A program made the position numbers and the translations under genes. The notes below the pieces were generated by a model. The model was not told the DNA's origin and did no database searches. It saw only the letters and a program-made list of their open reading frames with translations. This document shows positions 1-64,000 of a stretch of 64,000 nucleotides of DNA, piece after piece. The first letter of the stretch is position 1. Every line of letters begins with the position of its first letter. Origin of the DNA: Methylosinus sp. LW4 (GTDB lineage Bacteria > Pseudomonadota > Alphaproteobacteria > Rhizobiales > Beijerinckiaceae); NCBI RefSeq assembly GCF_000379125.1, contig NZ_KB900626.1, positions 3,420,667 to 3,484,666 of the forward strand. Reading direction: 5' to 3'.

Positions 1-22
1 GGACGCGGCCTCGGCGCGACGC

Positions 23-1876
23 TCAGCGATCGCGGCCGTGATGGCCGTGATCATGATCGTGATCGTCGTCGTGATCGCGATCGGCGAAGACGAAGAGATC
101 GACGAGATCGCCGATCGCCGGCCGATTGGCGGGAATATAGGGATTCTCGCGCGAGGGAATCGGGTTCGGCAGATTGTCGCGGCTGAGATGCGAGACCGTC
201 GGCAGCTTCCAGTTCCGCTCGATGAATTTCAGCAGCGAGACATGGTCGTAATAGGTGTGGTCGACATAGCCCTTCTTGGCGTAGGGCGAGACCACGATGA
301 GCGGTATGCGCGTGCCGTCGCCGAAGAAGTCCACCGGCTGAATATAGCCCGAGTCGTAATAGCCGCCGCCTTCATCCGTGGTGATGAAGATCGCCGTCGA
401 ATCCCAGGCGGAGGAGTTCTGCACGCGCGCGATCAGCGTCTTCAGGAATTGCTCATAGAGATTGCTGGTCGAATCGGCCGGATGCGCGGCGAAGGCCTCG
501 AAGGGACGCACGAAGGAGACGGCCGGCAGCGTGCTGTCGGTCAAATCCTTCAGGAAGGCGCCATAGTTCTGCAGCTTGGCGTATTCGCTCGTCGTCATCA
601 CCTGCAGATAGCCGGTGAGCGGATCGCAAATGCCGCAATAGGAGTGGAAGGGCGCGCCGCCAGTGACGGGGAAATTCACGCCATCGACCGAATTGGCGAA
701 GACGGTGGCGTCGTCGCCGCGATCGGCGCTGTAATATTTCCACGACACATTATGCGCGTTCAGCACATCGACGATGGTCGAGGCCTTCTGCGGCGGCAGG
801 GTGAAGTTCGTCGCGCCGAGCGTGCGCGTCGCGGAAGGCGTCTGGTTCCAATACATGTTGTAGTTGTTGACGAGGTAGTAATGCCCCGGCGCGCATTTGC
901 GCTCATAGGTTCCGTGGCTGCGCAGCTGCTGATCGACGGCGGCGACGCCCGGCTGCGACAGATCATGGCAGTTCACATAGGAGCCGCCGCTGTAGCCGTC
1001 CTGCGTGTAGTAATTATTCGTGCCGCTGACCGGATCGGGATTTTCGATCTGATTGACGGGCGGCGTCGCGGGCGAGCCGTCGAGACGCGCGGGATCGGTG
1101 TAGAAAGCCGCATGGCCGGTGACGATCGCCTGGAAATTGGCGCCCGTGCCGCCCATCACCGCCTGATGGTAATTGTCGCTGATCGCGTAAGAATCGGCGA
1201 GCGATTTGAAATAGGGCGCGTCGCCGGTCTGCGCGGCGCCATTCGCATCCGTATAGGCGTTCATGTTGAAGAAGCCCATGGAGATCGCGCCCTCCTTGGG
1301 ATCGAAGCCGGCCGGCGAATTGCCGTTGGAGCCGGTGCCGATGGTCTTCTCGACCCAGACGAATTTGTCGAGCTTGCCGCCGTCCCACTCCTGCCACATC
1401 TGGAAGAAGCGATGCACGGGGTCGCCAGTATAGGAGGCGTAAGAGACATATTTGCTGATCTGATAAGGACCATTGGGCAGATCGGCGGGGAAGCGCGCAT
1501 CCGGCACGCCCTGCGGAACGCCGGCGGCGTAAGTGGTGTAGGGCTGCGGCAGGGTGGCGTAGGCGCCGGTCGACGGCGTCACGACCTCATAATGATAGAG
1601 ATCGGAGCCGATGTTCTGCGCCGCCTTGGAGAAATTCGGACCGGGCGTTCCGTCGGCCTTGATGATGCCCTTGCTCAGCAGATTGTCGACGCTCTGGCCG
1701 GCGGCGGGACGATAGCCGCCGAAGAGATTGTCGAAGGTGCGGTTCTCGCCGACGACGATGATGACATGCTTGATCGGCGTCCGTGTGGACTCGGCCTTGG
1801 CGGCGATCACGATCGACGTCGCGGTGAGCGCTGTCGTCGCGAGACAGGCGCTCTTCAAAAGCAGGCGTATGTTCAT
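23..1876 (-). CDS. Secreted phosphoesterase (phospholipase C / acid phosphatase family)
   Basis: Predicted exported phosphoesterase of the alkaline phosphatase superfamily branch that includes bacterial phospholipase C and AcpA-type acid phosphatases; it probably hydrolyses phosphate esters in the periplasm or outside the cell. The 617-residue protein starts with a signal peptide (about residues 1-28, ending near AAKA) and then carries the family opening motif ENRTFDNLFGG at about 44-54. A second metal-site motif, TTDEGGGYYD, lies in the C-terminal half. I chose ATG 1876 because a GAGGG ribosome site precedes it and the signal peptide begins there; the frame is open further upstream to 1954. 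The last 17 or so residues are almost entirely Asp, His, Gly and Arg, an unusual possibly metal-binding tail. It is transcribed away from mosB. Substrate unknown. Confidence 0.8.
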   Translation of the reverse strand: MNIRLLLKSACLATTALTATSIVIAAKAESTRTPIKHVIIVVGENRTFDNLFGGYRPAAGQSVDNLLSKGIIKADGTPGPNFSKAAQNIGSDLYHYEVVTPSTGAYATLPQPYTTYAAGVPQGVPDARFPADLPNGPYQISKYVSYASYTGDPVHRFFQMWQEWDGGKLDKFVWVEKTIGTGSNGNSPAGFDPKEGAISMGFFNMNAYTDANGAAQTGDAPYFKSLADSYAISDNYHQAVMGGTGANFQAIVTGHAAFYTDPARLDGSPATPPVNQIENPDPVSGTNNYYTQDGYSGGSYVNCHDLSQPGVAAVDQQLRSHGTYERKCAPGHYYLVNNYNMYWNQTPSATRTLGATNFTLPPQKASTIVDVLNAHNVSWKYYSADRGDDATVFANSVDGVNFPVTGGAPFHSYCGICDPLTGYLQVMTTSEYAKLQNYGAFLKDLTDSTLPAVSFVRPFEAFAAHPADSTSNLYEQFLKTLIARVQNSSAWDSTAIFITTDEGGGYYDSGYIQPVDFFGDGTRIPLIVVSPYAKKGYVDHTYYDHVSLLKFIERNWKLPTVSHLSRDNLPNPIPSRENPYIPANRPAIGDLVDLFVFADRDHDDDHDHDHGHHGRDR

Positions 1877-2268
1877 GTGGCCCTCGCGTTTCCCAAGAAA
1901 AAGCACTTTTCCAATCTCGAGGCCGGCGCTCGCCGTGAGCGTCGCGGCAGGCAAAGCTAGCGAAGCCCGATCTCAGCGCGATGGCGGCGCAATGAAGCTC
2001 TCGTGACTGCCACGGCTTTCGCGCCGGGCCAGCTCCGCGGCGCGCCGTGCGACTTTGCCGCATGCTTGACGCGCTCTGCGCCGCGACTAGCTGACTGTCT
2101 CGAAATATGCGTTTTTCGTCGTTTTTTCCGGCAGAGCAGAAGAGCGTCGAAAATTGCGGCTGTCCCGGCAATAGCGCATGTTTTTCACATATTGCGGGTC
2201 TCTTCGACGCGTTCTACCTACACGCATGTGGTCGACGACAGCAGAAACAACGACGAAAGGCGTCACTG
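1877..2268. promoter_or_regulatory. Divergent intergenic region between phosphoesterase and mosB
   Basis: About 390 bases without a convincing gene. It must hold the promoters of the leftward phosphoesterase and the rightward mosB. The mosB-proximal half is AT-richer than its surroundings. It contains an imperfect inverted repeat with arms at 2164-2173 and 2190-2198 (CCCGGCAATA against TATTGCGGG, one bulged G), about 70 bases before the mosB ATG. I could not match it to a ModE consensus. It may be an operator or a leader hairpin. Confidence 0.4.
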
Positions 2269-3081
2269 ATGGCACATACGACAGCGGAGCTAGAGGCGAT
2301 CCTCATGCAGCGCTCGCTCACCGACGTGGAACTTCTCGCGGCGGCGGACAAGGCCGAGGATTTTCGCATCCTGCCGGACGCGTCGGTGATCAAGATCGGT
2401 GGCCAGAGCATCATCGATCGCGGTCGCTCGGCGGTTTATCCGCTGGTCGATGAGATCGTCACCGCGCGCAAGGCGCATCAGATGCTGATCGGCACGGGCG
2501 CCGGCACGCGCGCGCGCCATCTCTATTCCATAGCGGCGGGCGTCGGCCTGCCGGCGGGCGTGCTCTCGCAGCTCGGCGCCTCTGTCGCCGATCAGAATGC
2601 GGCGATGCTCGGACAGCTGCTCGCCAAGCACGGCATTTCCGCCGTGGACGGCGCCGGCCTCTCGGCAGTGCCGCTCTATCTGCAGGAGGTCAACGCCGTC
2701 GTGTTCAGCGGCATGCCGCCTTATAATCTGTGGATGCGTCCGGCGGCCGAAGGCGTCATTCCGCCCTATCGCACCGATGCGGGCTGCTTCCTCATCGCCG
2801 AGCAATTCGGCTGCAAGGCGATGATCTTCGTCAAGGACGAGCAGGGCCTCTTCACCGCCAATCCCAAGACCGACAAGAATGCGAAATTCATCCCCAAGAT
2901 CACAGTCGACGAGATGAAGGATCAGGGCCTGCAGGATTCGATCCTCGAGTTCCCGCTGCTCGATCTGCTGAAATCCGCGCGTCACATCCGCGAGGTGCAG
3001 ATCGTCAACGGCCTCGTCCCCGGCAATCTGACCCGCGCTCTTTCTGGAGAGCATGTCGGCACCATCATCACCGCGAGCTGA
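2269..3081 (+). CDS. mosB: Molybdenum storage protein subunit beta
   Basis: Beta subunit of the molybdenum storage protein, an ATP-dependent hetero-oligomeric cage that keeps molybdate as polyoxomolybdate clusters in the cytoplasm. The 270-residue product matches the length and sequence I recall for the Azotobacter vinelandii beta subunit nearly throughout, including the kinase-fold nucleotide motif [11 protein letters not shown] (about 42-52), [30 protein letters not shown] and the C-terminal end [11 protein letters not shown]. It belongs to the amino acid kinase (UMP kinase-like) fold. ATG 2269 gives the family N-terminus [12 protein letters not shown] and has a GAAAGG element upstream; the frame extends to 2107 without homology. 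mosA follows after 8 bases, so the two are surely co-transcribed. It suggests a high Mo demand, for example for nitrogenase or formate dehydrogenase. Confidence 0.95.
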
Positions 3082-3089
3082 GACGGATC

Positions 3090-3923
3090 ATGACCCATAC
3101 CTACAACATCAAGCATGTCGCCTCTCCGCTCGCGCGGCAGACCCTTCTCGACTCCGAGCTGACGCGGCCCGTCGCCGGCAAGCGTCCGATCCGCGTGTTG
3201 CCCTGGCTGCAGGTGGTGAAGATCGGCGGCCGCGCCATCATGGATCGCGGCGCCGAGGCGATCCTGCCGCTGGTGGAGGAGATCCGAAAGCTGATGCCCG
3301 AGCATCGGCTGCTCTTCCTCACCGGCGCCGGCGTGCGCGCGCGCCACCTTTATGGCGTCGGGCTCGATCTCGGCCTGCCGGTCGGCTCGCTGGCCCCGCT
3401 CGCCGCGAGCGAGGCCGGGCAGAACGGCCATATCCTCGCCTCGCTGCTCGCGCCGGAGGGCGTCTCCTATATCGAGCATCCGACCATCGCCAATCAGCTG
3501 GCGATTCACCTGAGCGCGACCCGCGCCGTGGTGGGCAGCGCCTTTCCGCCCTATCACCATCACGAGTTCCCGGGCTCGCGCATTCCGCCGCATCGGGCCG
3601 ACACCGGCGCCTTTCTGCTCGCCGACGCCTATGGCGCCGCCGGCCTCACCATCGTCGAGGATGTGGACGGCCTCTACACGAGCGATCCCAACGGACCGGA
3701 CGGCGAGAAGGCGCAGCTCATCCGCGAGACGAGCTTCTCCGAGCTCGCCGATCACAAGGGCACGCTGCCCTTCGACCGCGCCATGCTCGAGGTGATGGCG
3801 ACCGCGCGCCATATCGATCATGTGCAGATCGTCAACGGCCTCGTCCCCGGCCGCCTCACCGCCGCTCTGCGCGGCGAACATGTGGGCACGATCATCCACA
3901 CGGCCGCGCGCCGGAACAGCTGA
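3090..3923 (+). CDS. mosA: Molybdenum storage protein subunit alpha
   Basis: Alpha subunit of the molybdenum storage protein and partner of the preceding beta subunit. The 277 residues show the amino acid kinase fold with [13 protein letters not shown] near the N-terminus, [10 protein letters not shown], and the histidine-rich loop [16 protein letters not shown], which in the Azotobacter protein lies by the polyoxomolybdate cavity. The start at 3090 gives the family N-terminus (SIKHV-like: [16 protein letters not shown]) and lies 8 bases after the mosB stop. Gene order beta then alpha. A strong GC-rich hairpin follows the stop and separates it from the convergent MFS gene. No separate molybdate transporter or regulator is adjacent. 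Confidence 0.95.
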
Positions 3924-3932
3924 CGTCGATCG

Positions 3933-3965
3933 CCGGCCGAGGGGCGGAAGGCGCCCCTCGGCCGG
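3933..3965. terminator. Bidirectional hairpin between mosA and MFS gene
   Basis: A perfect 14-base-pair GC-rich stem (3933-3946 with 3952-3965) around a 5-base loop sits between the convergent mosA and MFS stops. There is no T-run on either side, so its role as an intrinsic terminator is plausible but not typical. Confidence 0.5.
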
Positions 3966-3974
3966 TGGGCTCCG

Positions 3975-5414
3975 CTACCTCTCCCGGTGCAAATCTCTCT
4001 CTTCCATTCGCGCCAGGAAGAAGAAGCACAGAGCGATGAATATCGCGCCCACCAGAAACGCCGTGCGGAAGGTCTCGCGCAGCGCTTCCACGCCGGCGCC
4101 GGCTTCGGCGATGAGCGCGCCATGGCCGGCGCCGATGACGATGGCGCCGATCATCGCCACGATCAGCGCCGACCCCAGCTGACGCGAGAATTGCATCACC
4201 GCCGTCGCCGTGCCGAGATTATGCCCCGGCGCCGCGCTCTGCACGCAGACGGTCGTCACCGGCAGCATGGCTCCGACGCCGAAGCCGACGATCGCCAGCA
4301 GCGCATCCAGCGCGGCGAGCGGCAGATCGGCGAGAAATTGCCGGGCAATGAGCAGGGCGACGAAAGCGAGCGCGAGAGCCGCCAGCGGCGGCGCCTTGTA
4401 ATGGCGCAGACGGCTGAGCAGCCGTCCCGAGGTGGCGGCGCCGGTCACTGTCGCCACGGTGAGCGGGATCAGCGCGAGGCCGGACTGGTCGGCGGAGAGG
4501 CGCAGCGCGCCCTCGAAATATAGGGGCATGTACATCGTCAGCGCGACGAAGGTTCCGAGGCCGAAGCCGCCCGCGAGAATGGCGTTGCGAATGACGTCAT
4601 CGGCCAGCACGGCGAGCGGGATCAAAGGCTCCTCGGCCGTCTTGGTGCGCCAGGCGAAGATCGCCCAGCCGGCGAGCGCCGTGGCGATCAGCGCGAGAAT
4701 GGGGGGCGAGCCCCAGGGATAGCGCACGCCGCCCCAGGAGAGCGCGAGCAGCGAGGCGACGGAGGCGATGATGAGCAGCGTCGCGCCGCCGATATCGACG
4801 CGATGCGGATGGCGGCGCAGCGGCAGCCGCGCCAGCTTGAAATAGGTCATGAAGAAAGCCGCGAGGCCGAGCGGCAGATTGATCCAGAAGATCAGCGACC
4901 AATGCAGATATTCGGCGAAGACGCCGCCGAGGATCGGGCCGCCGACGCTGGCGCCGGCGAAGACGATCGAGAAATAGGCGAGCGCCCGGCCGCGCTCGCG
5001 CAGGCTGACGAGATCGGCGATGATCGTCTGCGCCAGCGCGATGAGCGCGCCGCCGCCCGCGCCCTGCGCCGCGCGCGCAATGGCGAGCCAAGTGAGATTG
5101 GGCGAGACGGCGCAGGCGACCGAGCCGAGCACGAAGGTGAAAATGCCGATCAGCAGCATCACGCGCACGCCATGGATGTCGGCGAGCTTGCCGTAGAGCG
5201 GCGTCAGCGCGGTGGCGGCGACGAGATAGGCGGTGACGATCCAGGGCAGATGCTCGAAATCGCCGAGATCCTGGCCGATCGTCGGCAGAGCGGTGGCGAC
5301 GATGGTCTGGTCCAGCGCCGAGAGCAGCATGGCGAGGCCGAGCCCGATCATGATCTGCAGCATCTCGCCTCTGGTCAGGTCGGCGCGCGAGAAGCCGGCG
5401 GCGGGCTTGTTCAC
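3975..5414 (-). CDS. MFS transporter, DHA2 (14-TM) family
   Basis: Inner-membrane proton-driven efflux pump of the major facilitator superfamily, DHA2 drug/H+ antiporter type. The 479-residue protein opens with the family segment LSALDQTIVATALPTIGQDL followed by the motif A region GKLADIHGVR, and has many hydrophobic segments consistent with 14 helices. The start is GTG 5414: its GTG shares bases with the TGA stop of cbiD (GTGA overlap), giving translational coupling, and an AGAGAGGA element lies upstream. Coupling to a cobalamin gene is notable, but nothing in the sequence shows that it carries corrinoids. The substrate is unknown. Confidence 0.85.
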   Translation of the reverse strand: MNKPAAGFSRADLTRGEMLQIMIGLGLAMLLSALDQTIVATALPTIGQDLGDFEHLPWIVTAYLVAATALTPLYGKLADIHGVRVMLLIGIFTFVLGSVACAVSPNLTWLAIARAAQGAGGGALIALAQTIIADLVSLRERGRALAYFSIVFAGASVGGPILGGVFAEYLHWSLIFWINLPLGLAAFFMTYFKLARLPLRRHPHRVDIGGATLLIIASVASLLALSWGGVRYPWGSPPILALIATALAGWAIFAWRTKTAEEPLIPLAVLADDVIRNAILAGGFGLGTFVALTMYMPLYFEGALRLSADQSGLALIPLTVATVTGAATSGRLLSRLRHYKAPPLAALALAFVALLIARQFLADLPLAALDALLAIVGFGVGAMLPVTTVCVQSAAPGHNLGTATAVMQFSRQLGSALIVAMIGAIVIGAGHGALIAEAGAGVEALRETFRTAFLVGAIFIALCFFFLARMEERDLHRER

Positions 5415-6541
5415 TTTTGAGGGTCCTCTCTGCGAATCGCTGGGCGGAAGCCTGAGCTTGCGAGTATGGCGCCGTCGCGGCCGACGACGATGATCTCGAG
5501 CGCGGTCGCCGGATTGGCGAGCGCGGCGGCGGCCGTGTCCCATGCCCGTTGCGCGATCGGGGCGGCGAGGTCCACGCCCGCCGCGCGGGCGGTCGCCTGC
5601 GCCTCCAGCGCGCTATTGGCTTTTTCGATCGCCGCGCAGAGCGCCTCGCCGGCGCCGGCCGCGCGGGCGGTCGCCGCGAGATCGGGAAGATCGATCGAGG
5701 AGCGGCTGGAGTGAAGGTCGAGTCGCCCCTGCGCCAGCTTGGTCAGCTTGGCGAAGCCGCCGGCGATGGTCACGCGCGGGACCGTATGCTTGCGCAAATA
5801 TTTCAGCAGGCCGCCGGCGAAGTCGCCCATCTCGATCAGCGCCTCCTCCGGCAGGCCGTAGAGCTCGCGCACGGCGTCCTCCGAGGTGGAGCCGGTAGTC
5901 GCGGCGATATGGTCGAGGCCGCAGGCGAGCGCGACGTCGACGCCGCGGTGGATGCTGTCGATCCAGGCGGAGCAGGAATAGGGCACGACGATTCCCGTGG
6001 TGCCGAGAATGGAGAGCCCGCCGATAATGCCGAGCCGTCCGTTGAGCGTCGAGCGCGCGAGCTCTTCGCCATTCTCGACGGAAATCTCGATTTGGGCGTC
6101 CGGCGCCGCGCCGAGCTCGGCGGCGGCTTCCGCTATCGCCTGCCGCATCATGGCGCGAGGAACGGGGTTTATGGCCGGCTCGCCCGGCGGCAGCGGCAGG
6201 CCGGGGCGCGTCACCACGCCGACGCCGGGGCCGGCGGCAAAGCTCACCCCTGCGCCCGCCGGCGCGCGGCGGACCTTTGCGCGGATCAGCGCGCCATGGG
6301 TGACGTCGGGATCGTCGCCCGCATCCTTCACCACGCCGGCCTCGGCATAGTCCTCGCCGCGGATGAATTGCGCGAGCGCGAAGGCGACGCGCCTTCCCCC
6401 CGGCAGGCCGATCTCCACCGGATCTGGCGGCTCGCGCCCGGAGACGAGCGCGGCAAAGGCCGCCCGCGCCGCCGCCGTGGCGCAGGCGCCGGTGGTCCAG
6501 CCGCGGCGCAGCGGGGGGGTCGTCGAATCCGCGTCTGTCAT
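5411..6541 (-). CDS. cbiD: Cobalt-precorrin-5B (C1)-methyltransferase
   Basis: CbiD methylates C1 of cobalt-precorrin-5B with SAM in the corrin-ring stage of cobalamin synthesis. The product (376 residues from ATG 6541) begins with the family signature LRRGWTTGACATAAARAAF and contains GTTGIV, EDAVRELYG and the glycine-rich stretches typical of CbiD. A GTG at 6577 in the same frame is an alternative start; neither has a strong ribosome site, and ATG 6541 places the signature close to the N-terminus as usual. Its stop overlaps the start of the downstream MFS gene. Another cobalamin gene, cbiB, lies at 7192 on the other strand. No cobalamin riboswitch is visible in the short divergent gap. B12 is needed by methylmalonyl-CoA mutase-type enzymes in serine-cycle methylotrophs. 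Confidence 0.9.
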   Translation of the reverse strand: MTDADSTTPPLRRGWTTGACATAAARAAFAALVSGREPPDPVEIGLPGGRRVAFALAQFIRGEDYAEAGVVKDAGDDPDVTHGALIRAKVRRAPAGAGVSFAAGPGVGVVTRPGLPLPPGEPAINPVPRAMMRQAIAEAAAELGAAPDAQIEISVENGEELARSTLNGRLGIIGGLSILGTTGIVVPYSCSAWIDSIHRGVDVALACGLDHIAATTGSTSEDAVRELYGLPEEALIEMGDFAGGLLKYLRKHTVPRVTIAGGFAKLTKLAQGRLDLHSSRSSIDLPDLAATARAAGAGEALCAAIEKANSALEAQATARAAGVDLAAPIAQRAWDTAAAALANPATALEIIVVGRDGAILASSGFRPAIRREDPQK

Positions 6542-6636
6542 GGGCGACACATAAACCGCATTCTCTCCGCGCGACACTGCGCGCGCTTTGGACTAGAAGA
6601 AGCCTCCCATACCGAGCAGCGAGACAGGGGGCCGAA

Positions 6637-7188
6637 ATGACGCGCAATCTCCTCGATTTCCACATTCTCCTCGCGCCGGCGGAGGCCGCGGGCGGCGGCT
6701 TCTCGCTGTCCAGCCCGGATATCGCCGAGGGCGCGACCATCGATCGCAAATTCGTTTTCGACGATTTCGGCGGGACAGGCGACAATGTCTCGCCGCAGCT
6801 GAATTGGAGCGAGCCGCCGGCCGGAACCAAGAGCTTCGCGCTCTTCTGCCACGACCCGGACGCGCCGACCGGCGGCGCCGGCTTCTGGCATTGGCTCGTC
6901 GTCGATATTCCCGCCTCGGCGCGCGCGCTGGCGCAAGGCGCCGGAGCGGCGGGCGGCGCCGGCCTGCCCGCGGGCGCGAAGCCCATTCGCAATGATTACG
7001 GCTTCTCGCATTGGGGCGGTCCTTGCCCGCCGGTCGGCGATCCGCCGCATCGCTATGTCTTCACTGTCTATGCGCTGAGTGTCGAGAAAGTGGAGGCGCC
7101 GGAGGGCGCGACGGCCTCGCTCGTCGGCTTCATCGTCAATCAGAACGTCCTCGCCAAGGCGAGCCTCACCGGCCTTTACGGCCGCTGA
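6637..7188 (+). CDS. YbhB/YbcL-type Raf kinase inhibitor-like (PEBP) protein
   Basis: Member of the phosphatidylethanolamine-binding protein superfamily, YbhB/YbcL branch; 183 residues, standard length, no signal peptide. Family motifs seen are NVSPQLNWSEPPAGTKSFAL, the ligand-site element CHDPDAPTGG, FWHWLVVDIP, and GGPCPPVGDPPHRYVFTVYAL. An AGGGGGCC ribosome site precedes ATG 6637. The gene lies four bases before the TTG start of cbiB and is probably co-transcribed with it. The bacterial biochemical role is not established; ligand binding is inferred from fold only. Confidence 0.88.
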   Translation: MTRNLLDFHILLAPAEAAGGGFSLSSPDIAEGATIDRKFVFDDFGGTGDNVSPQLNWSEPPAGTKSFALFCHDPDAPTGGAGFWHWLVVDIPASARALAQGAGAAGGAGLPAGAKPIRNDYGFSHWGGPCPPVGDPPHRYVFTVYALSVEKVEAPEGATASLVGFIVNQNVLAKASLTGLYGR

Positions 7189-7191
7189 GCC

Positions 7192-8169
7192 TTGCTCGCT
7201 GCTCTCGCGGATAATCTGGCGCTCGCCGCGCTCGGTCTGTCGATCGAGGCGGCGATCGGCTATCCGCAATGGCTCTTCGCGGCGATCGGCCATCCGGTCA
7301 CTTGGATCGGCGCGCTGATCGCGACGCTGGATCGCTCGCTCAATCGCGATGGCGCGCCGCCGCCGCTGCGCCGTCTCGCCGGCGTCCTCGCGATTCTCAT
7401 CATCGTCGCCATCGCTTTCGCGATCGGACTTCTGCTGCAGGCGGCCTGCCTCGCTCTGCCTTTCGGGATTGTCCCGCTCGCCGTGCTGACCTCGAGCCTC
7501 TACGCCCAGCGCAGCCTCTATTCGCATGTGAAGGATGTGGCCGAGGAGCTCGATCATTCGCTCGAGCGCGGCCGCGCCAGCGTCGGAAAAATCGTCGGCC
7601 GCGACGTCTCGCGGCTGGACGAGGCGGGCGTGAGCCGGGCGGCGATCGAAAGCCTCGCCGAGAATTTCTCGGACGGAGTCATCGGCCCGGCGCTCGCCAC
7701 CGTCTTGTTCGGACTGCCCGGCGCGCTCATATACAAAAGCGTCAATACGGCCGACAGCATGATAGGCCATAGGACGATGCGACACGAAGCGTTCGGTTGG
7801 GCGAGCGCCCGATTGGACGATCTCCTCAATCTCCCGGCCGCGCGCCTCTCGGCGGCGCTCATCGCCACAGGCGCAGCAATGACGGGAGGCTCTCTCCGGG
7901 CCGCGATTTCGACCTCTCTGCGCGACGCGGGCGCGCACGCCTCGCCCAACGCCGGCTGGCCGGAGGCGGCGATGGCCGGCGCGCTGGATTTGCGGCTCGG
8001 CGGCCCGCGCGCCTATGGCGCGCATGAGGTGAAGGGCGCCTGGCTCGGTTCCGGGCGCAGCGAGGCGACGCCGGCGGATATTCGCCGCGCCTTGCGGATT
8101 TTCAGCTGCGCCGCGGCGACAGCGATCTGCGCTTTTGCAGGCGCCGCTCTGACGATGCTTAGTAATTGA
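7192..8169 (+). CDS. cbiB: Adenosylcobinamide-phosphate synthase
   Basis: CbiB (CobD in the aerobic-pathway naming) attaches aminopropanol, or its phosphate, to adenosylcobyric acid at the membrane in late cobalamin synthesis. The 325-residue protein has the family opening (IEAAIGYPQWLFAAIGHPV, then WIGALI), several membrane segments, and the conserved ESLAENFSDGVIGPALATVL and YKSVNTADSMIGHR regions. The start is a TTG at 7192, four bases after the PEBP stop; this is the only start that keeps the full N-terminus. With cbiD 650 bases away, it indicates an at least partly encoded B12 pathway here. Confidence 0.9.
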   Translation: MLAALADNLALAALGLSIEAAIGYPQWLFAAIGHPVTWIGALIATLDRSLNRDGAPPPLRRLAGVLAILIIVAIAFAIGLLLQAACLALPFGIVPLAVLTSSLYAQRSLYSHVKDVAEELDHSLERGRASVGKIVGRDVSRLDEAGVSRAAIESLAENFSDGVIGPALATVLFGLPGALIYKSVNTADSMIGHRTMRHEAFGWASARLDDLLNLPAARLSAALIATGAAMTGGSLRAAISTSLRDAGAHASPNAGWPEAAMAGALDLRLGGPRAYGAHEVKGAWLGSGRSEATPADIRRALRIFSCAAATAICAFAGAALTMLSN

Positions 8170-8254
8170 GCAGATTAGCTGATGCTTAGGCGGGCGCTGT
8201 GAAAAATTTTTGGCGCCAAGCGCAAAACATCACCAGATTTCATTTCAGGAGACA

Positions 8255-8294
8255 TTGACTATGCTATAATTTCTTTTTTGTGCGTCGCAGCACA
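8255..8294 (+). promoter_or_regulatory. Candidate promoter/operator upstream of phaZ
   Basis: The AT-rich gap before phaZ holds a TATAAT at 8265-8270 and, just downstream, an inverted repeat TGTGC-6 bases-GCACA (8279-8294). A TTGACT at 8255-8260 is too close to the TATAAT to pair with it. The repeat resembles, but does not equal, PhaR-type operators. Weak evidence. Confidence 0.3.
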
Positions 8295-8336
8295 GCTCGA
8301 ATGAGCGGCGGCCGCGCATGAAGGGAGCGTGGAGAG

Positions 8337-9599
8337 ATGGACCGGATATCGTACCAGTTCTATGAGATGATGCACTTGGCTTTCGCCCCGGCGCGGGCGA
8401 TGTCGGACGCTACTCTCACGACCTTCAAAAATCCGTTCAATCCCTTCTCGCATACGTCGGTAGGGCGCAGCGTCGCGGCGGCGGCCGAATTGTTCGAGCG
8501 CATGACGCGCCGCTACGGCAAGCCGATCTTCGACCTTCCCGAGACGCTGATCGACGGCGTGGCGACGCCCATCGTCGAGGAGGTGGTGTGGGAGCGGCCT
8601 TTCTGTCGGCTGCTGCATTTCCAGCGCGTCTTCCAGGGCGAGGCGCCGCGCCAATCCAAGCTGCTGATCGTCGCGCCGATGTCCGGCCATTACGCCACTC
8701 TGCTGCGCGGCACGGTGGAGGCCTTTCTGCCGAGCCATGACGTCTACATCACCGATTGGTCCGACGCGCGTTCCGTGCCGACCGAGAAAGGCGTCTTCGG
8801 CCTCGACGATTATGTCGATTATCTCATCGACGCGCTGCGCTTCCTGTCGAAGCGCGACGACGGCGTTCCCTTGCATACGCTCGGCGTCTGCCAGGCGTCC
8901 GTGCCGCTCGTCTGCGCCATTGCGGCGCTGGATGGCGAGGGCGGCGTCGACGCCCCCGAATCCATGGTGCTGATGGGCGGGCCGATCGATCCGCGCCGCA
9001 GCCCTACCGCGGTCAATCGTCTCGCCGTGGAGCGCGGCGTCGATTGGTTCCACCGCAATTGCATCCATACCGTGCCCTTTCCTCATGCCGGGCTCGGGCG
9101 CAAGGTCTATCCGGGCTTTCTGCAGCTCTCGGGCTTCATGGCGATGAATCTCGAGCGCCATGTCGCCGCGCATTTCGATATGTTCAACCATCTCGTCGAG
9201 GGCGACGGCGATTCCGCCGAGAAGCATCGCGACTTCTACGACGAATATCTCGCAGTCATGGATCTCGCCGCCGAGTTCTATCTCGAGACGGTCGAGAAAG
9301 TGTTCATCCGCCACGAGATTCCGCAGGGCCTGCTGCGTCATCGCGGCGAGATCATCGATCTTTCGGCCATACAGCGCACCGCTCTGCTGACGGTCGAAGG
9401 CGAGAAGGACGACATCTCCGGCGTCGGCCAGACCTATGCCGCGCAAGAGCTGTGCGCCAATATTCCAGACGTCCGCAAGCAGCATTATCTGCAGGAGGGC
9501 GTCGGCCATTATGGCGTCTTCAACGGCTCGCGTTTCCGCCGCGAGATCGTTCCGCGCATCCGCGATTTCTTTGCGCGGGTGGAGACCTATTCCAGCTGA
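8337..9599 (+). CDS. phaZ: Intracellular polyhydroxyalkanoate depolymerase
   Basis: Intracellular PHB depolymerase that mobilises carbon-storage granules; no signal peptide, 420 residues, usual size. It opens with YQFYEMMHLAFAPARAM, typical of the PhaZ family, and has an alpha/beta-hydrolase core with a lipase-like box LGVCQAS, where Cys185 takes the place of the usual serine. That Cys nucleophile is the hallmark of the Ralstonia PhaZa1-type enzymes. A C-terminal GVGHYGVFNGSRFR gives the expected catalytic histidine. The gene is monocistronic: it starts after an AT-rich leader and ends at a strong hairpin. Type II methanotrophs accumulate PHB, which fits. Confidence 0.93.
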   Translation: MDRISYQFYEMMHLAFAPARAMSDATLTTFKNPFNPFSHTSVGRSVAAAAELFERMTRRYGKPIFDLPETLIDGVATPIVEEVVWERPFCRLLHFQRVFQGEAPRQSKLLIVAPMSGHYATLLRGTVEAFLPSHDVYITDWSDARSVPTEKGVFGLDDYVDYLIDALRFLSKRDDGVPLHTLGVCQASVPLVCAIAALDGEGGVDAPESMVLMGGPIDPRRSPTAVNRLAVERGVDWFHRNCIHTVPFPHAGLGRKVYPGFLQLSGFMAMNLERHVAAHFDMFNHLVEGDGDSAEKHRDFYDEYLAVMDLAAEFYLETVEKVFIRHEIPQGLLRHRGEIIDLSAIQRTALLTVEGEKDDISGVGQTYAAQELCANIPDVRKQHYLQEGVGHYGVFNGSRFRREIVPRIRDFFARVETYSS

Positions 9600-9609
9600 G
9601 TGGCAGGCG

Positions 9610-9641
9610 CTTCTCCCCGCGCGTTTTGCGGCGGGGAGAAG
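9610..9641. terminator. Hairpin between phaZ and DUF938 gene
   Basis: Perfect 11-base-pair stem CTTCTCCCCGC / GCGGGGAGAAG (9610-9620 with 9631-9641) placed between convergent genes; likely a bidirectional terminator although no T-run follows. Confidence 0.5.
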
Positions 9642-9652
9642 GCTCGAAACCG

Positions 9653-10330
9653 TCAGGCGCGGCCGAAGATCAGGATGAAATTATTGGCCGGAAGATCGAG
9701 GATCTTCTTCAGCGCGATTCCATGCGGCGCCGCCGCCTTCTCGAGGTCCCGCACGTCCTTCAGCCCCCATTCGGAGACCTGGGCGGCGAGGATTTCCTTG
9801 TCGAAGGCTTCATTGGAGGCGGTCGTATATCCGCCCTCCACCTTGAACGGGCCATAAATGGCGACGAATCCGTCCTTGGTCAGCAGCTTCGCCGCGAGCT
9901 GCGCAATGCCGTCCGCTATGGAGACGGGCGCGACCTGGAACAGATTGACGACGAAGATCACGTCATAGAGCCGATCTTTCGGATCGGGCCAGGTCTCGGA
10001 TTTGGTGAGATCGATCTTCAGCGGATCGGCGACATTTGCGTTTCCCGCTTCCGCGCGCTTGGCCTTGATCGTCTCGAAGACATCCGAGTCGTAATCGGAG
10101 GGCTGCAGGAACAGCTCCTTGAAGTGCGGCGCGAAATAATTGATGTGATTGCCCGCGCCGCTGGCCAGCTCGAGCACATTGCCGCTCTTTGGAAAAATCT
10201 CCTTGAACACGTCGAGGATCGGGTCGCGATTGCGATTTCCCGCCCAGGCGACATAGGGGCTGAGCGGATAGGGATCGATCGGCGGACGGTCGGCGGGAAC
10301 GACGACGGCCTCTGCGGTGACGTTCGACAT
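9653..10330 (-). CDS. DUF938 SAM-dependent methyltransferase
   Basis: Class I SAM-dependent methyltransferase of the DUF938 family; substrate unknown. The 225 residues include the family start NRNRDPILDVFKEIFPKSGN, the SAM-binding loop VLELASGAGNHINYFAPHF, and QPSDYD as the acidic motif. ATG 10330 is preceded by GGAG at good spacing; an ATG at 10345 in frame is less well placed. It stands between convergent phaZ and the MetX-like hydrolase, which is on the same strand 42 bases upstream, so the two may be co-transcribed. Confidence 0.82.
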   Translation of the reverse strand: MSNVTAEAVVVPADRPPIDPYPLSPYVAWAGNRNRDPILDVFKEIFPKSGNVLELASGAGNHINYFAPHFKELFLQPSDYDSDVFETIKAKRAEAGNANVADPLKIDLTKSETWPDPKDRLYDVIFVVNLFQVAPVSIADGIAQLAAKLLTKDGFVAIYGPFKVEGGYTTASNEAFDKEILAAQVSEWGLKDVRDLEKAAAPHGIALKKILDLPANNFILIFGRA

Positions 10331-10372
10331 TGCATGCTCCTCCATTAGCTCGCACAGGGAATTCGCGCGCCG

Positions 10373-11416
10373 TCAGGCGGCGAGCAGCTCGGCGAGATGA
10401 CGATCGATCGCCGCATTGTAGGCGCCGTCCGCTCCGAAGAGGGCGAGATGGCCCCAGGGCGACGACACGCGGCGCAATCGGCTATTGGGAATGAGCTTCT
10501 GCTCGGCCTCTATGTCGGCGAGCGGGAAGAAGCCGTCTTCGTCGATGGCGATGACCGATGTGTCGGCGCGAATTCGGCCGAGCGCGGCCGAAAGATCGCC
10601 ATCGGCGTTTCGCGAGACGTCGGCGTCGCGCCACTTGCGGAGCAGCAGAAGAAGATTGTTGGGGTCCTGCGGCAGGAAGTGATTTTCGACGAAGCCGGTG
10701 ACGAAATCATCGGTCGTCGTGAAGCCCAGCTCTGCAAAGCCGCGCGTGTTGTAGAGCGCCGGCGAGAAGCCGGAGGCCGCGAAGAGGCGGGCGTGTCGGC
10801 GCAAGCCGCGATGGACGCGAGAGGCGCGCTCGTACCAGCCCTCCTCGAAGGCGGGATCGGAGACGATCGCATCGATGAATGTCTGCACCAGCAGACGATT
10901 GTGCGGCGTGCCGCGCGCGAGGCCGGCGATGGGCGCGGCGCGCCGCACGGCCTCGGGAAAACGCACGGCCCATTCATAGGTCTGCTGCGCGCCCATGGAG
11001 CCGCCGAGCACGAGGGCGAGACGCTCGATTCCGAAAATCTCCGTCACCAGACGATGCTGCGCGCGCACGTCGTCGGCGATCTCCGCCTGGGGAAAGCGCG
11101 CGGCGCCGAAGGGCGCGCGCGTGCCGCTCGGCGAGCTGGAGAGGCCGGCGCCGATCTGATTGACCAGGATGATGAAATATTTTTCTGGATCGAGCGCGCG
11201 GCCGGGGCCGACATAGGCGAGCTCGAGAATTTTCGACGAGCCGGAATACCAGCTGGGAAACAGCACGGCGTTGTCGCGCGACGGCGAGAGCGTTCCGAAA
11301 GTGGCGTAGGCGATCTCGAGGTCGCGAATTTTCTCTCCGCTCACCAGATCGAAATCGCCGAGCGCCTGTTTCTCGAAAGGGCCGTGGATTTTCTGCGAGT
11401 AGTAAGCCTCGGTCAC
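10373..11416 (-). CDS. MetX-like alpha/beta hydrolase
   Basis: Alpha/beta-hydrolase of the homoserine O-acetyltransferase (MetX)-like group, 347 residues. It shows the nucleophile elbow LGGSMGAQQTYEWA with Ser140, the strand motif NQIGAGLSSSPSGT that replaces the MetX NVLGGC segment, and a late aspartate and histidine (SVIAIDEDGFFP, SPWGHLALFG). The divergence from classical MetX in the oxyanion region makes a true homoserine acetyltransferase doubtful; a related acyltransferase or hydrolase is equally likely. The start is GTG 11416 with GGAGG upstream. No SAM-II riboswitch is visible in the upstream AT-rich gap. Confidence 0.75.
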   Translation of the reverse strand: MTEAYYSQKIHGPFEKQALGDFDLVSGEKIRDLEIAYATFGTLSPSRDNAVLFPSWYSGSSKILELAYVGPGRALDPEKYFIILVNQIGAGLSSSPSGTRAPFGAARFPQAEIADDVRAQHRLVTEIFGIERLALVLGGSMGAQQTYEWAVRFPEAVRRAAPIAGLARGTPHNRLLVQTFIDAIVSDPAFEEGWYERASRVHRGLRRHARLFAASGFSPALYNTRGFAELGFTTTDDFVTGFVENHFLPQDPNNLLLLLRKWRDADVSRNADGDLSAALGRIRADTSVIAIDEDGFFPLADIEAEQKLIPNSRLRRVSSPWGHLALFGADGAYNAAIDRHLAELLAA

Positions 11417-11628
11417 GCCTGCCTCCGCATCGGGTCGCGCAGAGGCTGCTAAAACATATCGAAAAGATCAAGATATAAAAATTGGGCAGGCGAATTGTCG
11501 CATATAAAACAAAACTGTCATATTGCTATGCTGACGCTGTGACGAAAATTAGCATTGTTAGACTAGTAGGATTATGATTTTAATTGCCGCCGAATGCGCG
11601 TGAGCGCGAGAGGCTCCCGGAGGCCGGC

Positions 11629-11937
11629 ATGGGCGAGAAGATATTTCTCTACGCGGAAATTCAGGTGTCGATTCCTTTCGAGCAAATCCCATGGAAGGAG
11701 ATCGATGTCGCGATGAAGAAAAATCCCGGCATAAAAAGCAAGACTTGGCTCAGCGGGATCAACACCAACACAATCGGCGGATTCTACGAGTTCGATTCGC
11801 TCGAGAACGCCAAGGCCTACGCCACGGGCTATCTCGCCGAGGCGGCGCAGCAGCTCGGCGGCTCGCTGACGGTGCGGCTCTACAATGGCGATGTCGTCGC
11901 CGAGGCCAGCAAGGCGATCTACTCGCCCTTCTACTGA
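11629..11937 (+). CDS. YdhR-like ferredoxin-fold protein
   Basis: Small 102-residue protein resembling the YdhR (putative mono-oxygenase) family of dimeric alpha/beta-barrel proteins: IFLYAEIQVSIPFEQIPW at the N-terminus, KTWLSGINTNTIGGFYEFDS and ENAKAYATGYL in the middle. ATG 11629 follows GGAGG by 7 bases. It is divergent from the MetX-like gene across an unusually AT-rich region (about 11440-11600). Function is not established; annotation as mono-oxygenase is by fold only. Confidence 0.65.
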   Translation: MGEKIFLYAEIQVSIPFEQIPWKEIDVAMKKNPGIKSKTWLSGINTNTIGGFYEFDSLENAKAYATGYLAEAAQQLGGSLTVRLYNGDVVAEASKAIYSPFY

Positions 11938-12231
11938 AGACGCGCGCCGCTCGACGAGATCGAAGGCCGAGCGCATGGCGCTATCGAGGCGATGTTCGCC
12001 GCCGAAAGCCGAAGCGGGATAGACGTCGCGGCGTGCGCGTCTCTGTCTCGCCCCGCGCGGAAACATCATAGATCGAGCCGCGCGCAGAAGGCGGGGCGTC
12101 CACGCGGGGCGCCGCGCTTTTCCGCATGGAATCGCCCCACTGGCGCGCAAACGATCTTCTCCGTGACGCCCGGTCCCGATAAGCTTCGTCATGTCGCCGG
12201 CGGCGAACCGAACGCTCTCGAGGAGGACGCC

Positions 12232-12636
12232 ATGACCAGCGGAGATCAATTCCCCGTCACCCGCACCGAGGAGGAGTGGCGCGCGCGCCTCACTCCCGAT
12301 CAATATGTCATCATGCGCCGTCATGGCACGGAGCCGCCGGGCAGCTGCGCGCTCGAGCATGAGAAGCGCCCTGGCGTGTTCTCCTGCGCCGGCTGCGATC
12401 AGCCGCTCTTCGCCACGCGGCAGAAATTCTCGAGCGGCTCGGGCTGGCCCAGCTTCTTCGATCCGCTCGACGGCGCCATCGCCACTTCGGTGGATCACTC
12501 TCACGGCATGACCCGCACCGAGGTGCATTGCAGCCGCTGCGGCTCGCATCTCGGCCATGTCTTTCCCGACGGCCCGCCGCCCACCGGCCTGCGCTATTGC
12601 ATCAATGGCCTCGCCCTGACTTTTTTTCCCGAGTGA
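12232..12636 (+). CDS. msrB: Peptide-methionine (R)-S-oxide reductase
   Basis: MsrB reduces the R epimer of methionine sulfoxide in proteins with thioredoxin. The 134 residues carry the two zinc CxxC pairs (Cys52/Cys55 in SCAGC and Cys100/Cys103 in CSRCG), the substrate-site signature SSGSGWPSF, and the catalytic Cys123 in RYCINGLAL. ATG 12232 has a strong GAGGAGG site; the frame runs open to 11992 without homology. Stands alone between the YdhR-like gene and the long ftfL leader. Confidence 0.93.
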   Translation: MTSGDQFPVTRTEEEWRARLTPDQYVIMRRHGTEPPGSCALEHEKRPGVFSCAGCDQPLFATRQKFSSGSGWPSFFDPLDGAIATSVDHSHGMTRTEVHCSRCGSHLGHVFPDGPPPTGLRYCINGLALTFFPE

Positions 12637-13297
12637 CGGGCGGGTAGGCGCTATCCCATTCGTCTTGCGACCCTCCCCTCCCCCGCTCGAAGGGGTACGG
12701 GTGGGCCGTGGCGACGCTCCAATGCAGGCTCCCACGCTCCTTTCGATCGGGGCCGCCGGCGCGGTCGGCACGATTTCACGCTCGAGCCCTTGCTTTTTAA
12801 CCGTAGAAATGAAGAGCCGCCGACGTCATGCGCGTCGTGAAGATCGATATCATCCGCTCCGATCGGATAGGTAAAGGGTGGGCGATCGGTCCCGGCTATT
12901 CGAATATGCGAAGCGCGCCGGGCGCGTCTCCGAACGAAGAGGAGAGCGCCGCAATCGCGCGTTTTCCGCGGAAACTCTGGGCGATATCGCCTGATAATTT
13001 CGCTTGACGAGGAATTTCGATCTCTCCATAGCCACGGGGCCGCGGATATCGATCGGCGTCTTGCAGGCAGGAGACGATGTCGCAGGGCCGAATGTCCGCC
13101 AGCCGTGGTTCTTGATGAAACTATCGGAAGGTTCTAGTTTCGCGGAACAATGACGGCGAAGACCGGGGTTCTCGGTCTTGGCCCGACGGCCGTTGGCGGC
13201 GCGCGCAGGGATTTCCACTGCGCGAGGCATGGCCATTCGGCCCGGATAAATCTTCGAGGGCGGACGAAACGCTTTCTGCGAGGGGAGAGAAATTGTA
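12637..13297. other. Long gap upstream of ftfL, no clear gene
   Basis: About 660 bases between msrB and ftfL. I see no gene with homology. A 59-codon frame at 12828-13007 (+) has no ribosome site or recognisable sequence. The left end has a short GC-rich imperfect palindrome near 12670-12710. The region should hold the promoter of the serine-cycle cluster and possibly a long ftfL leader. A GAGGGGAGAG ribosome site precedes the ftfL ATG. Confidence 0.4.
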
Positions 13298-15022
13298 ATG
13301 TCCGATACGTCCATCCCGGCCAGCGGGAAAGGCAACCAGCATCTTTCTCCCAAATCCGATATCGAGATCTCTCAAGCGGCGTCCATGCGTCCGATCGTCG
13401 ACGTCGCCCGCGAGAAGCTCGGCATCCCCGCCGAACATGTGTTGCCTTACGGACATTACAAGGCGAAAATCTCCCTCGATTATCTCAATTCCCTGCAGGA
13501 CCGCCCGGACGGCAAGCTGATCCTCGTCACCGCCATCACGCCGACGCCCGCCGGCGAAGGCAAGACGACCACCACGGTCGGCCTCGGCGACGCGCTCAAT
13601 CACATCGGCAAGAAGGCCATCATGTGCCTTCGCGAGCCGAGCCTCGGCCCCTGCTTCGGCGTGAAGGGCGGCGCCGCCGGCGGCGGATATGCACAAGTCG
13701 TGCCTATGGAGGACATCAACCTCCATTTCACCGGCGACTTCCACGCCATCGGCGCGGCCAATAATCTGCTCTCCGCGCTCATCGACAATCATGTCTATTG
13801 GGGCAATTCGCTCGGCGTCGATCCGCGCCGCATCTCCTGGCGCCGCGCCGTGGACATGAACGACCGCTCGCTGCGCTCGATCGTCTCCTCGCTCGGCGGC
13901 GTGGCCAATGGCTTCCCGCGCGAGGACGGCTTCGACATCACCGTCGCCTCCGAGGTGATGGCGATCTTCTGCCTCGCCACCAGCCTAGAGGACCTTCAGC
14001 GCCGGCTCGGCGACATCATCGTCGCGCAGACGCGCGACAAGAAGAACATTCGCGCCTCCGAGCTGAAGGCGCAGGGCTCCATGGCCGCGCTGCTGAAGGA
14101 CGCCATCGCGCCCAATCTGGTGCAGACGCTCGAGAACAACCCGGCCTTCATCCATGGCGGGCCTTTCGCCAATATCGCCCATGGCTGCAATTCGGTGATC
14201 GCCACCAAGGCGGCGCTGAAGCTCGCCGATTATGTGGTGACGGAAGCCGGCTTCGGCGCCGATCTCGGCGCGGAGAAGTTCTTCGACATCAAATGCCGCA
14301 AGGCGGGCATCAAGCCGGACGTCACTGTCATCGTCGCGACAATTCGCGCGCTGAAGATGCATGGCGGCGTCGCCAAGGACGATCTGAAGGTCGAGAATGT
14401 CGCGGCGCTGGAGAAGGGCTTCGCCAATCTGAAGCGCCATATCGCCAATGTGCAGAAGTTCGGCGTGCCGGTGATCGTCTCCGTCAACCGCTTCAGCACC
14501 GACACGCAGGCGGAGATCGAGCTGCTGCAGAAGCTGTCCGAGGCCGAGGGCGTCGATTGCGTGCTCGCCGATCATTGGGGTTCCGGCGGTCCCGGCGCGG
14601 CGGAACTCGCCCATAAGGTCGTCTCGACGATCGAGGCCAAGCCGTCGCAGTTCAAGCCGCTCTACGCGGACGATCTGCCGCTCGTCGAGAAGGTGCGCAC
14701 CATCGCCCGCGAGCTCTATGGCGCTTCGGACATCTCGCTCGATCCGTCGGTGAAGACGCGCTTCGCGGAGCTGGAGAAAGAGGGCTTCGGCCATCTGCCG
14801 GTCTGCATCGCCAAGACGCAATACAGCTTCTCGACCGACGCCAACGCCAAGGGCGCGCCCTCGGGTCACGTGATTCCGGTGCGCGAGCTGCGGCTGTCGG
14901 CGGGCGCGGAATTCGTCGTCGTCGTCTGCGGCGACATCATGACCATGCCGGGCCTGCCCAAGGTTCCCGCCGCCAATAATATCGAGGTCGGCGCGGACGG
15001 GCGGATCGCCGGCCTGTTCTAG
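13298..15022 (+). CDS. ftfL: Formate-tetrahydrofolate ligase
   Basis: FtfL makes 10-formyl-tetrahydrofolate from formate, THF and ATP, the entry of formate carbon into the assimilatory C1 pathway of serine-cycle methylotrophs. The 574-residue protein has the P-loop [20 protein letters not shown] at about 81-100, [27 protein letters not shown], and [20 protein letters not shown]. It is slightly longer than the usual 555-560 because of a short polar N-terminal extension. GAGGGGAGAG precedes ATG 13298. First gene of the cluster; a hairpin after its stop suggests it can be transcribed separately from sga onward. Confidence 0.97.
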
Positions 15023-15030
15023 GGCGCTCC

Positions 15031-15056
15031 TCGCCCGAGCGTTCTCGCTCGGGCGA
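15031..15056 (+). terminator. Hairpin after ftfL
   Basis: Perfect 11-base-pair stem TCGCCCGAGCG / CGCTCGGGCGA with a TTCT tetraloop directly downstream of the ftfL stop. No T-run; terminator or mRNA-stabilising element. Confidence 0.5.
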
Positions 15057-15170
15057 TACGAGCCGGCTCTGAGCGCGGCCGCCGCGGGAAGAAGCAACGG
15101 ACGCCGGGCCTCGTCGCCAGCGTCCAACGACAACAAACTCGAACCGATGAGCTCGAAGGGAGCCCAAGAC

Positions 15171-16364
15171 ATGTCGAATTCCAGAATTCCGGGCCGCAAT
15201 TTTCTGTTCGTTCCGGGCCCGACCAATATTCCCGATCGTATTCTGCGCGCGATGAACGTCGTCTCCGAGGACCATCGTTCGCCGAAGTTCCCCGAGCTGA
15301 CGCTGCCGCTGTTCACCCAGCTCAAGAAGGTCTTCAAGACCGAGAGCGGCCAGGCCTTCATCTTCCCGGCTTCGGGCACCGGCGGCTGGGAAGCGGCGAT
15401 CACCAACACTCTGTCGCCCGGCGACAAGGTCATCGCGCAGCGTTTCGGCCAGTTCACCCATCTGTGGATCGACCTCGCCAAGCGCATCGGCCTCGATGTG
15501 ATCGAGCAGGACGAGGAGTGGGGCGTCGGCAACAATCCCGACCGCATCGAAGAGACGCTGAAGGCCGACAAGAATCACGAGATCAAGGCCGTCTTCGCCA
15601 CGCATAACGAGACCGCCACGGGCGTGACCTCGGACATCGGCGCGGTGCGCAAGGCGATCGACAACGCCAAGCATCCGGCGCTGCTGTTCGTCGACGGCGT
15701 GTCCTCGGTCGGCTCGCTCGACTTCAAGCAGGACGAGTGGGGCGTCGACGTCGCGGTCTCCGGCTCGCAGAAGGGCTTCATGCTGCCGGCGGGCCTCGCC
15801 CTCCTCAGCGTCAGCCAGAAGGCGCTGAAGGCCGGCGAGACCGCCAAGCTGCATCGCGCCTATTTCGACTTCCAGGATCATGTGAAGGCGAACGCCACCG
15901 GCTATTTCCCCTACACGCCGGCGCTGCCGCTGCTCTACGGCCTGCGCGAGTCGCTCAATGTTCTGTTCGAGGAAGGCCTCGATCAGGTCTATGCGCGTCA
16001 TCACCATCTCGCCGAGGGCGTGCGCGCCGCGGTCGCGGCCTGGGGCCTCAAGCCCTGCGCCAAGGAAGCCAAGTGGAACTCCGACACGGTGACCGCCATC
16101 GTGGTGCCGGAAGGCTTCGACGCCGCCAAGGTCATCGAGATCGCCTATAAGCGCTACAATCTCGCGCTCGGCGCCGGCCTCAACAAGGTCGCCGGCAAGG
16201 TGTTCCGCATCGGCCATCTCGGCGACCTCAACGAGCTGATGCTGCTCGGCGCCATCGCGGGCGCGGAAATGGCGATGCTCGACGTCGGCATTCCGGTCAC
16301 GGCCGGCAGCGGCGTCGCGGCGGCCCAGGCCGTCTATCGCGCCAATCCGATCCTCCAGGCCTGA
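15171..16364 (+). CDS. sga: Serine-glyoxylate aminotransferase
   Basis: Sga transfers the amino group of serine to glyoxylate, giving hydroxypyruvate and glycine; it is a defining serine-cycle enzyme. The 397 residues belong to class V PLP aminotransferases: FVPGPTNIPDRIL at the start, PASGTGGWEAAITN (phosphate pocket), FVDGVSSVGSLDF (PLP ring aspartate), and the Schiff-base lysine at about 199 in SGSQKGFMLPAG. ATG 15171 has AAGGGAG at ideal spacing; the in-frame ATG 15147 is less likely. Followed by a hairpin and hprA. Confidence 0.96.
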   Translation: MSNSRIPGRNFLFVPGPTNIPDRILRAMNVVSEDHRSPKFPELTLPLFTQLKKVFKTESGQAFIFPASGTGGWEAAITNTLSPGDKVIAQRFGQFTHLWIDLAKRIGLDVIEQDEEWGVGNNPDRIEETLKADKNHEIKAVFATHNETATGVTSDIGAVRKAIDNAKHPALLFVDGVSSVGSLDFKQDEWGVDVAVSGSQKGFMLPAGLALLSVSQKALKAGETAKLHRAYFDFQDHVKANATGYFPYTPALPLLYGLRESLNVLFEEGLDQVYARHHHLAEGVRAAVAAWGLKPCAKEAKWNSDTVTAIVVPEGFDAAKVIEIAYKRYNLALGAGLNKVAGKVFRIGHLGDLNELMLLGAIAGAEMAMLDVGIPVTAGSGVAAAQAVYRANPILQA

Positions 16365-16370
16365 TGATTC

Positions 16371-16400
16371 GCGGCCTCGTCCCATTGCGGGCGAGGCCGC
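16371..16400 (+). terminator. Hairpin between sga and hprA
   Basis: Stem GCGGCCTCG / CGAGGCCGC (16371-16379 with 16392-16400), extendable inward by CCC/GGG, followed by TTCTT. Because the genes continue in the same direction it may be an attenuating terminator or an mRNA stability element. Confidence 0.45.
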
Positions 16401-16481
16401 TTCTTCAAAACGAGACGCGACGAATTACGTCGCAAAATGTCGAGCCGAAACGGCCGAGCGACTTCGGGGGAAGCAGCAAAC

Positions 16482-17423
16482 ATGTCGCACAAAATCGTCT
16501 TTCTCGATCGCGAGACGCTCGACGCCGATTTGCGCAAGCCGAATTTCCCGCATGATTATACGGAATATGCGCAGACCTCTCCGGCCGATGTGGTCGAGCG
16601 CCTCAAAGGCGCGACCATCGCCATCACCAATAAGGTGCCGCTGCGCGAGGAAGCGCTGAAGCAGCTTCCAGATTTGAAGCTGATCGCCGTCGCCGCCACC
16701 GGCACCGACGTGATCGACAAGGCCTATACGACGGCCAATGGAATCACCGTCTCCAATATCCGCAATTACGCCTACAACACGCTTCCCGAGCATGTGATCG
16801 CGCTGATCTTCGCGCTGCGCCGCAATCTCGTGAACTATGTGGATTCGGTGCGCCGCGGCCGTTGGCAGGAGTCGAACCAGTTCTGCTATTTCGACTATCC
16901 GATCTACGACATCGCCGGCTCGACGCTCGGCATCATCGGCTATGGCGCGCTCGGCAAGTCGATCGCGACGCGCGCCGAGGCGCTGGGCATGAAGCTGCTC
17001 ATCAATGACGTCGTTCCCGGCCCCGGCATCGTCGACATTCCGACGATTCTGCGCGAGGCCGATGTCGTGACGCTCAATCTGCCGCTGACGCCGCAGACGA
17101 AGAATCTCATCGGCGCGAAAGAGCTCGCCTCGATGAAGAAGACCTCGATCATCATCAACACCGCGCGCGGCGGCATCGTCGACGAGCAGGCGCTCGCCGA
17201 TGCGCTGCGCAATGGCGTCATCGCCGGCGCCGGCTTCGACGTGCTGACCGTCGAGCCGCCCAAGCAGGGCAATATTCTGCTCGATCCGACGATTCCCAAT
17301 CTCATCGTCACGCCGCATGTCGCCTGGGCCTCCAAGGAGGCGATGCAGGTGCTGGCCGATCAGCTGATCGACAATGTCGACGCTTTCGTCGCCGGCGCGC
17401 CGCGCAACATCGTGACCGCGTGA
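16482..17423 (+). CDS. hprA: Hydroxypyruvate reductase (NADH-dependent)
   Basis: HprA reduces hydroxypyruvate to D-glycerate in the serine cycle. The 313-residue protein is a D-isomer-specific 2-hydroxyacid dehydrogenase: Rossmann motif IIGYGALGKSI at about 150, catalytic arginine region INTARGGIVDE, and PHVAWAS with the catalytic histidine near 278. ATG 16482 follows GGGGGAA and starts the conserved MSHKIVFLDRETL. Between it and mtdA lies a palindromic repeat at 17456-17537. Confidence 0.95.
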   Translation: MSHKIVFLDRETLDADLRKPNFPHDYTEYAQTSPADVVERLKGATIAITNKVPLREEALKQLPDLKLIAVAATGTDVIDKAYTTANGITVSNIRNYAYNTLPEHVIALIFALRRNLVNYVDSVRRGRWQESNQFCYFDYPIYDIAGSTLGIIGYGALGKSIATRAEALGMKLLINDVVPGPGIVDIPTILREADVVTLNLPLTPQTKNLIGAKELASMKKTSIIINTARGGIVDEQALADALRNGVIAGAGFDVLTVEPPKQGNILLDPTIPNLIVTPHVAWASKEAMQVLADQLIDNVDAFVAGAPRNIVTA

Positions 17424-17455
17424 CGGCGTTTCGCCGGACCAAGACAATGTCGAGC

Positions 17456-17537
17456 CGTCATTGCGAGAAGCGGAGCGACGAAGCAATCTAGGGCCGCCGG
17501 CGCGTTGCTGGATTGCTTCGCTTCGCTCGCAATGACG
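17456..17537. repeat. REP-like inverted repeat, family C copy 1
   Basis: Long imperfect inverted repeat between hprA and mtdA. The left arm starts CGTCATTGCGAG and ends GAAGCAATC (17456-17488); the right arm is GATTGCTTCG...CAATGACG (17511-17537). A second copy with the same arm sequences lies at 46032-46109. This type of CATTGCGAG/GAAGCAATC palindrome is common in Rhizobiales-type genomes. Confidence 0.8.
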
Positions 17538-17563
17538 CTCGCGCAGTCAATGGATGACAACGA

Positions 17564-18424
17564 ATGACTCAGAAGCTCCTCTTCCTTCTCGACACCGATC
17601 CGGTCCCCAGCGTGTTCGACACGGTCGTCGCTTATGACGGCGGCGCGGATCATGTCATCGGCTACGCCAATGTGACGCCCGCCAATGTCGGCGCGCTGGT
17701 CGACGGCGCGATCTACACGCGCGGCCCGAAGGAGAAGCAGTTCACCGCGCTCTTCGTGGGCGGCGGCGATATGGTCGCGGGCGAGACGCTGTTCAAAGCC
17801 GTGCGCAAGCGCTTCTTCTCCAATTTCCGCGTCTCCGTGATGCTCGACTCCAACGGCTCCAACACGACGGCCGCCGCCGGCGTGGCGCTGCTCGCCAAGG
17901 CCAAGCCGCTCGCCGGCAAAAAGGCCATCGTGCTCGCCGGCACCGGCCCGGTGGGCCTGCGCGCCGCGGCCTTCCTGCATTCGGAGGGCGCCGAGGTCGC
18001 CATCACCTCGCGCCAGAAGTCGCGCGCCGACGCTGCGGCCGCCGCGCTGCAGGAGCGTTTCGGCTTCACGCCCACGGCGATCGAGGCCGTCGATAACGCC
18101 GCCCGCGCCGCGGCGGTGAAGGGAACCAATATCGTCTTCGCAGCCGGCGCCATCGGCGTGCAGCTGCTGGAAGAGAAGGATTGGCAGAACGATCCGACGA
18201 TCGAGCTGCTCGCGGACGTCAATGCGCAGCCGCCGCTCGGCATCGGCGGCGTCGAGGCGACCGACAAGGCCAAGGAGCGTCACGGCAAGATCGTCATCGG
18301 CGCGCTCGGCGTCGGCGGCTTGAAGCTGAAGCTGCATCGCGCCTGCATCGGCCAGCTGTTCGAGGCGTCCGACAAGGTGCTCGACGCCGAGGAAATCTAC
18401 GCGCAAGCCAAGGCCAACGCCTGA
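17564..18424 (+). CDS. mtdA: NADP-dependent methylene-H4MPT/methylene-THF dehydrogenase
   Basis: MtdA interconverts methylene- and methenyl-tetrahydrofolate (also the H4MPT forms) with NADP, placed between formyl-THF and the serine cycle. The 286 residues include the MtdA-specific start KLLFLLDTDPVPSVFDTVVA, the pterin-site segment SNGSNTTAAAGVALL, and the nucleotide loop VLAGTGPVGLRAAAFLHSEG. fchA follows 17 bases later; the two act in sequence with FtfL to deliver C1 units. No strong ribosome site was seen before ATG 17564. Confidence 0.96.
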   Translation: MTQKLLFLLDTDPVPSVFDTVVAYDGGADHVIGYANVTPANVGALVDGAIYTRGPKEKQFTALFVGGGDMVAGETLFKAVRKRFFSNFRVSVMLDSNGSNTTAAAGVALLAKAKPLAGKKAIVLAGTGPVGLRAAAFLHSEGAEVAITSRQKSRADAAAAALQERFGFTPTAIEAVDNAARAAAVKGTNIVFAAGAIGVQLLEEKDWQNDPTIELLADVNAQPPLGIGGVEATDKAKERHGKIVIGALGVGGLKLKLHRACIGQLFEASDKVLDAEEIYAQAKANA

Positions 18425-18441
18425 CCCGAGGATCGACGAGA

Positions 18442-19071
18442 ATGACCAAGGACGAAACGATCGGCAAATTTCTCGACGATCTCGCCAGCGAGCGGCCGAC
18501 TCCGGGCGGCGGCGGCGCCGCCGCGGTGATGGGCGCGATCGGCGCGGCGCTGGTGTCGATGGTCGCCAATCTCACCATCGGCAAGAAGAATTACGAAGCC
18601 GTCGAGGAAGACCTCAAAGCCGCGCGGGCCGAGGCGGAGCGCGTCCGCGCCGAGCTGACCGCGGCGATCGACGAGGATGTCGTTGCCTTCAATTCGGTGA
18701 TGGGCGCCTATGGCCTGCCGCGCGCCACCGATGACGAGAAAGCCGCGCGATCGGCCGCCATTCAGGCGGCGTTGAAGGACGCCACGCTCGCGCCGCTGCG
18801 CGCCGTGAAGGCCTGCTTCGAGGTGATCGTCCTGTCCGAGGCCGCCGCCGACAAGGGCAATCTCAACGTTATCAGCGACGCCGGCGTCGCCGTTCTCGCG
18901 GCCAATGCCGGATTGCGGAGCGCCGCGCTCAACGTCTACATCAATGCGAAGGCGATCAAGGATCGCGAATTCGCCGAGAAGCAGATCGCCGAGGTCGAGG
19001 CCCTGCTGGCCGCGGCCGCCGACAAGACCGAAGCCGTCTACAAGGTCGTGAGAGGCAAGATCGGCTCGTGA
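18442..19071 (+). CDS. fchA: Methenyltetrahydrofolate cyclohydrolase
   Basis: FchA hydrolyses 5,10-methenyl-THF to 10-formyl-THF (reversible), linking MtdA and FtfL. The 209-residue protein has the cyclodeaminase/cyclohydrolase family opening FLDDLASERPTPGGGGAAAV and helical body with LSEAAADKGNLNVISDAGVAV. Start ATG 18442 is 17 bases after mtdA with GAGGA upstream. It belongs to the sga-hprA-mtdA-fchA transcription unit, the same order as in Methylobacterium. Confidence 0.95.
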   Translation: MTKDETIGKFLDDLASERPTPGGGGAAAVMGAIGAALVSMVANLTIGKKNYEAVEEDLKAARAEAERVRAELTAAIDEDVVAFNSVMGAYGLPRATDDEKAARSAAIQAALKDATLAPLRAVKACFEVIVLSEAAADKGNLNVISDAGVAVLAANAGLRSAALNVYINAKAIKDREFAEKQIAEVEALLAAAADKTEAVYKVVRGKIGS

Positions 19072-19133
19072 GTTTCGGCTCGTAAAATTTCGCCGCTCGC
19101 GGCGGCGACAAAAACTGCAAGGGGAGAGGAAAC

Positions 19134-20303
19134 ATGGACGTCCATGAGTATCAAGCCAAGGAATTATTGGCGAGCTGCGGCGTCGCGGTGCCCCCCGGCA
19201 CCGTCGCTTTCAGCCCCGACCAGGCCGTTTACGCCGCCACCGAGCTCGGCGGCTCGCATTGGGTGGTGAAGGCGCAGATTCACGCCGGCGCGCGCGGCAA
19301 GGCGGGCGGCATCAAGCTGTGCCGCACCTATCACGAGGTTCAGCAGGCCGCGCGCGAATTGCTCGGCAAGCGTCTCGTCACCAAGCAGACCGGGCCGGAA
19401 GGCAAGCCGGTGCAGCGCGTTTATGTCGAGCTCGCCGACCCCTATGAGCGCGAGCTCTATCTCGGCTTCGTTCTCGACCGCAAGCTCGAGCGCGTGCGCG
19501 TCATCGCCTCCAAGCATGGCGGCATGGAGATCGAGGAGATCGCCAAGACCGATCCCGACGCTATTCTCCAGGTCATCGTCGAGCCGGCCGTCGGCCTGCT
19601 GCCCTTCCAGGCGCGCGAGCTGGCCTTTCAGCTCGGCCTCAATCTCAAGCAGGTGTCGCGCGCGGTTCAGTCGATCCTCGGCGCCTATCGCGCCTTCCGC
19701 GACAATGACGCGACCATGCTGGAGATCAATCCGCTGGTCGTCACCAAGGACGACAAGGTTCTCGCGCTCGACGCGAAAATGTCCTTCGACGACAACGCTC
19801 TCTTCCGTCGCCGCAACATCGTCGACATGAACGATCCCTCGCAGTCCGACCCGCGCGAGGCGCAGGCGCTCGAGCATTCGCTCAACTACATCGGCCTCGA
19901 TGGCGAGATCGGCTGCATCGTCAATGGCGCTGGCCTCGCGATGGCGACGATGGACATGATCAAGCACGCCGGCGGCAATCCGGCCAACTTCCTCGATGTC
20001 GGCGGCGGCGCCTCGGCCGAGCGCGTCGCGACGGCCTTCCGTCTCGTGCTCTCCGACGCCAATGTGAAGGTGGTGCTCGTCAACATCTTCGCCGGCATCA
20101 ATCGCTGCGACTGGGTCGCGCAGGGCGTCATCGACGCGGTGAAGGCGACCAACATCACGGCGCCGCTGGTCGTGCGTCTCGCCGGCACCAATGTCGAGGC
20201 CGGCCGCAAGCTGCTCGACGAGAGCGGCATCAATGTCATCACCGCCGATTCGCTGGCCGACGCCGCCCAAAAGGCCGTCGCCGCTTGGCGCTCCGTGAAG
20301 TGA
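19134..20303 (+). CDS. mtkA: Malate-CoA ligase (malate thiokinase) beta subunit
   Basis: ATP-grasp subunit of malate thiokinase, which makes malyl-CoA from malate in the serine cycle. 389 residues, SucC-like: [20 protein letters not shown] at the start, [16 protein letters not shown], the Mg site LEINPLVV, and GGGASAERV. Context (mtkB, ppc and mclA immediately downstream) argues for malate-CoA ligase over succinyl-CoA synthetase. A GGGGAGAGGA ribosome site precedes the ATG. Confidence 0.94.
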
Positions 20304-20325
20304 GCGGCGAGGCCGGGAGGAAACC

Positions 20326-21213
20326 ATGAGCATTCTCATCGACGAAAAAACGCCCATCCTCGTCCAGGGCATCACCGGCGACAAGGGCAGCTTCCACGCC
20401 AAGGAGATGATCGACTACGGCACCAATGTCGTCGCCGGCGTCACTCCGGGCAAGGGCGGCAAGACCGTGCATGGCGTGCCGATCTTCGACACGGTGCGCG
20501 AGGCGGTGAAGCAGACCGGCGCGACCACCAGCATCACCTTCGTGGCGCCGCCTTATGCGGCGGACGCGATCATGGAGGCTGCGGACGCCGGCATTCGCCT
20601 CATCTGCTCCATCACCGACGGCATTCCTGCGCAGGACATGATGCGCGTGAAGCGCTATTTCCTGCGCTATCCGCGCGAGAAGCGTCCGACCATGGTCGGG
20701 CCGAATTGCGCCGGCATCATCAGCCCCGGCAAGGCCATGCTCGGCATCATGCCCGGCCATATCTACAAGCAGGGCAATGTCGGCCTCATCTCGCGCTCCG
20801 GCACGCTCGGCTATGAGGCGGCCTCACAGCTGAAGGAGCTCGGTCTCGGCATCTCGACCTCGGTCGGCATCGGCGGCGATCCGATCAACGGCTCGTCCTT
20901 CCTCGATCATCTCGTGCTGTTCGATCAGGACCCGGAGACGGAAGCCGTGCTCATCATCGGCGAGATCGGCGGTCCGCAGGAGGCCGAGGCCGCGGCCTGG
21001 ATCAAGGAGAATTTCTCCAAGCCCGTGGTCGGCTTCGTCGCCGGCCTCACCGCGCCCAAGGGCCGCCGCATGGGCCATGCCGGCGCCATCATCTCGGCGA
21101 CCGGCGACAGCGCCGCGGAGAAGACCGAGATCATGAAGTCCTACGGCCTCGCCGTGGCGCCGAGCCCGGCCGAGTTCGGCTCCGCCGTCGCCGCCGTGCT
21201 GAAGCGCGCGTGA
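20326..21213 (+). CDS. mtkB: Malate-CoA ligase (malate thiokinase) alpha subunit
   Basis: CoA-binding and phosphohistidine subunit partner of MtkA. 295 residues, SucD-like: [20 protein letters not shown] (CoA site), [31 protein letters not shown], and the phosphorylated histidine near residue 250 in [11 protein letters not shown]. Starts 22 bases after mtkA with GGGAGGAAA upstream. Followed by a GC-rich hairpin before ppc. Confidence 0.94.
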
Positions 21214-21223
21214 CACGACACTC

Positions 21224-21250
21224 GCCTCTCCCCGCGTCGCGGGGGGAGGC
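21224..21250 (+). terminator. Hairpin between mtkB and ppc
   Basis: Stem GCCTCTCCCCGC / GCGGGGGGAGGC with a 3-base loop (one mismatch). As transcription continues into ppc this may be a processing or stability element rather than a full terminator. Confidence 0.4.
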
Positions 21251-21283
21251 GCCCATCCGCCTCACCATAGCCAGGGAGACTGC

Positions 21284-24031
21284 ATGACCGCCGACCAGAA
21301 GGTCTTGTCCGAATCGACCTCGTCCGCCGCCCCTTCGGCGCTGGCGACGCGATCGGTCAAAGAGGCGGCGGCCTTTCTGCTCGACCAGCTCGTGGGCGTG
21401 GTGAAGCGCCACCAGCCGGAGATCGCCCCGGTTCTGAGCGGCTTCGGCTCTTCCTCCGGCCTGCCTCCGGCGCTGATGGCGCGCGCGCTGCAGGCGCAGG
21501 GCATATGGTTTCAGCTGCTCTCCATCGCCGAGCAGGCCTCGGCCATGCGCCGGCGCCGCACCATAGAGCGCGCCAAGGGCCGCGACGAATTGCTCGGCTC
21601 CTTCGCGCATGTTCTGGCGGATGCGGCAAAGGCCGGCGTCACCGCCGACGAGATTCGCGCGCAGCTCAAATCGCTGCGCATTCGCCCGGTCATCACCGCC
21701 CATCCGACCGAGGCCAAGCGCGTCACCGTCCTCGAGAAGAACCGCAAGATCTATCTGCTGCTGAAGGATCTCGAATCCTCGCGCTGGACCGATCGCGAGC
21801 GCGCCAGCCGCATCGGCGCGGTCGGCGATCAGATCGAGCTTTTGTGGCTCACCGGCGAATTGCATCTCGAGAAGCCGACCGTCGAGCACGAGGTCGCCTG
21901 GGGCCTGCATTTCTTCGCCGAGAATCTCTTCGATCTCGCCCCGGAGATGCTCGCCTCCTTCGAGAGCGCGCTCGCCGCTCATTATCCCAATGAGCGCTTC
22001 GACATCACGCCCTTCTTCCAATTCGGTTCCTGGATCGGCGGCGACCGCGACGGCAATCCTTTCGTCACCAATGCGGTGACGCGCGAGACGATGATCGTCA
22101 ACGCGCTCGCCAGCCTCGATTATTATCGCCAGCGCATTCTGGATCTCGCCCGCGTATTGTCGATCAGCGAAGGCTCGGTGACGATCCCGGCGGAGTTCCG
22201 CGCCGCGCTCGAGGCGGAGCTGGCGCAGGTCGAGGACGCCGACCGGATCAAGACGCGCAATCACGGCGAGGCCTTCCGCCAATATCTCACCTGCGTGCTG
22301 CGCAAGCTCGACGAGACGATCCTCGCCACCAAGGGCGAAGGCCGCGGCAAGGCGCGCTACGGCAACGCCGACGAGCTGATCCGCGATCTGCGCATTCTCG
22401 AGCAGGCGCTGACCGAGAGCCGCAGCCCCTCGCTCGCCAATGATCTGGTGCGGCCGGTGCGGCGCGCGGTGGAGATTTTCCGCTTCAGCACCGTGCGTCT
22501 CGATCTGCGCGAGAACACGACTCGCACGAATAATGCGCTGCGGGACATCCATCGCATCAAGACCGGCAAGGACGCGCCGGAGGTCGACTCGCCCGAGTGG
22601 CAGGCCTGGCTCATCGCCGAGCTGGCGCAGCCGCGCAATGGCGTTCCGTTCACCGGCCTCGCGCCGGAATCGCAGGACACGCTCGACATGTTCGCGCTGG
22701 TCGCGGACATGCGCTCGCGGCTGGATCGCGAAGCCTTCGGCAGCTTCATCCTCTCCATGACGCATTCGGTCGCCGATGTCCTCGGCGCCTATGTACTGGC
22801 CAAGCATGGCGGGCTCTATCTCGACGACGCCGGCCTCGAGCTGTGCACATTGCCCATCGTGCCTCTGTTCGAGACGATTCCCGATCTGCGCGCCGCGCCC
22901 ATCATCATGCGCGAGCTGCTGCGCGTGCCGGTCGTGCGTCGCAGCACGCGCTGGCAGGGCAATGTGCAAGAGGTGATGATCGGCTATTCCGACTCCAACA
23001 AGGACGGCGGCTTCATGTCGTCCAACTGGGAGCTCGCGAAAGCGCAATTCAAGCTCACCCGCCTCGGCGAGGAGCTGGGCGTCGCCATCGCCTTTTTCCA
23101 CGGCCGCGGCGGTTCGGTCAGCCGCGGCGGCGCGCCGACGGGACACGCCATCGCCGCGCAGCCGGCGGGCTCCATTCGCGGCCGCTTCCGCGTGACGGAG
23201 CAGGGCGAGGTCGTCTCCTTCAAATACGCCAATCGCGGCACGGCCTCCTATCAGCTGGAGCTGCTGGCGAGCAGCGTCTTCGCTCATGCGCTGAAGTCCG
23301 AGCGCGAGGATGCGCTGGTTCCGCGCGCGGAGTTCGACGATGCGCTGGAGGCGCTCTCCGGCGCCTCGCTCGCGGCCTATGGCAAGTTCATCGCCGATCC
23401 CGATCTCGTGGCCTATTTCCAGGCGGCGAGCCCGCTCGAGGAAATTTCGCTGCTCAATATCGGCTCGCGGCCGGCGCGGCGTTTCGGCGCGCGCAGCCTC
23501 GCCGATCTGCGCGCCATTCCTTGGGTCTTCGCCTGGGCGCAGAATCGCCACGCCATCACCGGCTGGTATGGCGTCGGCTCCGGCCTCACCAGCTTCATCG
23601 AGGTGCGCGGCGAGCGCGGCCTGCAGCTGCTGCATCGCATGTTCGAGGATTCGCGCCTCTTCCGCCTCATTCTCGACGAGGTGGAGAAGACGCTGGCGAT
23701 GGTCGATCTCTCCATTGCGCGGCAATACGCCTCGCTGGTCGCCGACGATGCCGTGCGCAAGAAGATCTTCTCGGCGATCGAGGCCGAATATCACCTCACT
23801 TGCGAGAGCGTGCTGCGCATCACCGGCGGCGGCGAGATCGGCGCGCGCTTCACCGACTATCAGGCGCGGCTCGCGCATCGCCTCGCCACCATCAATGAGG
23901 TCAACCGCGAGCAGGTGGAATTGCTGCGCCTGTTCCGCACCACCGAAGAGGAAGCGCTGAAGGAGGAATACAAGTCGGCTCTGCTGCTGTCGATCAGCTG
24001 CATCGCCGCCGGCCTCGGCGCCACCGGATAA
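21284..24031 (+). CDS. ppc: Phosphoenolpyruvate carboxylase
   Basis: Carboxylates PEP to oxaloacetate, the CO2-fixing step of the serine cycle. The 915-residue enzyme has the catalytic-histidine motif TAHPTEAKR at about 138-146, GSWIGGDRDGNPFVT, the VMIGYSDSNKDGGF loop, the FFHGRGGSVSRGGAP motif, and ends AAGLGATG, the short C-terminal tail of the family. AGGGAG precedes ATG 21284. It lies between mtkB and mclA exactly as in known serine-cycle operons, so it is the assimilatory isoform. Confidence 0.96.
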   Translation: MTADQKVLSESTSSAAPSALATRSVKEAAAFLLDQLVGVVKRHQPEIAPVLSGFGSSSGLPPALMARALQAQGIWFQLLSIAEQASAMRRRRTIERAKGRDELLGSFAHVLADAAKAGVTADEIRAQLKSLRIRPVITAHPTEAKRVTVLEKNRKIYLLLKDLESSRWTDRERASRIGAVGDQIELLWLTGELHLEKPTVEHEVAWGLHFFAENLFDLAPEMLASFESALAAHYPNERFDITPFFQFGSWIGGDRDGNPFVTNAVTRETMIVNALASLDYYRQRILDLARVLSISEGSVTIPAEFRAALEAELAQVEDADRIKTRNHGEAFRQYLTCVLRKLDETILATKGEGRGKARYGNADELIRDLRILEQALTESRSPSLANDLVRPVRRAVEIFRFSTVRLDLRENTTRTNNALRDIHRIKTGKDAPEVDSPEWQAWLIAELAQPRNGVPFTGLAPESQDTLDMFALVADMRSRLDREAFGSFILSMTHSVADVLGAYVLAKHGGLYLDDAGLELCTLPIVPLFETIPDLRAAPIIMRELLRVPVVRRSTRWQGNVQEVMIGYSDSNKDGGFMSSNWELAKAQFKLTRLGEELGVAIAFFHGRGGSVSRGGAPTGHAIAAQPAGSIRGRFRVTEQGEVVSFKYANRGTASYQLELLASSVFAHALKSEREDALVPRAEFDDALEALSGASLAAYGKFIADPDLVAYFQAASPLEEISLLNIGSRPARRFGARSLADLRAIPWVFAWAQNRHAITGWYGVGSGLTSFIEVRGERGLQLLHRMFEDSRLFRLILDEVEKTLAMVDLSIARQYASLVADDAVRKKIFSAIEAEYHLTCESVLRITGGGEIGARFTDYQARLAHRLATINEVNREQVELLRLFRTTEEEALKEEYKSALLLSISCIAAGLGATG

Positions 24032-24058
24032 GCTCTTACACAGGGAAAGGGAGTCATC

Positions 24059-25033
24059 ATGAGTTTCACTTTGATCGAGCAGGCGACGCCGCGTCTCCAT
24101 CGCTCCGAGCTGGCCGTTCCGGGCTCCGCCCCCGGCATGTTCGAGAAGGCCGCGACCTCCAAGTCCGACCAGGTCTTCCTCGACCTCGAGGACGCCGTGG
24201 CGCCGGACGACAAGGAGCAGGCGCGCAAGAACATCATCCAGGGCCTCAATGAGATCGATTGGGGCAATAAGACGATGACGCTGCGCATCAACGGCCTCGA
24301 CACGCATTACGCCTATCGCGATGTGGTCGACGTCGTCGAGAACTGCCCGCGTCTCGACGTGATCCTCATTCCGAAGGTCGGCGTTCCGCAGGACGTCTAC
24401 GCCATCGACATGCTGGTCACGCAGATCGAGAGCTACAAGAAGCGCACCAAGCGCATCGGCTTCGAGCTGCTGATCGAGACCGCGCTCGGCATGGCCAATG
24501 TCGAGGCGATCGCTCAGGCTTCGAAGCGCAATGAGGCGCTCTCCTTCGGCGTCGCCGATTACGCCGCCTCCACCCGCGCCCGCACCACCGTCATCGGCGG
24601 CGTGAACCCGGATTACGGCGTTCTCTCGGACAAGGACGCCGAGGGCAATCGCCAGTATTTCTGGGCCGACCAGTGGCATGCGGCGCAGACGCGCTTCCTC
24701 GTCGCCGCGCGCGCCTATGGCCTGCGTCCGATCGACGGTCCCTTCGGCGACTTCGGCGATCCCGATGGCTATATCGCCGCCGCCAAGCGCGCCGCGGTTC
24801 TCGGCTTCGAGGGCAAGTGGGCGATCCATCCCTCGCAGATCGATCTGGCCAATCAGGTCTTCACCCCCTCCGAGGCGGAAGTGAAGAAGGCCCGCCGCAT
24901 TCTCGAGGCGATGGAGCAGGCGGCGAAGGAAGGTCGCGGCGCGGTGTCCCTCGACGGCCGCCTGATCGACATCGCCAGCATCCGCATGGCCCAGGCGCTG
25001 ATCGACAAGGCGGACCAGATCGGCGCTGCGTAA
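24059..25033 (+). CDS. mclA: L-malyl-CoA/beta-methylmalyl-CoA lyase
   Basis: Cleaves malyl-CoA to acetyl-CoA and glyoxylate, closing the serine cycle. 324 residues, HpcH/HpaI-citrate lyase fold: HRSELAVPGSAPGMFEKA, the Mg-ligand segment FLDLEDAVAPDDK, FELLIETALGM, and KWAIHPSQIDLAN near the C-terminus. Start ATG 24059 with GGGAAAGGGAG upstream, 27 bases after ppc. Directly after the stop begins the inverted-repeat element that separates it from gck. Confidence 0.95.
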   Translation: MSFTLIEQATPRLHRSELAVPGSAPGMFEKAATSKSDQVFLDLEDAVAPDDKEQARKNIIQGLNEIDWGNKTMTLRINGLDTHYAYRDVVDVVENCPRLDVILIPKVGVPQDVYAIDMLVTQIESYKKRTKRIGFELLIETALGMANVEAIAQASKRNEALSFGVADYAASTRARTTVIGGVNPDYGVLSDKDAEGNRQYFWADQWHAAQTRFLVAARAYGLRPIDGPFGDFGDPDGYIAAAKRAAVLGFEGKWAIHPSQIDLANQVFTPSEAEVKKARRILEAMEQAAKEGRGAVSLDGRLIDIASIRMAQALIDKADQIGAA

Positions 25034-25054
25034 CAGCAATCGTTGGGCGCGCAT

Positions 25055-25540
25055 CCTTCTCCCACTCGTGGGAGAAGGTGGCCCCGCGAAGCGGGGTCGG
25101 ATGAGGGTCCTCGCATGCCGACGCGGGTCTCGAAGTCCAAAACCGCATTCGCTCGACGCTTGCGGCGCGAGATGACGAACGCGGAGGAAATCCTCTGGCG
25201 TTCGTTACGCAATTCTGGGCTCGACGGTCTGAAATTCCGGCGGCAAGTCCCGGTCGGGAATTACGTCGCGGATTTTCTCTGCGTCGAACTCCGGCTCATC
25301 GTGGAGCTGGATGGCCGTCCGCATGAAAGTGAAGATCAACGCCGCCATGACGCGATTCGGGATCGCTGGCTGCGTGAGCATGGCTATCATGTCCTTCGCC
25401 TAGACAATGACCTCGTCATCGGCGGTGGCAATATCCCGCTGGAGCGGATTCGGGAGGCTGTCAGGACGATCGCAAATCGTCGCGGACCCTCATCCGACCC
25501 GACTTCGTCGGGCCACCTTCTCCCACGAGTGGGAGAAGGG
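25055..25540. mobile_element. Inverted double-hairpin element carrying a DUF559 gene
   Basis: A unit bounded by two inverted copies of a roughly 56-base sequence: 25055-25110 and 25484-25540. Each end contains an 11-base-pair hairpin (CCTTCTCCCAC / GTGGGAGAAGG) and a second hairpin (CCCCGC-GAA-GCGGGG on the left, CCCGACTTCGTCGGG on the right), followed by the shared inner sequence TCGGATGAGGGTCC. The DUF559 gene fills the inside: its ATG comes directly after the left copy and its last codons are made of the right copy. The whole unit sits between mclA and gck. No target-site duplication was resolved. Confidence 0.7.
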
Positions 25541-25558
25541 AGAAGACGAAGACCGTAG
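25115..25558 (+). CDS. DUF559 endonuclease-like protein
   Basis: Predicted 147-residue nuclease-fold protein of the DUF559 family, related to the very-short-patch-repair endonuclease fold. Visible core: RREMTNAEEILWRSLRNSGL, GLKFRRQVPVGNYVADFLC, the acidic active-site strand LIVELDGRPHE, and REHGYHVLRLDND. The last 25 residues (from about RRGPSSDP) are encoded by the right-hand inverted repeat, so the C-terminus is shaped by the element. Start ATG 25115 follows the left repeat with GAGGG upstream. Function is unknown; its position within inverted repeats suggests the nuclease and the repeats belong together. Confidence 0.75.
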   Translation: MPTRVSKSKTAFARRLRREMTNAEEILWRSLRNSGLDGLKFRRQVPVGNYVADFLCVELRLIVELDGRPHESEDQRRHDAIRDRWLREHGYHVLRLDNDLVIGGGNIPLERIREAVRTIANRRGPSSDPTSSGHLLPRVGEGRRRRP

Positions 25559-25567
25559 CGCTCTCTT

Positions 25568-25746
25568 CCTTCTCCCGCAGGGCGGGAGAAGGTGGCCCCG
25601 CGAAGCGGGGTCGGATGAGGGCCAGCGAAGAGAACCGGATTCCGTTGGAAACTCTTCGCGAGGCGGATAGAACGATCGCGAAGCGGCGAGGACCCTCATC
25701 CGACCCGACTTCGTCGGGCCGCCTTCTCCCACGAGTGGGAGAAGGG
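25568..25746. mobile_element. Deletion derivative of the DUF559 element
   Basis: Second pair of the same inverted double-hairpin ends (25568-25623 and 25690-25746) 28 bases after the first unit. Only about 65 bases lie between them, and these still encode the final codons of a DUF559 gene (see 25636-25704). It looks like an internally deleted, MITE-like version of the neighbouring unit. Confidence 0.65.
25636..25704 (+). pseudogene. Remnant of a second DUF559 gene (last codons only)
   Basis: Translated in frame this reads RIPLETLREADRTIAKRRG then PSSD, against NIPLERIREAVRTIANRRG then PSSD at the end of the intact DUF559 protein at 25115-25558. Roughly 23 codons are preserved with several substitutions, while the first 120 or so codons are missing. 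It therefore derives from a related but not identical copy. Confidence 0.65.
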
Positions 25747-25765
25747 AGAACACCGAGGCTTAGGA

Positions 25766-27043
25766 ATGTCTGACGACTATCGCACGCTTCTCCGCGCCAT
25801 GTTCGACGCCGCTGTCGGCGCGGCGCATCCGTCCGTCTGCCTGCCGGCCTTCCTCGAGAAGATCGCGCCGCCCAAAGGCCGCACCATTGTCGTCGGCGCG
25901 GGCAAGGCGGCGGCCTCCATGGCCGCGGCGGTCGAAGCGCATTGGCCGCATCCGATCGAGGGCCTCGTCGTCACCCGTTACGAGCATGGCGCTCCCACCT
26001 CCAAGATCGAGGTGATCGAGGCCTCGCATCCGGTGCCGGACGCCGCCGGCCGCGCCGCCGCCGGCCGCATATTGCAAAAGGTGCAGGGCCTCACCGAGGA
26101 CGATCTCGTGCTCGCGCTGATTTCCGGCGGCGGCTCGGCGCTGATGGCGCTGCCGGCCGATGGCGTGACGCTGGAAGAAAAGCAGGCCGTCAACAAGGCG
26201 CTGCTGAAGAGCGGCGCGACCATTTCCGAGATGAATTGCGTCCGCAAGCATCTCTCGGCCATCAAGGGCGGACGCCTCGCCCGCGCCGCGGCGCCGGCCA
26301 AGGTCGTCGCGCTGATGATCTCCGACGTGCCGAACGACGATCTCTCCGTCATCGCCTCCGGCCCCACAGTGCCGGACCCGACGACGCGCGAGGACGCGCT
26401 CGCCGTCATCGCCAAATATAAGATCGACGCGCCCGCCGCCGTGCTCGCCTATCTGGCGACCGACGCCTGCGAGACGCCCAAGCCCGGCGACAAGATTTTC
26501 GATCGCGTCGAGAATATTCTCATCGCGACGCCGCAAGGCTCGCTGGACGCGGCCGCCGCAGTGGCCAGCAAGGCCGGCTTCACGCCGCTCATCCTCGGCG
26601 ATCTCGAGGGCGAGTCGCGTGACGTCGCGCTGGTCCACGCGGGCGTCGCGCGCCAGATCGCGCGCCATGCGCAGCCGATCGCGCCGCCCGTCGCCATCAT
26701 CTCCGGCGGCGAGACCACCGTCACCGTGCGCGGCAACGGCAAGGGCGGCCGCGACGCCGAGTTCCTGCTGGCGCTGACGCTGGCGCTCGAGGGCTTCGGC
26801 GGAATCTCCGCCATCGCCTGCGACACGGACGGAATCGACGGCAGCGAGGACAACGCCGGCGCGATCATGACCGCCGACAGCTTCGCGCGGGCGGCGGCGC
26901 AGGGCGTCGATCTCAAGGCGCTCTTCGCCAATAACGACGCCTATACCGCCTTCGAGAAGCTCGGCGATCTCCTCGTCACCGGCCCGACGCGCACCAATGT
27001 GAACGACTTCCGCGTCATTCTCGTGCCCGGCCGGGCGAGCTGA
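25766..27043 (+). CDS. gck: Glycerate 2-kinase
   Basis: Phosphorylates D-glycerate to 2-phosphoglycerate, the step after hydroxypyruvate reductase in the serine cycle. 425 residues of the MOFRL (type II) glycerate kinase family: IVVGAGKAAASMAAAVE near the N-terminus, LALISGGGSALMALPADGVT, and the C-terminal SGGETTVTVRGNGKGGRDAE. It lies in the same direction as the serine-cycle genes but is separated from mclA by about 730 bases of repeat elements, so it may depend on its own promoter or on read-through. Confidence 0.94.
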   Translation: MSDDYRTLLRAMFDAAVGAAHPSVCLPAFLEKIAPPKGRTIVVGAGKAAASMAAAVEAHWPHPIEGLVVTRYEHGAPTSKIEVIEASHPVPDAAGRAAAGRILQKVQGLTEDDLVLALISGGGSALMALPADGVTLEEKQAVNKALLKSGATISEMNCVRKHLSAIKGGRLARAAAPAKVVALMISDVPNDDLSVIASGPTVPDPTTREDALAVIAKYKIDAPAAVLAYLATDACETPKPGDKIFDRVENILIATPQGSLDAAAAVASKAGFTPLILGDLEGESRDVALVHAGVARQIARHAQPIAPPVAIISGGETTVTVRGNGKGGRDAEFLLALTLALEGFGGISAIACDTDGIDGSEDNAGAIMTADSFARAAAQGVDLKALFANNDAYTAFEKLGDLLVTGPTRTNVNDFRVILVPGRAS

Positions 27044-27070
27044 CGGCATTCCGCGCTTGCCGGCTGCTGC

Positions 27071-27085
27071 TGTTATAATATAACA
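27071..27085 (+). promoter_or_regulatory. Predicted Zur operator
   Basis: Perfect 7-1-7 palindrome TGTTATAATATAACA, followed by TT. It matches the core of the proteobacterial Zur consensus (GAAATGTTATA-N-TATAACATTTC) at all core positions. It includes a TATAAT (27074-27079) that can serve as the -10 box, so Zur binding would block transcription of the small membrane protein and the metal ABC importer downstream. It is a rare AT-rich spot in this GC-rich region. Confidence 0.85.
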
Positions 27086-27092
27086 TTCGGAA

Positions 27093-27266
27093 ATGAACCG
27101 ACAGCAATCGGCTATTTTTCAAAAGGACGCGCTCGCCGCTCATGCGCATGGCGAGCGCGCCGACGATCGCGTCTCCCTGCTGCGCCTTTCGGCGGGCGAG
27201 CGGCTACTCGGCGCCGTCGCCGTGCTGGCGCTGCTCTGGGCCGCCGTCTATTGGGCGCTGAGCTGA
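27093..27266 (+). CDS. Small single-TM protein ahead of znuC
   Basis: 57-codon frame starting 8 bases after the Zur palindrome, with CGGAA before ATG 27093. The N-terminal half is polar and His-containing (ALAAHAHGERADD), the C-terminal part is one hydrophobic helix (LLGAVAVLALLWAAVYWAL). It ends 11 bases before the znuC start, so it would be the first gene of the zinc operon. I do not recognise a family. Position and composition support a real gene, but it could also be leader sequence. Confidence 0.5.
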   Translation: MNRQQSAIFQKDALAAHAHGERADDRVSLLRLSAGERLLGAVAVLALLWAAVYWALS

Positions 27267-27277
27267 AGGCGCGATCG

Positions 27278-28036
27278 ATGAGCGCTGGCGCGATCCGGCT
27301 GGAGAATGTGACGCTCGGCTATGAGCGCCGCCCGGCCGTTCACCATCTTTCCGGCGTCGTCGAGGCCGGGGCCGGTCTCGCCGTCTGCGGGCCGAACGGC
27401 GCCGGCAAATCCACTCTGCTCAAAGCGCTCGCCGGCCTGCTGCCGCCGCTCGGCGGCCGCATCGTCTATGACGACCTCGCGCTGCGCGATATCGCCTATC
27501 TGCCGCAATCGGCGGAGATCGATCACGCCTTTCCGATCGATGTGCTGGATTTCGTCTCCATGGGCGCGATGCGCCGCATCGGGCTTTTCGGCCGCGTCGG
27601 CGCCGGAGAGCGCAAGCGCATAACGGCGGCGCTCTCCGCTGTCGGGCTCGAGGGTTTCGAGGAGCGCGCGATCGGCACGCTCTCCGGCGGCCAGATGCAG
27701 CGCGTATTATTCGCGCGGCTGCTGGTGGAGGATTGCCCGGTCATTCTGCTCGACGAGCCTTTCGGCGCCATAGACGCCCGGACCATCGACGATCTGGTGA
27801 AGATTATCGCCCGATGGCGGGAGGAGGGCCGCACCGTCGTCGCGGTTCTGCACGAGCATGACCTCGCCCGCCGCGCCTTTCCGCAGGCGCTGCTGCTGGC
27901 GCGCGAGCCGATCTTCTGGGGCGCGACGCAAGAGGCGCTGTCCGAGGCGCATCTCGCGCAGGCGAGCAGCATGGTCGAGGCCTTCGATCGCGACGCCGAG
28001 GACTGCCGGCGCGACGAGGCTCCCCATGCTGCATGA
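27278..28036 (+). CDS. znuC: Zinc/manganese ABC transporter ATP-binding protein
   Basis: ATPase of a cluster 9 (metal) ABC importer at the inner face of the membrane. 252 residues with Walker A GPNGAGKSTLL, signature LSGGQMQRVLFARLL, Walker B VILLDEPFGA and the switch histidine in VLHEHDL. ATG 27278 starts MSAGAIRLENVTLGY. It overlaps znuB by 11 bases and lies under the predicted Zur box, which makes zinc the more likely metal than manganese; sequence alone does not separate them. Confidence 0.88.
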   Translation: MSAGAIRLENVTLGYERRPAVHHLSGVVEAGAGLAVCGPNGAGKSTLLKALAGLLPPLGGRIVYDDLALRDIAYLPQSAEIDHAFPIDVLDFVSMGAMRRIGLFGRVGAGERKRITAALSAVGLEGFEERAIGTLSGGQMQRVLFARLLVEDCPVILLDEPFGAIDARTIDDLVKIIARWREEGRTVVAVLHEHDLARRAFPQALLLAREPIFWGATQEALSEAHLAQASSMVEAFDRDAEDCRRDEAPHAA

Positions 28037-28895
28037 GCTCTTCATCGCGCCTTTCGTCGATTATGAATTCATGCGTCGTGCGCTGGTCGGCGCAATCGCT
28101 CTGTCGATCTCCGGCTGCCCGCTCGGCGTCTTTCTGATTCTGCGCCGCATGTCGCTGGCCGGCGACGCGCTCTCGCACGCCATTCTGCCGGGCGCGGCGC
28201 TCGGCTATCTCGCCTGCGGCCTGTCGCTGCCCGCCATGACCTTCGGCGGCCTGCTCGCCGGCCTCGCCGTCGCCGTGGCGTCGAGCGCGGCGGCGCGCTG
28301 GACCGCCCTGCGCGAGGACGCCTCGCTCGCGGCTTTCTATCTCGTCTCGCTGGCGCTCGGCGTCGCGCTCGTCTCGCTCAAGGGCTCGAATGTCGATCTG
28401 CTGCATGTGCTGTTCGGCTCGGTGCTGGCGCTCGACGACGCCACGCTGATCTTCCTCGCCGCCATTGCGAGCTTCACTCTGTCGGCGCTCGCGCTCGCCT
28501 ATCGCGCGCTGGCGCTGGACACTTTCGATCCGCTCTTCGCCCGCCGCGTCAGCCCGCTGGGCGAATGGATTCCCTTCGCCTTTCTGGCGCTGGTGGTGCT
28601 CAATCTGGTGGCCGGCTTCCATGCGCTCGGCACGCTGATGGCGGTGGGAATCATCATGCTGCCGGCCGCCTCCGCGCGGTTGTGGACGCAGGACCTCACC
28701 AGGGCGCTGCCGCTGGCGGCGGCGATCGGCGCGGCCTCCTCCTATTTCGGCCTCGTCCTGTCCTTCCGCACGGGCCTCGCCGCCGGCCCCGTGATCATCC
28801 TCATGGCGGGGGGCGCCTATTTCCTCTCTCTGGTTTTCGGCAGGACCGGCGGCCTGATTCGCTTGCGGAGACCCAAGCGACATTTGGAGGGGTGA
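28026..28895 (+). CDS. znuB: Zinc/manganese ABC transporter permease
   Basis: Membrane permease of the metal ABC importer, ABC-3 family, 289 residues with about 8 hydrophobic segments. Family features include LRRMSLAGDALSHAILPGAA near the N-terminus and LGTLMAVGIIMLPAASARLW later. Starts inside the end of znuC (11-base overlap) and is followed 3 bases later by the binding protein, a tight three-gene importer. Confidence 0.88.
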   Translation: MLHELFIAPFVDYEFMRRALVGAIALSISGCPLGVFLILRRMSLAGDALSHAILPGAALGYLACGLSLPAMTFGGLLAGLAVAVASSAAARWTALREDASLAAFYLVSLALGVALVSLKGSNVDLLHVLFGSVLALDDATLIFLAAIASFTLSALALAYRALALDTFDPLFARRVSPLGEWIPFAFLALVVLNLVAGFHALGTLMAVGIIMLPAASARLWTQDLTRALPLAAAIGAASSYFGLVLSFRTGLAAGPVIILMAGGAYFLSLVFGRTGGLIRLRRPKRHLEG

Positions 28896-28898
28896 CGC

Positions 28899-29822
28899 AT
28901 GAAATCATCGCGCGCGACGTCCTCGGATTTTCGCCTCTTGTCGCGCCGCGCCGCGCTGGCGACGCTCGCGCTCCTCGCCGCGCCGCTGCGCGCCCAGCCG
29001 GCGCCGCCTCCGCCGCCGAAGCTGCCGGTCGTCGCCAGCTTTTCCATTCTCGGCGATCTCGTCCGCATCGTCGGCGGCGACCGCATAGAGGTCGCGACCA
29101 TCGTCGGGCCGAACGGCGACGCCCATGTCTATCAGCCGAGCCCGCAGGACGGCCGCCGTCTCGCCGCGGCCAAGCTCGTTTTCGTCAATGGTCTCGGCTT
29201 CGAGGGCTGGATCGACCGGCTCGTCGCCGCCTCCAGGACCAAGGCGCGCATCGTCGCCGCGAGCCGCGCCGTCACGCCGCGCAAGGACGGGGAGGGCGTC
29301 GACCCGCACGCCTGGCAGGATGTCGCCAATGTCAAAATCTATATCGCCAACATAAGGGATGCGCTGGTCGACGCCGATCCAGACGGCGCCTCGCACTATA
29401 AGGCCAATGCGGCGGAATATCTTCATGCGCTCGGCGGGCTCGACGCCGAGATCGTCGCGGCGATCGACGCCATTCCGCACGCGCGCCGCCGCGTCGTCTC
29501 CACCCATGACGCTTTCGGCTATTTCGCGGCGCGCTATGGCGTGGAGTTCATCGCGCCGCAGGGCGTCTCCACCGACGCCGAGGCGAGCGCGCGCGACCTC
29601 GCCCGCATCGTCGATGCGGTGAAAGCGCATAAGGTCGCGGCCGTGTTCCTCGAGAATATCGTCGATCCGCGCTTCGCCCAGCGCATCGCCGCGGAGACGG
29701 GGGCCAAGGTCGGCGGCACGCTCTATTCCGACGCGCTCTCCCCGCCGGAGGGCCCGGCGCCGAGCTATCTCCGGCTGATGCGCTTCAATGTGAAGCAGCT
29801 GACTGCAGCTCTCGCGCCCTGA
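28899..29822 (+). CDS. znuA: Metal ABC transporter substrate-binding protein
   Basis: Periplasmic metal-binding lipoprotein-like (ZnuA/TroA family) receptor, 307 residues. The signal region has twin arginines (LSRRAALATLALLAAP), so Tat or Sec export is possible. Metal ligands expected from the family are visible: His in GDAHVYQP, His in DPHAWQD, His in STHDAFGYF and Asp in YSDALSPP. It lacks the long His-rich loop of typical ZnuA, so the metal could be zinc or manganese; the upstream Zur box favours zinc. Confidence 0.86.
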   Translation: MKSSRATSSDFRLLSRRAALATLALLAAPLRAQPAPPPPPKLPVVASFSILGDLVRIVGGDRIEVATIVGPNGDAHVYQPSPQDGRRLAAAKLVFVNGLGFEGWIDRLVAASRTKARIVAASRAVTPRKDGEGVDPHAWQDVANVKIYIANIRDALVDADPDGASHYKANAAEYLHALGGLDAEIVAAIDAIPHARRRVVSTHDAFGYFAARYGVEFIAPQGVSTDAEASARDLARIVDAVKAHKVAAVFLENIVDPRFAQRIAAETGAKVGGTLYSDALSPPEGPAPSYLRLMRFNVKQLTAALAP

Positions 29823-29885
29823 AGCTCGCGGTCGGCCGACGACTTTCGGCCGGATTTTAGTCTATACTGGCCCAGACGCGCCGTC

Positions 29886-30467
29886 ATGCGCGCGCCGCGG
29901 AGCCTTTCTCTCATGCGTTGTCGCTTCTTCCCTCTCGGCGCAGCTCTCCCCATCTTCGCTCTGTCCATCGCCGCCGCCGCGGCGGATGAAATTCCGCGCC
30001 GCAAGGCCGGGCTGTGGCGGATCGAGCATGCGCAGGGCTCCGCCGCGCGCATCGCCGGTCCGATCGAGACATGCGTCGACGAGAAGACCGACGATCTCAT
30101 GCGTCAGCGCTTCGGCGGGCAGGAGCAGCAATGCGAGAAGATGAGCTTCCGGCGCGAGGGCGATAAATATCGCGTGAGCTCGGTCTGCAAGATCGGCGAC
30201 CGCGTGGCGACGACGGAGGGAACCTTCACCGGCAGCTTCGACTCCGCCTATCGCGCCGAGCTGCATGTGACCTTCGACCCGCCGCTTTCGACGCGCGCCT
30301 CCTCCGACATTGTGATGGAGGCGAAATGGCTCGGTCCCTGCCAGCCCGGGCAGAAGCCCGGCGACATAGACGCGCCGGCGCTCAAGGCGCTGGGCGGTCC
30401 GGGCGGACAGATGAACATGCAGGAGCTCATGAAAATGCGCGATCAGCTCCGCAAAGGCGCGCAATAG
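29886..30467 (+). CDS. DUF3617 family exported protein
   Basis: Exported protein of the DUF3617 family, function unknown. 193 residues from ATG 29886, or 184 from ATG 29913, which gives a cleaner signal peptide ([20 protein letters not shown]). After the signal comes RKAGLWRIE, the typical opening of the family, and three to four cysteines ([25 protein letters not shown]) suggesting disulfides. Ends with a Met/Gln-rich helix. It sits between the zinc importer and the COG0523 GTPase, 10 bases before the latter, so the three may be one operon. Confidence 0.75.
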
Positions 30468-30477
30468 GAGCAGCCCC

Positions 30478-31590
30478 TTGACCGACAAGATTCCCGTCAC
30501 CGTCCTCACCGGCTATCTCGGCGCCGGCAAGACGACTCTTCTCAACCGCATCCTCACCGAGCAGCACGGGCGGCGCTACGCCGTCATCGTCAATGAGTTC
30601 GGCGAGATCGGCATAGACAATGACCTCGTCGTCGGCGCCGACGAAGAAATCTTCGAGATGAACAATGGCTGCATCTGCTGCACGGTGCGCGGCGATCTCA
30701 TCCGCATCATCGAAGGTCTGCTGAAGCGCCGCGGCAAGTTCGACGCGATCATCGTCGAGACCACCGGCGTCGCCGATCCCGCGCCGGTCGCGCAGACTTT
30801 CTTCGTCGATCAGGATGTGAAGGAGGCGGCGCGGCTCGACGCTGTGGTGACGCTCGCCGACGCCAAATTTCTGGCGCAGCGTCTCGCCGATGCGCCGGAG
30901 GCGAAGAATCAGATCGCCTTCGCCGACGTCATCGTGCTGAACAAGACCGATCTCGTCACGCGCGAGGAGCTCGCCGAGGTGGAGGGCCGCATTCGCGCCA
31001 TCAACCCTTATGCGACGCTGCATCATGCGGTAAAGGCCGATGTGCCGATTGCGGCGGTGCTGGAGCGCAATGCTTTCGATCTCGATCGCATATTGGAGAT
31101 AGAGCCGCGCTTCCTCGAGGCCGAGGATCACGATCACGGCCATCATGAGCATGACCATCACCATGACCATGACCACGAGTGCGGGCCGGATTGCGGTCAC
31201 GATCATCATCACGAGCACGAGCACGAGCATCACGCGCACGCGCATCACGACGATCACGGCCATGGGCTGAAGCATTATCACGATGAGGAGATGGGCTCGG
31301 TCTCCATCCTCCACGAGGGCGAGCTCGATCCCAATGTCTTCGTGCCCTGGCTCAACGAGTTCGTTCAGCGCGAGGGCGCGGATATTTTGCGCTGCAAGGG
31401 CATCGTCGCCTTCACCGACGAGCCGAAGCGCTTCGTCTTCCAGGGCGTGCATATGATCCTGGACGGCGATCTGCAGCGCGACTGGCGCCCCGACGAGAAG
31501 CGCAGCGCGCGCCTCGTCTTCATCGGCCGCAAGCTGAAGGAAGAGACGATCCGCGAGAGCTTCGAGACGGAAGTGCTGCGGCGCAAGTGA
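30478..31590 (+). CDS. COG0523 GTPase, likely zinc metallochaperone
   Basis: CobW/COG0523 family G3E GTPase, 370 residues. Motifs: Walker [14 protein letters not shown], the metal-binding CxCC in [22 protein letters not shown] (switch), and NKTD. Between the GTPase and C-terminal domains is a His/Asp/Glu-rich stretch of about 50 residues (roughly 218-270) with one CGPDCGH. The C-terminal CobW_C domain follows. Start is TTG 30478 with AGGAG 8 bases upstream. Location behind a Zur-controlled importer argues for zinc delivery rather than a cobalamin role, despite the CobW name. Confidence 0.88.
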
Positions 31591-31606
31591 TCTTTCCGCA
31601 ATTCCG

Positions 31607-31633
31607 CGCGCGGCGAGGGCGTCTCGCCGCGCG
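31607..31633 (+). terminator. Terminator after COG0523 gene
   Basis: Stem CGCGCGGCGAG / CTCGCCGCGCG (11 pairs, 5-base loop) followed by TTTCCTC, 16 bases past the stop. Best intrinsic terminator candidate in this part of the window; it would end the zinc transcription unit. Confidence 0.6.
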
Positions 31634-31788
31634 TTTCCTCGCAGAGAGAGCGGGCGCCTCCCTGTCGGCGCCGGCGGGCCATCGGATAGAAACAGTCGTC
31701 GCGATCGAGCAAAGAATTAGAAAATCGTCTCGCTCATTCTGGTCCGCTCGAGGCGTGGCGTCGCCCGTCTTCCGATCGGGGTGAGAGG

Positions 31789-32838
31789 GTGAAGGAATCG
31801 CTCGCGCATTGCACAGCGGCGGGCTTGCTGCTGATCGCGCTGCTGCGGCCGACCTCGGGCGCCGATCCGCCCAGCGCCTCCGCCTATGCTTACGTTCCCG
31901 AAACATTGTCGACCGACGGCAAGCGGCTGCTGGCGAAAATCGGCGGCGATCACGCCATCATTCCCACTCTGCCGGAGCCCGCCGATCATGACGGCTGGGC
32001 GCGGCTGCAGGCCGCCGCGGCGGCGGCGCGCGAAGTCGACTTCGCCGCAGTGCGGGCGCAAGGAGTGAACGTCTCGCGGATCGAGACGGACGGCGCCTCC
32101 TATTTCGACATTGCGCCGAACGGGCTCGTCGATGATGGATCGGTCGTCGTCTATCTCCATGGCGGCGCCTTCGTGTATTTCGACGCGCGCGGCGCGCTCG
32201 AGGGAATGGCCAAGCTCGCGCGCGTCTTTCGCCGTCGCATCGTCGTCGTCGATTATCGACTCGCGCCGGCGGCGAAATGGCCGCAGATCACCGGAGACGT
32301 GGTCGCCGTCGTCAAGCGCCTGCTCGCCGGCGGCGCGCAAATGCGGCGCATCGCCATTTTCGGCGACTCCGCCGGCGGCAATCTCGCCGTCGCGACGACG
32401 CTGAAAATGCGCGACGAAGGCCTCGGCCTGCCGGCGGCTGTGGCGACATGGTCGCTGCTGGCCGATTTCCGCAACGCCGCCGACACTCGCGTCACGCTGC
32501 GCGACGCCGATCCCATCATGTCCTATGAGCGCCAGATCAAAAACGCCATGCTCGCTTATGCGGATGCGAAGGATTGGGCGCATCCTCATGTGTCGCCGGT
32601 CTATGGCGATTTCGAGAAAGGCTTTCCGCCGGCTTTGATTCAGGCGGGCACGCGCGAAATTCTGCTCAGCGATTCGGTGCGGCTCTATCAGGCGATCGAG
32701 GCGGCGGGCGGGACCGCCAAGCTCGACGTCTATGAAGGAATGCCGCATGTGTTCCAGGGGCAGATTCCGAACGCGCCGGAGTCGCGCCTCGCCATCGCCA
32801 AGATGAAGGCCTTTTTCGACCAGCATCTTTCGCGGTGA
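31789..32838 (+). CDS. Alpha/beta hydrolase, HSL-type esterase
   Basis: Predicted exported carboxylesterase of the hormone-sensitive lipase family, 349 residues. It has a signal peptide (about 1-24), the oxyanion motif HGGAF (HGGG-like), DYRLAPAAKWP, the nucleophile box FGDSAGGNLAV and late AGTREILLSDS and HVFQGQ holding the acid and histidine. Start is GTG 31789 with GGGGTGAGAGG upstream. Substrate unknown. It converges with the ABC-F gene, 12 bases between stops. Confidence 0.82.
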   Translation: MKESLAHCTAAGLLLIALLRPTSGADPPSASAYAYVPETLSTDGKRLLAKIGGDHAIIPTLPEPADHDGWARLQAAAAAAREVDFAAVRAQGVNVSRIETDGASYFDIAPNGLVDDGSVVVYLHGGAFVYFDARGALEGMAKLARVFRRRIVVVDYRLAPAAKWPQITGDVVAVVKRLLAGGAQMRRIAIFGDSAGGNLAVATTLKMRDEGLGLPAAVATWSLLADFRNAADTRVTLRDADPIMSYERQIKNAMLAYADAKDWAHPHVSPVYGDFEKGFPPALIQAGTREILLSDSVRLYQAIEAAGGTAKLDVYEGMPHVFQGQIPNAPESRLAIAKMKAFFDQHLSR

Positions 32839-32850
32839 GCGCGGCTTCGC

Positions 32851-34473
32851 TCACCCGTGCACGCCCGGCGCCTCGCGCCCGGTGCGCGCGACATATTCCG
32901 TATAGCCGCCGCCGAACTGCTGCACGCCCTCCGGCGTCACTTCCAGCACGCGATTGGAGAGCGCCGCCAGAAAGCGCCGGTCGTGCGAGACGAACAGCAT
33001 GGCGCCCTCATAGGCCGCGAGCGCCTCGACCAGCATCTCCTTGGTGCCGAGATCGAGATGGTTGGTCGGCTCGTCCAGCACCAGGAAATTCGGCGGATCA
33101 AAGAGCATTTTCGCCATCACCAGCCGCGCCTTCTCGCCGCCGGAGAGCACGCGGCATTTCTTCTCCACATCGTCGCCGGAAAAGCCGAAGCAGCCGGCGA
33201 GCGTGCGCAGCGCGCCTTGCCCCGCCTGCGGAAACGCGTCCTCGAGGGATTCGAAGATGCTGCGCTCGCCGTTCAGCAGCTCCATTGCGTGCTGCGCGAA
33301 ATAGCCCATCTTCACATTGGCGCCGAGCGCCGCGGCGCCTTCGTCCGGCTGCGTCGCGCCGGCAATGAGCTTCAGCAGCGTGGATTTGCCGGCGCCATTG
33401 ACGCCCATCACGCACCAGCGCTCCCTGCGCCGCACCTGAAAATCCAGTCCCTCGTAAATGCTGCGCGAGCCATAGCGCTTGGAGACGCGCGCGAGCGTCG
33501 CCACCTCCTCGCCGGAGCGCGGCGCCGGGGCGAATTCGAATGTCACCGATTGGCGCCGGCGCGGCGGCTCGACGCGCTCGATCTTGTCGAGCTTCTTCAC
33601 GCGGCTCTGCACCTGCGCGGCGTGCGAGGCGCGCGCCTTGAAGCGCTCGATGAACTTGATCTCCTTGGCGAGCATGGCCTGCTGCCGCTCGAATTGCGCC
33701 TGCTGCTGCAATTCATTCTGCGCGCGCTGGCGCTCGTAGAATTCATAATCGCCGGAATAGGAGTTGAGCGAGCCGCCGTCGATCTCGATGATCTTGCCGA
33801 CGATGCGATTCATGAACTCGCGATCATGCGAGGTCATCAGCAGCGCGCCGGGATAGCCTTTCAGGAATCCTTCCAGCCAGATCAGGCTTTCGATGTCGAG
33901 ATGGTTGCTCGGCTCGTCGAGCAGCATGGCGTCCGGGCGCATCAGCAGAATGCGCGCCAGTGCGACGCGCATCTTCCAGCCGCCGGAGAGCGCGCCGACA
34001 TCGCCATCCATCATCTCCTGGGAGAAGCCGAGGCCGGCGAGCACCTCGCGCGCGCGGCCATCCAGCGCATAGCCGTCCAGCTCCTCGAAACGCGCCTGGA
34101 CCTCGCCATAGCGCTCGAGGATCGCGTCGAAATTCTCCGCCGCGTCCGGGTCGGCCATGGCGGCCTCCAGCTCGGCGAGCTCGGCGGCGACGGCGCTCAC
34201 CGGGCCGGCGCCGTCCATCACCTCGGCGACGGCGCTGCGGCCGGCCATCTCGCCGACATCCTGGTTGAAATAGCCGATGGTGACGCCGCGATCGACCGAC
34301 ACCTGACCTTCATCCGGCCGTTCCTGGCCCGCGATCATGCGGAAGAGCGTCGTCTTGCCGGCGCCATTGGGGCCGACGAGGCCGACCTTCTCGCCGGGAA
34401 GCAGCGCCGCCGACGTTTCGATGAAGAGGAGCTGCTGGCCGTTCTGCTTGCTGATGTTCTCGAGGCGTATCAT
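32851..34473 (-). CDS. ABC-F family ATP-binding protein
   Basis: Soluble twin-ATPase of the ABC-F family, acting on ribosomes rather than in transport; 540 residues. First ATPase: GPNGAGKTTLFRM, LSGGWKMRVALARILL, LLDEPSNHLD. Linker with RARASHAAQVQSR-type basic helices, then second ATPase: GVNGAGKSTLLKL, LSGGEKARLVMAKMLF, VLDEPTNHLD. The length and linker are closest to the YbiT/Uup-like housekeeping members. Same strand as bacteriohemerythrin, but a hairpin between them suggests separate units. Confidence 0.9.
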   Translation of the reverse strand: MIRLENISKQNGQQLLFIETSAALLPGEKVGLVGPNGAGKTTLFRMIAGQERPDEGQVSVDRGVTIGYFNQDVGEMAGRSAVAEVMDGAGPVSAVAAELAELEAAMADPDAAENFDAILERYGEVQARFEELDGYALDGRAREVLAGLGFSQEMMDGDVGALSGGWKMRVALARILLMRPDAMLLDEPSNHLDIESLIWLEGFLKGYPGALLMTSHDREFMNRIVGKIIEIDGGSLNSYSGDYEFYERQRAQNELQQQAQFERQQAMLAKEIKFIERFKARASHAAQVQSRVKKLDKIERVEPPRRRQSVTFEFAPAPRSGEEVATLARVSKRYGSRSIYEGLDFQVRRRERWCVMGVNGAGKSTLLKLIAGATQPDEGAAALGANVKMGYFAQHAMELLNGERSIFESLEDAFPQAGQGALRTLAGCFGFSGDDVEKKCRVLSGGEKARLVMAKMLFDPPNFLVLDEPTNHLDLGTKEMLVEALAAYEGAMLFVSHDRRFLAALSNRVLEVTPEGVQQFGGGYTEYVARTGREAPGVHG

Positions 34474-34558
34474 GTCCGCGCGCTTATCGGTGAATTGCGC
34501 GGGTCTTATGACATAGCGAGGCGGATTCCCGAAACCGGGCCGTCTCGGGCGATCTCGT

Positions 34559-34584
34559 CCTCTCCCCGCCGGCGCGGGGAGAGG
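34559..34584 (-). terminator. Hairpin downstream of bacteriohemerythrin
   Basis: Perfect 11-base-pair stem CCTCTCCCCGC / GCGGGGAGAGG (34559-34569 with 34574-34584), just beyond the bacteriohemerythrin stop and before the ABC-F gene. Probable terminator of the former. Confidence 0.5.
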
Positions 34585-34598
34585 AAAACGCGCGCGGC

Positions 34599-35006
34599 TT
34601 ACGCCACGCCCTTCTCATTGAGGAAGGAGCCGTAGAGCTTGTCGATTTTCGGAATATGATCGGTCAGCCAGCCGACGAGAAAGGCCGCCGTGTCGGCGGT
34701 CACTTCCGCCTCGCCGGCGTGGAACTTCTTCTGCAGATCGAGCGCGGTGGCGACGAGCTTGTCGTGCTCGGCCTTGTGGCCGGGATAGGCGGGATAGCCA
34801 TAGGCTTCGAAATTCGCCTCCTCCGAGGCGAAATGCTCGGCCACATAGGCGATGAGCGCGTCGAGATCGCGGCCGACGGCGTCGCGGTCGCCGCTCGCGA
34901 CGGAATCGCCGAGAACATTCAGCAGACGGAAAATTTCCTGATGCTCTATGTCATGCTTGGAGACGTGGGTGGCGAATTGCTCGGACGACCAGGTGATGAG
35001 CGACAT
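34599..35006 (-). CDS. Bacteriohemerythrin
   Basis: Small O2-binding diiron protein, 135 residues, single hemerythrin domain. Expected iron ligands are visible in order: His in SKHDIEHQEIF (two His with the following Glu), HFASEEANFEAYGYPAYPGH with HxxxE and a further His, HKAEHD, and the terminal HIPKIDKLY (HxxxxD). No sensory or kinase domain is attached. In methanotrophs such proteins have been linked to O2 supply for methane oxidation; here it is a stand-alone gene with no oxidase neighbour. Confidence 0.9.
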   Translation of the reverse strand: MSLITWSSEQFATHVSKHDIEHQEIFRLLNVLGDSVASGDRDAVGRDLDALIAYVAEHFASEEANFEAYGYPAYPGHKAEHDKLVATALDLQKKFHAGEAEVTADTAAFLVGWLTDHIPKIDKLYGSFLNEKGVA

Positions 35007-35160
35007 GCCTTTTCCTCCATCGAATGATTGGTCCGATCGAGGCGCGCCGCGACCGAACGAGTGATCGCGTAAAGGGCGCGTCGCCGCGCGTCATTGACGA
35101 GCGTCAATAAAGGACGAATTGCCGCTGCGGCATGATGAGGCCTTAGGGGCGCGACCAGAG

Positions 35161-35218
35161 CGAGCCTGAAGGCTCGCGGTCCAGGGGGCGGCTTTTGGAC
35201 CGCGAGCCTTCAGGCTCG
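35161..35218. repeat. Palindromic repeat, family B copy 1
   Basis: Two perfect 22-base arms in inverted orientation (35161-35182 and 35197-35218) around a 14-base spacer. Each arm contains its own mini-hairpin CGAGCC-TGAA-GGCTCG followed by CGGTCC. Further copies with identical arms flank ccmE at 50416-50471 and 50975-51027. It lies between the DUF2336 and bacteriohemerythrin genes. Confidence 0.85.
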
Positions 35219-35231
35219 CATCGCAGCGCTG

Positions 35232-36287
35232 TCACGCCTGCGCTTTGACGGCGTCTTTCCTCTGCTTGCGCCTGCGCTTCTGCTCCAGGACGCCGGGGCG
35301 CGCGGAGGCGGCGGCGGCGCGCTCCTTCTCCTGGCGCAGCGAGCCGGTCATGGCGGCGACGAGCCTCTGCGCGGCGCGCGGCGGCGTCGATCGCATCAGC
35401 GCGACGAGCGAGCGGATGCGCTCCACATCTGGCGCGGCGCGCTCGGCGCCGAGGAAGATGCGGATCGCCGTGTCCTCGCAGACGCCGAGGGCGAGCAGGG
35501 CGAGCGCCAGCGCCTCCCCGCTTTTGTCCATGAGAATGGCGCGCGCGCGCGACTTGCGGCAGTCGAGCGCTTCCGCCAGCGCCTCGGCCAGCCCCTCGAA
35601 ATCGCGGGCGACCGCGCAGGCGTCGATCTCCTCGGCCAGCGCCGGCGCCGGGCGCGCGACATATTCCGGCCCATTCGAGACGAGAGCCTGCGTCGCCGCC
35701 TCCAGCAATATGCGCGAGCGCTCGCCGGAATCGGCGGCGAGGAACAGCGCTTCCGGGTCGAGCGCGAGATCGGCGCGGTCCAGCAATATGCGGGCGAGCC
35801 GCAGATCGTCGCGCGCGGCCTGCAGCAGCGAGCGCCGCGCCGCCTGATCGAGATGCAGGCGCCGATTGGCGGCGAGGGCGCAGAGCACCTCGCTCTCGCC
35901 GCGCGAGGCGAGGCCGGCGATGATCTTGCGTTCCAGCGAGGAGCGGCGGGCGATGGCGACGGCGAGCTCGGCCGAGCCATGCTCGGCCAGCGCGCGCACG
36001 AGGCCGGCGTGAATCACCGGCGCATATTCTACGGCGATGCGGGAGACGCGTCCGCCCTTGTCCAGCAGCTGCGCGACGATTCCGCGCGGCGTGTCCGGGT
36101 GGCGGCACAATTCCAAAGCCCGCTCGGCCACCACATCGGCGTCGAGCACATCGATGAAGCCTCCGACGAGCGTCTCGAACTGGTCGATATCGGCCGCCGG
36201 ATGCAGCGGACGCGCGACGAACTGGTCGACGATCTCGCGGAACAGAGCCGCCTCGGCCTTCCGATTTTCGCTTTCGCCTCGTGGCAT
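35232..36287 (-). CDS. DUF2336 protein, helical repeat
   Basis: Alphaproteobacterial DUF2336 protein, 351 residues, function unknown. It is almost all alpha-helical, with HEAT-like repeated units of about 35 residues rich in Ala, Leu and Arg (for example AVEYAPVIHAGLVRALAEHG and LASRGESEVLCALAANRRLH), and ends in a basic tail (EQKRRRKQRKDAVKAQA). No signal or membrane segment. A family B palindrome follows its stop. Confidence 0.75.
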   Translation of the reverse strand: MPRGESENRKAEAALFREIVDQFVARPLHPAADIDQFETLVGGFIDVLDADVVAERALELCRHPDTPRGIVAQLLDKGGRVSRIAVEYAPVIHAGLVRALAEHGSAELAVAIARRSSLERKIIAGLASRGESEVLCALAANRRLHLDQAARRSLLQAARDDLRLARILLDRADLALDPEALFLAADSGERSRILLEAATQALVSNGPEYVARPAPALAEEIDACAVARDFEGLAEALAEALDCRKSRARAILMDKSGEALALALLALGVCEDTAIRIFLGAERAAPDVERIRSLVALMRSTPPRAAQRLVAAMTGSLRQEKERAAAASARPGVLEQKRRRKQRKDAVKAQA

Positions 36288-36426
36288 ATACGCACCAATC
36301 GCAAACTTAATACACGAACGGCGAATTTAGCGCGTGGACATTGACGCAACATTAACCCTCGGCGTCCCCTAATCGCCCTATCGACCGATCGCGCGATTTG
36401 CGCGGTTCATTGCGGGGGGCGATGAA

Positions 36427-36615
36427 ATGGGCGAGCTCATAGCCTTCTCCTCGAAGGCGCGGCCGGCGCCGCAAGCGCCGCCAGCCGTCGGCGAGGCGCA
36501 AATTCTTTTCTTTCTCGGCGTGCGCTATGTGCGGCCGGACGATGCGGCGACGAAAACGCCGAGCGGCGGCGGCAAGGCGACGAGCGGCGGCCGCAAGCGC
36601 AAGCGCCGGGCGTGA
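36427..36615 (+). CDS. Small conserved-looking basic protein
   Basis: 62-residue protein with an N-terminal MGELIAFSSKARPAP, a central core ILFFLGVRYVRPDD, and a Lys/Arg/Gly-rich tail. I recall similar short proteins with an ILFFxGVRY core in Rhizobiales, which supports it being a real gene, but no function is known. GGGGGGCG precedes the ATG. It is divergent from DUF2336 across an AT-richer gap. Confidence 0.6.
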   Translation: MGELIAFSSKARPAPQAPPAVGEAQILFFLGVRYVRPDDAATKTPSGGGKATSGGRKRKRRA

Positions 36616-36619
36616 TCCG

Positions 36620-37174
36620 TCAGTCGGCGAGAATCAAAGCCCAATAGACCTTGTATTTCGCATTGGGCGCATAGGCGGTCGCAATGCCCATGCGCGTCGC
36701 TTTCTTCATCAGCAAATTCTTATTGTGCGGTGGCGACTGCCGCCATCCCGAGAACGCCTCGGCGAGCGTGTGATAGCCGGCCGAGACATTCTCCGCGGCG
36801 CTGACGCTGCGCATTCCGCGCGCGGTGAGGCGCATGTCCAGCGTTCCGCGCACCTCATGGCTCAGCGAATTGGCGGAGGCCATGGCGCTCGCCTGCGCCT
36901 GCGCGGCCTCTTGCAGCGCGGGGTCCAGCGCCAGCGCCGAGAGCCCATTGTTGCTGCGATAGAGCGAGATCATGTCCCGCGCCGCCTGCGCATCGACGCG
37001 CGCATTCGGCGCGGCGAGCGAGCGATAGAAGCTCGGCTGCTCCGGCTCTTTCGGCAGGCGGCTCTCGCTCGTGCAGGCGGCGAGCGCGAGAAGCGCCATA
37101 GCAACGGGGGAGAGGCGTGCGAGGTTGGATATGGCGCCTTCTCGCTCGGCGAGGGCTGAGAAAAAGTGAAGCAT
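36620..37174 (-). CDS. CAP/SCP-domain lipoprotein
   Basis: Cell-envelope protein of the CAP (cysteine-rich secretory/PR-1) superfamily, 184 residues. N-terminus has a hydrophobic segment ending in the lipobox LAAC, so it is probably a lipoprotein. CAP features: ISLYRSNNGLSALALDPALQ, ASANSLSHEV, SAAENVSAGYHTLAEAFSGW and the SPPHNKNLL metal-site motif. ATG 37174 with AAGGG upstream is preferred; a longer frame from 37228 would overlap the upstream gene. Function unknown in bacteria. 32 bases downstream of the glycosyltransferase on the same strand. Confidence 0.82.
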   Translation of the reverse strand: MLHFFSALAEREGAISNLARLSPVAMALLALAACTSESRLPKEPEQPSFYRSLAAPNARVDAQAARDMISLYRSNNGLSALALDPALQEAAQAQASAMASANSLSHEVRGTLDMRLTARGMRSVSAAENVSAGYHTLAEAFSGWRQSPPHNKNLLMKKATRMGIATAYAPNAKYKVYWALILAD

Positions 37175-37206
37175 GGGAACCCTTCGAACTGCTTCGCCGG
37201 CATGCG

Positions 37207-38508
37207 CTAGCCGACCCTCGACGCCCAATCGGCGATCACTTCGACTCCGCGCTCGGCGCGCATCGATATGGCGAAATCTCGCGCCGCGCGCAAATAGCCT
37301 GGATCGTCGAGCGCTATGAGCGCCCTCGTGGCGTTTTTCAAATCATAATCCGTGAGCCGCAGAGCGAAGCCGACTCCCAGCCTTTCGATCCTTTTGCCGT
37401 GGTCCGGCTGGTCGCCGAAAAAAGGCACGATCAGCTGCGGTTTTCCCGCGCGCAAGGCCTGGGCGGTCGTTCCGATCCCGCCGTGATGGACGACGCCGGA
37501 GGCGAAGGGAAACAGCTCCTCATGCGGCGCCTCATGGCAAACGAATTCGTTCTCGCCGATCGACGAGGCCAGCCGAGCGGCGTCCGCCGGACCGGCAAGC
37601 AGAACGGCTCGCCGTGCCGAGGCGCGGGCCGCGCCGATGCTGACATCGTAGAAGCTGCCCGACACTTGTGGCGCGAACGAGCCCAAAGTGAAGACGATCG
37701 GCGCTTCGCCAGACGCCAGGAATGCCCGCAATGGCTCGCCGAGCTCGCGCCTGCGCTCGTCTCGGGGCGAATAGAAGGGAAAGCCCGGAACCTCCATATT
37801 GTCCGGCCCGTCTGGCGGAGGCGCCGCGAAGCCCGGCGAATAGAGACCATAGAATTTCGACGCCGCGTTCTTCCGACCGAAATCGAGAAACAAATCCTCC
37901 CGGCTGTATGGCAATCCGACCTTTCTCCGAAAGACATGTAGACGCTTCATTCGCAGATTTACGCCGGTGCGTATGACCCACCGCACCAGCTCGTTATATC
38001 CGAGGGTCAAACCCGTTTTGGGCCGTAAAATATACGGCGCCGGAGGGGTGAGCGATGGTGCGGCGGCTGACTGGACATACATTGGCGCTAGCGCGACTCG
38101 GGCGGAGGGAACGCCGGCTTTTTCCGCCGCCAGATTTGCGCCGACGAGCAGGCTGTGCGTCATGATCGCGCTCGCGCCTTCAGCCGCCGCCAAAACGTCG
38201 TGGTAGGTCTCCGAGAGGAATCGGAGATAAATCTCGTCCAAAATGAAATAGGGATTTTGGAGCATGATCCGAAAAGCGCCCGGCAGATCCACGCCGAGCG
38301 CGCCGATGATGTCGTCCTCGTGCGGACGCAAGCGCGTGTATCCGAGACCTTCGCGCTCGATCGTCCCCCGGTGCATCTCGGGCGCGGCGATCACGACATC
38401 GAGCGCCCGCCGACGCAACGCATGCGCAATGGCGATGAATGGATAAATGTCGCCGAGAGTCCCGAAGGTGGCGAGCAATATCCGCTTGCGCTTTGCTGAA
38501 ATACTCAT
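37207..38508 (-). CDS. Glycosyltransferase, GT1/GT28-like
   Basis: Predicted nucleotide-sugar glycosyltransferase (433 residues) of the GT-B fold, similar in layout to sterol/rhamnolipid-type UDP- or TDP-sugar transferases. N-terminal LLATFGTLGDIYPFIAIAHALR is the acceptor-domain opening; the donor-binding motif VVHHGGIGTTAQALRAGKPQ and PFFGDQPDHGKRI lie in the C-terminal domain. ATG 38508 begins MSISAKRKRIL. The base composition is slightly less GC-rich than its neighbours. Acceptor unknown. Confidence 0.82.
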   Translation of the reverse strand: MSISAKRKRILLATFGTLGDIYPFIAIAHALRRRALDVVIAAPEMHRGTIEREGLGYTRLRPHEDDIIGALGVDLPGAFRIMLQNPYFILDEIYLRFLSETYHDVLAAAEGASAIMTHSLLVGANLAAEKAGVPSARVALAPMYVQSAAAPSLTPPAPYILRPKTGLTLGYNELVRWVIRTGVNLRMKRLHVFRRKVGLPYSREDLFLDFGRKNAASKFYGLYSPGFAAPPPDGPDNMEVPGFPFYSPRDERRRELGEPLRAFLASGEAPIVFTLGSFAPQVSGSFYDVSIGAARASARRAVLLAGPADAARLASSIGENEFVCHEAPHEELFPFASGVVHHGGIGTTAQALRAGKPQLIVPFFGDQPDHGKRIERLGVGFALRLTDYDLKNATRALIALDDPGYLRAARDFAISMRAERGVEVIADWASRVG

Positions 38509-38576
38509 TCGTGAACAAATCCAGAAAGAATCGATCGGCGCCGAGCAATGAACGACAGCGCCGACCTTGCCTCGGG

Positions 38577-41243
38577 TCAGCGGTGTCCGGCTATCGCATA
38601 ATCGCGCTCGTCTTGCCGCGAAAGCGGCGCGGGCGCGAAAGGCTCCAGCCCCATCACCTGCACCACCGCCGGCGCCGGTGCCGGCGCGGAAATCTTCACG
38701 CCCGCCTCGGCGAAGCGGCGGTAGATGTCGAAGAGCAGATCGCTCTTCACCCGCGTCGCCTGCTCGACATCCTCGACATAGCACCAGAGCTCGAAGCGGA
38801 AGGCGCTCTGCTCCATGGCGAGGAACATCACTTGCGGCGCCGGAATGCGCAGCAGCCCGTCCTGCGCCTTGGCGGCGGCGAGCAGCAGCTCGCGAATCTG
38901 CTCGGGATCGACGCCCGAATGCGGAGCGATGGCGATCTTGATGCGGCCGATGCGGTCGTTGCGCAACCAATTCTTAACCACGCCGGAAACGAGATTGGAA
39001 TTGGGCACGATCATTGTCGCGCGATCGAAGGTCTCGATCTCGGTGGAGCGCACATTGATGCGCTTCACATAGCCTTGCTCGTCGCCGAGCACGACCCAAT
39101 CGCCGACGCGGATCGCCCGCTCCCACAGCAGTATGAGGCCGGAGACGAAATTATTGACGATCGATTGCAGGCCGAAGCCGATGCCGACCGACAGCGCGCC
39201 GGCGACGATGGCGAGGCGCTCGAGGCTGAGGCCGAGCTCGGCCAGCGCCACGGAGACGGCCAGGATGAATCCGGCGTAGCCGAGGCTGGCGCCGATGGAG
39301 TGGCGAAGGCCCATGTCGAGCCGCGTCAGCGGCAGCAGGCGCTGGTCGAGCCAGCGGCGCAGCGCCTTGGTCGCCCCATAGGTGAGCGCGAAGAGGGCGA
39401 GCGCCGTCGCCATGCCGGCCGGCGAGATCGTGACCTCGCCGATCTTGAAGCCGGCGAAGGCGGTTTGGAGATTGCCCAGGAAATCGCCGGACTGAAAGCC
39501 ATAGGGGACCAGCGCGACGAAGAGCGCGAAGCCGTAGAGAGCGAGCGTCGCGACGCCGGTCGAGAGCACGGCGAGCTGGCAGAGCGATTCGCTGCGCACG
39601 CCGAAGCCGGAAACGAGCGTGCGTCCGAGCGCCGTCTCCGGCTGGAAGAGATGTTTGAGGCCGGTCTCGACAAAGGCGAGCAGAAGATAGAGCGCCGAGC
39701 CGACGGCCGCGAGCCAGGCGAGCTGCAGCACCAGGAAATTGGCGAAAGCCACATAGCCGGCCGCCAGCGCGCCCGTGATGACGACGATCTCCACCCAGGC
39801 GAGCAGGCGCAGCGCATAGATGCGGTCGCGTCCGTCGAGATCGGCGCCGGGGTCGTCGTCGCATGTCTCATGGCGCGTCGCCACGGTGACGATGAGAAAG
39901 ACGATGGCGATGAACAAGGCGCCGCCGCCGCGCGTCAATACGATGACCGGAAGGCTCGCCTGCACGAATTCGGCGATCTGCTCGAGAACGCGCGTCGCCG
40001 CGGCGACGAAGCCGACGAGAACCGCGAGATAGAGCAGCCGCAGCGAGAGCCGGTTGCCCAAGCCGACGAGCCGCCATTGCGGCAGGCCCGGCGCCAGCAG
40101 CCCACGCGCCAGCCCCAGGGAGACTGCGACGAAAGTCACCGATTCGGATAGACGCCGGCCGAGCGGGGCAAGAACGGCGTCCTCGAGCTGAAAAGCGTCG
40201 AGCGCCAGAGCGATGGCCGCGACGATGGCGATCGGCAGCGCCGCGGTCACAATGGTCGTCGTCACCGCCGCCGTGGCCTTGTGGAATTGGTCCGGCGCCT
40301 CGATCGTGGCCTCGCGCTTCGCGAAACGGCGGGCGAACAAGGTCGCCGGGACGGCGAGCAGCAGCACGAAAAATATCGTCGCCAGAAAGCTTTCGAGCTG
40401 CCCATTGCGCAGCCGCGCCGAGACGGCCTCGGCGCGCTGCTCCAGCAGCAGGCCGAAGATCTTGGCGTCATAGGGCAGCTCTTGCAGAGCGGCGCTCCAC
40501 AGCGCTGGAGAGAACAGACCGCTGGTGCGCAGGAACAAGGTCTTGGCGAAGAGCGCCCGTTGCCGCGCGCGGATCACCAGAGCGGTCTGCCGCGTCTCGA
40601 TCGACAGCGCCCGCGCGCGCTTCAGCGTCGCGTCCACCTCCTCATAGAGCTTTTTCTGCTCGGCGAATTCGGCGTTGACGCTCGCCGTCGCCAGCGAGCC
40701 GCTATCCACTGACGGAGCGGGGGCAGGGGATGGAGCAGGCGCGGGCGCGGGGACGGCCGTGGGCAGGGAGCGCGTTTCGGCCGAGGCTCTGGCGATGACG
40801 GCTCTGCCATTGGCGGGCGCGCGCGCGCCTTTGCCGGGGGCGGGCTCCTCCTTCTTGGGCGGCGCCTCGGCCGGCGCCGGAGGCGGCGCTGCGGCGGGCG
40901 CCTCCTTCGTCTCGCCGGCGGGCTTGGCCGGGCCGGACAGCTCGTCGAGCCGCGCCTGCAAGGCGGCGAGGCGCGGCGTCAGCCTGTCGATCACATCCTG
41001 AAGCTCGGCCGGCAGCGTATCGACGCGATCGCGCAGGCTCTTGAGCGTGGCGTCATTGAGCGAGGGATCGGCGAGGGCGGTCTCCACTTCCTCGAGCGTC
41101 GCGCGGGCGGCGTCGAGCCGCGCATTGAACTGATCGAGCGTGGAAGAGGGCTCCGCGGCGACCGCGGCGCCGGCGAAGAAGAGGACGAGGCAGAGGGCGA
41201 GAAAACGGCGCAAGGCGAAGCTTTCGTTGGTGAGACGAGCCAT
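38577..41243 (-). CDS. Mechanosensitive channel, MscS family with DUF3772 domain
   Basis: Large inner-membrane MscS-type channel, 888 residues. Signal peptide (about 1-27), a periplasmic coiled-coil DUF3772-like domain (about 30-110, DQFNARLDAARATLEEVE), a Pro/Ala-rich low-complexity linker (about 115-190), about ten membrane helices, then the MscS pore and beta domain: GLQSIVNNFVSGLILLWERA, VGDWVVLGDEQGYVKRINVR and TEIETFDRATMIVPNSNLVS. Start ATG 41243 gives the signal peptide. Likely an osmotic safety valve of the MscK/YbiO-like size class. Confidence 0.9.
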   Translation of the reverse strand: MARLTNESFALRRFLALCLVLFFAGAAVAAEPSSTLDQFNARLDAARATLEEVETALADPSLNDATLKSLRDRVDTLPAELQDVIDRLTPRLAALQARLDELSGPAKPAGETKEAPAAAPPPAPAEAPPKKEEPAPGKGARAPANGRAVIARASAETRSLPTAVPAPAPAPSPAPAPSVDSGSLATASVNAEFAEQKKLYEEVDATLKRARALSIETRQTALVIRARQRALFAKTLFLRTSGLFSPALWSAALQELPYDAKIFGLLLEQRAEAVSARLRNGQLESFLATIFFVLLLAVPATLFARRFAKREATIEAPDQFHKATAAVTTTIVTAALPIAIVAAIALALDAFQLEDAVLAPLGRRLSESVTFVAVSLGLARGLLAPGLPQWRLVGLGNRLSLRLLYLAVLVGFVAAATRVLEQIAEFVQASLPVIVLTRGGGALFIAIVFLIVTVATRHETCDDDPGADLDGRDRIYALRLLAWVEIVVITGALAAGYVAFANFLVLQLAWLAAVGSALYLLLAFVETGLKHLFQPETALGRTLVSGFGVRSESLCQLAVLSTGVATLALYGFALFVALVPYGFQSGDFLGNLQTAFAGFKIGEVTISPAGMATALALFALTYGATKALRRWLDQRLLPLTRLDMGLRHSIGASLGYAGFILAVSVALAELGLSLERLAIVAGALSVGIGFGLQSIVNNFVSGLILLWERAIRVGDWVVLGDEQGYVKRINVRSTEIETFDRATMIVPNSNLVSGVVKNWLRNDRIGRIKIAIAPHSGVDPEQIRELLLAAAKAQDGLLRIPAPQVMFLAMEQSAFRFELWCYVEDVEQATRVKSDLLFDIYRRFAEAGVKISAPAPAPAVVQVMGLEPFAPAPLSRQDERDYAIAGHR

Positions 41244-41304
41244 ATACGCGCAATGAGACGAACAATTTGCCAATCTTGCGGCGACGCCGACGGCGAGGCG
41301 GCGG

Positions 41305-42438
41305 CTATCGGTCGCGATCTCGCGCCGGATAGGGCCTTCGCTCTCCGGCGCGGTCGCGGACGAGCCAGCCGCCGTCCGCGTCGCGCTCGATGTGGGATCG
41401 CTGAAGCGGAACCTTACCGTAGCCGCCCGGAATGTCGAGAACGTAAGAAGGAAGCGCGACGCCGGAGACCCGGCGCGCCAGCTCCGCATAGAGCGCCTGC
41501 CCGCGCTCCAGCGGGAGGCGGAAATGACCGGTGCCCGGCGCGAGATCGGGATGGTGCAGGTAGTAGGGCTTGATCTGCGCCGTCACCAAAGCGCGCATCA
41601 GCTGCTCGAGCGTGTCGGCGAAATCGTTGACGCCGGCGAGCAGCACGGTCTGCGCCAGCGTCGAAACGCCCGCCCGTTGAATGCTGGCCACGGCCTCCCG
41701 CGCCGCGGCGGACAGCTCGCGGGCGTGATTGACGTGCAGCACCATATAGACCGCCTTGCCGCTCGCCTTCAGCGCCGCCAGCCGCTCCTGCGTGACGAGG
41801 CGCGGCGCGGCGGTCGGCGCGCGCGTGTGGATGCGCAGCACGGCGACATGCGGAATGGCGGCGAGCTTTTCGGCGACCATGCGCAGCCGCCGCGCGGAGA
41901 GCGCCAGCGGATCGCCGCCGGTCAGAATGACCTCGAAAATCTGCGGCCGCTCCGCGACATAGGCGAGCGCTTTGTCCACCGCCTCGTCGGAGAGCATGGC
42001 GCCCTTGCCGAGACCCACCGTCTCGCGGCGAAAACAGAAGCGGCAATAGACCGGGCAGACCGAGAGCAGCTTCAGCAGCACGCGATCGGGATAGCGATGC
42101 ACCAGCCCTTCCACCGGGCTGAAGGCGTCGTCGCCGATCGGATCGGCGCGCTCCTCCGGGCGCGTCTCCAGCTCGCGCAGGTCGGGCAGAAATTGCCTCG
42201 CGATCGGGTCGGCGGGGTCGGCGCTGTCGATCAGCGCGGCGATTTCCGGCGTCACGGCGACGCTATAGCGCGCCTCGACGGCCGCCAGCGCCGCCGCTCG
42301 CGCCGGCTCCACCAGCCCGGCGGCGGCGAGATCGGCCACGGAGGTCGCGGTCGCGGCGCGCGGCGCGCCGGAGCCCTGGGGCTCCAGAATCGTGTCGTCG
42401 CTCCGCTCCAGGCGATAACGGGCGCTGTCCTCGGTCAT
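41305..42438 (-). CDS. epmB: EF-P beta-lysylation protein / lysine 2,3-aminomutase-like radical SAM enzyme
   Basis: Radical SAM, PLP-dependent aminomutase converting (S)-alpha-lysine to (R)-beta-lysine for EF-P modification. 377 residues with the cluster motif CPVYCRFCFR (Cys128, 132, 135), GGDPLALSARRL, RIHTRAPTAAPRLVT, and VLLAGVNDFADTL. Genes for EpmA (about 45283-44233) and EF-P (45458-46027) lie within 4 kb, making EpmB more likely than catabolic KamA. No epmC hydroxylase gene is seen. Confidence 0.87.
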   Translation of the reverse strand: MTEDSARYRLERSDDTILEPQGSGAPRAATATSVADLAAAGLVEPARAAALAAVEARYSVAVTPEIAALIDSADPADPIARQFLPDLRELETRPEERADPIGDDAFSPVEGLVHRYPDRVLLKLLSVCPVYCRFCFRRETVGLGKGAMLSDEAVDKALAYVAERPQIFEVILTGGDPLALSARRLRMVAEKLAAIPHVAVLRIHTRAPTAAPRLVTQERLAALKASGKAVYMVLHVNHARELSAAAREAVASIQRAGVSTLAQTVLLAGVNDFADTLEQLMRALVTAQIKPYYLHHPDLAPGTGHFRLPLERGQALYAELARRVSGVALPSYVLDIPGGYGKVPLQRSHIERDADGGWLVRDRAGERRPYPARDRDR

Positions 42439-42499
42439 CGGGCCGCTTATACGGCCGAATTCACGCGTGGCAACGGGACTTTCGGCGTCGCCGAGCGAC

Positions 42500-42886
42500 T
42501 CAACATTTTCGGATCGGCCCAGGATAGAGCGCGACGATCCGATCCGCGGTGAGCAGCTCGACGCCTTCGACTATCGCCTGGGCGACGAGCATTCGATCGA
42601 ATGGGTCCTTGTGGAGGGGCGGAAGCGCTTCCACCGCGGCGGCATGTCGGCCCGAGATCGGCAACTCGCTATAACCGTTTTCCAGGAGGCATCGTCGGAA
42701 TACGGCTGTGTCGACGCGGAAGTCGTCACGTTTCAAGCCGTTTTTAACGGCGATCTCCCAAATGCTCGCGACGCTGAAGATCGGCTCGCTGGTCGCCTCT
42801 TCGAGCAAGATGCGACACTGATGCGGCAATTTCTGCGGCTCTGACGCCGCCCACAACAATAGATGAGTGTCGAGCAGCAGCTTCAT
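42500..42886 (-). CDS. VapC-like PIN-domain toxin
   Basis: 128-residue PIN-domain ribonuclease, toxin of a type II toxin-antitoxin pair. Active-site acidic residues are visible: Asp in LLLDTHLLLW, Glu in SIWEIAVKNGL, Asp in KDPFDRMLVAQA, and TADRIVALY at the end. Its ATG overlaps the antitoxin stop by 4 bases (ATGA), the usual coupling. RNA target unknown. Confidence 0.88.
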   Translation of the reverse strand: MKLLLDTHLLLWAASEPQKLPHQCRILLEEATSEPIFSVASIWEIAVKNGLKRDDFRVDTAVFRRCLLENGYSELPISGRHAAAVEALPPLHKDPFDRMLVAQAIVEGVELLTADRIVALYPGPIRKC

Positions 42887-43128
42887 TCGTCGACGCCGAA
42901 CAAGCGCTCGATCTCTTCTTGTCCCATGCAGTCGAAATCATCGGGAGTATGAAAGCAGCCTGCCATGAAGCCGAGCCGCTTGGCCTCTCCCGCAGTGGGC
43001 GCCGAGAGCGCCGTGACCTGGACGAGGGGCTTGCCGGCCTTCGCGATGATGAAGGACTCGCCCTTGGCTGCTTCATCGACGAGGCGCGACAGTTGCGTCT
43101 TCGCTTCGTGAATATTGATCGTGCGCAT
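42883..43128 (-). CDS. Phd/YefM-family antitoxin
   Basis: 81-residue antitoxin with N-terminal DNA-binding Phd/YefM fold: INIHEAKTQLSRLVDEAAKGE, then IIAKAGKPLVQVTAL, and an acidic C-terminal toxin-binding tail (DDFDCMGQEEIERLFGVDE). GAGGA precedes ATG 43128. Upstream lies a direct repeat that could be its operator. Forms an operon with the downstream PIN toxin. Confidence 0.88.
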   Translation of the reverse strand: MRTINIHEAKTQLSRLVDEAAKGESFIIAKAGKPLVQVTALSAPTAGEAKRLGFMAGCFHTPDDFDCMGQEEIERLFGVDE

Positions 43129-43144
43129 GGCCCGTCCTCTGGAC

Positions 43145-43161
43145 TTAGTTTAATTAGTTTA
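43145..43161 (-). promoter_or_regulatory. Candidate operator of the toxin-antitoxin operon
   Basis: Direct repeat TTAGTTTA at 43145-43152 and 43154-43161, about 17 bases upstream of the antitoxin ATG, in a short AT-rich island. Spacing of 9 bases is compatible with paired antitoxin dimers. No experimental consensus was matched. Confidence 0.4.
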
Positions 43162-44232
43162 GTCTACCAGGTTCGCCAATGGCAAGCGTCGTCGACTCAC
43201 ATGGCGCTGTTTTCGTCGATCTCCCTGCCTATAGTGCCGCAGCACGTCCCCTCGCTCTCGAGCCCCTATGCCCGTCACCACCCAAAGCACGCCATGGGAG
43301 ATTCTGGCGCTGCTGCGCTTCTTCCTCGCCTTCGTGGTCCTCTCCGGGCATTTGAGCTGGTATCCGGCGGCCTCTGGCGGCTTTGTCGAGACATTCGACG
43401 ATTTCGGCGGCAAGGCCGCGGTGCTCGGCTTTCTGCTGATGTCCGGCTTTTCCATCGCCGCCTCGCTGGAGCGCGAGGAAAAAGGCTTCTATCTGAGGCG
43501 CTTGCTGCGCATCTATCCGCTCTATCTCGGCGCGGTGGCGCTGTCGCTGCTGGTCGAGGCGGCGACCCACGGCCATGTCCAGATCGGCGGCTTCTCGATC
43601 GAGGGCGAGAAATATTCGGCCGCGCTCGGCAATCTGTTTTTCCTGCAGGCTTTTTTCGTGCGGCCTCTGCAATTCGACGGGCCGCTGTGGTCGCTGGCGA
43701 TCGAGGTCTTCTATTATCTGCTCGCGCCCTTCTTCCGGCGCCTCGAGCAAAAGCGCCTGCTCGCGCTGATGGCTCTGTCCCTCTTCTGCTTTCTATTGCC
43801 GCGTGACGCCGATTTCGGCCTCGCCTATCGGGCGCTGCTCAAAGCCAATGCGCTGGATTATCTCTGGTGCTGGCTGCTCGGCTTTCTTTTGTGGCGGGAG
43901 CGGTCCGTCGCGACGCTGGGCTTCGCCGTCCTCGGCGCGGCGGCGGTGCGCTTCGGGCCGATGACGCCTGAGCCCTTGGCCGTCGTCACCTTTCTCGCGC
44001 CGCTCGCCGCGCTTCTCCTTCGCGGCAGGATCGCCTTTCCGCAGCGGCTGCGCGGCGTGGCGGCCTATCTCGGGGCCTTCTCTTACCCGCTCTATCTCTT
44101 CCATTTTCCGGCGATGATCATGGGCTATGCGATCTTCGGCCTGCGCGCGCCGGAGGCGCTGCTGGTCCTCGCGCTGGCGACGGCGCTGCTCGCATTCCAC
44201 GCCATCGATCGGCGTCGAGAAAGGCGCGGCGG

Positions 44233-45283
<1,051 letters not shown>

Positions 45284-45368
45284 CCATGGGTTCGAGGGCG
45301 GCGGCCGAGTCCCGCGCGAGAGGCGCGGACGAGCCTTTTTCGAGCGATCTGATCGCTCCAATGCGAAT

Positions 45369-45408
45369 CGGACCCTTTTTTGATCCGACCGGATCAGAAA
45401 AGGGTCCG
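45369..45408. promoter_or_regulatory. Strong inverted repeat in the epmA-efp divergent gap
   Basis: Two 18-base arms, 45369-45386 and 45391-45408, pairing at 17 of 18 positions (CGGACCCTTTT...GATCC) around a GACC loop. It lies 50 bases before the efp GTG and about 85 bases upstream of epmA. It could be a leader hairpin of efp, an operator, or a small repeat element. Confidence 0.5.
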
Positions 45409-45457
45409 AGCCGTTCATAGACCGGCCGAACGCGGCCAGCAATCGAGGATAAACAAC

Positions 45458-46027
45458 GTGAAAGTCATCGCCAGCTCGATCCGCAAGGGCAATATCATCG
45501 AGAAGGAGGACGGCCATCTCTATGTCGTTCTGAAGGCCGAGAGCTTCTTCCCCGGCAAGGGCACGCCCACGACGCAGATCGACATGCGCCGCCTCGCCGA
45601 CGGGGTGAAGGTCGCCGACCGCTACAAGACCACCGAGCAGGTCGAGCGCGCCTTCGTCGAGGATCAGGACTTCAGCTATCTCTTCGGCGATGACGACGGC
45701 TACACTTTCATGAACACCGCCACCTATGACCAGGTCATCGTGCCCAAGGACGTCATCGGCGATCAGGCGCAATGGCTGCAGGAGGGCATGGTCTGCATTC
45801 TGTCGCTGTTCAACGGAACCGCCGTGGCGATCCAGCTCCCGGCCCGCGTGACCCTCGAGATCACCGAGACCGAGCCGGCGATGAAGGGCCAGACGGCCTC
45901 CTCTTCCTACAAGCCCGCCATCGCCTCCAACGGCGCCCGCGTGATGGTGCCGCCGCACATCCAGGCCGGCACGCGCATCGTCATCCAGACGGAAGACGGC
46001 TCCTACGTCGAGCGCGCGAAGGATTGA
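45458..46027 (+). CDS. efp: Translation elongation factor P
   Basis: EF-P rescues ribosomes stalled on polyproline stretches. 189 residues, standard length, with the N-terminal KOW-like domain starting [16 protein letters not shown] and the modification loop [11 protein letters not shown], whose lysine is residue 34, the position lysylated by EpmA. Two OB domains follow, with the EF-P signature at [19 protein letters not shown]. Start is GTG 45458 after CGAGGA. It is divergent from epmA, and epmB lies nearby. Confidence 0.95.
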
Positions 46028-46031
46028 CCTT

Positions 46032-46109
46032 CGTCATTGCGAGCCGAAGGCGAAGCAATCCAGAGCCGTGAGGCGGCCCCTGGATCGCTTCGCTCCGCTC
46101 GCGATGACG
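46032..46109. repeat. REP-like inverted repeat, family C copy 2
   Basis: Arms CGTCATTGCGAG...GAAGCAATCCAG (46032-46063) and CTGGATCGCTTCG...CGATGACG (46080-46109), between convergent efp and vsr, related to the copy between hprA and mtdA. It could also serve as a bidirectional terminator. Confidence 0.8.
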
Positions 46110-46111
46110 GC

Positions 46112-46513
46112 TCACGCCAAAAACTCTCGAAGCTTCGCTTCCAGCGCCGCGCGGTCCTTCAGCTCGCATTCCCACACGATGAGCGCGCGCCAGCCGATGC
46201 TGGCGAGCTTTTCCTGATGCGCAATGTCGCGCGCGCGATTGCGCGCGATCTTGCCGCGCCAATAATCGGCGTTGGTCTTTGGCGTTCGCGCGCCGCGCGC
46301 GCAATCATGTCCGTGCCAGAAGCAGCCATGCACGAATATGGCGCGCTTTCTCCCCACATAGGCGATATCGGGATTGCCCGGCACATCCTCGCGATGCAGC
46401 CGGTAATGCGGCGCAAAGCCGCGCAGCAGCGCGCGCACGGCTTTCTCGGGAGAAGTGTCGCGCGATTTCACCGCGCGCATGATGGCGGAGCGTTTGGCGT
46501 GGTCTTCCGCCAT
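46112..46513 (-). CDS. vsr: Very short patch repair endonuclease
   Basis: Nicks DNA at T:G mismatches arising from deaminated 5-methylcytosine, protecting methylated sites from mutation. 133 residues with the family core RSAIMRAVKSRDTSPEKAV, the catalytic Asp49 in PGNPDIAYV, and the His-rich zinc/active region FVHGCFWHGHDC (His62, 67, 69), followed by TNADYWRGKIARN. It starts 5 bases after the stop of the DNA methyltransferase, its functional partner. Confidence 0.92.
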   Translation of the reverse strand: MAEDHAKRSAIMRAVKSRDTSPEKAVRALLRGFAPHYRLHREDVPGNPDIAYVGRKRAIFVHGCFWHGHDCARGARTPKTNADYWRGKIARNRARDIAHQEKLASIGWRALIVWECELKDRAALEAKLREFLA

Positions 46514-46518
46514 GGCCG

Positions 46519-47670
46519 TCAGGCGGCGGCTCTCGAGAGGCCGCGCAGCGTGATGAGCAGCGGCTCGAGAATATGCGCGGCGAGATGGCGCGCCACGGGC
46601 GCGACGACGCCGTCGCCGGTGAGGTGGTAGGCCTCGTTGTAATTGCGCGGCAGCTGGTAATCCTCGGGCAGGCCCATCAGCCGCGCCGTCTCGCGCGCCG
46701 AGATCAATCGCGAGCGCATGCGGCCCTTCTCGACGATCAGCACGATTTGTCGGCTGGAGCCGCCGGCGGGCGTGCGCAGGCACCCGGCGAGATCGTCGAA
46801 ACGCGCCTCGGCGCGCTGAATCTTCTCGCCATCGGCGCCATAGCGCGTGCGGCGATAGAGCGTTCCCACCATGCGCCGCCCGGCGCATTTCGCCGCCTCC
46901 ACCTTGGCGCGATTGAGATCGCTCATCTTGGCGAGCAGCGCTTGCGTCTCCTCGCGATCATGCCAGGCGACGCCCTCCAGCCTGTCGTCGATGAGATCGG
47001 CGAGGCGCGTGTTGCGCGCGGCGGGCGCGGCGAGGCGCCACCAGATCCAATTCTCACGCAGCGCGCGCGGCAGGCGCTCCTGCGCCGTGAGCAGCGCGCG
47101 CGTATGCCAGAGGGGCGAGGGCTCCGCGGTCGTCAGCTCGGCGGGAGCGACGAAATCATCATGCAGCGCGACGATGAACAAGCGCGGCCGCGATTGCGGC
47201 ACGAATATCGCGGCGTCGATCACCAGCGCGCCGAAGCGATAGTTCTCGCCGGCGAGCGCGGAGCAGAGCGCCTCGAAATCCTTTCCGCCATGCGAGGTCA
47301 GCGCGCCGCAGACATTCTCCAGCACCAGCAGCGGCGGATGGCGCCCTTCCTTGCGCAGCGCTTTGACGATCTCGAAAAACGGCCAGAACGTCCCGGAGCG
47401 CTCGCCCTTCAGCCCGGCGCCGGCGCCGGCGAGCGAGAGGTCCTGACAGGGGAAGGAGGCCCAGACGAGATCGGCTCTGCCGGGCAGATCGGCGGTCGTC
47501 ACCTTGCGCACATCGCCGGGGAAGAGTTCCTTATCTCCCCAATTGGCGCGATAGCTCTCGCATTTCTTCAGGTCGAAATCATTGGCGAAGAGGCATCGCC
47601 AGCCCTCGCCGAGCCCGGCGCGCGCCATGCCGCCACCAGCGAAGAATTCGTAATAGCTCGGCTTCTCCAT
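46519..47670 (-). CDS. DNA (cytosine-5)-methyltransferase
   Basis: C5-cytosine methyltransferase, 383 residues. Motif I YYEFFAGGGMARAGL, motif IV SFPCQDLSLAGAGAG with catalytic Cys75, motif VI LVLENVCGAL, motif VIII FVPQSRPRLFIV, and C-terminal motifs ISARETARLMGLPEDY and GDGVVAPVARHLA. The target-recognition region between is not assignable to a sequence. It pairs with vsr downstream; no restriction endonuclease is adjacent, so it looks like a solitary Dcm-like or decayed type II system. Confidence 0.92.
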   Translation of the reverse strand: MEKPSYYEFFAGGGMARAGLGEGWRCLFANDFDLKKCESYRANWGDKELFPGDVRKVTTADLPGRADLVWASFPCQDLSLAGAGAGLKGERSGTFWPFFEIVKALRKEGRHPPLLVLENVCGALTSHGGKDFEALCSALAGENYRFGALVIDAAIFVPQSRPRLFIVALHDDFVAPAELTTAEPSPLWHTRALLTAQERLPRALRENWIWWRLAAPAARNTRLADLIDDRLEGVAWHDREETQALLAKMSDLNRAKVEAAKCAGRRMVGTLYRRTRYGADGEKIQRAEARFDDLAGCLRTPAGGSSRQIVLIVEKGRMRSRLISARETARLMGLPEDYQLPRNYNEAYHLTGDGVVAPVARHLAAHILEPLLITLRGLSRAAA

Positions 47671-47760
47671 GCGCCGAGTCTAGCGCAATTCGACCTTGGG
47701 CGACATGCCTCCGCCCCGGCCCTCCCCTGCTTTCGCGAGAGAGGGGGCGGACTCGGCGCT

Positions 47761-48426
47761 TCATGAAGGTTGCGCGTCGCCTCTGCCGCTTCCCTCTCCC
47801 GCGCGAGCGGGGGAGGGTGAGGGAGGGGGCTCGACGCCCAGCGCCTGCAATTGCGCGCGCTCTTCCGCTGTGAGCGCGGGGGCGGCGCGGCGATTGCGGC
47901 GCGTGGCCGCGAAGATCGCCCAGACGCCGCCGATCAGCGCCAGCGCGGGGGCCGCCCACAGCAGCAGCGTCTCTCGTTTCACCGGCGGGCGCAGCAGCAC
48001 GAAATCGCCGTAGCGCGCCACCACATAATCGCGCACCTCGGCGTCGCTCGCGCCGTCCTTCAGCCGCTCGCGCACGATGACGCGCAGGTCCTTGGCGAGC
48101 GGCGCGTCGGAATCGTCGATCGATTGATTCTGGCAGACGAGGCAGCGCAATTCGCTGGCGATGGCGCGCGCGCGGGCCTCGAGCTTGGGATCGGCGAGCT
48201 TTTCGGAAGGCTCGACGGCGAGAACTGGAGACAGAAGCGCGACGCTGAGCGCGAGTGACAAAAGAAAGGGCGTTCCCCTCTCCCGCTCGCGGGAGAGGGT
48301 GGCTCGACGAAGTCGAGTCGGGTGAGGGTCCGCGCCGAAACCCTCATCCGACCTCGCTTCGCGAGGCCACCTTCTCCCGCGCGCGGGAGAAGGAAGAACG
48401 GAGAGATTCCGCGACATCCGCATCAC
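47761..48426 (-). CDS. ccmH: Cytochrome c maturation protein CcmH with repeat-derived N-terminus
   Basis: CcmH is a membrane-anchored thiol oxidoreductase of the cytochrome c haem-ligation machinery. The functional part has RCLVCQNQSIDDSDAPLAKD with the redox Cys95/Cys98, then a three-helix domain and a C-terminal membrane helix (LLLWAAPALALIGGVWAIF). Its ATG overlaps the ccmF stop (ATGA). Between residues 10 or so and 51 the reading frame passes in frame through an inverted double-hairpin repeat (48277-48393). This splits what looks like an ordinary signal peptide (MRMSRNLSVL joined to LLSLALSVALL). The C-terminal tail is also low-complexity. An internal TTG start after the repeat is conceivable. 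Confidence 0.85.
   Translation of the reverse strand: MMRMSRNLSVLPSPARGRRWPREARSDEGFGADPHPTRLRRATLSRERERGTPFLLSLALSVALLSPVLAVEPSEKLADPKLEARARAIASELRCLVCQNQSIDDSDAPLAKDLRVIVRERLKDGASDAEVRDYVVARYGDFVLLRPPVKRETLLLWAAPALALIGGVWAIFAATRRNRRAAPALTAEERAQLQALGVEPPPSPSPARAGEGSGRGDAQPS
48277..48393. mobile_element. Empty inverted double-hairpin element inside ccmH
   Basis: Two inverted ends of the same family as those around the DUF559 gene: 48277-48331 and 48340-48393, separated by only about 8 bases, with no cargo. Each end again has the two-hairpin layout (CCTCTCCCGC / GCGGGAGAGG, then CTCGACGAAGTCGAG; right end CTCGCTTCGCGAG, then CTTCTCCCGC / GCGGGAGAAG) and the shared GTGAGGGTCC or CCCTCATCCGAC core. 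It keeps the ccmH frame open. Confidence 0.7.
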
Positions 48427-50384
48427 TCCGCCGCCTGTGGCTGCGCAGCCGTGCGGGCGCGGCTGGCGACGCCGATGCGCAGGCGCCGATCGGCGAGCGA
48501 CAATCCGCCGCCGAGCGCCATCACCACGGCGCCGAGCCAGATCAGCAGCACCAGCGGCTTGTAATAGAGCCGCGCGTCCAGCGTTCCGTCCTCATGCTGC
48601 TCGCCGAGCGCGGCATAGACCTGTCCGAGGCCGAGCGTGACGATGCCCGCCTCCGTGCGCGCCATGCGGCGCGCCTGATAGAAGCGCTTCGCCGGCTCGA
48701 TATGCGCGATCGTCTCGCCGCCCTTGCGCAGCGCCATCACGGCGTAGGTCTCCGCGTAATTGGGGCCGGCGCGCGAGGCGATATCCTCGATCACGATCTG
48801 ATAGGGGCCGACCTCTTGGGCGACGCCCGGCTTCATGGCGACGATCTGCTCGACGCCCCAGCCGGTCGCGGCGAGGCCGAGCAGCGACAGCCCCATTCCC
48901 GCATGGGCGATCGAGGTTCCCCAGGCCGAGAGCGGCAGGCCGCGCAAGCGCGCGAGCGCATTGCCTTGCGCGGCGCGTTGCGCAATGTCCGAAAACGCGC
49001 CGACGACGAGATAGACGGCGAGGCCGACGCTGACAATGGAGAGAACCGGCGCGCCATAGAGCGCGCCGAAAGCCGCCAGCGCTACGACGCCCGCCGCAAA
49101 AGCCGCGCGCAGACGCTGCAGCGCTGCGGCGAGATCGCCGCGCTTCCAGGCGAGCATTTGGCCGATCGGCATCAGCAGCACGAGCGGCAGAGCGATCGGG
49201 ATCAAGACGGTGTTGAAGAAAGGCGCGCCGACGGAGATTTTGTCGCCGGTCAGCGCCTCCAGCGCCAGCGGATAGAGCGTGCCGATGACGACGGTCGCGC
49301 AGGCGACCGTCAGCAGCAGATTATTGACGACCAGCGCGCCCTCGCGCGAGATCGGCGCGAAGAGACCGCCCGTCGGCAGAGCGCTGGCGCGAAAAGCGAA
49401 GAGCGCCAGCGCGCCGCCGATGAAGGCGACGAGTATGGCGAGAATGAACACGCCGCGCTCGGGATCGCTGGCGAAGGCGTGCACAGAGGTGAGCACGCCC
49501 GAGCGCACCAGGAATGTGCCGAGCAGCGACAGCGAGAAGGCGAGAATGGAGAGGAAGATCGTCCAGACCTTCAGCGCCTCGCGCTTCTCCATCACCGCCG
49601 CGCAATGCAGCAGCGCCGTGCCGGCGAGCCAGGGCATGAGCGAGGCGTTCTCGACAGGATCCCAGAACCAGAAGCCGCCCCAGCCCAAAGTGTAATAGGC
49701 CCAATACGAGCCCATCGCGATGCCGAGCGTCAGGAATATCCAGGCGGCGAGCGTCCATGGCCGCACGAAGCGCGCCCAGGCGGCGTCTATGCGTCCGCCG
49801 ATCAGCGCCGCAGCGGCGAAGGAGAAGACGATCGAGAAGCCGACATAGCCGAGATAGAGCAGCGGCGGATGAATGGCGAGGCCGGGGTCTTGCAGAATCG
49901 GGTTGAGGTCGCGCCCCTGCCAGGGCGGATCGGCGACGCGCGCGAAAGGATTGGAGGTCAGCAGAATGAAGGCGAGAAAGGCCGCGCCCATCAATCCCTG
50001 CACGGCGAGCGTGTCGGCGCGCAGCAAATCCGGCATGGCGCGCGAGAGCAATGCGATGGCCGCGCCGCAGGAGGAGAGCACCAGCACCCACAGCAGCATG
50101 GAGCCTTCGTGATTTCCCCACACGCCGGAGATTTTATAGATCATCGGCTTCAAGGAGTGGGAGTTCTCGATCACATTGACGAGCGAGAAATCCGAGACGA
50201 CATGCGCGTAGGTGAGCGCGCCATAGGCCGTGGCGACGAGGAGAAATTGCGCCACCGCCACAGGGCGCGCGACGCGCATCAGCGCGACATCGCGCAGCCG
50301 CGCGCCGACGAAGGGAAGAATGGCCTGCGCCAGCGCGAGAGCCAGCGCCAGAACGAGCGCGAAATGGCCGGTCTCGACGATCAT
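48423..50384 (-). CDS. ccmF: Haem lyase CcmF
   Basis: CcmF is the multi-spanning membrane haem lyase core that attaches haem to apocytochrome c. 653 residues with about 14-15 helices; features ISGVWGNHEGSMLLWVLVLS near the N-terminus and the WWD haem-handling segment GWGGFWFWDPVENASLMPWL, plus histidines in the flanking loops. The stop overlaps the ccmH ATG. In many genomes ccmG lies between ccmF and ccmH; here it is missing. A family B palindrome separates it from ccmE. Confidence 0.95.
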   Translation of the reverse strand: MIVETGHFALVLALALALAQAILPFVGARLRDVALMRVARPVAVAQFLLVATAYGALTYAHVVSDFSLVNVIENSHSLKPMIYKISGVWGNHEGSMLLWVLVLSSCGAAIALLSRAMPDLLRADTLAVQGLMGAAFLAFILLTSNPFARVADPPWQGRDLNPILQDPGLAIHPPLLYLGYVGFSIVFSFAAAALIGGRIDAAWARFVRPWTLAAWIFLTLGIAMGSYWAYYTLGWGGFWFWDPVENASLMPWLAGTALLHCAAVMEKREALKVWTIFLSILAFSLSLLGTFLVRSGVLTSVHAFASDPERGVFILAILVAFIGGALALFAFRASALPTGGLFAPISREGALVVNNLLLTVACATVVIGTLYPLALEALTGDKISVGAPFFNTVLIPIALPLVLLMPIGQMLAWKRGDLAAALQRLRAAFAAGVVALAAFGALYGAPVLSIVSVGLAVYLVVGAFSDIAQRAAQGNALARLRGLPLSAWGTSIAHAGMGLSLLGLAATGWGVEQIVAMKPGVAQEVGPYQIVIEDIASRAGPNYAETYAVMALRKGGETIAHIEPAKRFYQARRMARTEAGIVTLGLGQVYAALGEQHEDGTLDARLYYKPLVLLIWLGAVVMALGGGLSLADRRLRIGVASRARTAAQPQAAE

Positions 50385-50415
50385 ATCGCCTCCTCGCGGT
50401 GGGTGTGAAGGAGAG

Positions 50416-50471
50416 CGAGCCTGAAGGCTCGCGGTCCGGTGCGGGCCTCGGACCGCGAGCCTTCAGGCTCG
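50416..50471. repeat. Palindromic repeat, family B copy 2
   Basis: Identical 22-base inverted arms (50416-50437, 50450-50471) to the copies at 35161 and 50975, in the ccmE-ccmF junction. Likely forms an mRNA hairpin within the ccm transcript. Confidence 0.85.
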
Positions 50472-50499
50472 CATCGGCGACGATCGTCGGCGAGCCGCG

Positions 50500-50946
50500 T
50501 CATTTCTTCGTCCCTTCGCCCTGCCACACGCCCTGCTTCTTCAGCGAGTCGGCGACCTCGCGCGGCATGTAGCGCTCGTCGTGCTTGGCCAGCACGCTAT
50601 CGGCGCGAAAGGCGCCGTCGGCGCCGAGCGTTCCATCGACGACGACGCCCTGTCCCTCGCGGAACAGGTCCGGCAGCAGGCCCTTATAGGCGACGCCGAG
50701 ATCGGCGGTTCTGTCGGTGACGGTGAAAGCGACATTGCGGTCGTCGCCGCGCTGCACAGAGCCTTCCTTCACCAGTCCGCCGATGCGCAGCCGCGTCCCT
50801 GGCGCGACATGCTTTTGCGCGAGCTCTGCAGGCGAATAGAAGAACACGATATTGTCGCGCAGCGCGAACAGCGCCAGCCCGACGGCGACGGCGAGAACCG
50901 CGAGCGCGCCGGAGATGAGCGCGAGCCTCTTGCCCTTGCGAGTCAT
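50500..50946 (-). CDS. ccmE: Cytochrome c maturation haem chaperone CcmE
   Basis: Periplasmic membrane-anchored haem chaperone, 148 residues. N-terminal anchor (about 9-28), then the OB-fold with [12 protein letters not shown] and the haem-binding His122 in [12 protein letters not shown] (HxxxY motif). It is on the same strand between ccmI and ccmF, with a family B palindrome on each side. Confidence 0.95.
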
Positions 50947-50974
50947 TGGTCTTCCACCTGATTGGCGCCGAGAG

Positions 50975-51027
50975 CGAGCCTGAAGGCTCGCGGTCCAACC
51001 GCCTCGGACCGCGAGCCTTCAGGCTCG
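50975..51027. repeat. Palindromic repeat, family B copy 3
   Basis: Same 22-base inverted arms (50975-50996, 51006-51027) with a 9-base spacer, in the ccmI-ccmE junction. Confidence 0.85.
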
Positions 51028-51057
51028 CATCGATTGCGCGCGTCATTCGTCATTGCG

Positions 51058-52164
51058 TCAACCTCCAACGCCCAATTCGCGCGCCAGCGCATCGACGCGG
51101 GCGAGACCATCCTTGTCCTGCGCCAGCGCCTTGTGGGCGCCGTCGAGCGCGGTCTTGGCCTTTTCCGTCTCGGCCAGCACGCTATAGGCGCGAATCAGCC
51201 GCAGCCAGCCCTCGACATCGGCGCCGTCCTGCTCGAGCTTGCCGCGCAGCCGCTCCACCATCGTGCGAATGGCGTCCATTCGCTGCGCCTCGGGCATTGC
51301 GGCGATCTTCGCGCCTTCCTCGCTCGCCGGCGCGGATTCGGGCGCGGGCGCGCTGCGCAATTGCGCGAGCAGCGCCTCGACGCGCGGACGCCAGGGGGCG
51401 TCGGCCGGGCCGTCGGAGACGAGCTTGGTCCAAATGTCTTCGGCCTTCTCGCGCGCGCCGGTCTGCGCCGCCTCGAGGCCGAGGTAGAAGCGCGCCATGG
51501 CGGACTGCGGATCGAGCGCGAGCGCCGCCTCGAACTCGCGCATGGCCTGCGGCGTCACGCGGCCTTCGGAGGCCAGCACGCGGGCTTCGCCGAGCGCATT
51601 GTGGCGATGCGGCGTCGGCCCCAGCAGGCGCAGCGCCTTCTCATAGGCGTCGGCGGCGTCCGCCGCGCGGCCGTTGCGCAGATAGAAGGGGGCGATCACC
51701 TCATAGCCGCGGCCATCCTCGGGATGCTCGGCGAGATGCGCCTCTATGCGCGCCACGGCGGTCGCTATGTCGGTGTGGCCGGGCTTGGCCTCGAGCCGCG
51801 CCTCGAGCGACGCGTCCGGCAGATCGGGGCGGCCGAGCTTGCCATAGAGCAGCAGCGCGAGAGCGGGGATCAGAATGATCGCGCTCGCCGCCGCGACAAT
51901 GGCGTTGCGGCGGGAGGTGGCGGCGGCGCCGGCGCTCGCGCCGCGGGCGCGCAGCAGGCGGCGGGCGGCCTCGGTCCGCGCGGTCTCGGCGTCGGCGGCG
52001 GACAGGCGCCCTTCGGCGCTCTCGCGCGCGATCTCGGCGATCTGCTCCTCGAAAAAGGCGATGTCGGTGGCGGCGGCGTCGGCGACGCCGCTTTTGCGGG
52101 CGAGCGGCCACAGCACGCTCATGACTGCGGCGCCGGTCAGTAGAGCGAAGATAAGCCAGATCAT
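51058..52164 (-). CDS. ccmI: Cytochrome c maturation protein CcmI (CycH)
   Basis: Apocytochrome chaperone that feeds c-type apocytochromes to CcmF/CcmH. 368 residues with two membrane helices (about 1-20 and 87-110), a cytoplasmic leucine-zipper-like loop between (FFEEQIAEIARESAEGRLSA), and a periplasmic TPR region (APFYLRNGRAADAADAYEKA, then EFEAALALDPQSAMARFYLG). First gene of the ccmI-ccmE-ccmF-ccmH group. Confidence 0.9.
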   Translation of the reverse strand: MIWLIFALLTGAAVMSVLWPLARKSGVADAAATDIAFFEEQIAEIARESAEGRLSAADAETARTEAARRLLRARGASAGAAATSRRNAIVAAASAIILIPALALLLYGKLGRPDLPDASLEARLEAKPGHTDIATAVARIEAHLAEHPEDGRGYEVIAPFYLRNGRAADAADAYEKALRLLGPTPHRHNALGEARVLASEGRVTPQAMREFEAALALDPQSAMARFYLGLEAAQTGAREKAEDIWTKLVSDGPADAPWRPRVEALLAQLRSAPAPESAPASEEGAKIAAMPEAQRMDAIRTMVERLRGKLEQDGADVEGWLRLIRAYSVLAETEKAKTALDGAHKALAQDKDGLARVDALARELGVGG

Positions 52165-52221
52165 GGCCCGGCTGTTTAGAGGGAATCCGACTGAGAGGGA
52201 AGGGAGATAGAATTTCCCGCC

Positions 52222-53643
52222 TCACCCGGCGCGTAGAGAAGCGTAAGCTTCGAGCGCTCTTTTCCGCGCCGCGGCGTGATCGACGATGGGCCGCGGATAG
52301 GTCTCGCCGAGAGCAATCCCCGCTTGGCGCAGCGCGCGCTCCGGCGCGGCCCAGGGCTTGTGAATATATTTCGCCTCGAGCCGCGCCAGCTCGGGGACGA
52401 AGCGGCGGACAAAGGCGCCGTCGGGATCGAATTTCTCGCCCTGCAGCACGGGATTGAAGATGCGGAAATATGGCGCGGCGTCGGCGCCGCAGCCGGCGAC
52501 CCATTGCCAATTGCCGGAATTATCGGCGAGATCGGCGTCGACCAGCGTGTCCCAGAACCAGCGTTCGCCCTCCCGCCAGGGCAGCAGGAGATGCTTCACC
52601 AGAAAGGAGGCGGCCACCATGCGCAGCCGATTGTGCATGAAGCCGGTCCGCCACAGCTGGCGCATGGCGGCGTCGACCAGCGGATAGCCGGTCTCGCCCT
52701 TCTTCCAGGCTTCGAGCGCGCCTGCGTCATTCGCCCAGGGGAAGCGCGCGAAGGATTTATCGAGCGGCGCCTTCGGCATATCGGGATGGGCGGCGAGCAG
52801 ATGGTGACAAAATTCCCGCCAGCCGAGCTCGCGCAGAAAGGCGAGGCGCCCCGCCTCGGGCGCGGCGGCGGTCGCGCTCCAAATCTGCATCGGCGAAATC
52901 TCGCCCCAATGGAGATGCGGCGAGAGGCGCGAGGCGCCGTCCTTCGCAGGAAAATCCCGCAGCAGAGCATAGGCGCCTATGCCGTCGCGCAGAAAATCGT
53001 CGAGGCGCCGCTGCGCGCCGGCCTCGCCCGGCCGCCAGCTCTCGCGCAGGCCCTCCGCCCAATCCGGCGCCTTCGGCTGCAGCCGCCAATCGGCGAGCCG
53101 ATCGCTCGCGGGGGCGGGCGCGGCTTGGAGCTTCTTTGGCGCGGGCAGAGGCGGCGCCGGCTGCAGACGCTCGGCGAGCGCGCGCCAGAAGGGCGTGAAG
53201 ACGCGGAAGGGCTTCCCCTGCGCATTGCAGACCGAGCCGGGCTCGGCGAGCAGAGCGCCGGCGAAGCTTCGCGTCGTGACGCCGCGCTCGCGCAGCTTCG
53301 CCTCTAGCTCCGCGTCGCGATCTGTCGCCCAGGGCTCATAGATGCGGTTGCAATAGACGGCGGCGGCGCCGGTCTCCGCGACGAGGCGCGAGAGCTCCGC
53401 CTGCGCGTCGCCGCGCCGCAATGTCAGCGGCGCGCCGCGCTTCTCGAGATCGCGCGAGAGGGCGGCGAGGCTCTCGTGCAGCCACCAGCGGGAGGCGCCG
53501 CCGAGCCGCCATTCGCCGCCTTCTTCCTCATCGAGAATGAAGGCGGGGATCAGCGGCGCGCCGGAGGCGACGGCGGCGCTCAGGGCGCGATTATCGGTGA
53601 GCCGAAGGTCGCGCCGAAACCAGATGATGGCCGGCGCGCTCAA
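52222..53643 (-). CDS. phrB: Deoxyribodipyrimidine photolyase
   Basis: Light-driven repair of cyclobutane pyrimidine dimers, FAD plus an antenna cofactor. 473 residues: N-terminal PHR domain IIWFRRDLRLTDNRAL, and FAD domain with RLSPHLHWGEISPMQIW, MRQLWRTGFMHNRLRMVAAS, and FWDTLVDADLADNSGNWQWV, the CPD photolyase signatures. GTG and ATG options are not an issue at 53643. It is 4 bases downstream of the permease stop and probably co-transcribed. Confidence 0.93.
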   Translation of the reverse strand: MSAPAIIWFRRDLRLTDNRALSAAVASGAPLIPAFILDEEEGGEWRLGGASRWWLHESLAALSRDLEKRGAPLTLRRGDAQAELSRLVAETGAAAVYCNRIYEPWATDRDAELEAKLRERGVTTRSFAGALLAEPGSVCNAQGKPFRVFTPFWRALAERLQPAPPLPAPKKLQAAPAPASDRLADWRLQPKAPDWAEGLRESWRPGEAGAQRRLDDFLRDGIGAYALLRDFPAKDGASRLSPHLHWGEISPMQIWSATAAAPEAGRLAFLRELGWREFCHHLLAAHPDMPKAPLDKSFARFPWANDAGALEAWKKGETGYPLVDAAMRQLWRTGFMHNRLRMVAASFLVKHLLLPWREGERWFWDTLVDADLADNSGNWQWVAGCGADAAPYFRIFNPVLQGEKFDPDGAFVRRFVPELARLEAKYIHKPWAAPERALRQAGIALGETYPRPIVDHAAARKRALEAYASLRAG

Positions 53644-53647
53644 CGCC

Positions 53648-55123
53648 TCACCTGCGGCGGGTGCGCAGGCTGCCGTAGAAATAATAGAGCGCGAGCCCGG
53701 CCGCCATCCAGACGAAGAGGCGGATCCAGGTTTCGATCGGCAGCGCGCCCATCAGCGCGAGACAGGAGAAAATGCCGCAAATCGGCACCCATGGAATGCC
53801 CGGCGCGCGGAAGGGGCGATGCAGCTCCGGGCTCTTGCGACGCAAATAGAGCACGGCGCCGCAGACGAGCGCGAAAGCGGAGAGCGTGCCGATCGACACC
53901 ATTTCGTCGAGGATCTCGATGGGGAACAGGCCGGCGGCGATCGCCACCAGCACGCCGACGACGATCTGGCTGATCGCCGGGGTCTTATAGACCGGGTGCA
54001 GCCTGGCGAAGACGGAGGGCAGCATGCGGTCATGCGCCATGGAGTAGAAGACTCGCGTCTGGCCGAAGAGCAGCGCCAGAATGACGGTGGTGAGGCCGGC
54101 CAGCGCGCCGATCTTGACCGTCCACGCCATCCAGGAGGCGCCGGTGGCGTCCATCGCCACGGCGATCGGGTCCGGCACATTGAGCGCCGTGTAGGAGACG
54201 ACGCCCGTCGCCACGCCGGCGACGCCGATGAACAGCACGGTGCAGATGGCGAGCGAGCCGATGATGCCGATCGGCACGTCGCGCTGCGGCAGCTTGGCTT
54301 CCTGCGCCGCCGTCGAGACCGCGTCGAAGCCGATATAGGAGAAGAAGACGACGGAGGCGCCGCGCAGCACGCCGCTCCAGCCGTAATGGCCGAATTCGCC
54401 GGTGTTCTCGGGCACGAAAGGCGTCCAATGCGCCGTGTCGATATGGGAGACGCCGAAGAAAATAACGATCAGCACCACGCCGAGCTTCACGAAGACGATG
54501 AAATTATTGAACATGGAGGATTCGTGCGTGCCGCGCGCCAAGAGCAGCGAGAGCGCCAGTATCACCAGAGCCGCCGGCAGGTTGAAGAATCCATGGCCGG
54601 CCGCGGCGCCGACATGGCCGGCTTCCGAGAAATAGGCCGTCGTCCATTGTGGCGGCAAATCTATGCCGATTCCATGCAGCACGCGGTTGAAATAGCCCGC
54701 CCAGCCGACCGCCACTGTCGCCGCGCCGAGCCCATATTCGAGCACGAGATCCCAGCCGATGATCCAGGCGAAAACCTCGCCGAGCGTGGCGTATGTGTAG
54801 GTGTAGGCGCTGCCCGAGACGGGGATGAGCGCGGCGAGCTCCGAATAGCAGAGCGCGACGAAGGCGCAGGCGAGGCCGGCGAGCGCGAAGGAGATGACGA
54901 CGCCCGGCCCGGCGAATTTCGCCGCGACCGTGCCGGTGAGCACGAAAATGCCGGCGCCGATGATGCCGCCTATGCCGAGCGCGGTGAGCGAGACCGGCCC
55001 GAGGGCGCGCGCGAAATTGCCGCCTTCCTCTATGTGATTTTCAGCGAGAATTTCGTCTACGCTCTTGCGCGCGAAAAAATTGCGCGTCGGCGCGCGCGCG
55101 CCGGTCGTCGTGTCTTGCACCAC
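53648..55123 (-). CDS. APC-family amino acid permease
   Basis: Inner-membrane amino acid/cation permease of the APC superfamily, close in layout to cationic amino acid transporters; 491 residues with 12 or more helices. N-terminal FFARKSVDEILAEN, then LTALGIGGIIGAGIFVLTGT, the unwound TM1 substrate site, CYSELAALIPVSGSAYTYTY and FVFFSYIGFDAVSTAAQE-like TM6. Start GTG 55123 or the next GTG at 55120. Substrate is not defined by sequence. Confidence 0.88.
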   Translation of the reverse strand: MVQDTTTGARAPTRNFFARKSVDEILAENHIEEGGNFARALGPVSLTALGIGGIIGAGIFVLTGTVAAKFAGPGVVISFALAGLACAFVALCYSELAALIPVSGSAYTYTYATLGEVFAWIIGWDLVLEYGLGAATVAVGWAGYFNRVLHGIGIDLPPQWTTAYFSEAGHVGAAAGHGFFNLPAALVILALSLLLARGTHESSMFNNFIVFVKLGVVLIVIFFGVSHIDTAHWTPFVPENTGEFGHYGWSGVLRGASVVFFSYIGFDAVSTAAQEAKLPQRDVPIGIIGSLAICTVLFIGVAGVATGVVSYTALNVPDPIAVAMDATGASWMAWTVKIGALAGLTTVILALLFGQTRVFYSMAHDRMLPSVFARLHPVYKTPAISQIVVGVLVAIAAGLFPIEILDEMVSIGTLSAFALVCGAVLYLRRKSPELHRPFRAPGIPWVPICGIFSCLALMGALPIETWIRLFVWMAAGLALYYFYGSLRTRRR

Positions 55124-55431
55124 GAGGAGATCCCTTCTTCCGCAATCGGCGCTCGCGCGAAAGCGCGCAGGCCGTGATCGGGCCGCGATTATGGTTGCGC
55201 TGTGAAAAGGTTACAAGAGGCGCAAGCGTGAGCGGCAGGGTGATCGCGCCTTGGGCGGCCTTGTCGCATTTCCGACGTCGGCCGCTCGTCGCGGAAGCGG
55301 CCGAGGGCGCCGGAGCGGCGGAATCTCGCTGTTCGACGCAGAAAAATCGGGCCGCGCGCGGGGGCGGCTCGGTTGTTGCAGGTCTTCGCGCAATCTCCCC
55401 GGCGCCTGGCCGGGCCAGCTGGAGCGGCGCG

Positions 55432-56403
55432 ATGAATCCGCGTTTTGGTTATCTCTGCCTGTTCGACAATCCGACCCTCGAGGCCGGCCGCGCCTTGACG
55501 CGCCAGCTCATATTGGTGCGTGAGGCGGAGCGCATGCGCTTCGACGACATTTGGTTCGCCGAGCATCATTTCGACGATCATTTCCCGAGCGGCGCCAACT
55601 CTGTGATGCTCGGCTATGCGGCGGGCGTCACCATGCGGGCGCGGATCGGCTCGGCGTCTTTTCTGCCGGCGCTGCGCGATCCGATCCAGCTCGCCGAAGA
55701 TGTCGCCAGCATCGATCTCTTGACCAAGGGCCGGTTCAGCTTCGGCGTCGCCAGCGGCGCCGATTTTCCCAAGCAGACCCTCAATTTCGGCGTCGCGCCG
55801 GAGGACGCCAACGAGCGCGGCCTGGAGGCGTTGGAGCTCGTCGAGCGCCTGCTGCTGGAGAGCGAGGTCACGCATAAGGGCAAATATTTCCAGGTGGAGA
55901 AGCTGAGCCTCTCGCCGCGGCCGGAGCAGAAGGTTCCGACCTGGATCGCGACGACGGCGGAGAGCACGATTCGCCTCGCTGCGCGCAAGGGCTATGGGCT
56001 CATGGCGTCGGCGACCTGCACGAATGACGAACTGCATCGCATTCTCGGCGTCTACAAAGACGAGGCGCCCGACGGCGACCCGCGTCTGGTGCTCGCGCGC
56101 TTCGGCTTTGCGACACAGGAACGCGCCGAGGCGGTGTCGATCGCGACCCCCTATCTCGAGGATTATTGCGCCAAGGCCAACGCCGCGCGCGCCGAGGGCG
56201 AGGCGCCGCTCGATCCGCAGGCGCTTTTGTCCATGTCGCTGGTCGGCAGCTTCAAGGAGGTCGCGGACCAGGTGAACAGTCTGAACGAGGAGTTCGGCGT
56301 GCATGGCATAGCGATGGCGCCCACCACCTCGCAATTCGACACGGTGAAGCGCTGTCTCGCGGCTTTCGTCGACGAGATTCGTCTGCGTCTGCCGGTGGAT
56401 TGA
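55432..56403 (+). CDS. LLM-class flavin-dependent oxidoreductase
   Basis: Luciferase-like (bacterial luciferase/alkane monooxygenase fold) flavin oxidoreductase, 323 residues. RFGYLCLFDNPTLEAGRALT, the FAEHHFDDHFPSGANSVMLG segment, LRDPIQLAEDVASIDLLTKG, and RFSFGVASGADFPKQ are characteristic. Probably uses reduced FMN, and either oxidises or desulfurises an unknown substrate. GGAG precedes ATG 55432; the frame is open upstream to 55174 without homology. Confidence 0.85.
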   Translation: MNPRFGYLCLFDNPTLEAGRALTRQLILVREAERMRFDDIWFAEHHFDDHFPSGANSVMLGYAAGVTMRARIGSASFLPALRDPIQLAEDVASIDLLTKGRFSFGVASGADFPKQTLNFGVAPEDANERGLEALELVERLLLESEVTHKGKYFQVEKLSLSPRPEQKVPTWIATTAESTIRLAARKGYGLMASATCTNDELHRILGVYKDEAPDGDPRLVLARFGFATQERAEAVSIATPYLEDYCAKANAARAEGEAPLDPQALLSMSLVGSFKEVADQVNSLNEEFGVHGIAMAPTTSQFDTVKRCLAAFVDEIRLRLPVD

Positions 56404-56446
56404 TCGAGAGCGCATTCCGATCGAACGGACAGAGCTCTCGACGCGA

Positions 56447-56472
56447 GAGAGCCGCTCGGCCGAGCGGCTCTC
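56447..56472. terminator. Perfect palindrome between LLM oxidoreductase and GlcG-like gene
   Basis: A 26-base perfect palindrome centred on CGGCCG (arms GAGAGCCGCTCGG). It lies between convergent genes and is likely a bidirectional terminator. Confidence 0.55.
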
Positions 56473-56484
56473 CGATCTGTCGCT

Positions 56485-56979
56485 CTACTTGAGCTGGTCG
56501 GCGACCTTGTCGATGCCGGCCTTGGCGCAGGCCTCGTCCTTGTCGCCGCCCGGCGCGCCGGAGACGCCGACGGCGCCGATCACCACTTCGCCCGCCTTGA
56601 TCGGCAGAGCACCCTGCGCCGCGATCACATTGGCGAGATGCACAGCGCTCAGCGTCGGATTGTCCTTCACGCGCTGTGCGAACTCACCCGAGGGCGTGCG
56701 GAAGGTGCGCGAGGTGTAGGCCTTGCGATGGCTGTTCTCGAAAGTATGCGGCGAGGAGCCGTCGCCGCGAATGGCGATGAGGATCTGGCCCTCCTCGCCG
56801 ACGACCGTCACCGAGATGCGATAGCCCTGCTGATAGCAGACGTCATAGGCGGTCTGCGCAATGGCGAGAGCGACCGGCGTGGGCAGGATCTTCTGCGTGA
56901 GCAGCTCGGCGTTGGCGGGCGCCAGCGTCGCGGCGAAGGCGCCGAGAGCGGCGAAGGAGGCGAGGAGTTTCGACGTCAT
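56485..56979 (-). CDS. Exported GlcG/HbpS-family haem-binding-like protein
   Basis: Periplasmic protein of the GlcG/HbpS family (haem-degrading or haem-binding), 164 residues from ATG 56979 with a signal peptide ending APANA. Family stretches: ALAIAQTAYDVCYQQGYRIS, VTVVGEEGQILIAIRGDGS, SHRKAYTSRTFRTPSGEFA, QGALPIKAGEVVIGAVGVSG and GGDKDEACAKAGIDKV. GGGGAGAGAC precedes the ATG. Ligand not known. Confidence 0.82.
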   Translation of the reverse strand: MTSKLLASFAALGAFAATLAPANAELLTQKILPTPVALAIAQTAYDVCYQQGYRISVTVVGEEGQILIAIRGDGSSPHTFENSHRKAYTSRTFRTPSGEFAQRVKDNPTLSAVHLANVIAAQGALPIKAGEVVIGAVGVSGAPGGDKDEACAKAGIDKVADQLK

Positions 56980-57276
56980 GGTCTCTCCGGGGAAGAGGAA
57001 ATTTTGCTCCACATCCCGACGGGGATGGTAAACCGATCAATGTTATAGAATTCATGAACCGTCAAGGCCGCGCTATAGCGCGCCGAATGGACGAGCCTTG
57101 TCGCCGATACGCTGCCGCGCGTAGCGGGCCTTCTCTATAAATGCAAATAAAAGAACGAAAAATCCGCAGTGTGGCGAATAGGTCGCGCTCGCCGAAGAAA
57201 AGCCGCGCGCCCGTCATAATTCTTGACCGCGGCCAAAGCGACAGATTAAAAAATATTTAGAAAATAGGAGTTGTCG

Positions 57277-57906
57277 ATGGGTAGATTCCAGCGTTCGTCC
57301 GACTCCGAGCCGCCCCGCAGCGAAGCCTCCGAGCGCCTCGCCGATACGGTGGCGCAGCGGCTCGAGCGGCTGATCGCCCGCAAGGGCCGCTCGCTCGAGC
57401 GGCTCGCCGAGCTGAGCGGCGTCGAGCTGGAAGAGCTGCGGTCGATCGAATCCGGGGCCAAGGCGCCGACGATCGCCCATTTGTGGCGCATCGCCAATGC
57501 GATCGGCGTTCCCTTCGGCAGCCTCGTCGCCTCACAGGAGCGCAGCGGCGTGCTCGTCATGCGCAGGGCCAGCCCGCGGCTGATCGGCTCGCAGGACGGC
57601 AATTTTCTCTCGCGCCCGTTGTTTCCTTATGACAGCGCCCGGCCCGTCGAATTCTATGAGGTCACGATCGCGCCGCTGCATCAGGAGCGCGCCGAGGCCC
57701 ATGCCCCGGGCGCGAAGGAGACGCTGGTCGTCGCGCAGGGCGAGATCGAGATCATCGCCGGTCGCGAGCCGCCGGTGACGCTCGCCGCGGGCGACGCCGT
57801 CGATTTTCTCGCCGACGTGCCGCACAGCTATCGCAATCTCGGCGAGACGCCGGCGAGCTTCTTTCTCGTAATGTCCTATGCCGCGGCCGAGGCGAGCGAG
57901 ACGTGA
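57277..57906 (+). CDS. XRE-cupin transcriptional regulator
   Basis: 209-residue regulator with an N-terminal helix-turn-helix of the XRE type (about 20-75: VAQRLERLIARKGRSLERLA, LEELRSIESGAKAPTIAHLW) and a C-terminal cupin ligand-binding domain (about 115-200: ETLVVAQGEIEIIAGREP, DFLADVPHSYRNLGETP). ATG 57277 with AGGAG upstream. An AT-rich leader of about 250 bases separates it from the encapsulin shell gene on the same strand, suggesting it controls that locus. Confidence 0.85.
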   Translation: MGRFQRSSDSEPPRSEASERLADTVAQRLERLIARKGRSLERLAELSGVELEELRSIESGAKAPTIAHLWRIANAIGVPFGSLVASQERSGVLVMRRASPRLIGSQDGNFLSRPLFPYDSARPVEFYEVTIAPLHQERAEAHAPGAKETLVVAQGEIEIIAGREPPVTLAAGDAVDFLADVPHSYRNLGETPASFFLVMSYAAAEASET

Positions 57907-58163
57907 GCGCTGCGGTCGGCGCTGTTCGACACACTATATGGTTCTTGTAGACGTATAGTAAGTGAATATAAAAAGATAAGTAATTGAAAGTAGTAAAATT
58001 TTCTATTTCGAATACTATTGATTTGCATGGGGCGCGACTGTAGTTATCGCTCGCGGTTCGGATTCGTCCCGCCGCGCTTTTTCGATGACGGCCGACGTTC
58101 ATCGGCGTCCGCGCGAGCTGAAGCTCGCGTCGGCGCCGGGCGCATCGTTCGAGGAATGAACCC
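57907..58163 (+). promoter_or_regulatory. AT-rich region upstream of encapsulin shell gene
   Basis: An AT-rich stretch (about 57930-58030) in an otherwise GC-rich area holds the shell gene promoter. It contains TGTAGAC at 57946-57952 and a TTGAAA at 57984-57989, but no well-spaced -10 box could be fixed. The TGTAGAC heptamer recurs in front of the Rrf2 gene and of the DUF1549 gene. Confidence 0.45.
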
Positions 58164-59111
58164 ATGACCACGGAACCAGAAGTCCGGCGGACGCTGAGCG
58201 AATCTGCGGCCCGCCAGCTCGCCAATGCGACCAAGACGAGAGCGCAGTGGTCGGGCATCACCCCGCGCTGGCTCGTGTCCTTTCTGCCTTGGACGCCCGT
58301 CGAGGCCGGCATCTACCGGCTGAACCGCGTCAAGGAAGAGGGCGCCCTCACCGACGCCGACGTGACCTGCAGCCCGGCCCGCGACCGCGACGCCGATCTG
58401 CCGGAGACCTTCGTCGATTACGAGGATCATCCGCGCGAATATTCGATGAACGCGGTCACGACCGTGCTCGACGTGCAGACCCGCGTCTCCGATCTCTACA
58501 GCCATCCTTACGATCAGATCCAGGAGCAGGTCCGCCTGCTGACGGAGAAGGTCAAGGAGAAGCAGGAGAGCGAGCTCATCAACAACGCCGAATACGGCCT
58601 GCTCGCCAACGCCCATCCGTCCATGAAGATCAGGACGCGGACGGGCGCGCCGACGCCGGACGATCTCGACGAGCTCATCACCAAGGTGTGGAAGGAGCCG
58701 GCCTTCTTCCTCGCGCATCCGCGCGCCATTGCGGCCTTCGGTCGCGAATGCACTCGTCGCGGCGTGCCGCCGCCGACCGTCACTTTGTTCGGCTCGCCCT
58801 TCATCACCTGGCGCGGCCTGCCCTTGGTGCCGAGCGACAAGCTCTTCATCGACGAGAACGGCAAGACCAATATTCTGCTGCTGCGCACGGGCGAGAAGAA
58901 GCAGGGCGTGATCGGCCTGTTCCAGCCGGGCATTCCCGGCGAGGTGGCGCCGAGCCTCTCGGTGCGCTTCATGGGCATCAACCGCAAGGCCATCGCCTCC
59001 TATCTCATCTCGCTCTATTGCTCGGCCGCCGTGCTGACGCATGACGCGCTCGGCGTGCTCGAGGGCGTCGAGGTGGGCAAGTTCCACGATTACGGCGACA
59101 AATACGTCTGA
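58164..59111 (+). CDS. Family 2A encapsulin shell protein
   Basis: Major shell protein of an encapsulin nanocompartment, HK97 phage capsid fold, Family 2A (SrpI-like). 315 residues; recognisable segments: RRTLSESAARQLANATKTRAQ and GITPRWLVSFLPWTPVEAGI in the N-arm, YSMNAVTTVLDVQTRVSDLY, then QEQVRLLTEKVKEKQESELI (spine helix), LLANAHPSMKIRTRTGAPTP (E-loop region) and FGSPFITWRGLPLVPSDKL. The following gene is a cysteine desulfurase, the defining cargo of Family 2A. The shell probably self-assembles in the cytoplasm and packages that enzyme. A hairpin follows the stop. Confidence 0.93.
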   Translation: MTTEPEVRRTLSESAARQLANATKTRAQWSGITPRWLVSFLPWTPVEAGIYRLNRVKEEGALTDADVTCSPARDRDADLPETFVDYEDHPREYSMNAVTTVLDVQTRVSDLYSHPYDQIQEQVRLLTEKVKEKQESELINNAEYGLLANAHPSMKIRTRTGAPTPDDLDELITKVWKEPAFFLAHPRAIAAFGRECTRRGVPPPTVTLFGSPFITWRGLPLVPSDKLFIDENGKTNILLLRTGEKKQGVIGLFQPGIPGEVAPSLSVRFMGINRKAIASYLISLYCSAAVLTHDALGVLEGVEVGKFHDYGDKYV

Positions 59112-59117
59112 GCGCAT

Positions 59118-59141
59118 CGGGTCCCGCTTCGGCGGAACCCG
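59118..59141 (+). terminator. Hairpin after encapsulin shell gene
   Basis: Stem CGGGT(C)CCGC / GCGG(A)ACCCG with a TTC-type loop, one mismatch, within 10 bases of the shell stop. It could reduce transcription into the cargo gene and set shell:cargo stoichiometry. Confidence 0.4.
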
Positions 59142-59160
59142 AGTGATCGGCTGAAGCTTT

Positions 59161-59205
59161 CCTCATCCTGAGGAGGCGGCGTAGCCGCCGTCTCGAAGGA
59201 CGAGG
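59161..59205. repeat. REP-like palindrome, family D
   Basis: Single copy of a Rhizobiales-type palindrome: CCTCATCCTGAGGAG, a central hairpin GGCGGC-GTA-GCCGCC, then CTCGAAGGACGAGG. It sits between the shell and cargo genes. Confidence 0.65.
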
Positions 59206-59296
59206 AATGCTTCGTTCGCCATCTTCTGGCGCTCGCGGGTGACGCTCTTGCGGCTTCTTGCGACGGAAGAGCTTTCGACAGAGACGAGGAATGATC

Positions 59297-61489
59297 ATGT
59301 CTTCTGCGCCGTCCAATTCCGCGGCCTTCGGCGCCAGCGCGCCGGACGCGCCCTCCGAGGAGACGCTGACGCGCCATGGCGCGCCGTCCTTTCCCGATCC
59401 GGCCATGATCGCCCGCCTCGCCAATGCTTTTTTCCAGGCCTCGCCCAGCGAATCGCCGGCGACGCTCTCTCCCGGCGCGCCGATCGTGCCGCCGACCCTT
59501 CCCGAGGCGCCGGCCCCCTCCATCGTCACCAGCGTCGCGCCCTATGCGCCGGCGCGTGCGCCCGTGGGGCCGCCGGACGTTCCGCCGACGACGATTCCCT
59601 CCATCGCGCCGACGCCCAATCTCTCCGCGCCCTCGGCGCCGGTCGGTCTGCAGCCGGCGGTCCCGCCCTATGGGCTCTCGGATGTTCCGCAGCCGGGCGC
59701 GTCCGCCGGCGCCTTCGAGCCGGGGAGCCCTTCGGCGGCGGCGATCGATTATTCCGCCATTCCCAGCACGCTGGCGCAATATGGCGGCGCCGCCCCCGTG
59801 CAGGCGCCGGCGCCCTATGGCGCCTATGACGCCAGCTCCGTCCCCGGCGGCGTGAAAGCCGCCCCGGCCGACAATCTCTATTTCCTGCACGAGCGCGCGA
59901 CGCCCGCCGCGGCGCCGTCCGATCCCTCGCTCTCGCTCGTCGATCGCTATGACGTCGATGTCGATGGCGCGCCGGAAGCGCCCGCCCTCGCCGCGCCGGA
60001 GAGCTTCGCCTATTCCGGCCCCTCCGAGGCCGATCCGCATCGCGTCTCGGATGCGTTCGCGCTGGGGACGCCCAATGTCGCGCTGCCGGAAATCTCCGGG
60101 CAGGAGCGCAGCTTCGCGCCCGGCGCCGCCGGTCCCGCGGCCACCGATTCGCTCTATTTCCTCGATCGCGCCGGCGCCGTTCCCGCCGCGCCGAAGACGG
60201 CTCCGCAAGAGTCGCAGGGCTATGCGCCGCAGCTCGCGGCCAGCGCGCCGGCGAGCCGGGCGGCCTTCGACCCCTATGCTGTGAAGCGCGACTTCCCCAT
60301 TCTGCAGCAGCAGGTGCATGGCAAGCCGCTCATCTGGCTCGACAACGCCGCGACGACGCAAAAGCCGCAGGCGGTCATCGACCGTCTCGCCCATTTCTAC
60401 GAATATGAGAACTCCAACATTCATCGCGCCGCCCATGCGCTGGCGGCGCGCTCGACCGACGCCTATGAGGCCGCGCGCGAGAAGGCGCGCCGCTTCCTGA
60501 AGGCGCCTTCGGTCAAGGACATCATCTTCGTGCGCGGCGCCACCGAGGCGATCAATCTCGTCGCCCAGGCCTGGGGTCGCCGCAATGTGCAGGCGGGGGA
60601 CGAGATCGTCGTCTCCTGGCTCGAGCATCACGCCAATATCGTGCCCTGGCAGCAGCTCTGCGCCGAGAAAGGCGCGCGTCTGCGCGTCGCGCCGGTGGAC
60701 GATCGCGGCCAGATCATCCTCGAGGAATATGAGAAGCTGCTGAACCCCAAGACGCGGATCGTCTCGGTGACGCAGGTCTCCAACGCGCTCGGCACGGTGA
60801 CGCCGGTGCATGAGATCACGGCCATGGCCCATCGCCATGGCGCGCGCGTGCTCATCGACGGCGCGCAGTCCGTCTCGCATATGCCGGTGGACGTGCAGTC
60901 GATCGGCTGCGACTTCTTCGTCTTCTCCGGCCATAAGGTGTTCGGCCCGACGGGAATCGGCGTCGTCTACGGCAGGGACGACGTTCTCGCCGACATGCCG
61001 CCCTGGCAGGGCGGCGGCAATATGATCGCCGACGTCACCTTCGAGAAGACCATTTATCAAGGGCCGCCGGAGCGTTTCGAGGCCGGCACCGGCAATATCG
61101 CCGACGCCGTGGGCCTCGGCGCGGCGCTCGATTATGTCGAATCGATCGGCATGGAGGTGATCGCCCGCTATGAGCATGATCTCCTCGTCTATGCGACGGA
61201 GAAGATGCGCATGGTGCCGGGCCTCACCTTCATCGGCACGGCGGCGGAGAAGGCGAGCGTGCTCTCCTTCGTGCTCGACGGCCATCGCACCGAGGAGGTC
61301 GGCAAGGCGCTGGACCGCGAGGGCATAGCGGTGCGCGCCGGCCATCATTGCGCGCAGCCGATTCTGCGCCGCTTCGGCCTCGAGGCGACCGTGCGGCCGT
61401 CGCTGGCCTTCTATAATACATGCGCGGATGTCGATGCGCTGGTCGCCGCGCTTTTGCGCCTGCAGAGCGGCCGCGCCGGCTTTTTCTGA
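59297..61489 (+). CDS. Family 2A encapsulin cargo cysteine desulfurase
   Basis: SufS-type PLP cysteine desulfurase (730 residues) with a long disordered N-terminal cargo domain. Residues about 1-325 are Pro/Ala-rich, with short conserved-looking islands: PDPAMIARLANAFFQAS near 34-50, DNLYFLHERA near 191 and DSLYFLDRAG near 283. The catalytic domain begins VKRDFPILQQQVHGKPLIWL at about 328, has the PLP lysine in FSGHKVFGPTG and the active-site cysteine in RAGHHCAQPILRRFG. It releases sulfur from cysteine; the N-terminal extension is the likely shell-loading signal. ATG 59297 follows ACGAGGA; ATG 59291 is a near alternative. Confidence 0.92.
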   Translation: MSSAPSNSAAFGASAPDAPSEETLTRHGAPSFPDPAMIARLANAFFQASPSESPATLSPGAPIVPPTLPEAPAPSIVTSVAPYAPARAPVGPPDVPPTTIPSIAPTPNLSAPSAPVGLQPAVPPYGLSDVPQPGASAGAFEPGSPSAAAIDYSAIPSTLAQYGGAAPVQAPAPYGAYDASSVPGGVKAAPADNLYFLHERATPAAAPSDPSLSLVDRYDVDVDGAPEAPALAAPESFAYSGPSEADPHRVSDAFALGTPNVALPEISGQERSFAPGAAGPAATDSLYFLDRAGAVPAAPKTAPQESQGYAPQLAASAPASRAAFDPYAVKRDFPILQQQVHGKPLIWLDNAATTQKPQAVIDRLAHFYEYENSNIHRAAHALAARSTDAYEAAREKARRFLKAPSVKDIIFVRGATEAINLVAQAWGRRNVQAGDEIVVSWLEHHANIVPWQQLCAEKGARLRVAPVDDRGQIILEEYEKLLNPKTRIVSVTQVSNALGTVTPVHEITAMAHRHGARVLIDGAQSVSHMPVDVQSIGCDFFVFSGHKVFGPTGIGVVYGRDDVLADMPPWQGGGNMIADVTFEKTIYQGPPERFEAGTGNIADAVGLGAALDYVESIGMEVIARYEHDLLVYATEKMRMVPGLTFIGTAAEKASVLSFVLDGHRTEEVGKALDREGIAVRAGHHCAQPILRRFGLEATVRPSLAFYNTCADVDALVAALLRLQSGRAGFF

Positions 61490-61623
61490 AGGGATGCCGC
61501 TCGTCGCTCGAGGGCTCGTGAACGGGCCTCTCGGGCGCTCGAGGAAAATCTTCTTTCGCGCCGGCAGGGGCGCATCCTCCCCATCTTCCATCCGTTGTTT
61601 CAACGAAAGCTCTATCGTCTTTA

Positions 61624-61667
61624 TTGACTTCCAGACTCGCCACTAATAGTCTACAGTTTTTATAGAC
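61624..61667 (+). promoter_or_regulatory. Candidate promoter and operator of the Rrf2 gene
   Basis: A TTGACT (61624-61629) is followed after 17 bases by TAGTCT (61647-61652), a fair -35/-10 pair. Overlapping it is an inverted repeat GTCTA-9 bases-TAGAC (61649-61667). Read on the minus strand its left part is TGTAGAC. Position suggests autoregulation by the Rrf2 protein encoded 12 bases downstream. Confidence 0.45.
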
Positions 61668-61678
61668 GAGGTGGCCAG

Positions 61679-62122
61679 ATGCTGACGAAAAAAGGCAAAT
61701 ACGGCATCAAAGCCATGAGCTATCTCGCGCGATTCGAGCCTGGGCGGACGGTGCCGGTGCAGGAGATCGCGACGACGCAGCGCATCCCTAAAAAATTTCT
61801 CGACGCCATCCTCTGCGAGCTGCGCAATCTCGGCTATGTCAGCTCCAAAATGGGCAAGGGCGGCGGCTACACGCTGGCCCGCCCGGCCGAGACCATCACC
61901 GTCGGCAACATCATTCGCGCGCTCGACGGTCCGCTGGCGCCGCTCCCCTGCGCCAGCAAGACGCGCTACCAGCCCTGCGACGATTGCGTCGATGTCGAAA
62001 AATGCGCCGTCCGGCTGGTGATGCAGGACGCTCAGCGCGCTCTGTCCGGCGTGCTCGACAATTGCTCGCTCGCCCATGTTCGCGACCTCGCCGATGAGGT
62101 CGCGCTCTGCTACGAGATCTGA
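61679..62122 (+). CDS. Rrf2-family transcriptional regulator
   Basis: 147-residue winged-helix regulator of the Rrf2 family (IscR, NsrR, CymR relatives). N-terminal LTKKGKYGIKAMSYLARFEP, recognition region IPKKFLDAILCELRNLGYVS with the wing KMGKGGGYTLARPAE, and a C-terminal cysteine set Cys91, 100, 103, 109 (CX8CX2CX5C), capable of binding an iron-sulfur cluster. GAGGTGG precedes the ATG. It is 190 bases downstream of the cysteine desulfurase, so it probably senses sulfur, cysteine or Fe-S status for the encapsulin locus. Confidence 0.9.
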   Translation: MLTKKGKYGIKAMSYLARFEPGRTVPVQEIATTQRIPKKFLDAILCELRNLGYVSSKMGKGGGYTLARPAETITVGNIIRALDGPLAPLPCASKTRYQPCDDCVDVEKCAVRLVMQDAQRALSGVLDNCSLAHVRDLADEVALCYEI

Positions 62123-62396
62123 TCTTTCAATCGTTTCGCAGCATTGCATAGCGCCTGCGGCGCGCATGGCGCCGTGCGGGCGGCCGAGCGCCGGCGCGCA
62201 CGTGCGACGACGTGCGGATCGCCCTGCTTTTTTCGATGAGAAGTTGATCTTCTTTGTAGACTTAATGGATATAGTCGCCTAAAGTCCCCCTCCAGCCACG
62301 AAGATGCGAGCGCGCAATGCGCGCCGACGGAACGCGGACGCTTCTCGCAAGCATATGACGCCTATAGGCAATAGAGAAAAACGAGGTTGCGGGCAC

Positions 62397-64000
62397 ATGA
62401 CGAAGACCTTGAAACGATCCGTGATCGCAATGATGCTGAGCGCATCGGCGGCGGCCCTCGCGATCGCCGAAGAGCAGAAGGCGCCGGCGGGCGCGGCTTC
62501 TGAATCGGCGCGCGTCAGCAAGCCGCATTGGGCGTGGCAGCCGGCCTACCAGCCCTTCGCGCCGAATGTGCAGAACAAGGACTGGTCCCGGTCCTCCTTC
62601 GACGCTTTCGTGCTGTCCAAGATCGAGGCGCGCGGCCTGACGCCTTCGCCGGACGCCGATCGCGCCATCTTCATTCGCCGCGCCACTCTGGACGCCTGGG
62701 GCCTCATCCCGACGCCGGAGGAGGTCGCCGCATTCGAGAACGACAAGAGCCCGGACGCCTATGAGAAGCTGATCGACCGTCTGCTCGCCTCGCCGCGCTA
62801 CGGCGAGCGTCAGGCGCGCTTCTGGCTCGATCTCGCGCGCTACGCCGACAGCACCGGCTTCCAGAACGACAATACGCGGCCGAACATGTTCCGGTATCGC
62901 GATTACGTGATCAAGGCGTTCAACGACGACAAGTCCTACGCCCAGTTCATTCGCGAGCAGATCGCCGGCGACGAGATCGCGCCCGGCGATCAGGATGTGC
63001 TGGTCGCGACCGGCTTCCTCGCCGGCTACCCGGACAACAGCAACTCGCGCGATCTGGTGCAGCGCAAATATCAGATCACGACCGATATGGTCGACACGGT
63101 CGGCCAAGCGATCCTCGGCACGACGGTCGGCTGCGCGCGCTGCCACAATCACAAGACCGACAAGTTCACGCAGAAGGACTATTATTCTCTGCAGGCCTTC
63201 TTCGCCAACACCGCCTTCGACGAGAAGGTTCCGGCCAGGAAGGGCGAGGTGGAGGCCGAGTTCCAGAAGGAGCAGGCCGTCTACAACGAGGCGACCAAGG
63301 CCATTCGCGCGCGGCAGAAGGAGATCATCGACTCCGTTCGCGAGGCGGCGCTGAAATATCATAAAGAGCGCTATCTCACCGACAGCCGCGACTCGATCTT
63401 CAAGCCGAAGGATCAGTGGAACGCGATGGACCGCTGGGTCAATCACCGTCTCGTCGCGGTGACGGACGATACGGCGCTCGCCGGCTTCCTGCGCTACGCC
63501 GCCGACGACAAGACCGCGCCGGAGCACAGCGAGGAGATCGTCAAGAAGGCCGAGGAATATCAGAAGCTGACGCAGGAGCTGCGCAAGTTCCAGACTCTGC
63601 GCTCCAACAAGGGCTCGCTGAACTACACCGCCGCCACCGAGCTCGGCCATAGCGACGCGCCGCCCACGCATATTCTCTTCGTCGGCAATCATGAGAAGCC
63701 GCTCGACGAGGTGCAGCCGGCCTTCCCCGAGGGCATGACGACCGAGGCTCCCGACATCAAGCCGACGGCGACCTCCTCCGGCCGCCGCACGGCGCTCGCC
63801 GACTGGCTGGTGAGCGAGAAGAATCCGCTCACCGCGCGCGTTTTCGTCAATCGCGTGTGGAACCAGTATTTCGGCAAGGGCATCGTCGGCACGGTCAGCG
63901 ACTTCGGCAAGGCCGGCGACAAGCCCACCAATCAGGAGCTGCTCGACCATCTCGCCTTCACCTTCGTGAAGGACGGCTGGAGCGTGAAGAAGCTGCATCG
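62397..64000 (+). CDS. DUF1549/DUF1553 (planctomycete-type) protein, partial
   Basis: Exported protein whose frame runs off the window at 64000. N-terminal signal peptide (about 1-25), then the DUF1549 domain: FDAFVLSKIEARGLTPSPDA, RRATLDAWGLIPTPEEV, RYGERQARFWLDLARYADS, and GTTVGCARCHNHKTDKF with a CxxCH motif at about 246-250. A coiled segment follows, then the start of DUF1553 (SGRRTALADWLVSEKNPLTA, RVFVNRVWNQYFGKGIVGTV). This pair of domains is abundant in Planctomycetes and uncommon in Alphaproteobacteria. Possible c-type haem protein; function unknown. The upstream gap has TGTAGAC at 62255-62261. Confidence 0.85.
   Translation, partial: MTKTLKRSVIAMMLSASAAALAIAEEQKAPAGAASESARVSKPHWAWQPAYQPFAPNVQNKDWSRSSFDAFVLSKIEARGLTPSPDADRAIFIRRATLDAWGLIPTPEEVAAFENDKSPDAYEKLIDRLLASPRYGERQARFWLDLARYADSTGFQNDNTRPNMFRYRDYVIKAFNDDKSYAQFIREQIAGDEIAPGDQDVLVATGFLAGYPDNSNSRDLVQRKYQITTDMVDTVGQAILGTTVGCARCHNHKTDKFTQKDYYSLQAFFANTAFDEKVPARKGEVEAEFQKEQAVYNEATKAIRARQKEIIDSVREAALKYHKERYLTDSRDSIFKPKDQWNAMDRWVNHRLVAVTDDTALAGFLRYAADDKTAPEHSEEIVKKAEEYQKLTQELRKFQTLRSNKGSLNYTAATELGHSDAPPTHILFVGNHEKPLDEVQPAFPEGMTTEAPDIKPTATSSGRRTALADWLVSEKNPLTARVFVNRVWNQYFGKGIVGTVSDFGKAGDKPTNQELLDHLAFTFVKDGWSVKKLH

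Follow-up and report, generated by a model that had tools for sequence, protein, structure and literature searches.

Related repeats and nucleases

Two families of dispersed bacterial repeats are close to the locus described here. RAYT genes lie between inverted REPs; gene and repeat co-evolve, and RAYTs track REP abundance (PMC2817692). In addition, the layout of REPINs is paired, inverted and palindromic (PMC3116915). The intrastrand triplex motif (TM/TMECO, earlier PIT) was found in more than 260 genomes; it is unstable, is arranged partly in inverted pairs in E. coli, and its E. coli loci were linked to instability and to deletions leaving a hairpin (PMC4666352). Triplex formation was shown in vitro, in vivo footprinting did not support a stable triplex, and earlier work cited in the same survey found no promoter or terminator activity of PIT/TMECO motifs (PMC4666352). 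No mobility gene is reported near the E. coli copies in this survey, which names no cognate gene and in which the words "DUF" and "nuclease" do not occur.

On the protein side, E. coli YcjD, a DUF559 protein, was earlier assigned to the PD-(D/E)XK superfamily, and a profile search from it finds Vsr (PMC1189080). Caulobacter VsrA contains DUF559, and the published evidence points to a mismatch-repair-like role (PMC12907096). The family (PF04480) appears in the literature on giant viruses. Among papers mentioning DUF559, in a search mostly of sources other than preprints, no title was on repeats.

The system described here is like RAYT/REP/REPIN in its inverted palindromic ends around a gene, dispersed short units, co-variation of gene and end, and repeats that follow the presence of the gene. 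It is unlike them in the enzyme, a Vsr-fold nuclease instead of an HUH tyrosine transposase, and in the end, which combines a hairpin with a G-rich mirror-image block, in many cases together with another hairpin, and is not a GTAG- or CGTC-tagged palindrome (PMC3733652). It therefore resembles RAYT/REPIN in organisation, yet its enzyme places it outside the RAYT family. With TMECO it shares the order CCCTCNCCC, loop, GGGNGAGGG and again GGGNGAGGG, some inverted pairs and an occurrence in many bacteria; the difference is that DUF559 genes lie between such ends here. The E. coli repeat boxC is presumably the same as TM/TMECO.

The DUF559 unit of Methylosinus sp. LW4

The window analysed is a stretch of 64,000 nucleotides of Methylosinus sp. 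LW4 (contig NZ_KB900626.1, positions 3,420,667 to 3,484,666 of the forward strand). The following features were located in it.

25054-25107, forward strand: left end of the intact unit, with outer hairpin CCTTCTCCC/GGGAGAAGG, inner hairpin CCCCGC/GCGGGG and third-strand-like block GGATGAGGG
25115-25558, forward strand: DUF559 gene, 147 aa from ATG; its domain spans about 25136-25459, and the right end is read through in frame
25487-25540, reverse strand: right end of the intact unit, an inverted copy of the left end; inner hairpin CCCGAC/GTCGGG, a fully paired variant
25567-25621, forward strand: left end of the second (gutted) unit
25622-25692, forward strand: interior of the gutted unit, 71 bp, with a remnant of DUF559 3' codons; 84% repeat; compared with the DUF559 stretch it scores 15.5, where 20 shuffles reach at most 10.5
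25693-25746, reverse strand: right end of the gutted unit
48275-48394, no strand assigned: further short unit whose two inward-facing ends are of the AGAGG type and the AGAAG type; at this site the genus genome G255 has a single outer hairpin

The initial annotation had described two inverted double-hairpin ends around DUF559, a start codon right behind the left end with the C-terminus encoded in the right end, and a sibling unit with the same ends and only the 3' codons of DUF559, and the window agrees with this in coordinates and orientation. In a self-comparison, the arms of the intact unit (25055-25113 and 25481-25539) were 92% complementary, and so were the outermost arms (25055-25114 and 25686-25745). 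The ATG at 25115 is located 7 bases after the left end and the stop at 25558 is past the right end. The gutted unit repeats 115 nt of the intact unit at 84%, comprising about 20 DUF559 codons (translations compared by eye) and the end, and a Pfam search with its ORF left no remaining match.

Within 24059-27043, DUF559 is co-directional with an HpcH/HpaI-family gene (24059-25033) and a MOFRL-family gene (25766-27043). Its start right behind the left end leaves little promoter room, and DUF559 may depend on read-through.

Structure and copy number of the ends

Each end in the window is composed of the outer hairpin, an inner hairpin and then the block GGATGAGGG. A whole-genome pattern search revealed 59 copies of this end pattern and none when it was read backwards; the window contained five, and 100 shuffles contained none. 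Considering these controls, the pattern is not a product of chance. Forty of the 59 copies stand in 20 inward pairs. The inner hairpin varies yet stays paired, with 19 different sequences and a stem of at least 4 pairs in 34 of 35 distinct end contexts (the first 30 listed genome places of the pattern, and the window).

The third, G-rich block mirrors its own purine arm, as in GGGAGAAGG with GGATGAGGG and GGGGGAAGG with GGATGGGGG; over 130 distinct arm/block pairs the mean was 8.62 against 6.94 ± 0.13 in shuffles (largest 7.40), with a detector that itself requires a G-rich block. Judged from the sequence, such co-variation is what the purine third strand of an intrastrand triplex would need. 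The ends also follow the TMECO grammar (pyrimidine arm, loop, purine arm and mirror-image purine block on one strand): the AGAGG/GTGAG ends fit the TMECO scheme, and the window ends, which carry a second hairpin, are an AGAAG variant of it. The published E. coli TMECO consensus pattern did not match the window ends and had one match in the LW4 genome.

Just outside the outer hairpin, within 14 nt, GCGCG or CGCGC was found in 17/33 flanks of the LW4 genome (background 413/3000) and in 26/32 flanks of G037, another genome of the family (background 163/1600). Outside AGAAG-type ends this motif may belong to the end itself or may reflect a preference for certain targets, and the outermost extent of the ends is therefore uncertain.

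At two loci the inner hairpin of one end was enlarged by a long nested palindrome (L173, in the mclA-gck gap of G042, and L320:780-960 of G037), an arrangement suggestive of palindromic DNA inserted into the tip of the hairpin. An Rfam search gave nothing that reached the gathering score, and a known RNA family was rejected.

The DUF559 protein

The window ORF matched Pfam DUF559 with an E value of 1.1e-34 (residues 32-139, profile positions 2-107 of 109), and residues E57, D59, G60, H63 and D72 were invariant in 55 aligned DUF559 sequences. E. coli YcjD matches DUF559 at 1.4e-49. The AlphaFold2 model of the window protein had a mean pLDDT of 90.9. With this predicted model, the best solved structure found by Foldseek was NGO0050 of Neisseria (3hrl), a DUF559-like protein, and the next matches were Toxoplasma mitoribosomal proteins, I-Bth0305I and PvuRts1I, with Vsr weaker.

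The EDxHD homing endonuclease I-Bth0305I shares the predicted fold (Foldseek probability 1.00, TM 0.62/0.68) and gave a weak profile match (E 3e-4). It differs in that the motif residues aligned only in part (E57 and D72 opposite the same residue, D59 opposite N, H63 opposite no H), and that DUF559, at about 105 aa, has no added DNA-binding region and lies between inverted ends, not in an intron. Vsr and Caulobacter VsrA are of the same fold class, but the repair role proposed for VsrA leaves the ends unaccounted for. A known anti-phage system was also rejected, since there was only a weak DpdF stretch (E 0.0027).

DUF559 genes flanked by ends

The LW4 genome contains four single-domain DUF559 genes and one long DUF559 protein. 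Repeats were found on both sides of all four single-domain genes, and all flank scores were at least 20, the threshold used (300 bases of the left flank aligned with the reverse complement of the right flank). The end types were AGAAG/GGATGAGGG at the window gene, AGAGG/GGGTGAGGG at two genes, in two subtypes, and GGGAGGG/GGGGTGGGG at the fourth. This last gene adjoins whole units instead of having an inward end immediately on each side, and the match between its flanks scores higher in direct (94) than in inverted (43) orientation.

In the wider sample, an inverted flank match with a score of at least 20 was found in 87 of 132 DUF559 loci, against 0/822 control ORFs and 0/632 random intervals taken from the named-species loci. 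By set, the counts were 4/4 for LW4, 19/26 for the family, 51/75 for named species and 13/27 for the phylum. The sample consisted of the best 80 of at least 543 confirmed stretches from a one-peptide-pattern scan, together with the best-scoring loci of profile searches. Three loci on short contigs (L046, L052, L056) were dropped, and L069, L087 and L091 (too little flank) and L067 and L102 (runs of N) were left out of the 132; with L067 and L102 included the named-species count is 52/77, and both were left out of the 135 loci used below.

On three tiles of 400 kb, a detector of the end grammar found 23, 20 and 25 ends, none after reversal of any tile, and 2, 0 and 1 after shuffling. It placed an end within 350 bp of 115/135 DUF559 loci and of 39/825 control ORFs. 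Ends on both sides within 350 bp were found at 70/135 loci against 1/825 controls, and an inward pair at 49/135 against 0/825, at a median of 32 and 29 bp from the domain. The exceptions were 20 loci without an end within 350 bp, 45 with ends on one side only and 21 with two ends not both inward. The initial annotation had proposed to look for such ends near DUF559 genes in relatives, and both the flank score and the detector place them there. Chance flanking was rejected from the controls.

According to the record titles, loci scoring at least 20 came from alpha-, beta- and gammaproteobacteria, Desulfobacteraceae, Chloroflexi and Gastranaerophilales, and the loci of Spirochaetes (10), Chitinophagales (9) and Ignavibacteriae (17) were below 20. 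Of eight loci in plasmid records three (L243, L248, L249) reached 20; these include a Deinococcus locus with 22.0 and one of the cyanobacterium Pseudanabaena with 55.5. At L247 (score 9) the detector found an inward pair, of which one end overlaps the 3' part of the gene; L245 and L246 had ends on one side only, and L244 had none. Two plasmid copies of DUF559 were located inside operons, Sphingomonas pnt and Deinococcus hpa. The eighth plasmid-record locus, L301 of Neisseria, scored 10; judged by eye, similar motifs flank it and point the same way. A locus of another Caulobacter (L068, not that of vsrA) had inverted ends with a score of 31.

In E. coli K-12, copy 9 of the 23 listed TMECO copies is located at 1351239-1351204 (PMC4666352, Table 1), and ycjD at 1351407-1351760, about 170 bp away. 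By eye, the 3' end of ycjD overlaps an apparent decayed second motif, and the other side has a different hairpin, not such an end.

The ends enclose little cargo other than DUF559. In 2.26 Mb (named loci and tiles) we found 72 inward neighbouring pairs at most 1500 bp apart, 39 with less than 200 bp inside and 33 with more. DUF559 was inside 32 of the 33 long pairs (at least 200 bp inside), in sequence that was all chosen around DUF559 genes; the window locus forms the centre of the tiles, and together with its orthologues it accounts for three of the four long pairs found there. The telling figure is therefore that just one long pair was without DUF559. In 35 of 52 inward-flanked genes, the DUF559 frame stops inside (8) or beyond (27) the right end.

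Co-variation of gene and ends

The left and right inward ends of one gene were of the same class in 44 of 62 cases, same-genus loci included, against a shuffled mean of 10.7 and a largest value of 20. On the DUF559 tree the arm/block type of the ends changed 34 times, compared with 63.7 ± 2.4 for shuffled labels (111 loci), a comparison in which relatedness and base composition were controlled only in part; the changes were 32 against 54.0 ± 2.4 without same-genus rows (92 loci) and 23 against 30.9 ± 1.6 in the named set alone (54 loci). The end type follows the DUF559 phylogeny.

At the genome level, with genome relatedness controlled only in part and with exceptions both ways, AGAAG-type ends were present in 25/37 family genomes with single-domain DUF559 and in 2/23 without (60 genomes, p 1e-5, Spearman 0.68), and in 23/33 against 2/11 when genomes of at least 3.5 Mb were taken (p 0.0045). 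Under the same control, the TMECO pattern was found in 25/46 phylum genomes with DUF559 and 11/154 without (200 genomes, p 2e-11). Single-domain DUF559 was defined by E below 1e-15, and weaker multi-domain matches (E above 1e-15) were counted as without; the E. coli control of this profile search gave no PF04480 match although YcjD is a DUF559 protein. Ends without DUF559 were found in G051 (31 ends) and in 11 of the 36 TMECO-bearing genomes, and G195 had 130 TMECO matches and no DUF559 among the matches listed. Conversely, 12 of the 37 DUF559 genomes had no AGAAG-type end and 21 of the 46 had no TMECO match; other end types are possible there.

A profile search of the LW4 genome for Y1_Tnp, the RAYT-type transposase, gave no match, and over the 60 genomes Y1_Tnp was unrelated to AGAAG-type ends (5/10 genomes with it, 22/50 without, p 0.74). 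RAYT was therefore rejected as the mover. Gene and repeat co-vary and repeat abundance tracks gene presence, which is RAYT-like, and the REP/RAYT-like pairing with an unrelated protein family suggested by the initial annotation is borne out by the inverted dispersed repeats around DUF559.

Presence and absence of units

Among ten genomes of the genus, a DUF559 unit was located in the mclA-gck gap in eight, at ribA in two and at lepA in three, so the units vary between species of the genus, the presence/absence variation being seen among species and not among strains. The window copy is largely vertically inherited, and an Azospirillum DUF559 unit likewise keeps its place across species. By eye, the mclA-gck unit is frameshifted in G042 and internally deleted in G256, and at ribA only one outer hairpin is left in G255, G256 and G042. 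At the place of the 48275-48394 unit, the left arm of the single hairpin in G255 resembles one end and the right arm the other (by eye). Palindromic ends are also direct repeats, and simple deletion thus explains these single-hairpin scars. G257 carries, on separate contigs, two related DUF559 genes (support 88/85) that share an end type, and in G259 a DUF559 gene of the lepA group (support 90/97) is about 20 kb from lepA.

Other sequences were observed at the same sites. In G257 the mclA-gck gap (L181) contains a different inverted unit type (CCCTCTCCC..GGGGGAGGG) without DUF559, which suggests repeated use of this gap. At lepA of the same genome (L271) there is a diverged copy of the lepA 3' end on the far side of the DUF559 unit, so that about 30-55 bp of lepA are found on either side of it. 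At ribA of G254 (L255), another repeat-like sequence (CGTCATTGCGAGCGCAGCGAAGC...) lies between CTCTCCC and GGGAGGGAG, a place that in other species is taken by the DUF559 unit or by a single hairpin.

Empty sites and target duplications had also been proposed as a check. A near-exact empty site was found in G255 for one short unit of LW4 (G000), which is of another end type, has its ends facing outward and shows no clear duplication; at the unit sites compared across the genus no target duplication was defined. In G252 (tile position 161280) a difference of more than 200 bp looks like a change between GTCACGA repeats, inexact at the ends, and the other differences in the genus tile comparison were replacements or decay. 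At the strain level, the unit was present in all seven Azospirillum plasmid records holding most of the locus, and among the Sinorhizobium matches listed none had both flanks without the unit. For the Sphingomonas pnt operon the unit-less relatives are distant, and no clean empty site was obtained. At least 80% of the ycjD region was found in 3362 of 5426 E. coli genomes; eefRABCD occupies its place in other strains (PMC12817139), so there is no clean E. coli empty site.

Short units differed between genomes. G037 has a rather uniform set of MITE/REPIN-like units: 15 of its 17 listed short inward pairs had an interior of 53 or 54 bp (79 and 59 bp in the others), the interiors were alike in 85 of 136 pairs, and the short interior was unlike the DUF559 unit of the same genome (scores 9.0 and 8.0). 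The end string at the two DUF559 genes of G037 has six further exact occurrences in this genome, and the places listed for G000, G011, G051 and G052 include none. In the LW4 genome, 0 of 105 interior pairs were alike among 15 distinct examined short units of the window end type, and one of the 15, the sibling in the window, resembled DUF559 clearly above its shuffles. Comparing the uniform interiors of G037 with the unrelated ones of LW4, we consider that whole units likely spread in G037, and that such spread would be old and decayed in LW4. A MITE family in LW4 was not upheld by these interiors. The initial view of the two window units as an autonomous element with its MITE derivative is not supported in that form, the window unit standing in the same gap in eight of ten genomes and no target duplication being found.

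Possible mechanism and alternative explanations

By analogy, we consider that DUF559 acts together with the ends around it as a two-part mobile-repeat system, a counterpart of RAYT/REP/REPIN with an unrelated enzyme, and give this a probability of roughly 0.6. We infer DUF559 to be the mover of the units: as a small Vsr-fold nuclease, with the homing endonuclease I-Bth0305I among its relatives of known activity, it would recognise the folded (hairpin/triplex) end on single-stranded DNA, e.g. on the lagging strand, and nick it, and host replication and recombination would then copy the unit into the broken site or remove it. We know of no strand-transfer chemistry for such a nuclease alone, and host machinery is invoked for the copying for this reason. 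Short units would be non-autonomous products, and single outer hairpins would be scars of deletion between two ends. A narrower form, to which we give somewhat less than even odds, is that DUF559 is the dedicated mobilising nuclease of intrastrand-triplex repeats (TMECO/PIT-like), recognising the folded triplex end and acting by nick-and-copy. Such a repeat class would have neither a transposase nor a recombinase of its own; its traces would reach from proteobacteria as far as cyanobacteria, Deinococcus and Chloroflexi, and YcjD would be a fading relic of it. Counted against the two-part system are that no transposition was seen, that the window and Azospirillum units are fixed in place, that the catalytic match to I-Bth0305I is partial, and that 20/135 loci are without ends; ends without DUF559, the repair role of VsrA and the in vivo footprinting count in the same direction.

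The stable position of the window and Azospirillum units across species would equally suit a host nuclease that restrains the repeats, cutting or resolving hairpin or triplex DNA at stalled forks, its gene regulated by the adjacent repeats and the repeats spreading by replication slippage and gene conversion. The instability and hairpin-leaving deletions of TMECO loci (PMC4666352) and the unrelated interiors of the LW4 short units examined also favour it. It does not by itself explain the inverted ends on both sides or the near-absence of other cargo, and it leaves unexplained the four DUF559 genes with differing end types in one genome and the shared 53-bp interiors of G037; we regard it as unlikely, though the most serious of the alternatives. 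Less probable still is a Vsr-like mismatch-repair endonuclease for deaminated 5-methylcytosine that is cargo of, or neighbour to, repeats moved otherwise: Vsr is among the weaker fold matches, but it ranks below the solved DUF559 protein and I-Bth0305I, the end type tracks the DUF559 clade, the ends enclose hardly any other cargo, and Y1_Tnp, the only other mover tested, was not found in LW4.

The paired, inverted and palindromic layout is REPIN-like (PMC3116915) and might point to a RAYT-type Y1 (HUH) transposase as the mover with DUF559 incidental, which is very improbable given 59 copies in a genome without Y1_Tnp and no link over 60 genomes (p 0.74). We give almost no weight to the ends being ordinary terminators or common intergenic hairpins flanking DUF559 by chance. 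They are G+C-rich hairpins and mostly intergenic where inspected, but no control ORF or random interval reached the flank score, the backwards controls gave 0 copies, and PIT/TMECO motifs are described as without promoter or terminator activity (PMC4666352).

Implications

The same pairing of gene and end in many distant bacteria suggests DUF559 as the missing partner of a very common repeat family. It would give a candidate partner gene to repeats whose spread stayed open in their survey (PMC4666352), and a testable role to DUF559, a function-unknown family that includes E. coli YcjD and a solved protein (3hrl). If the repeats are indeed spread by the nuclease, unrelated enzymes would have given rise to RAYT/REPIN-like systems on two occasions, and non-B DNA would serve as a recognition signal instead of being an accident.
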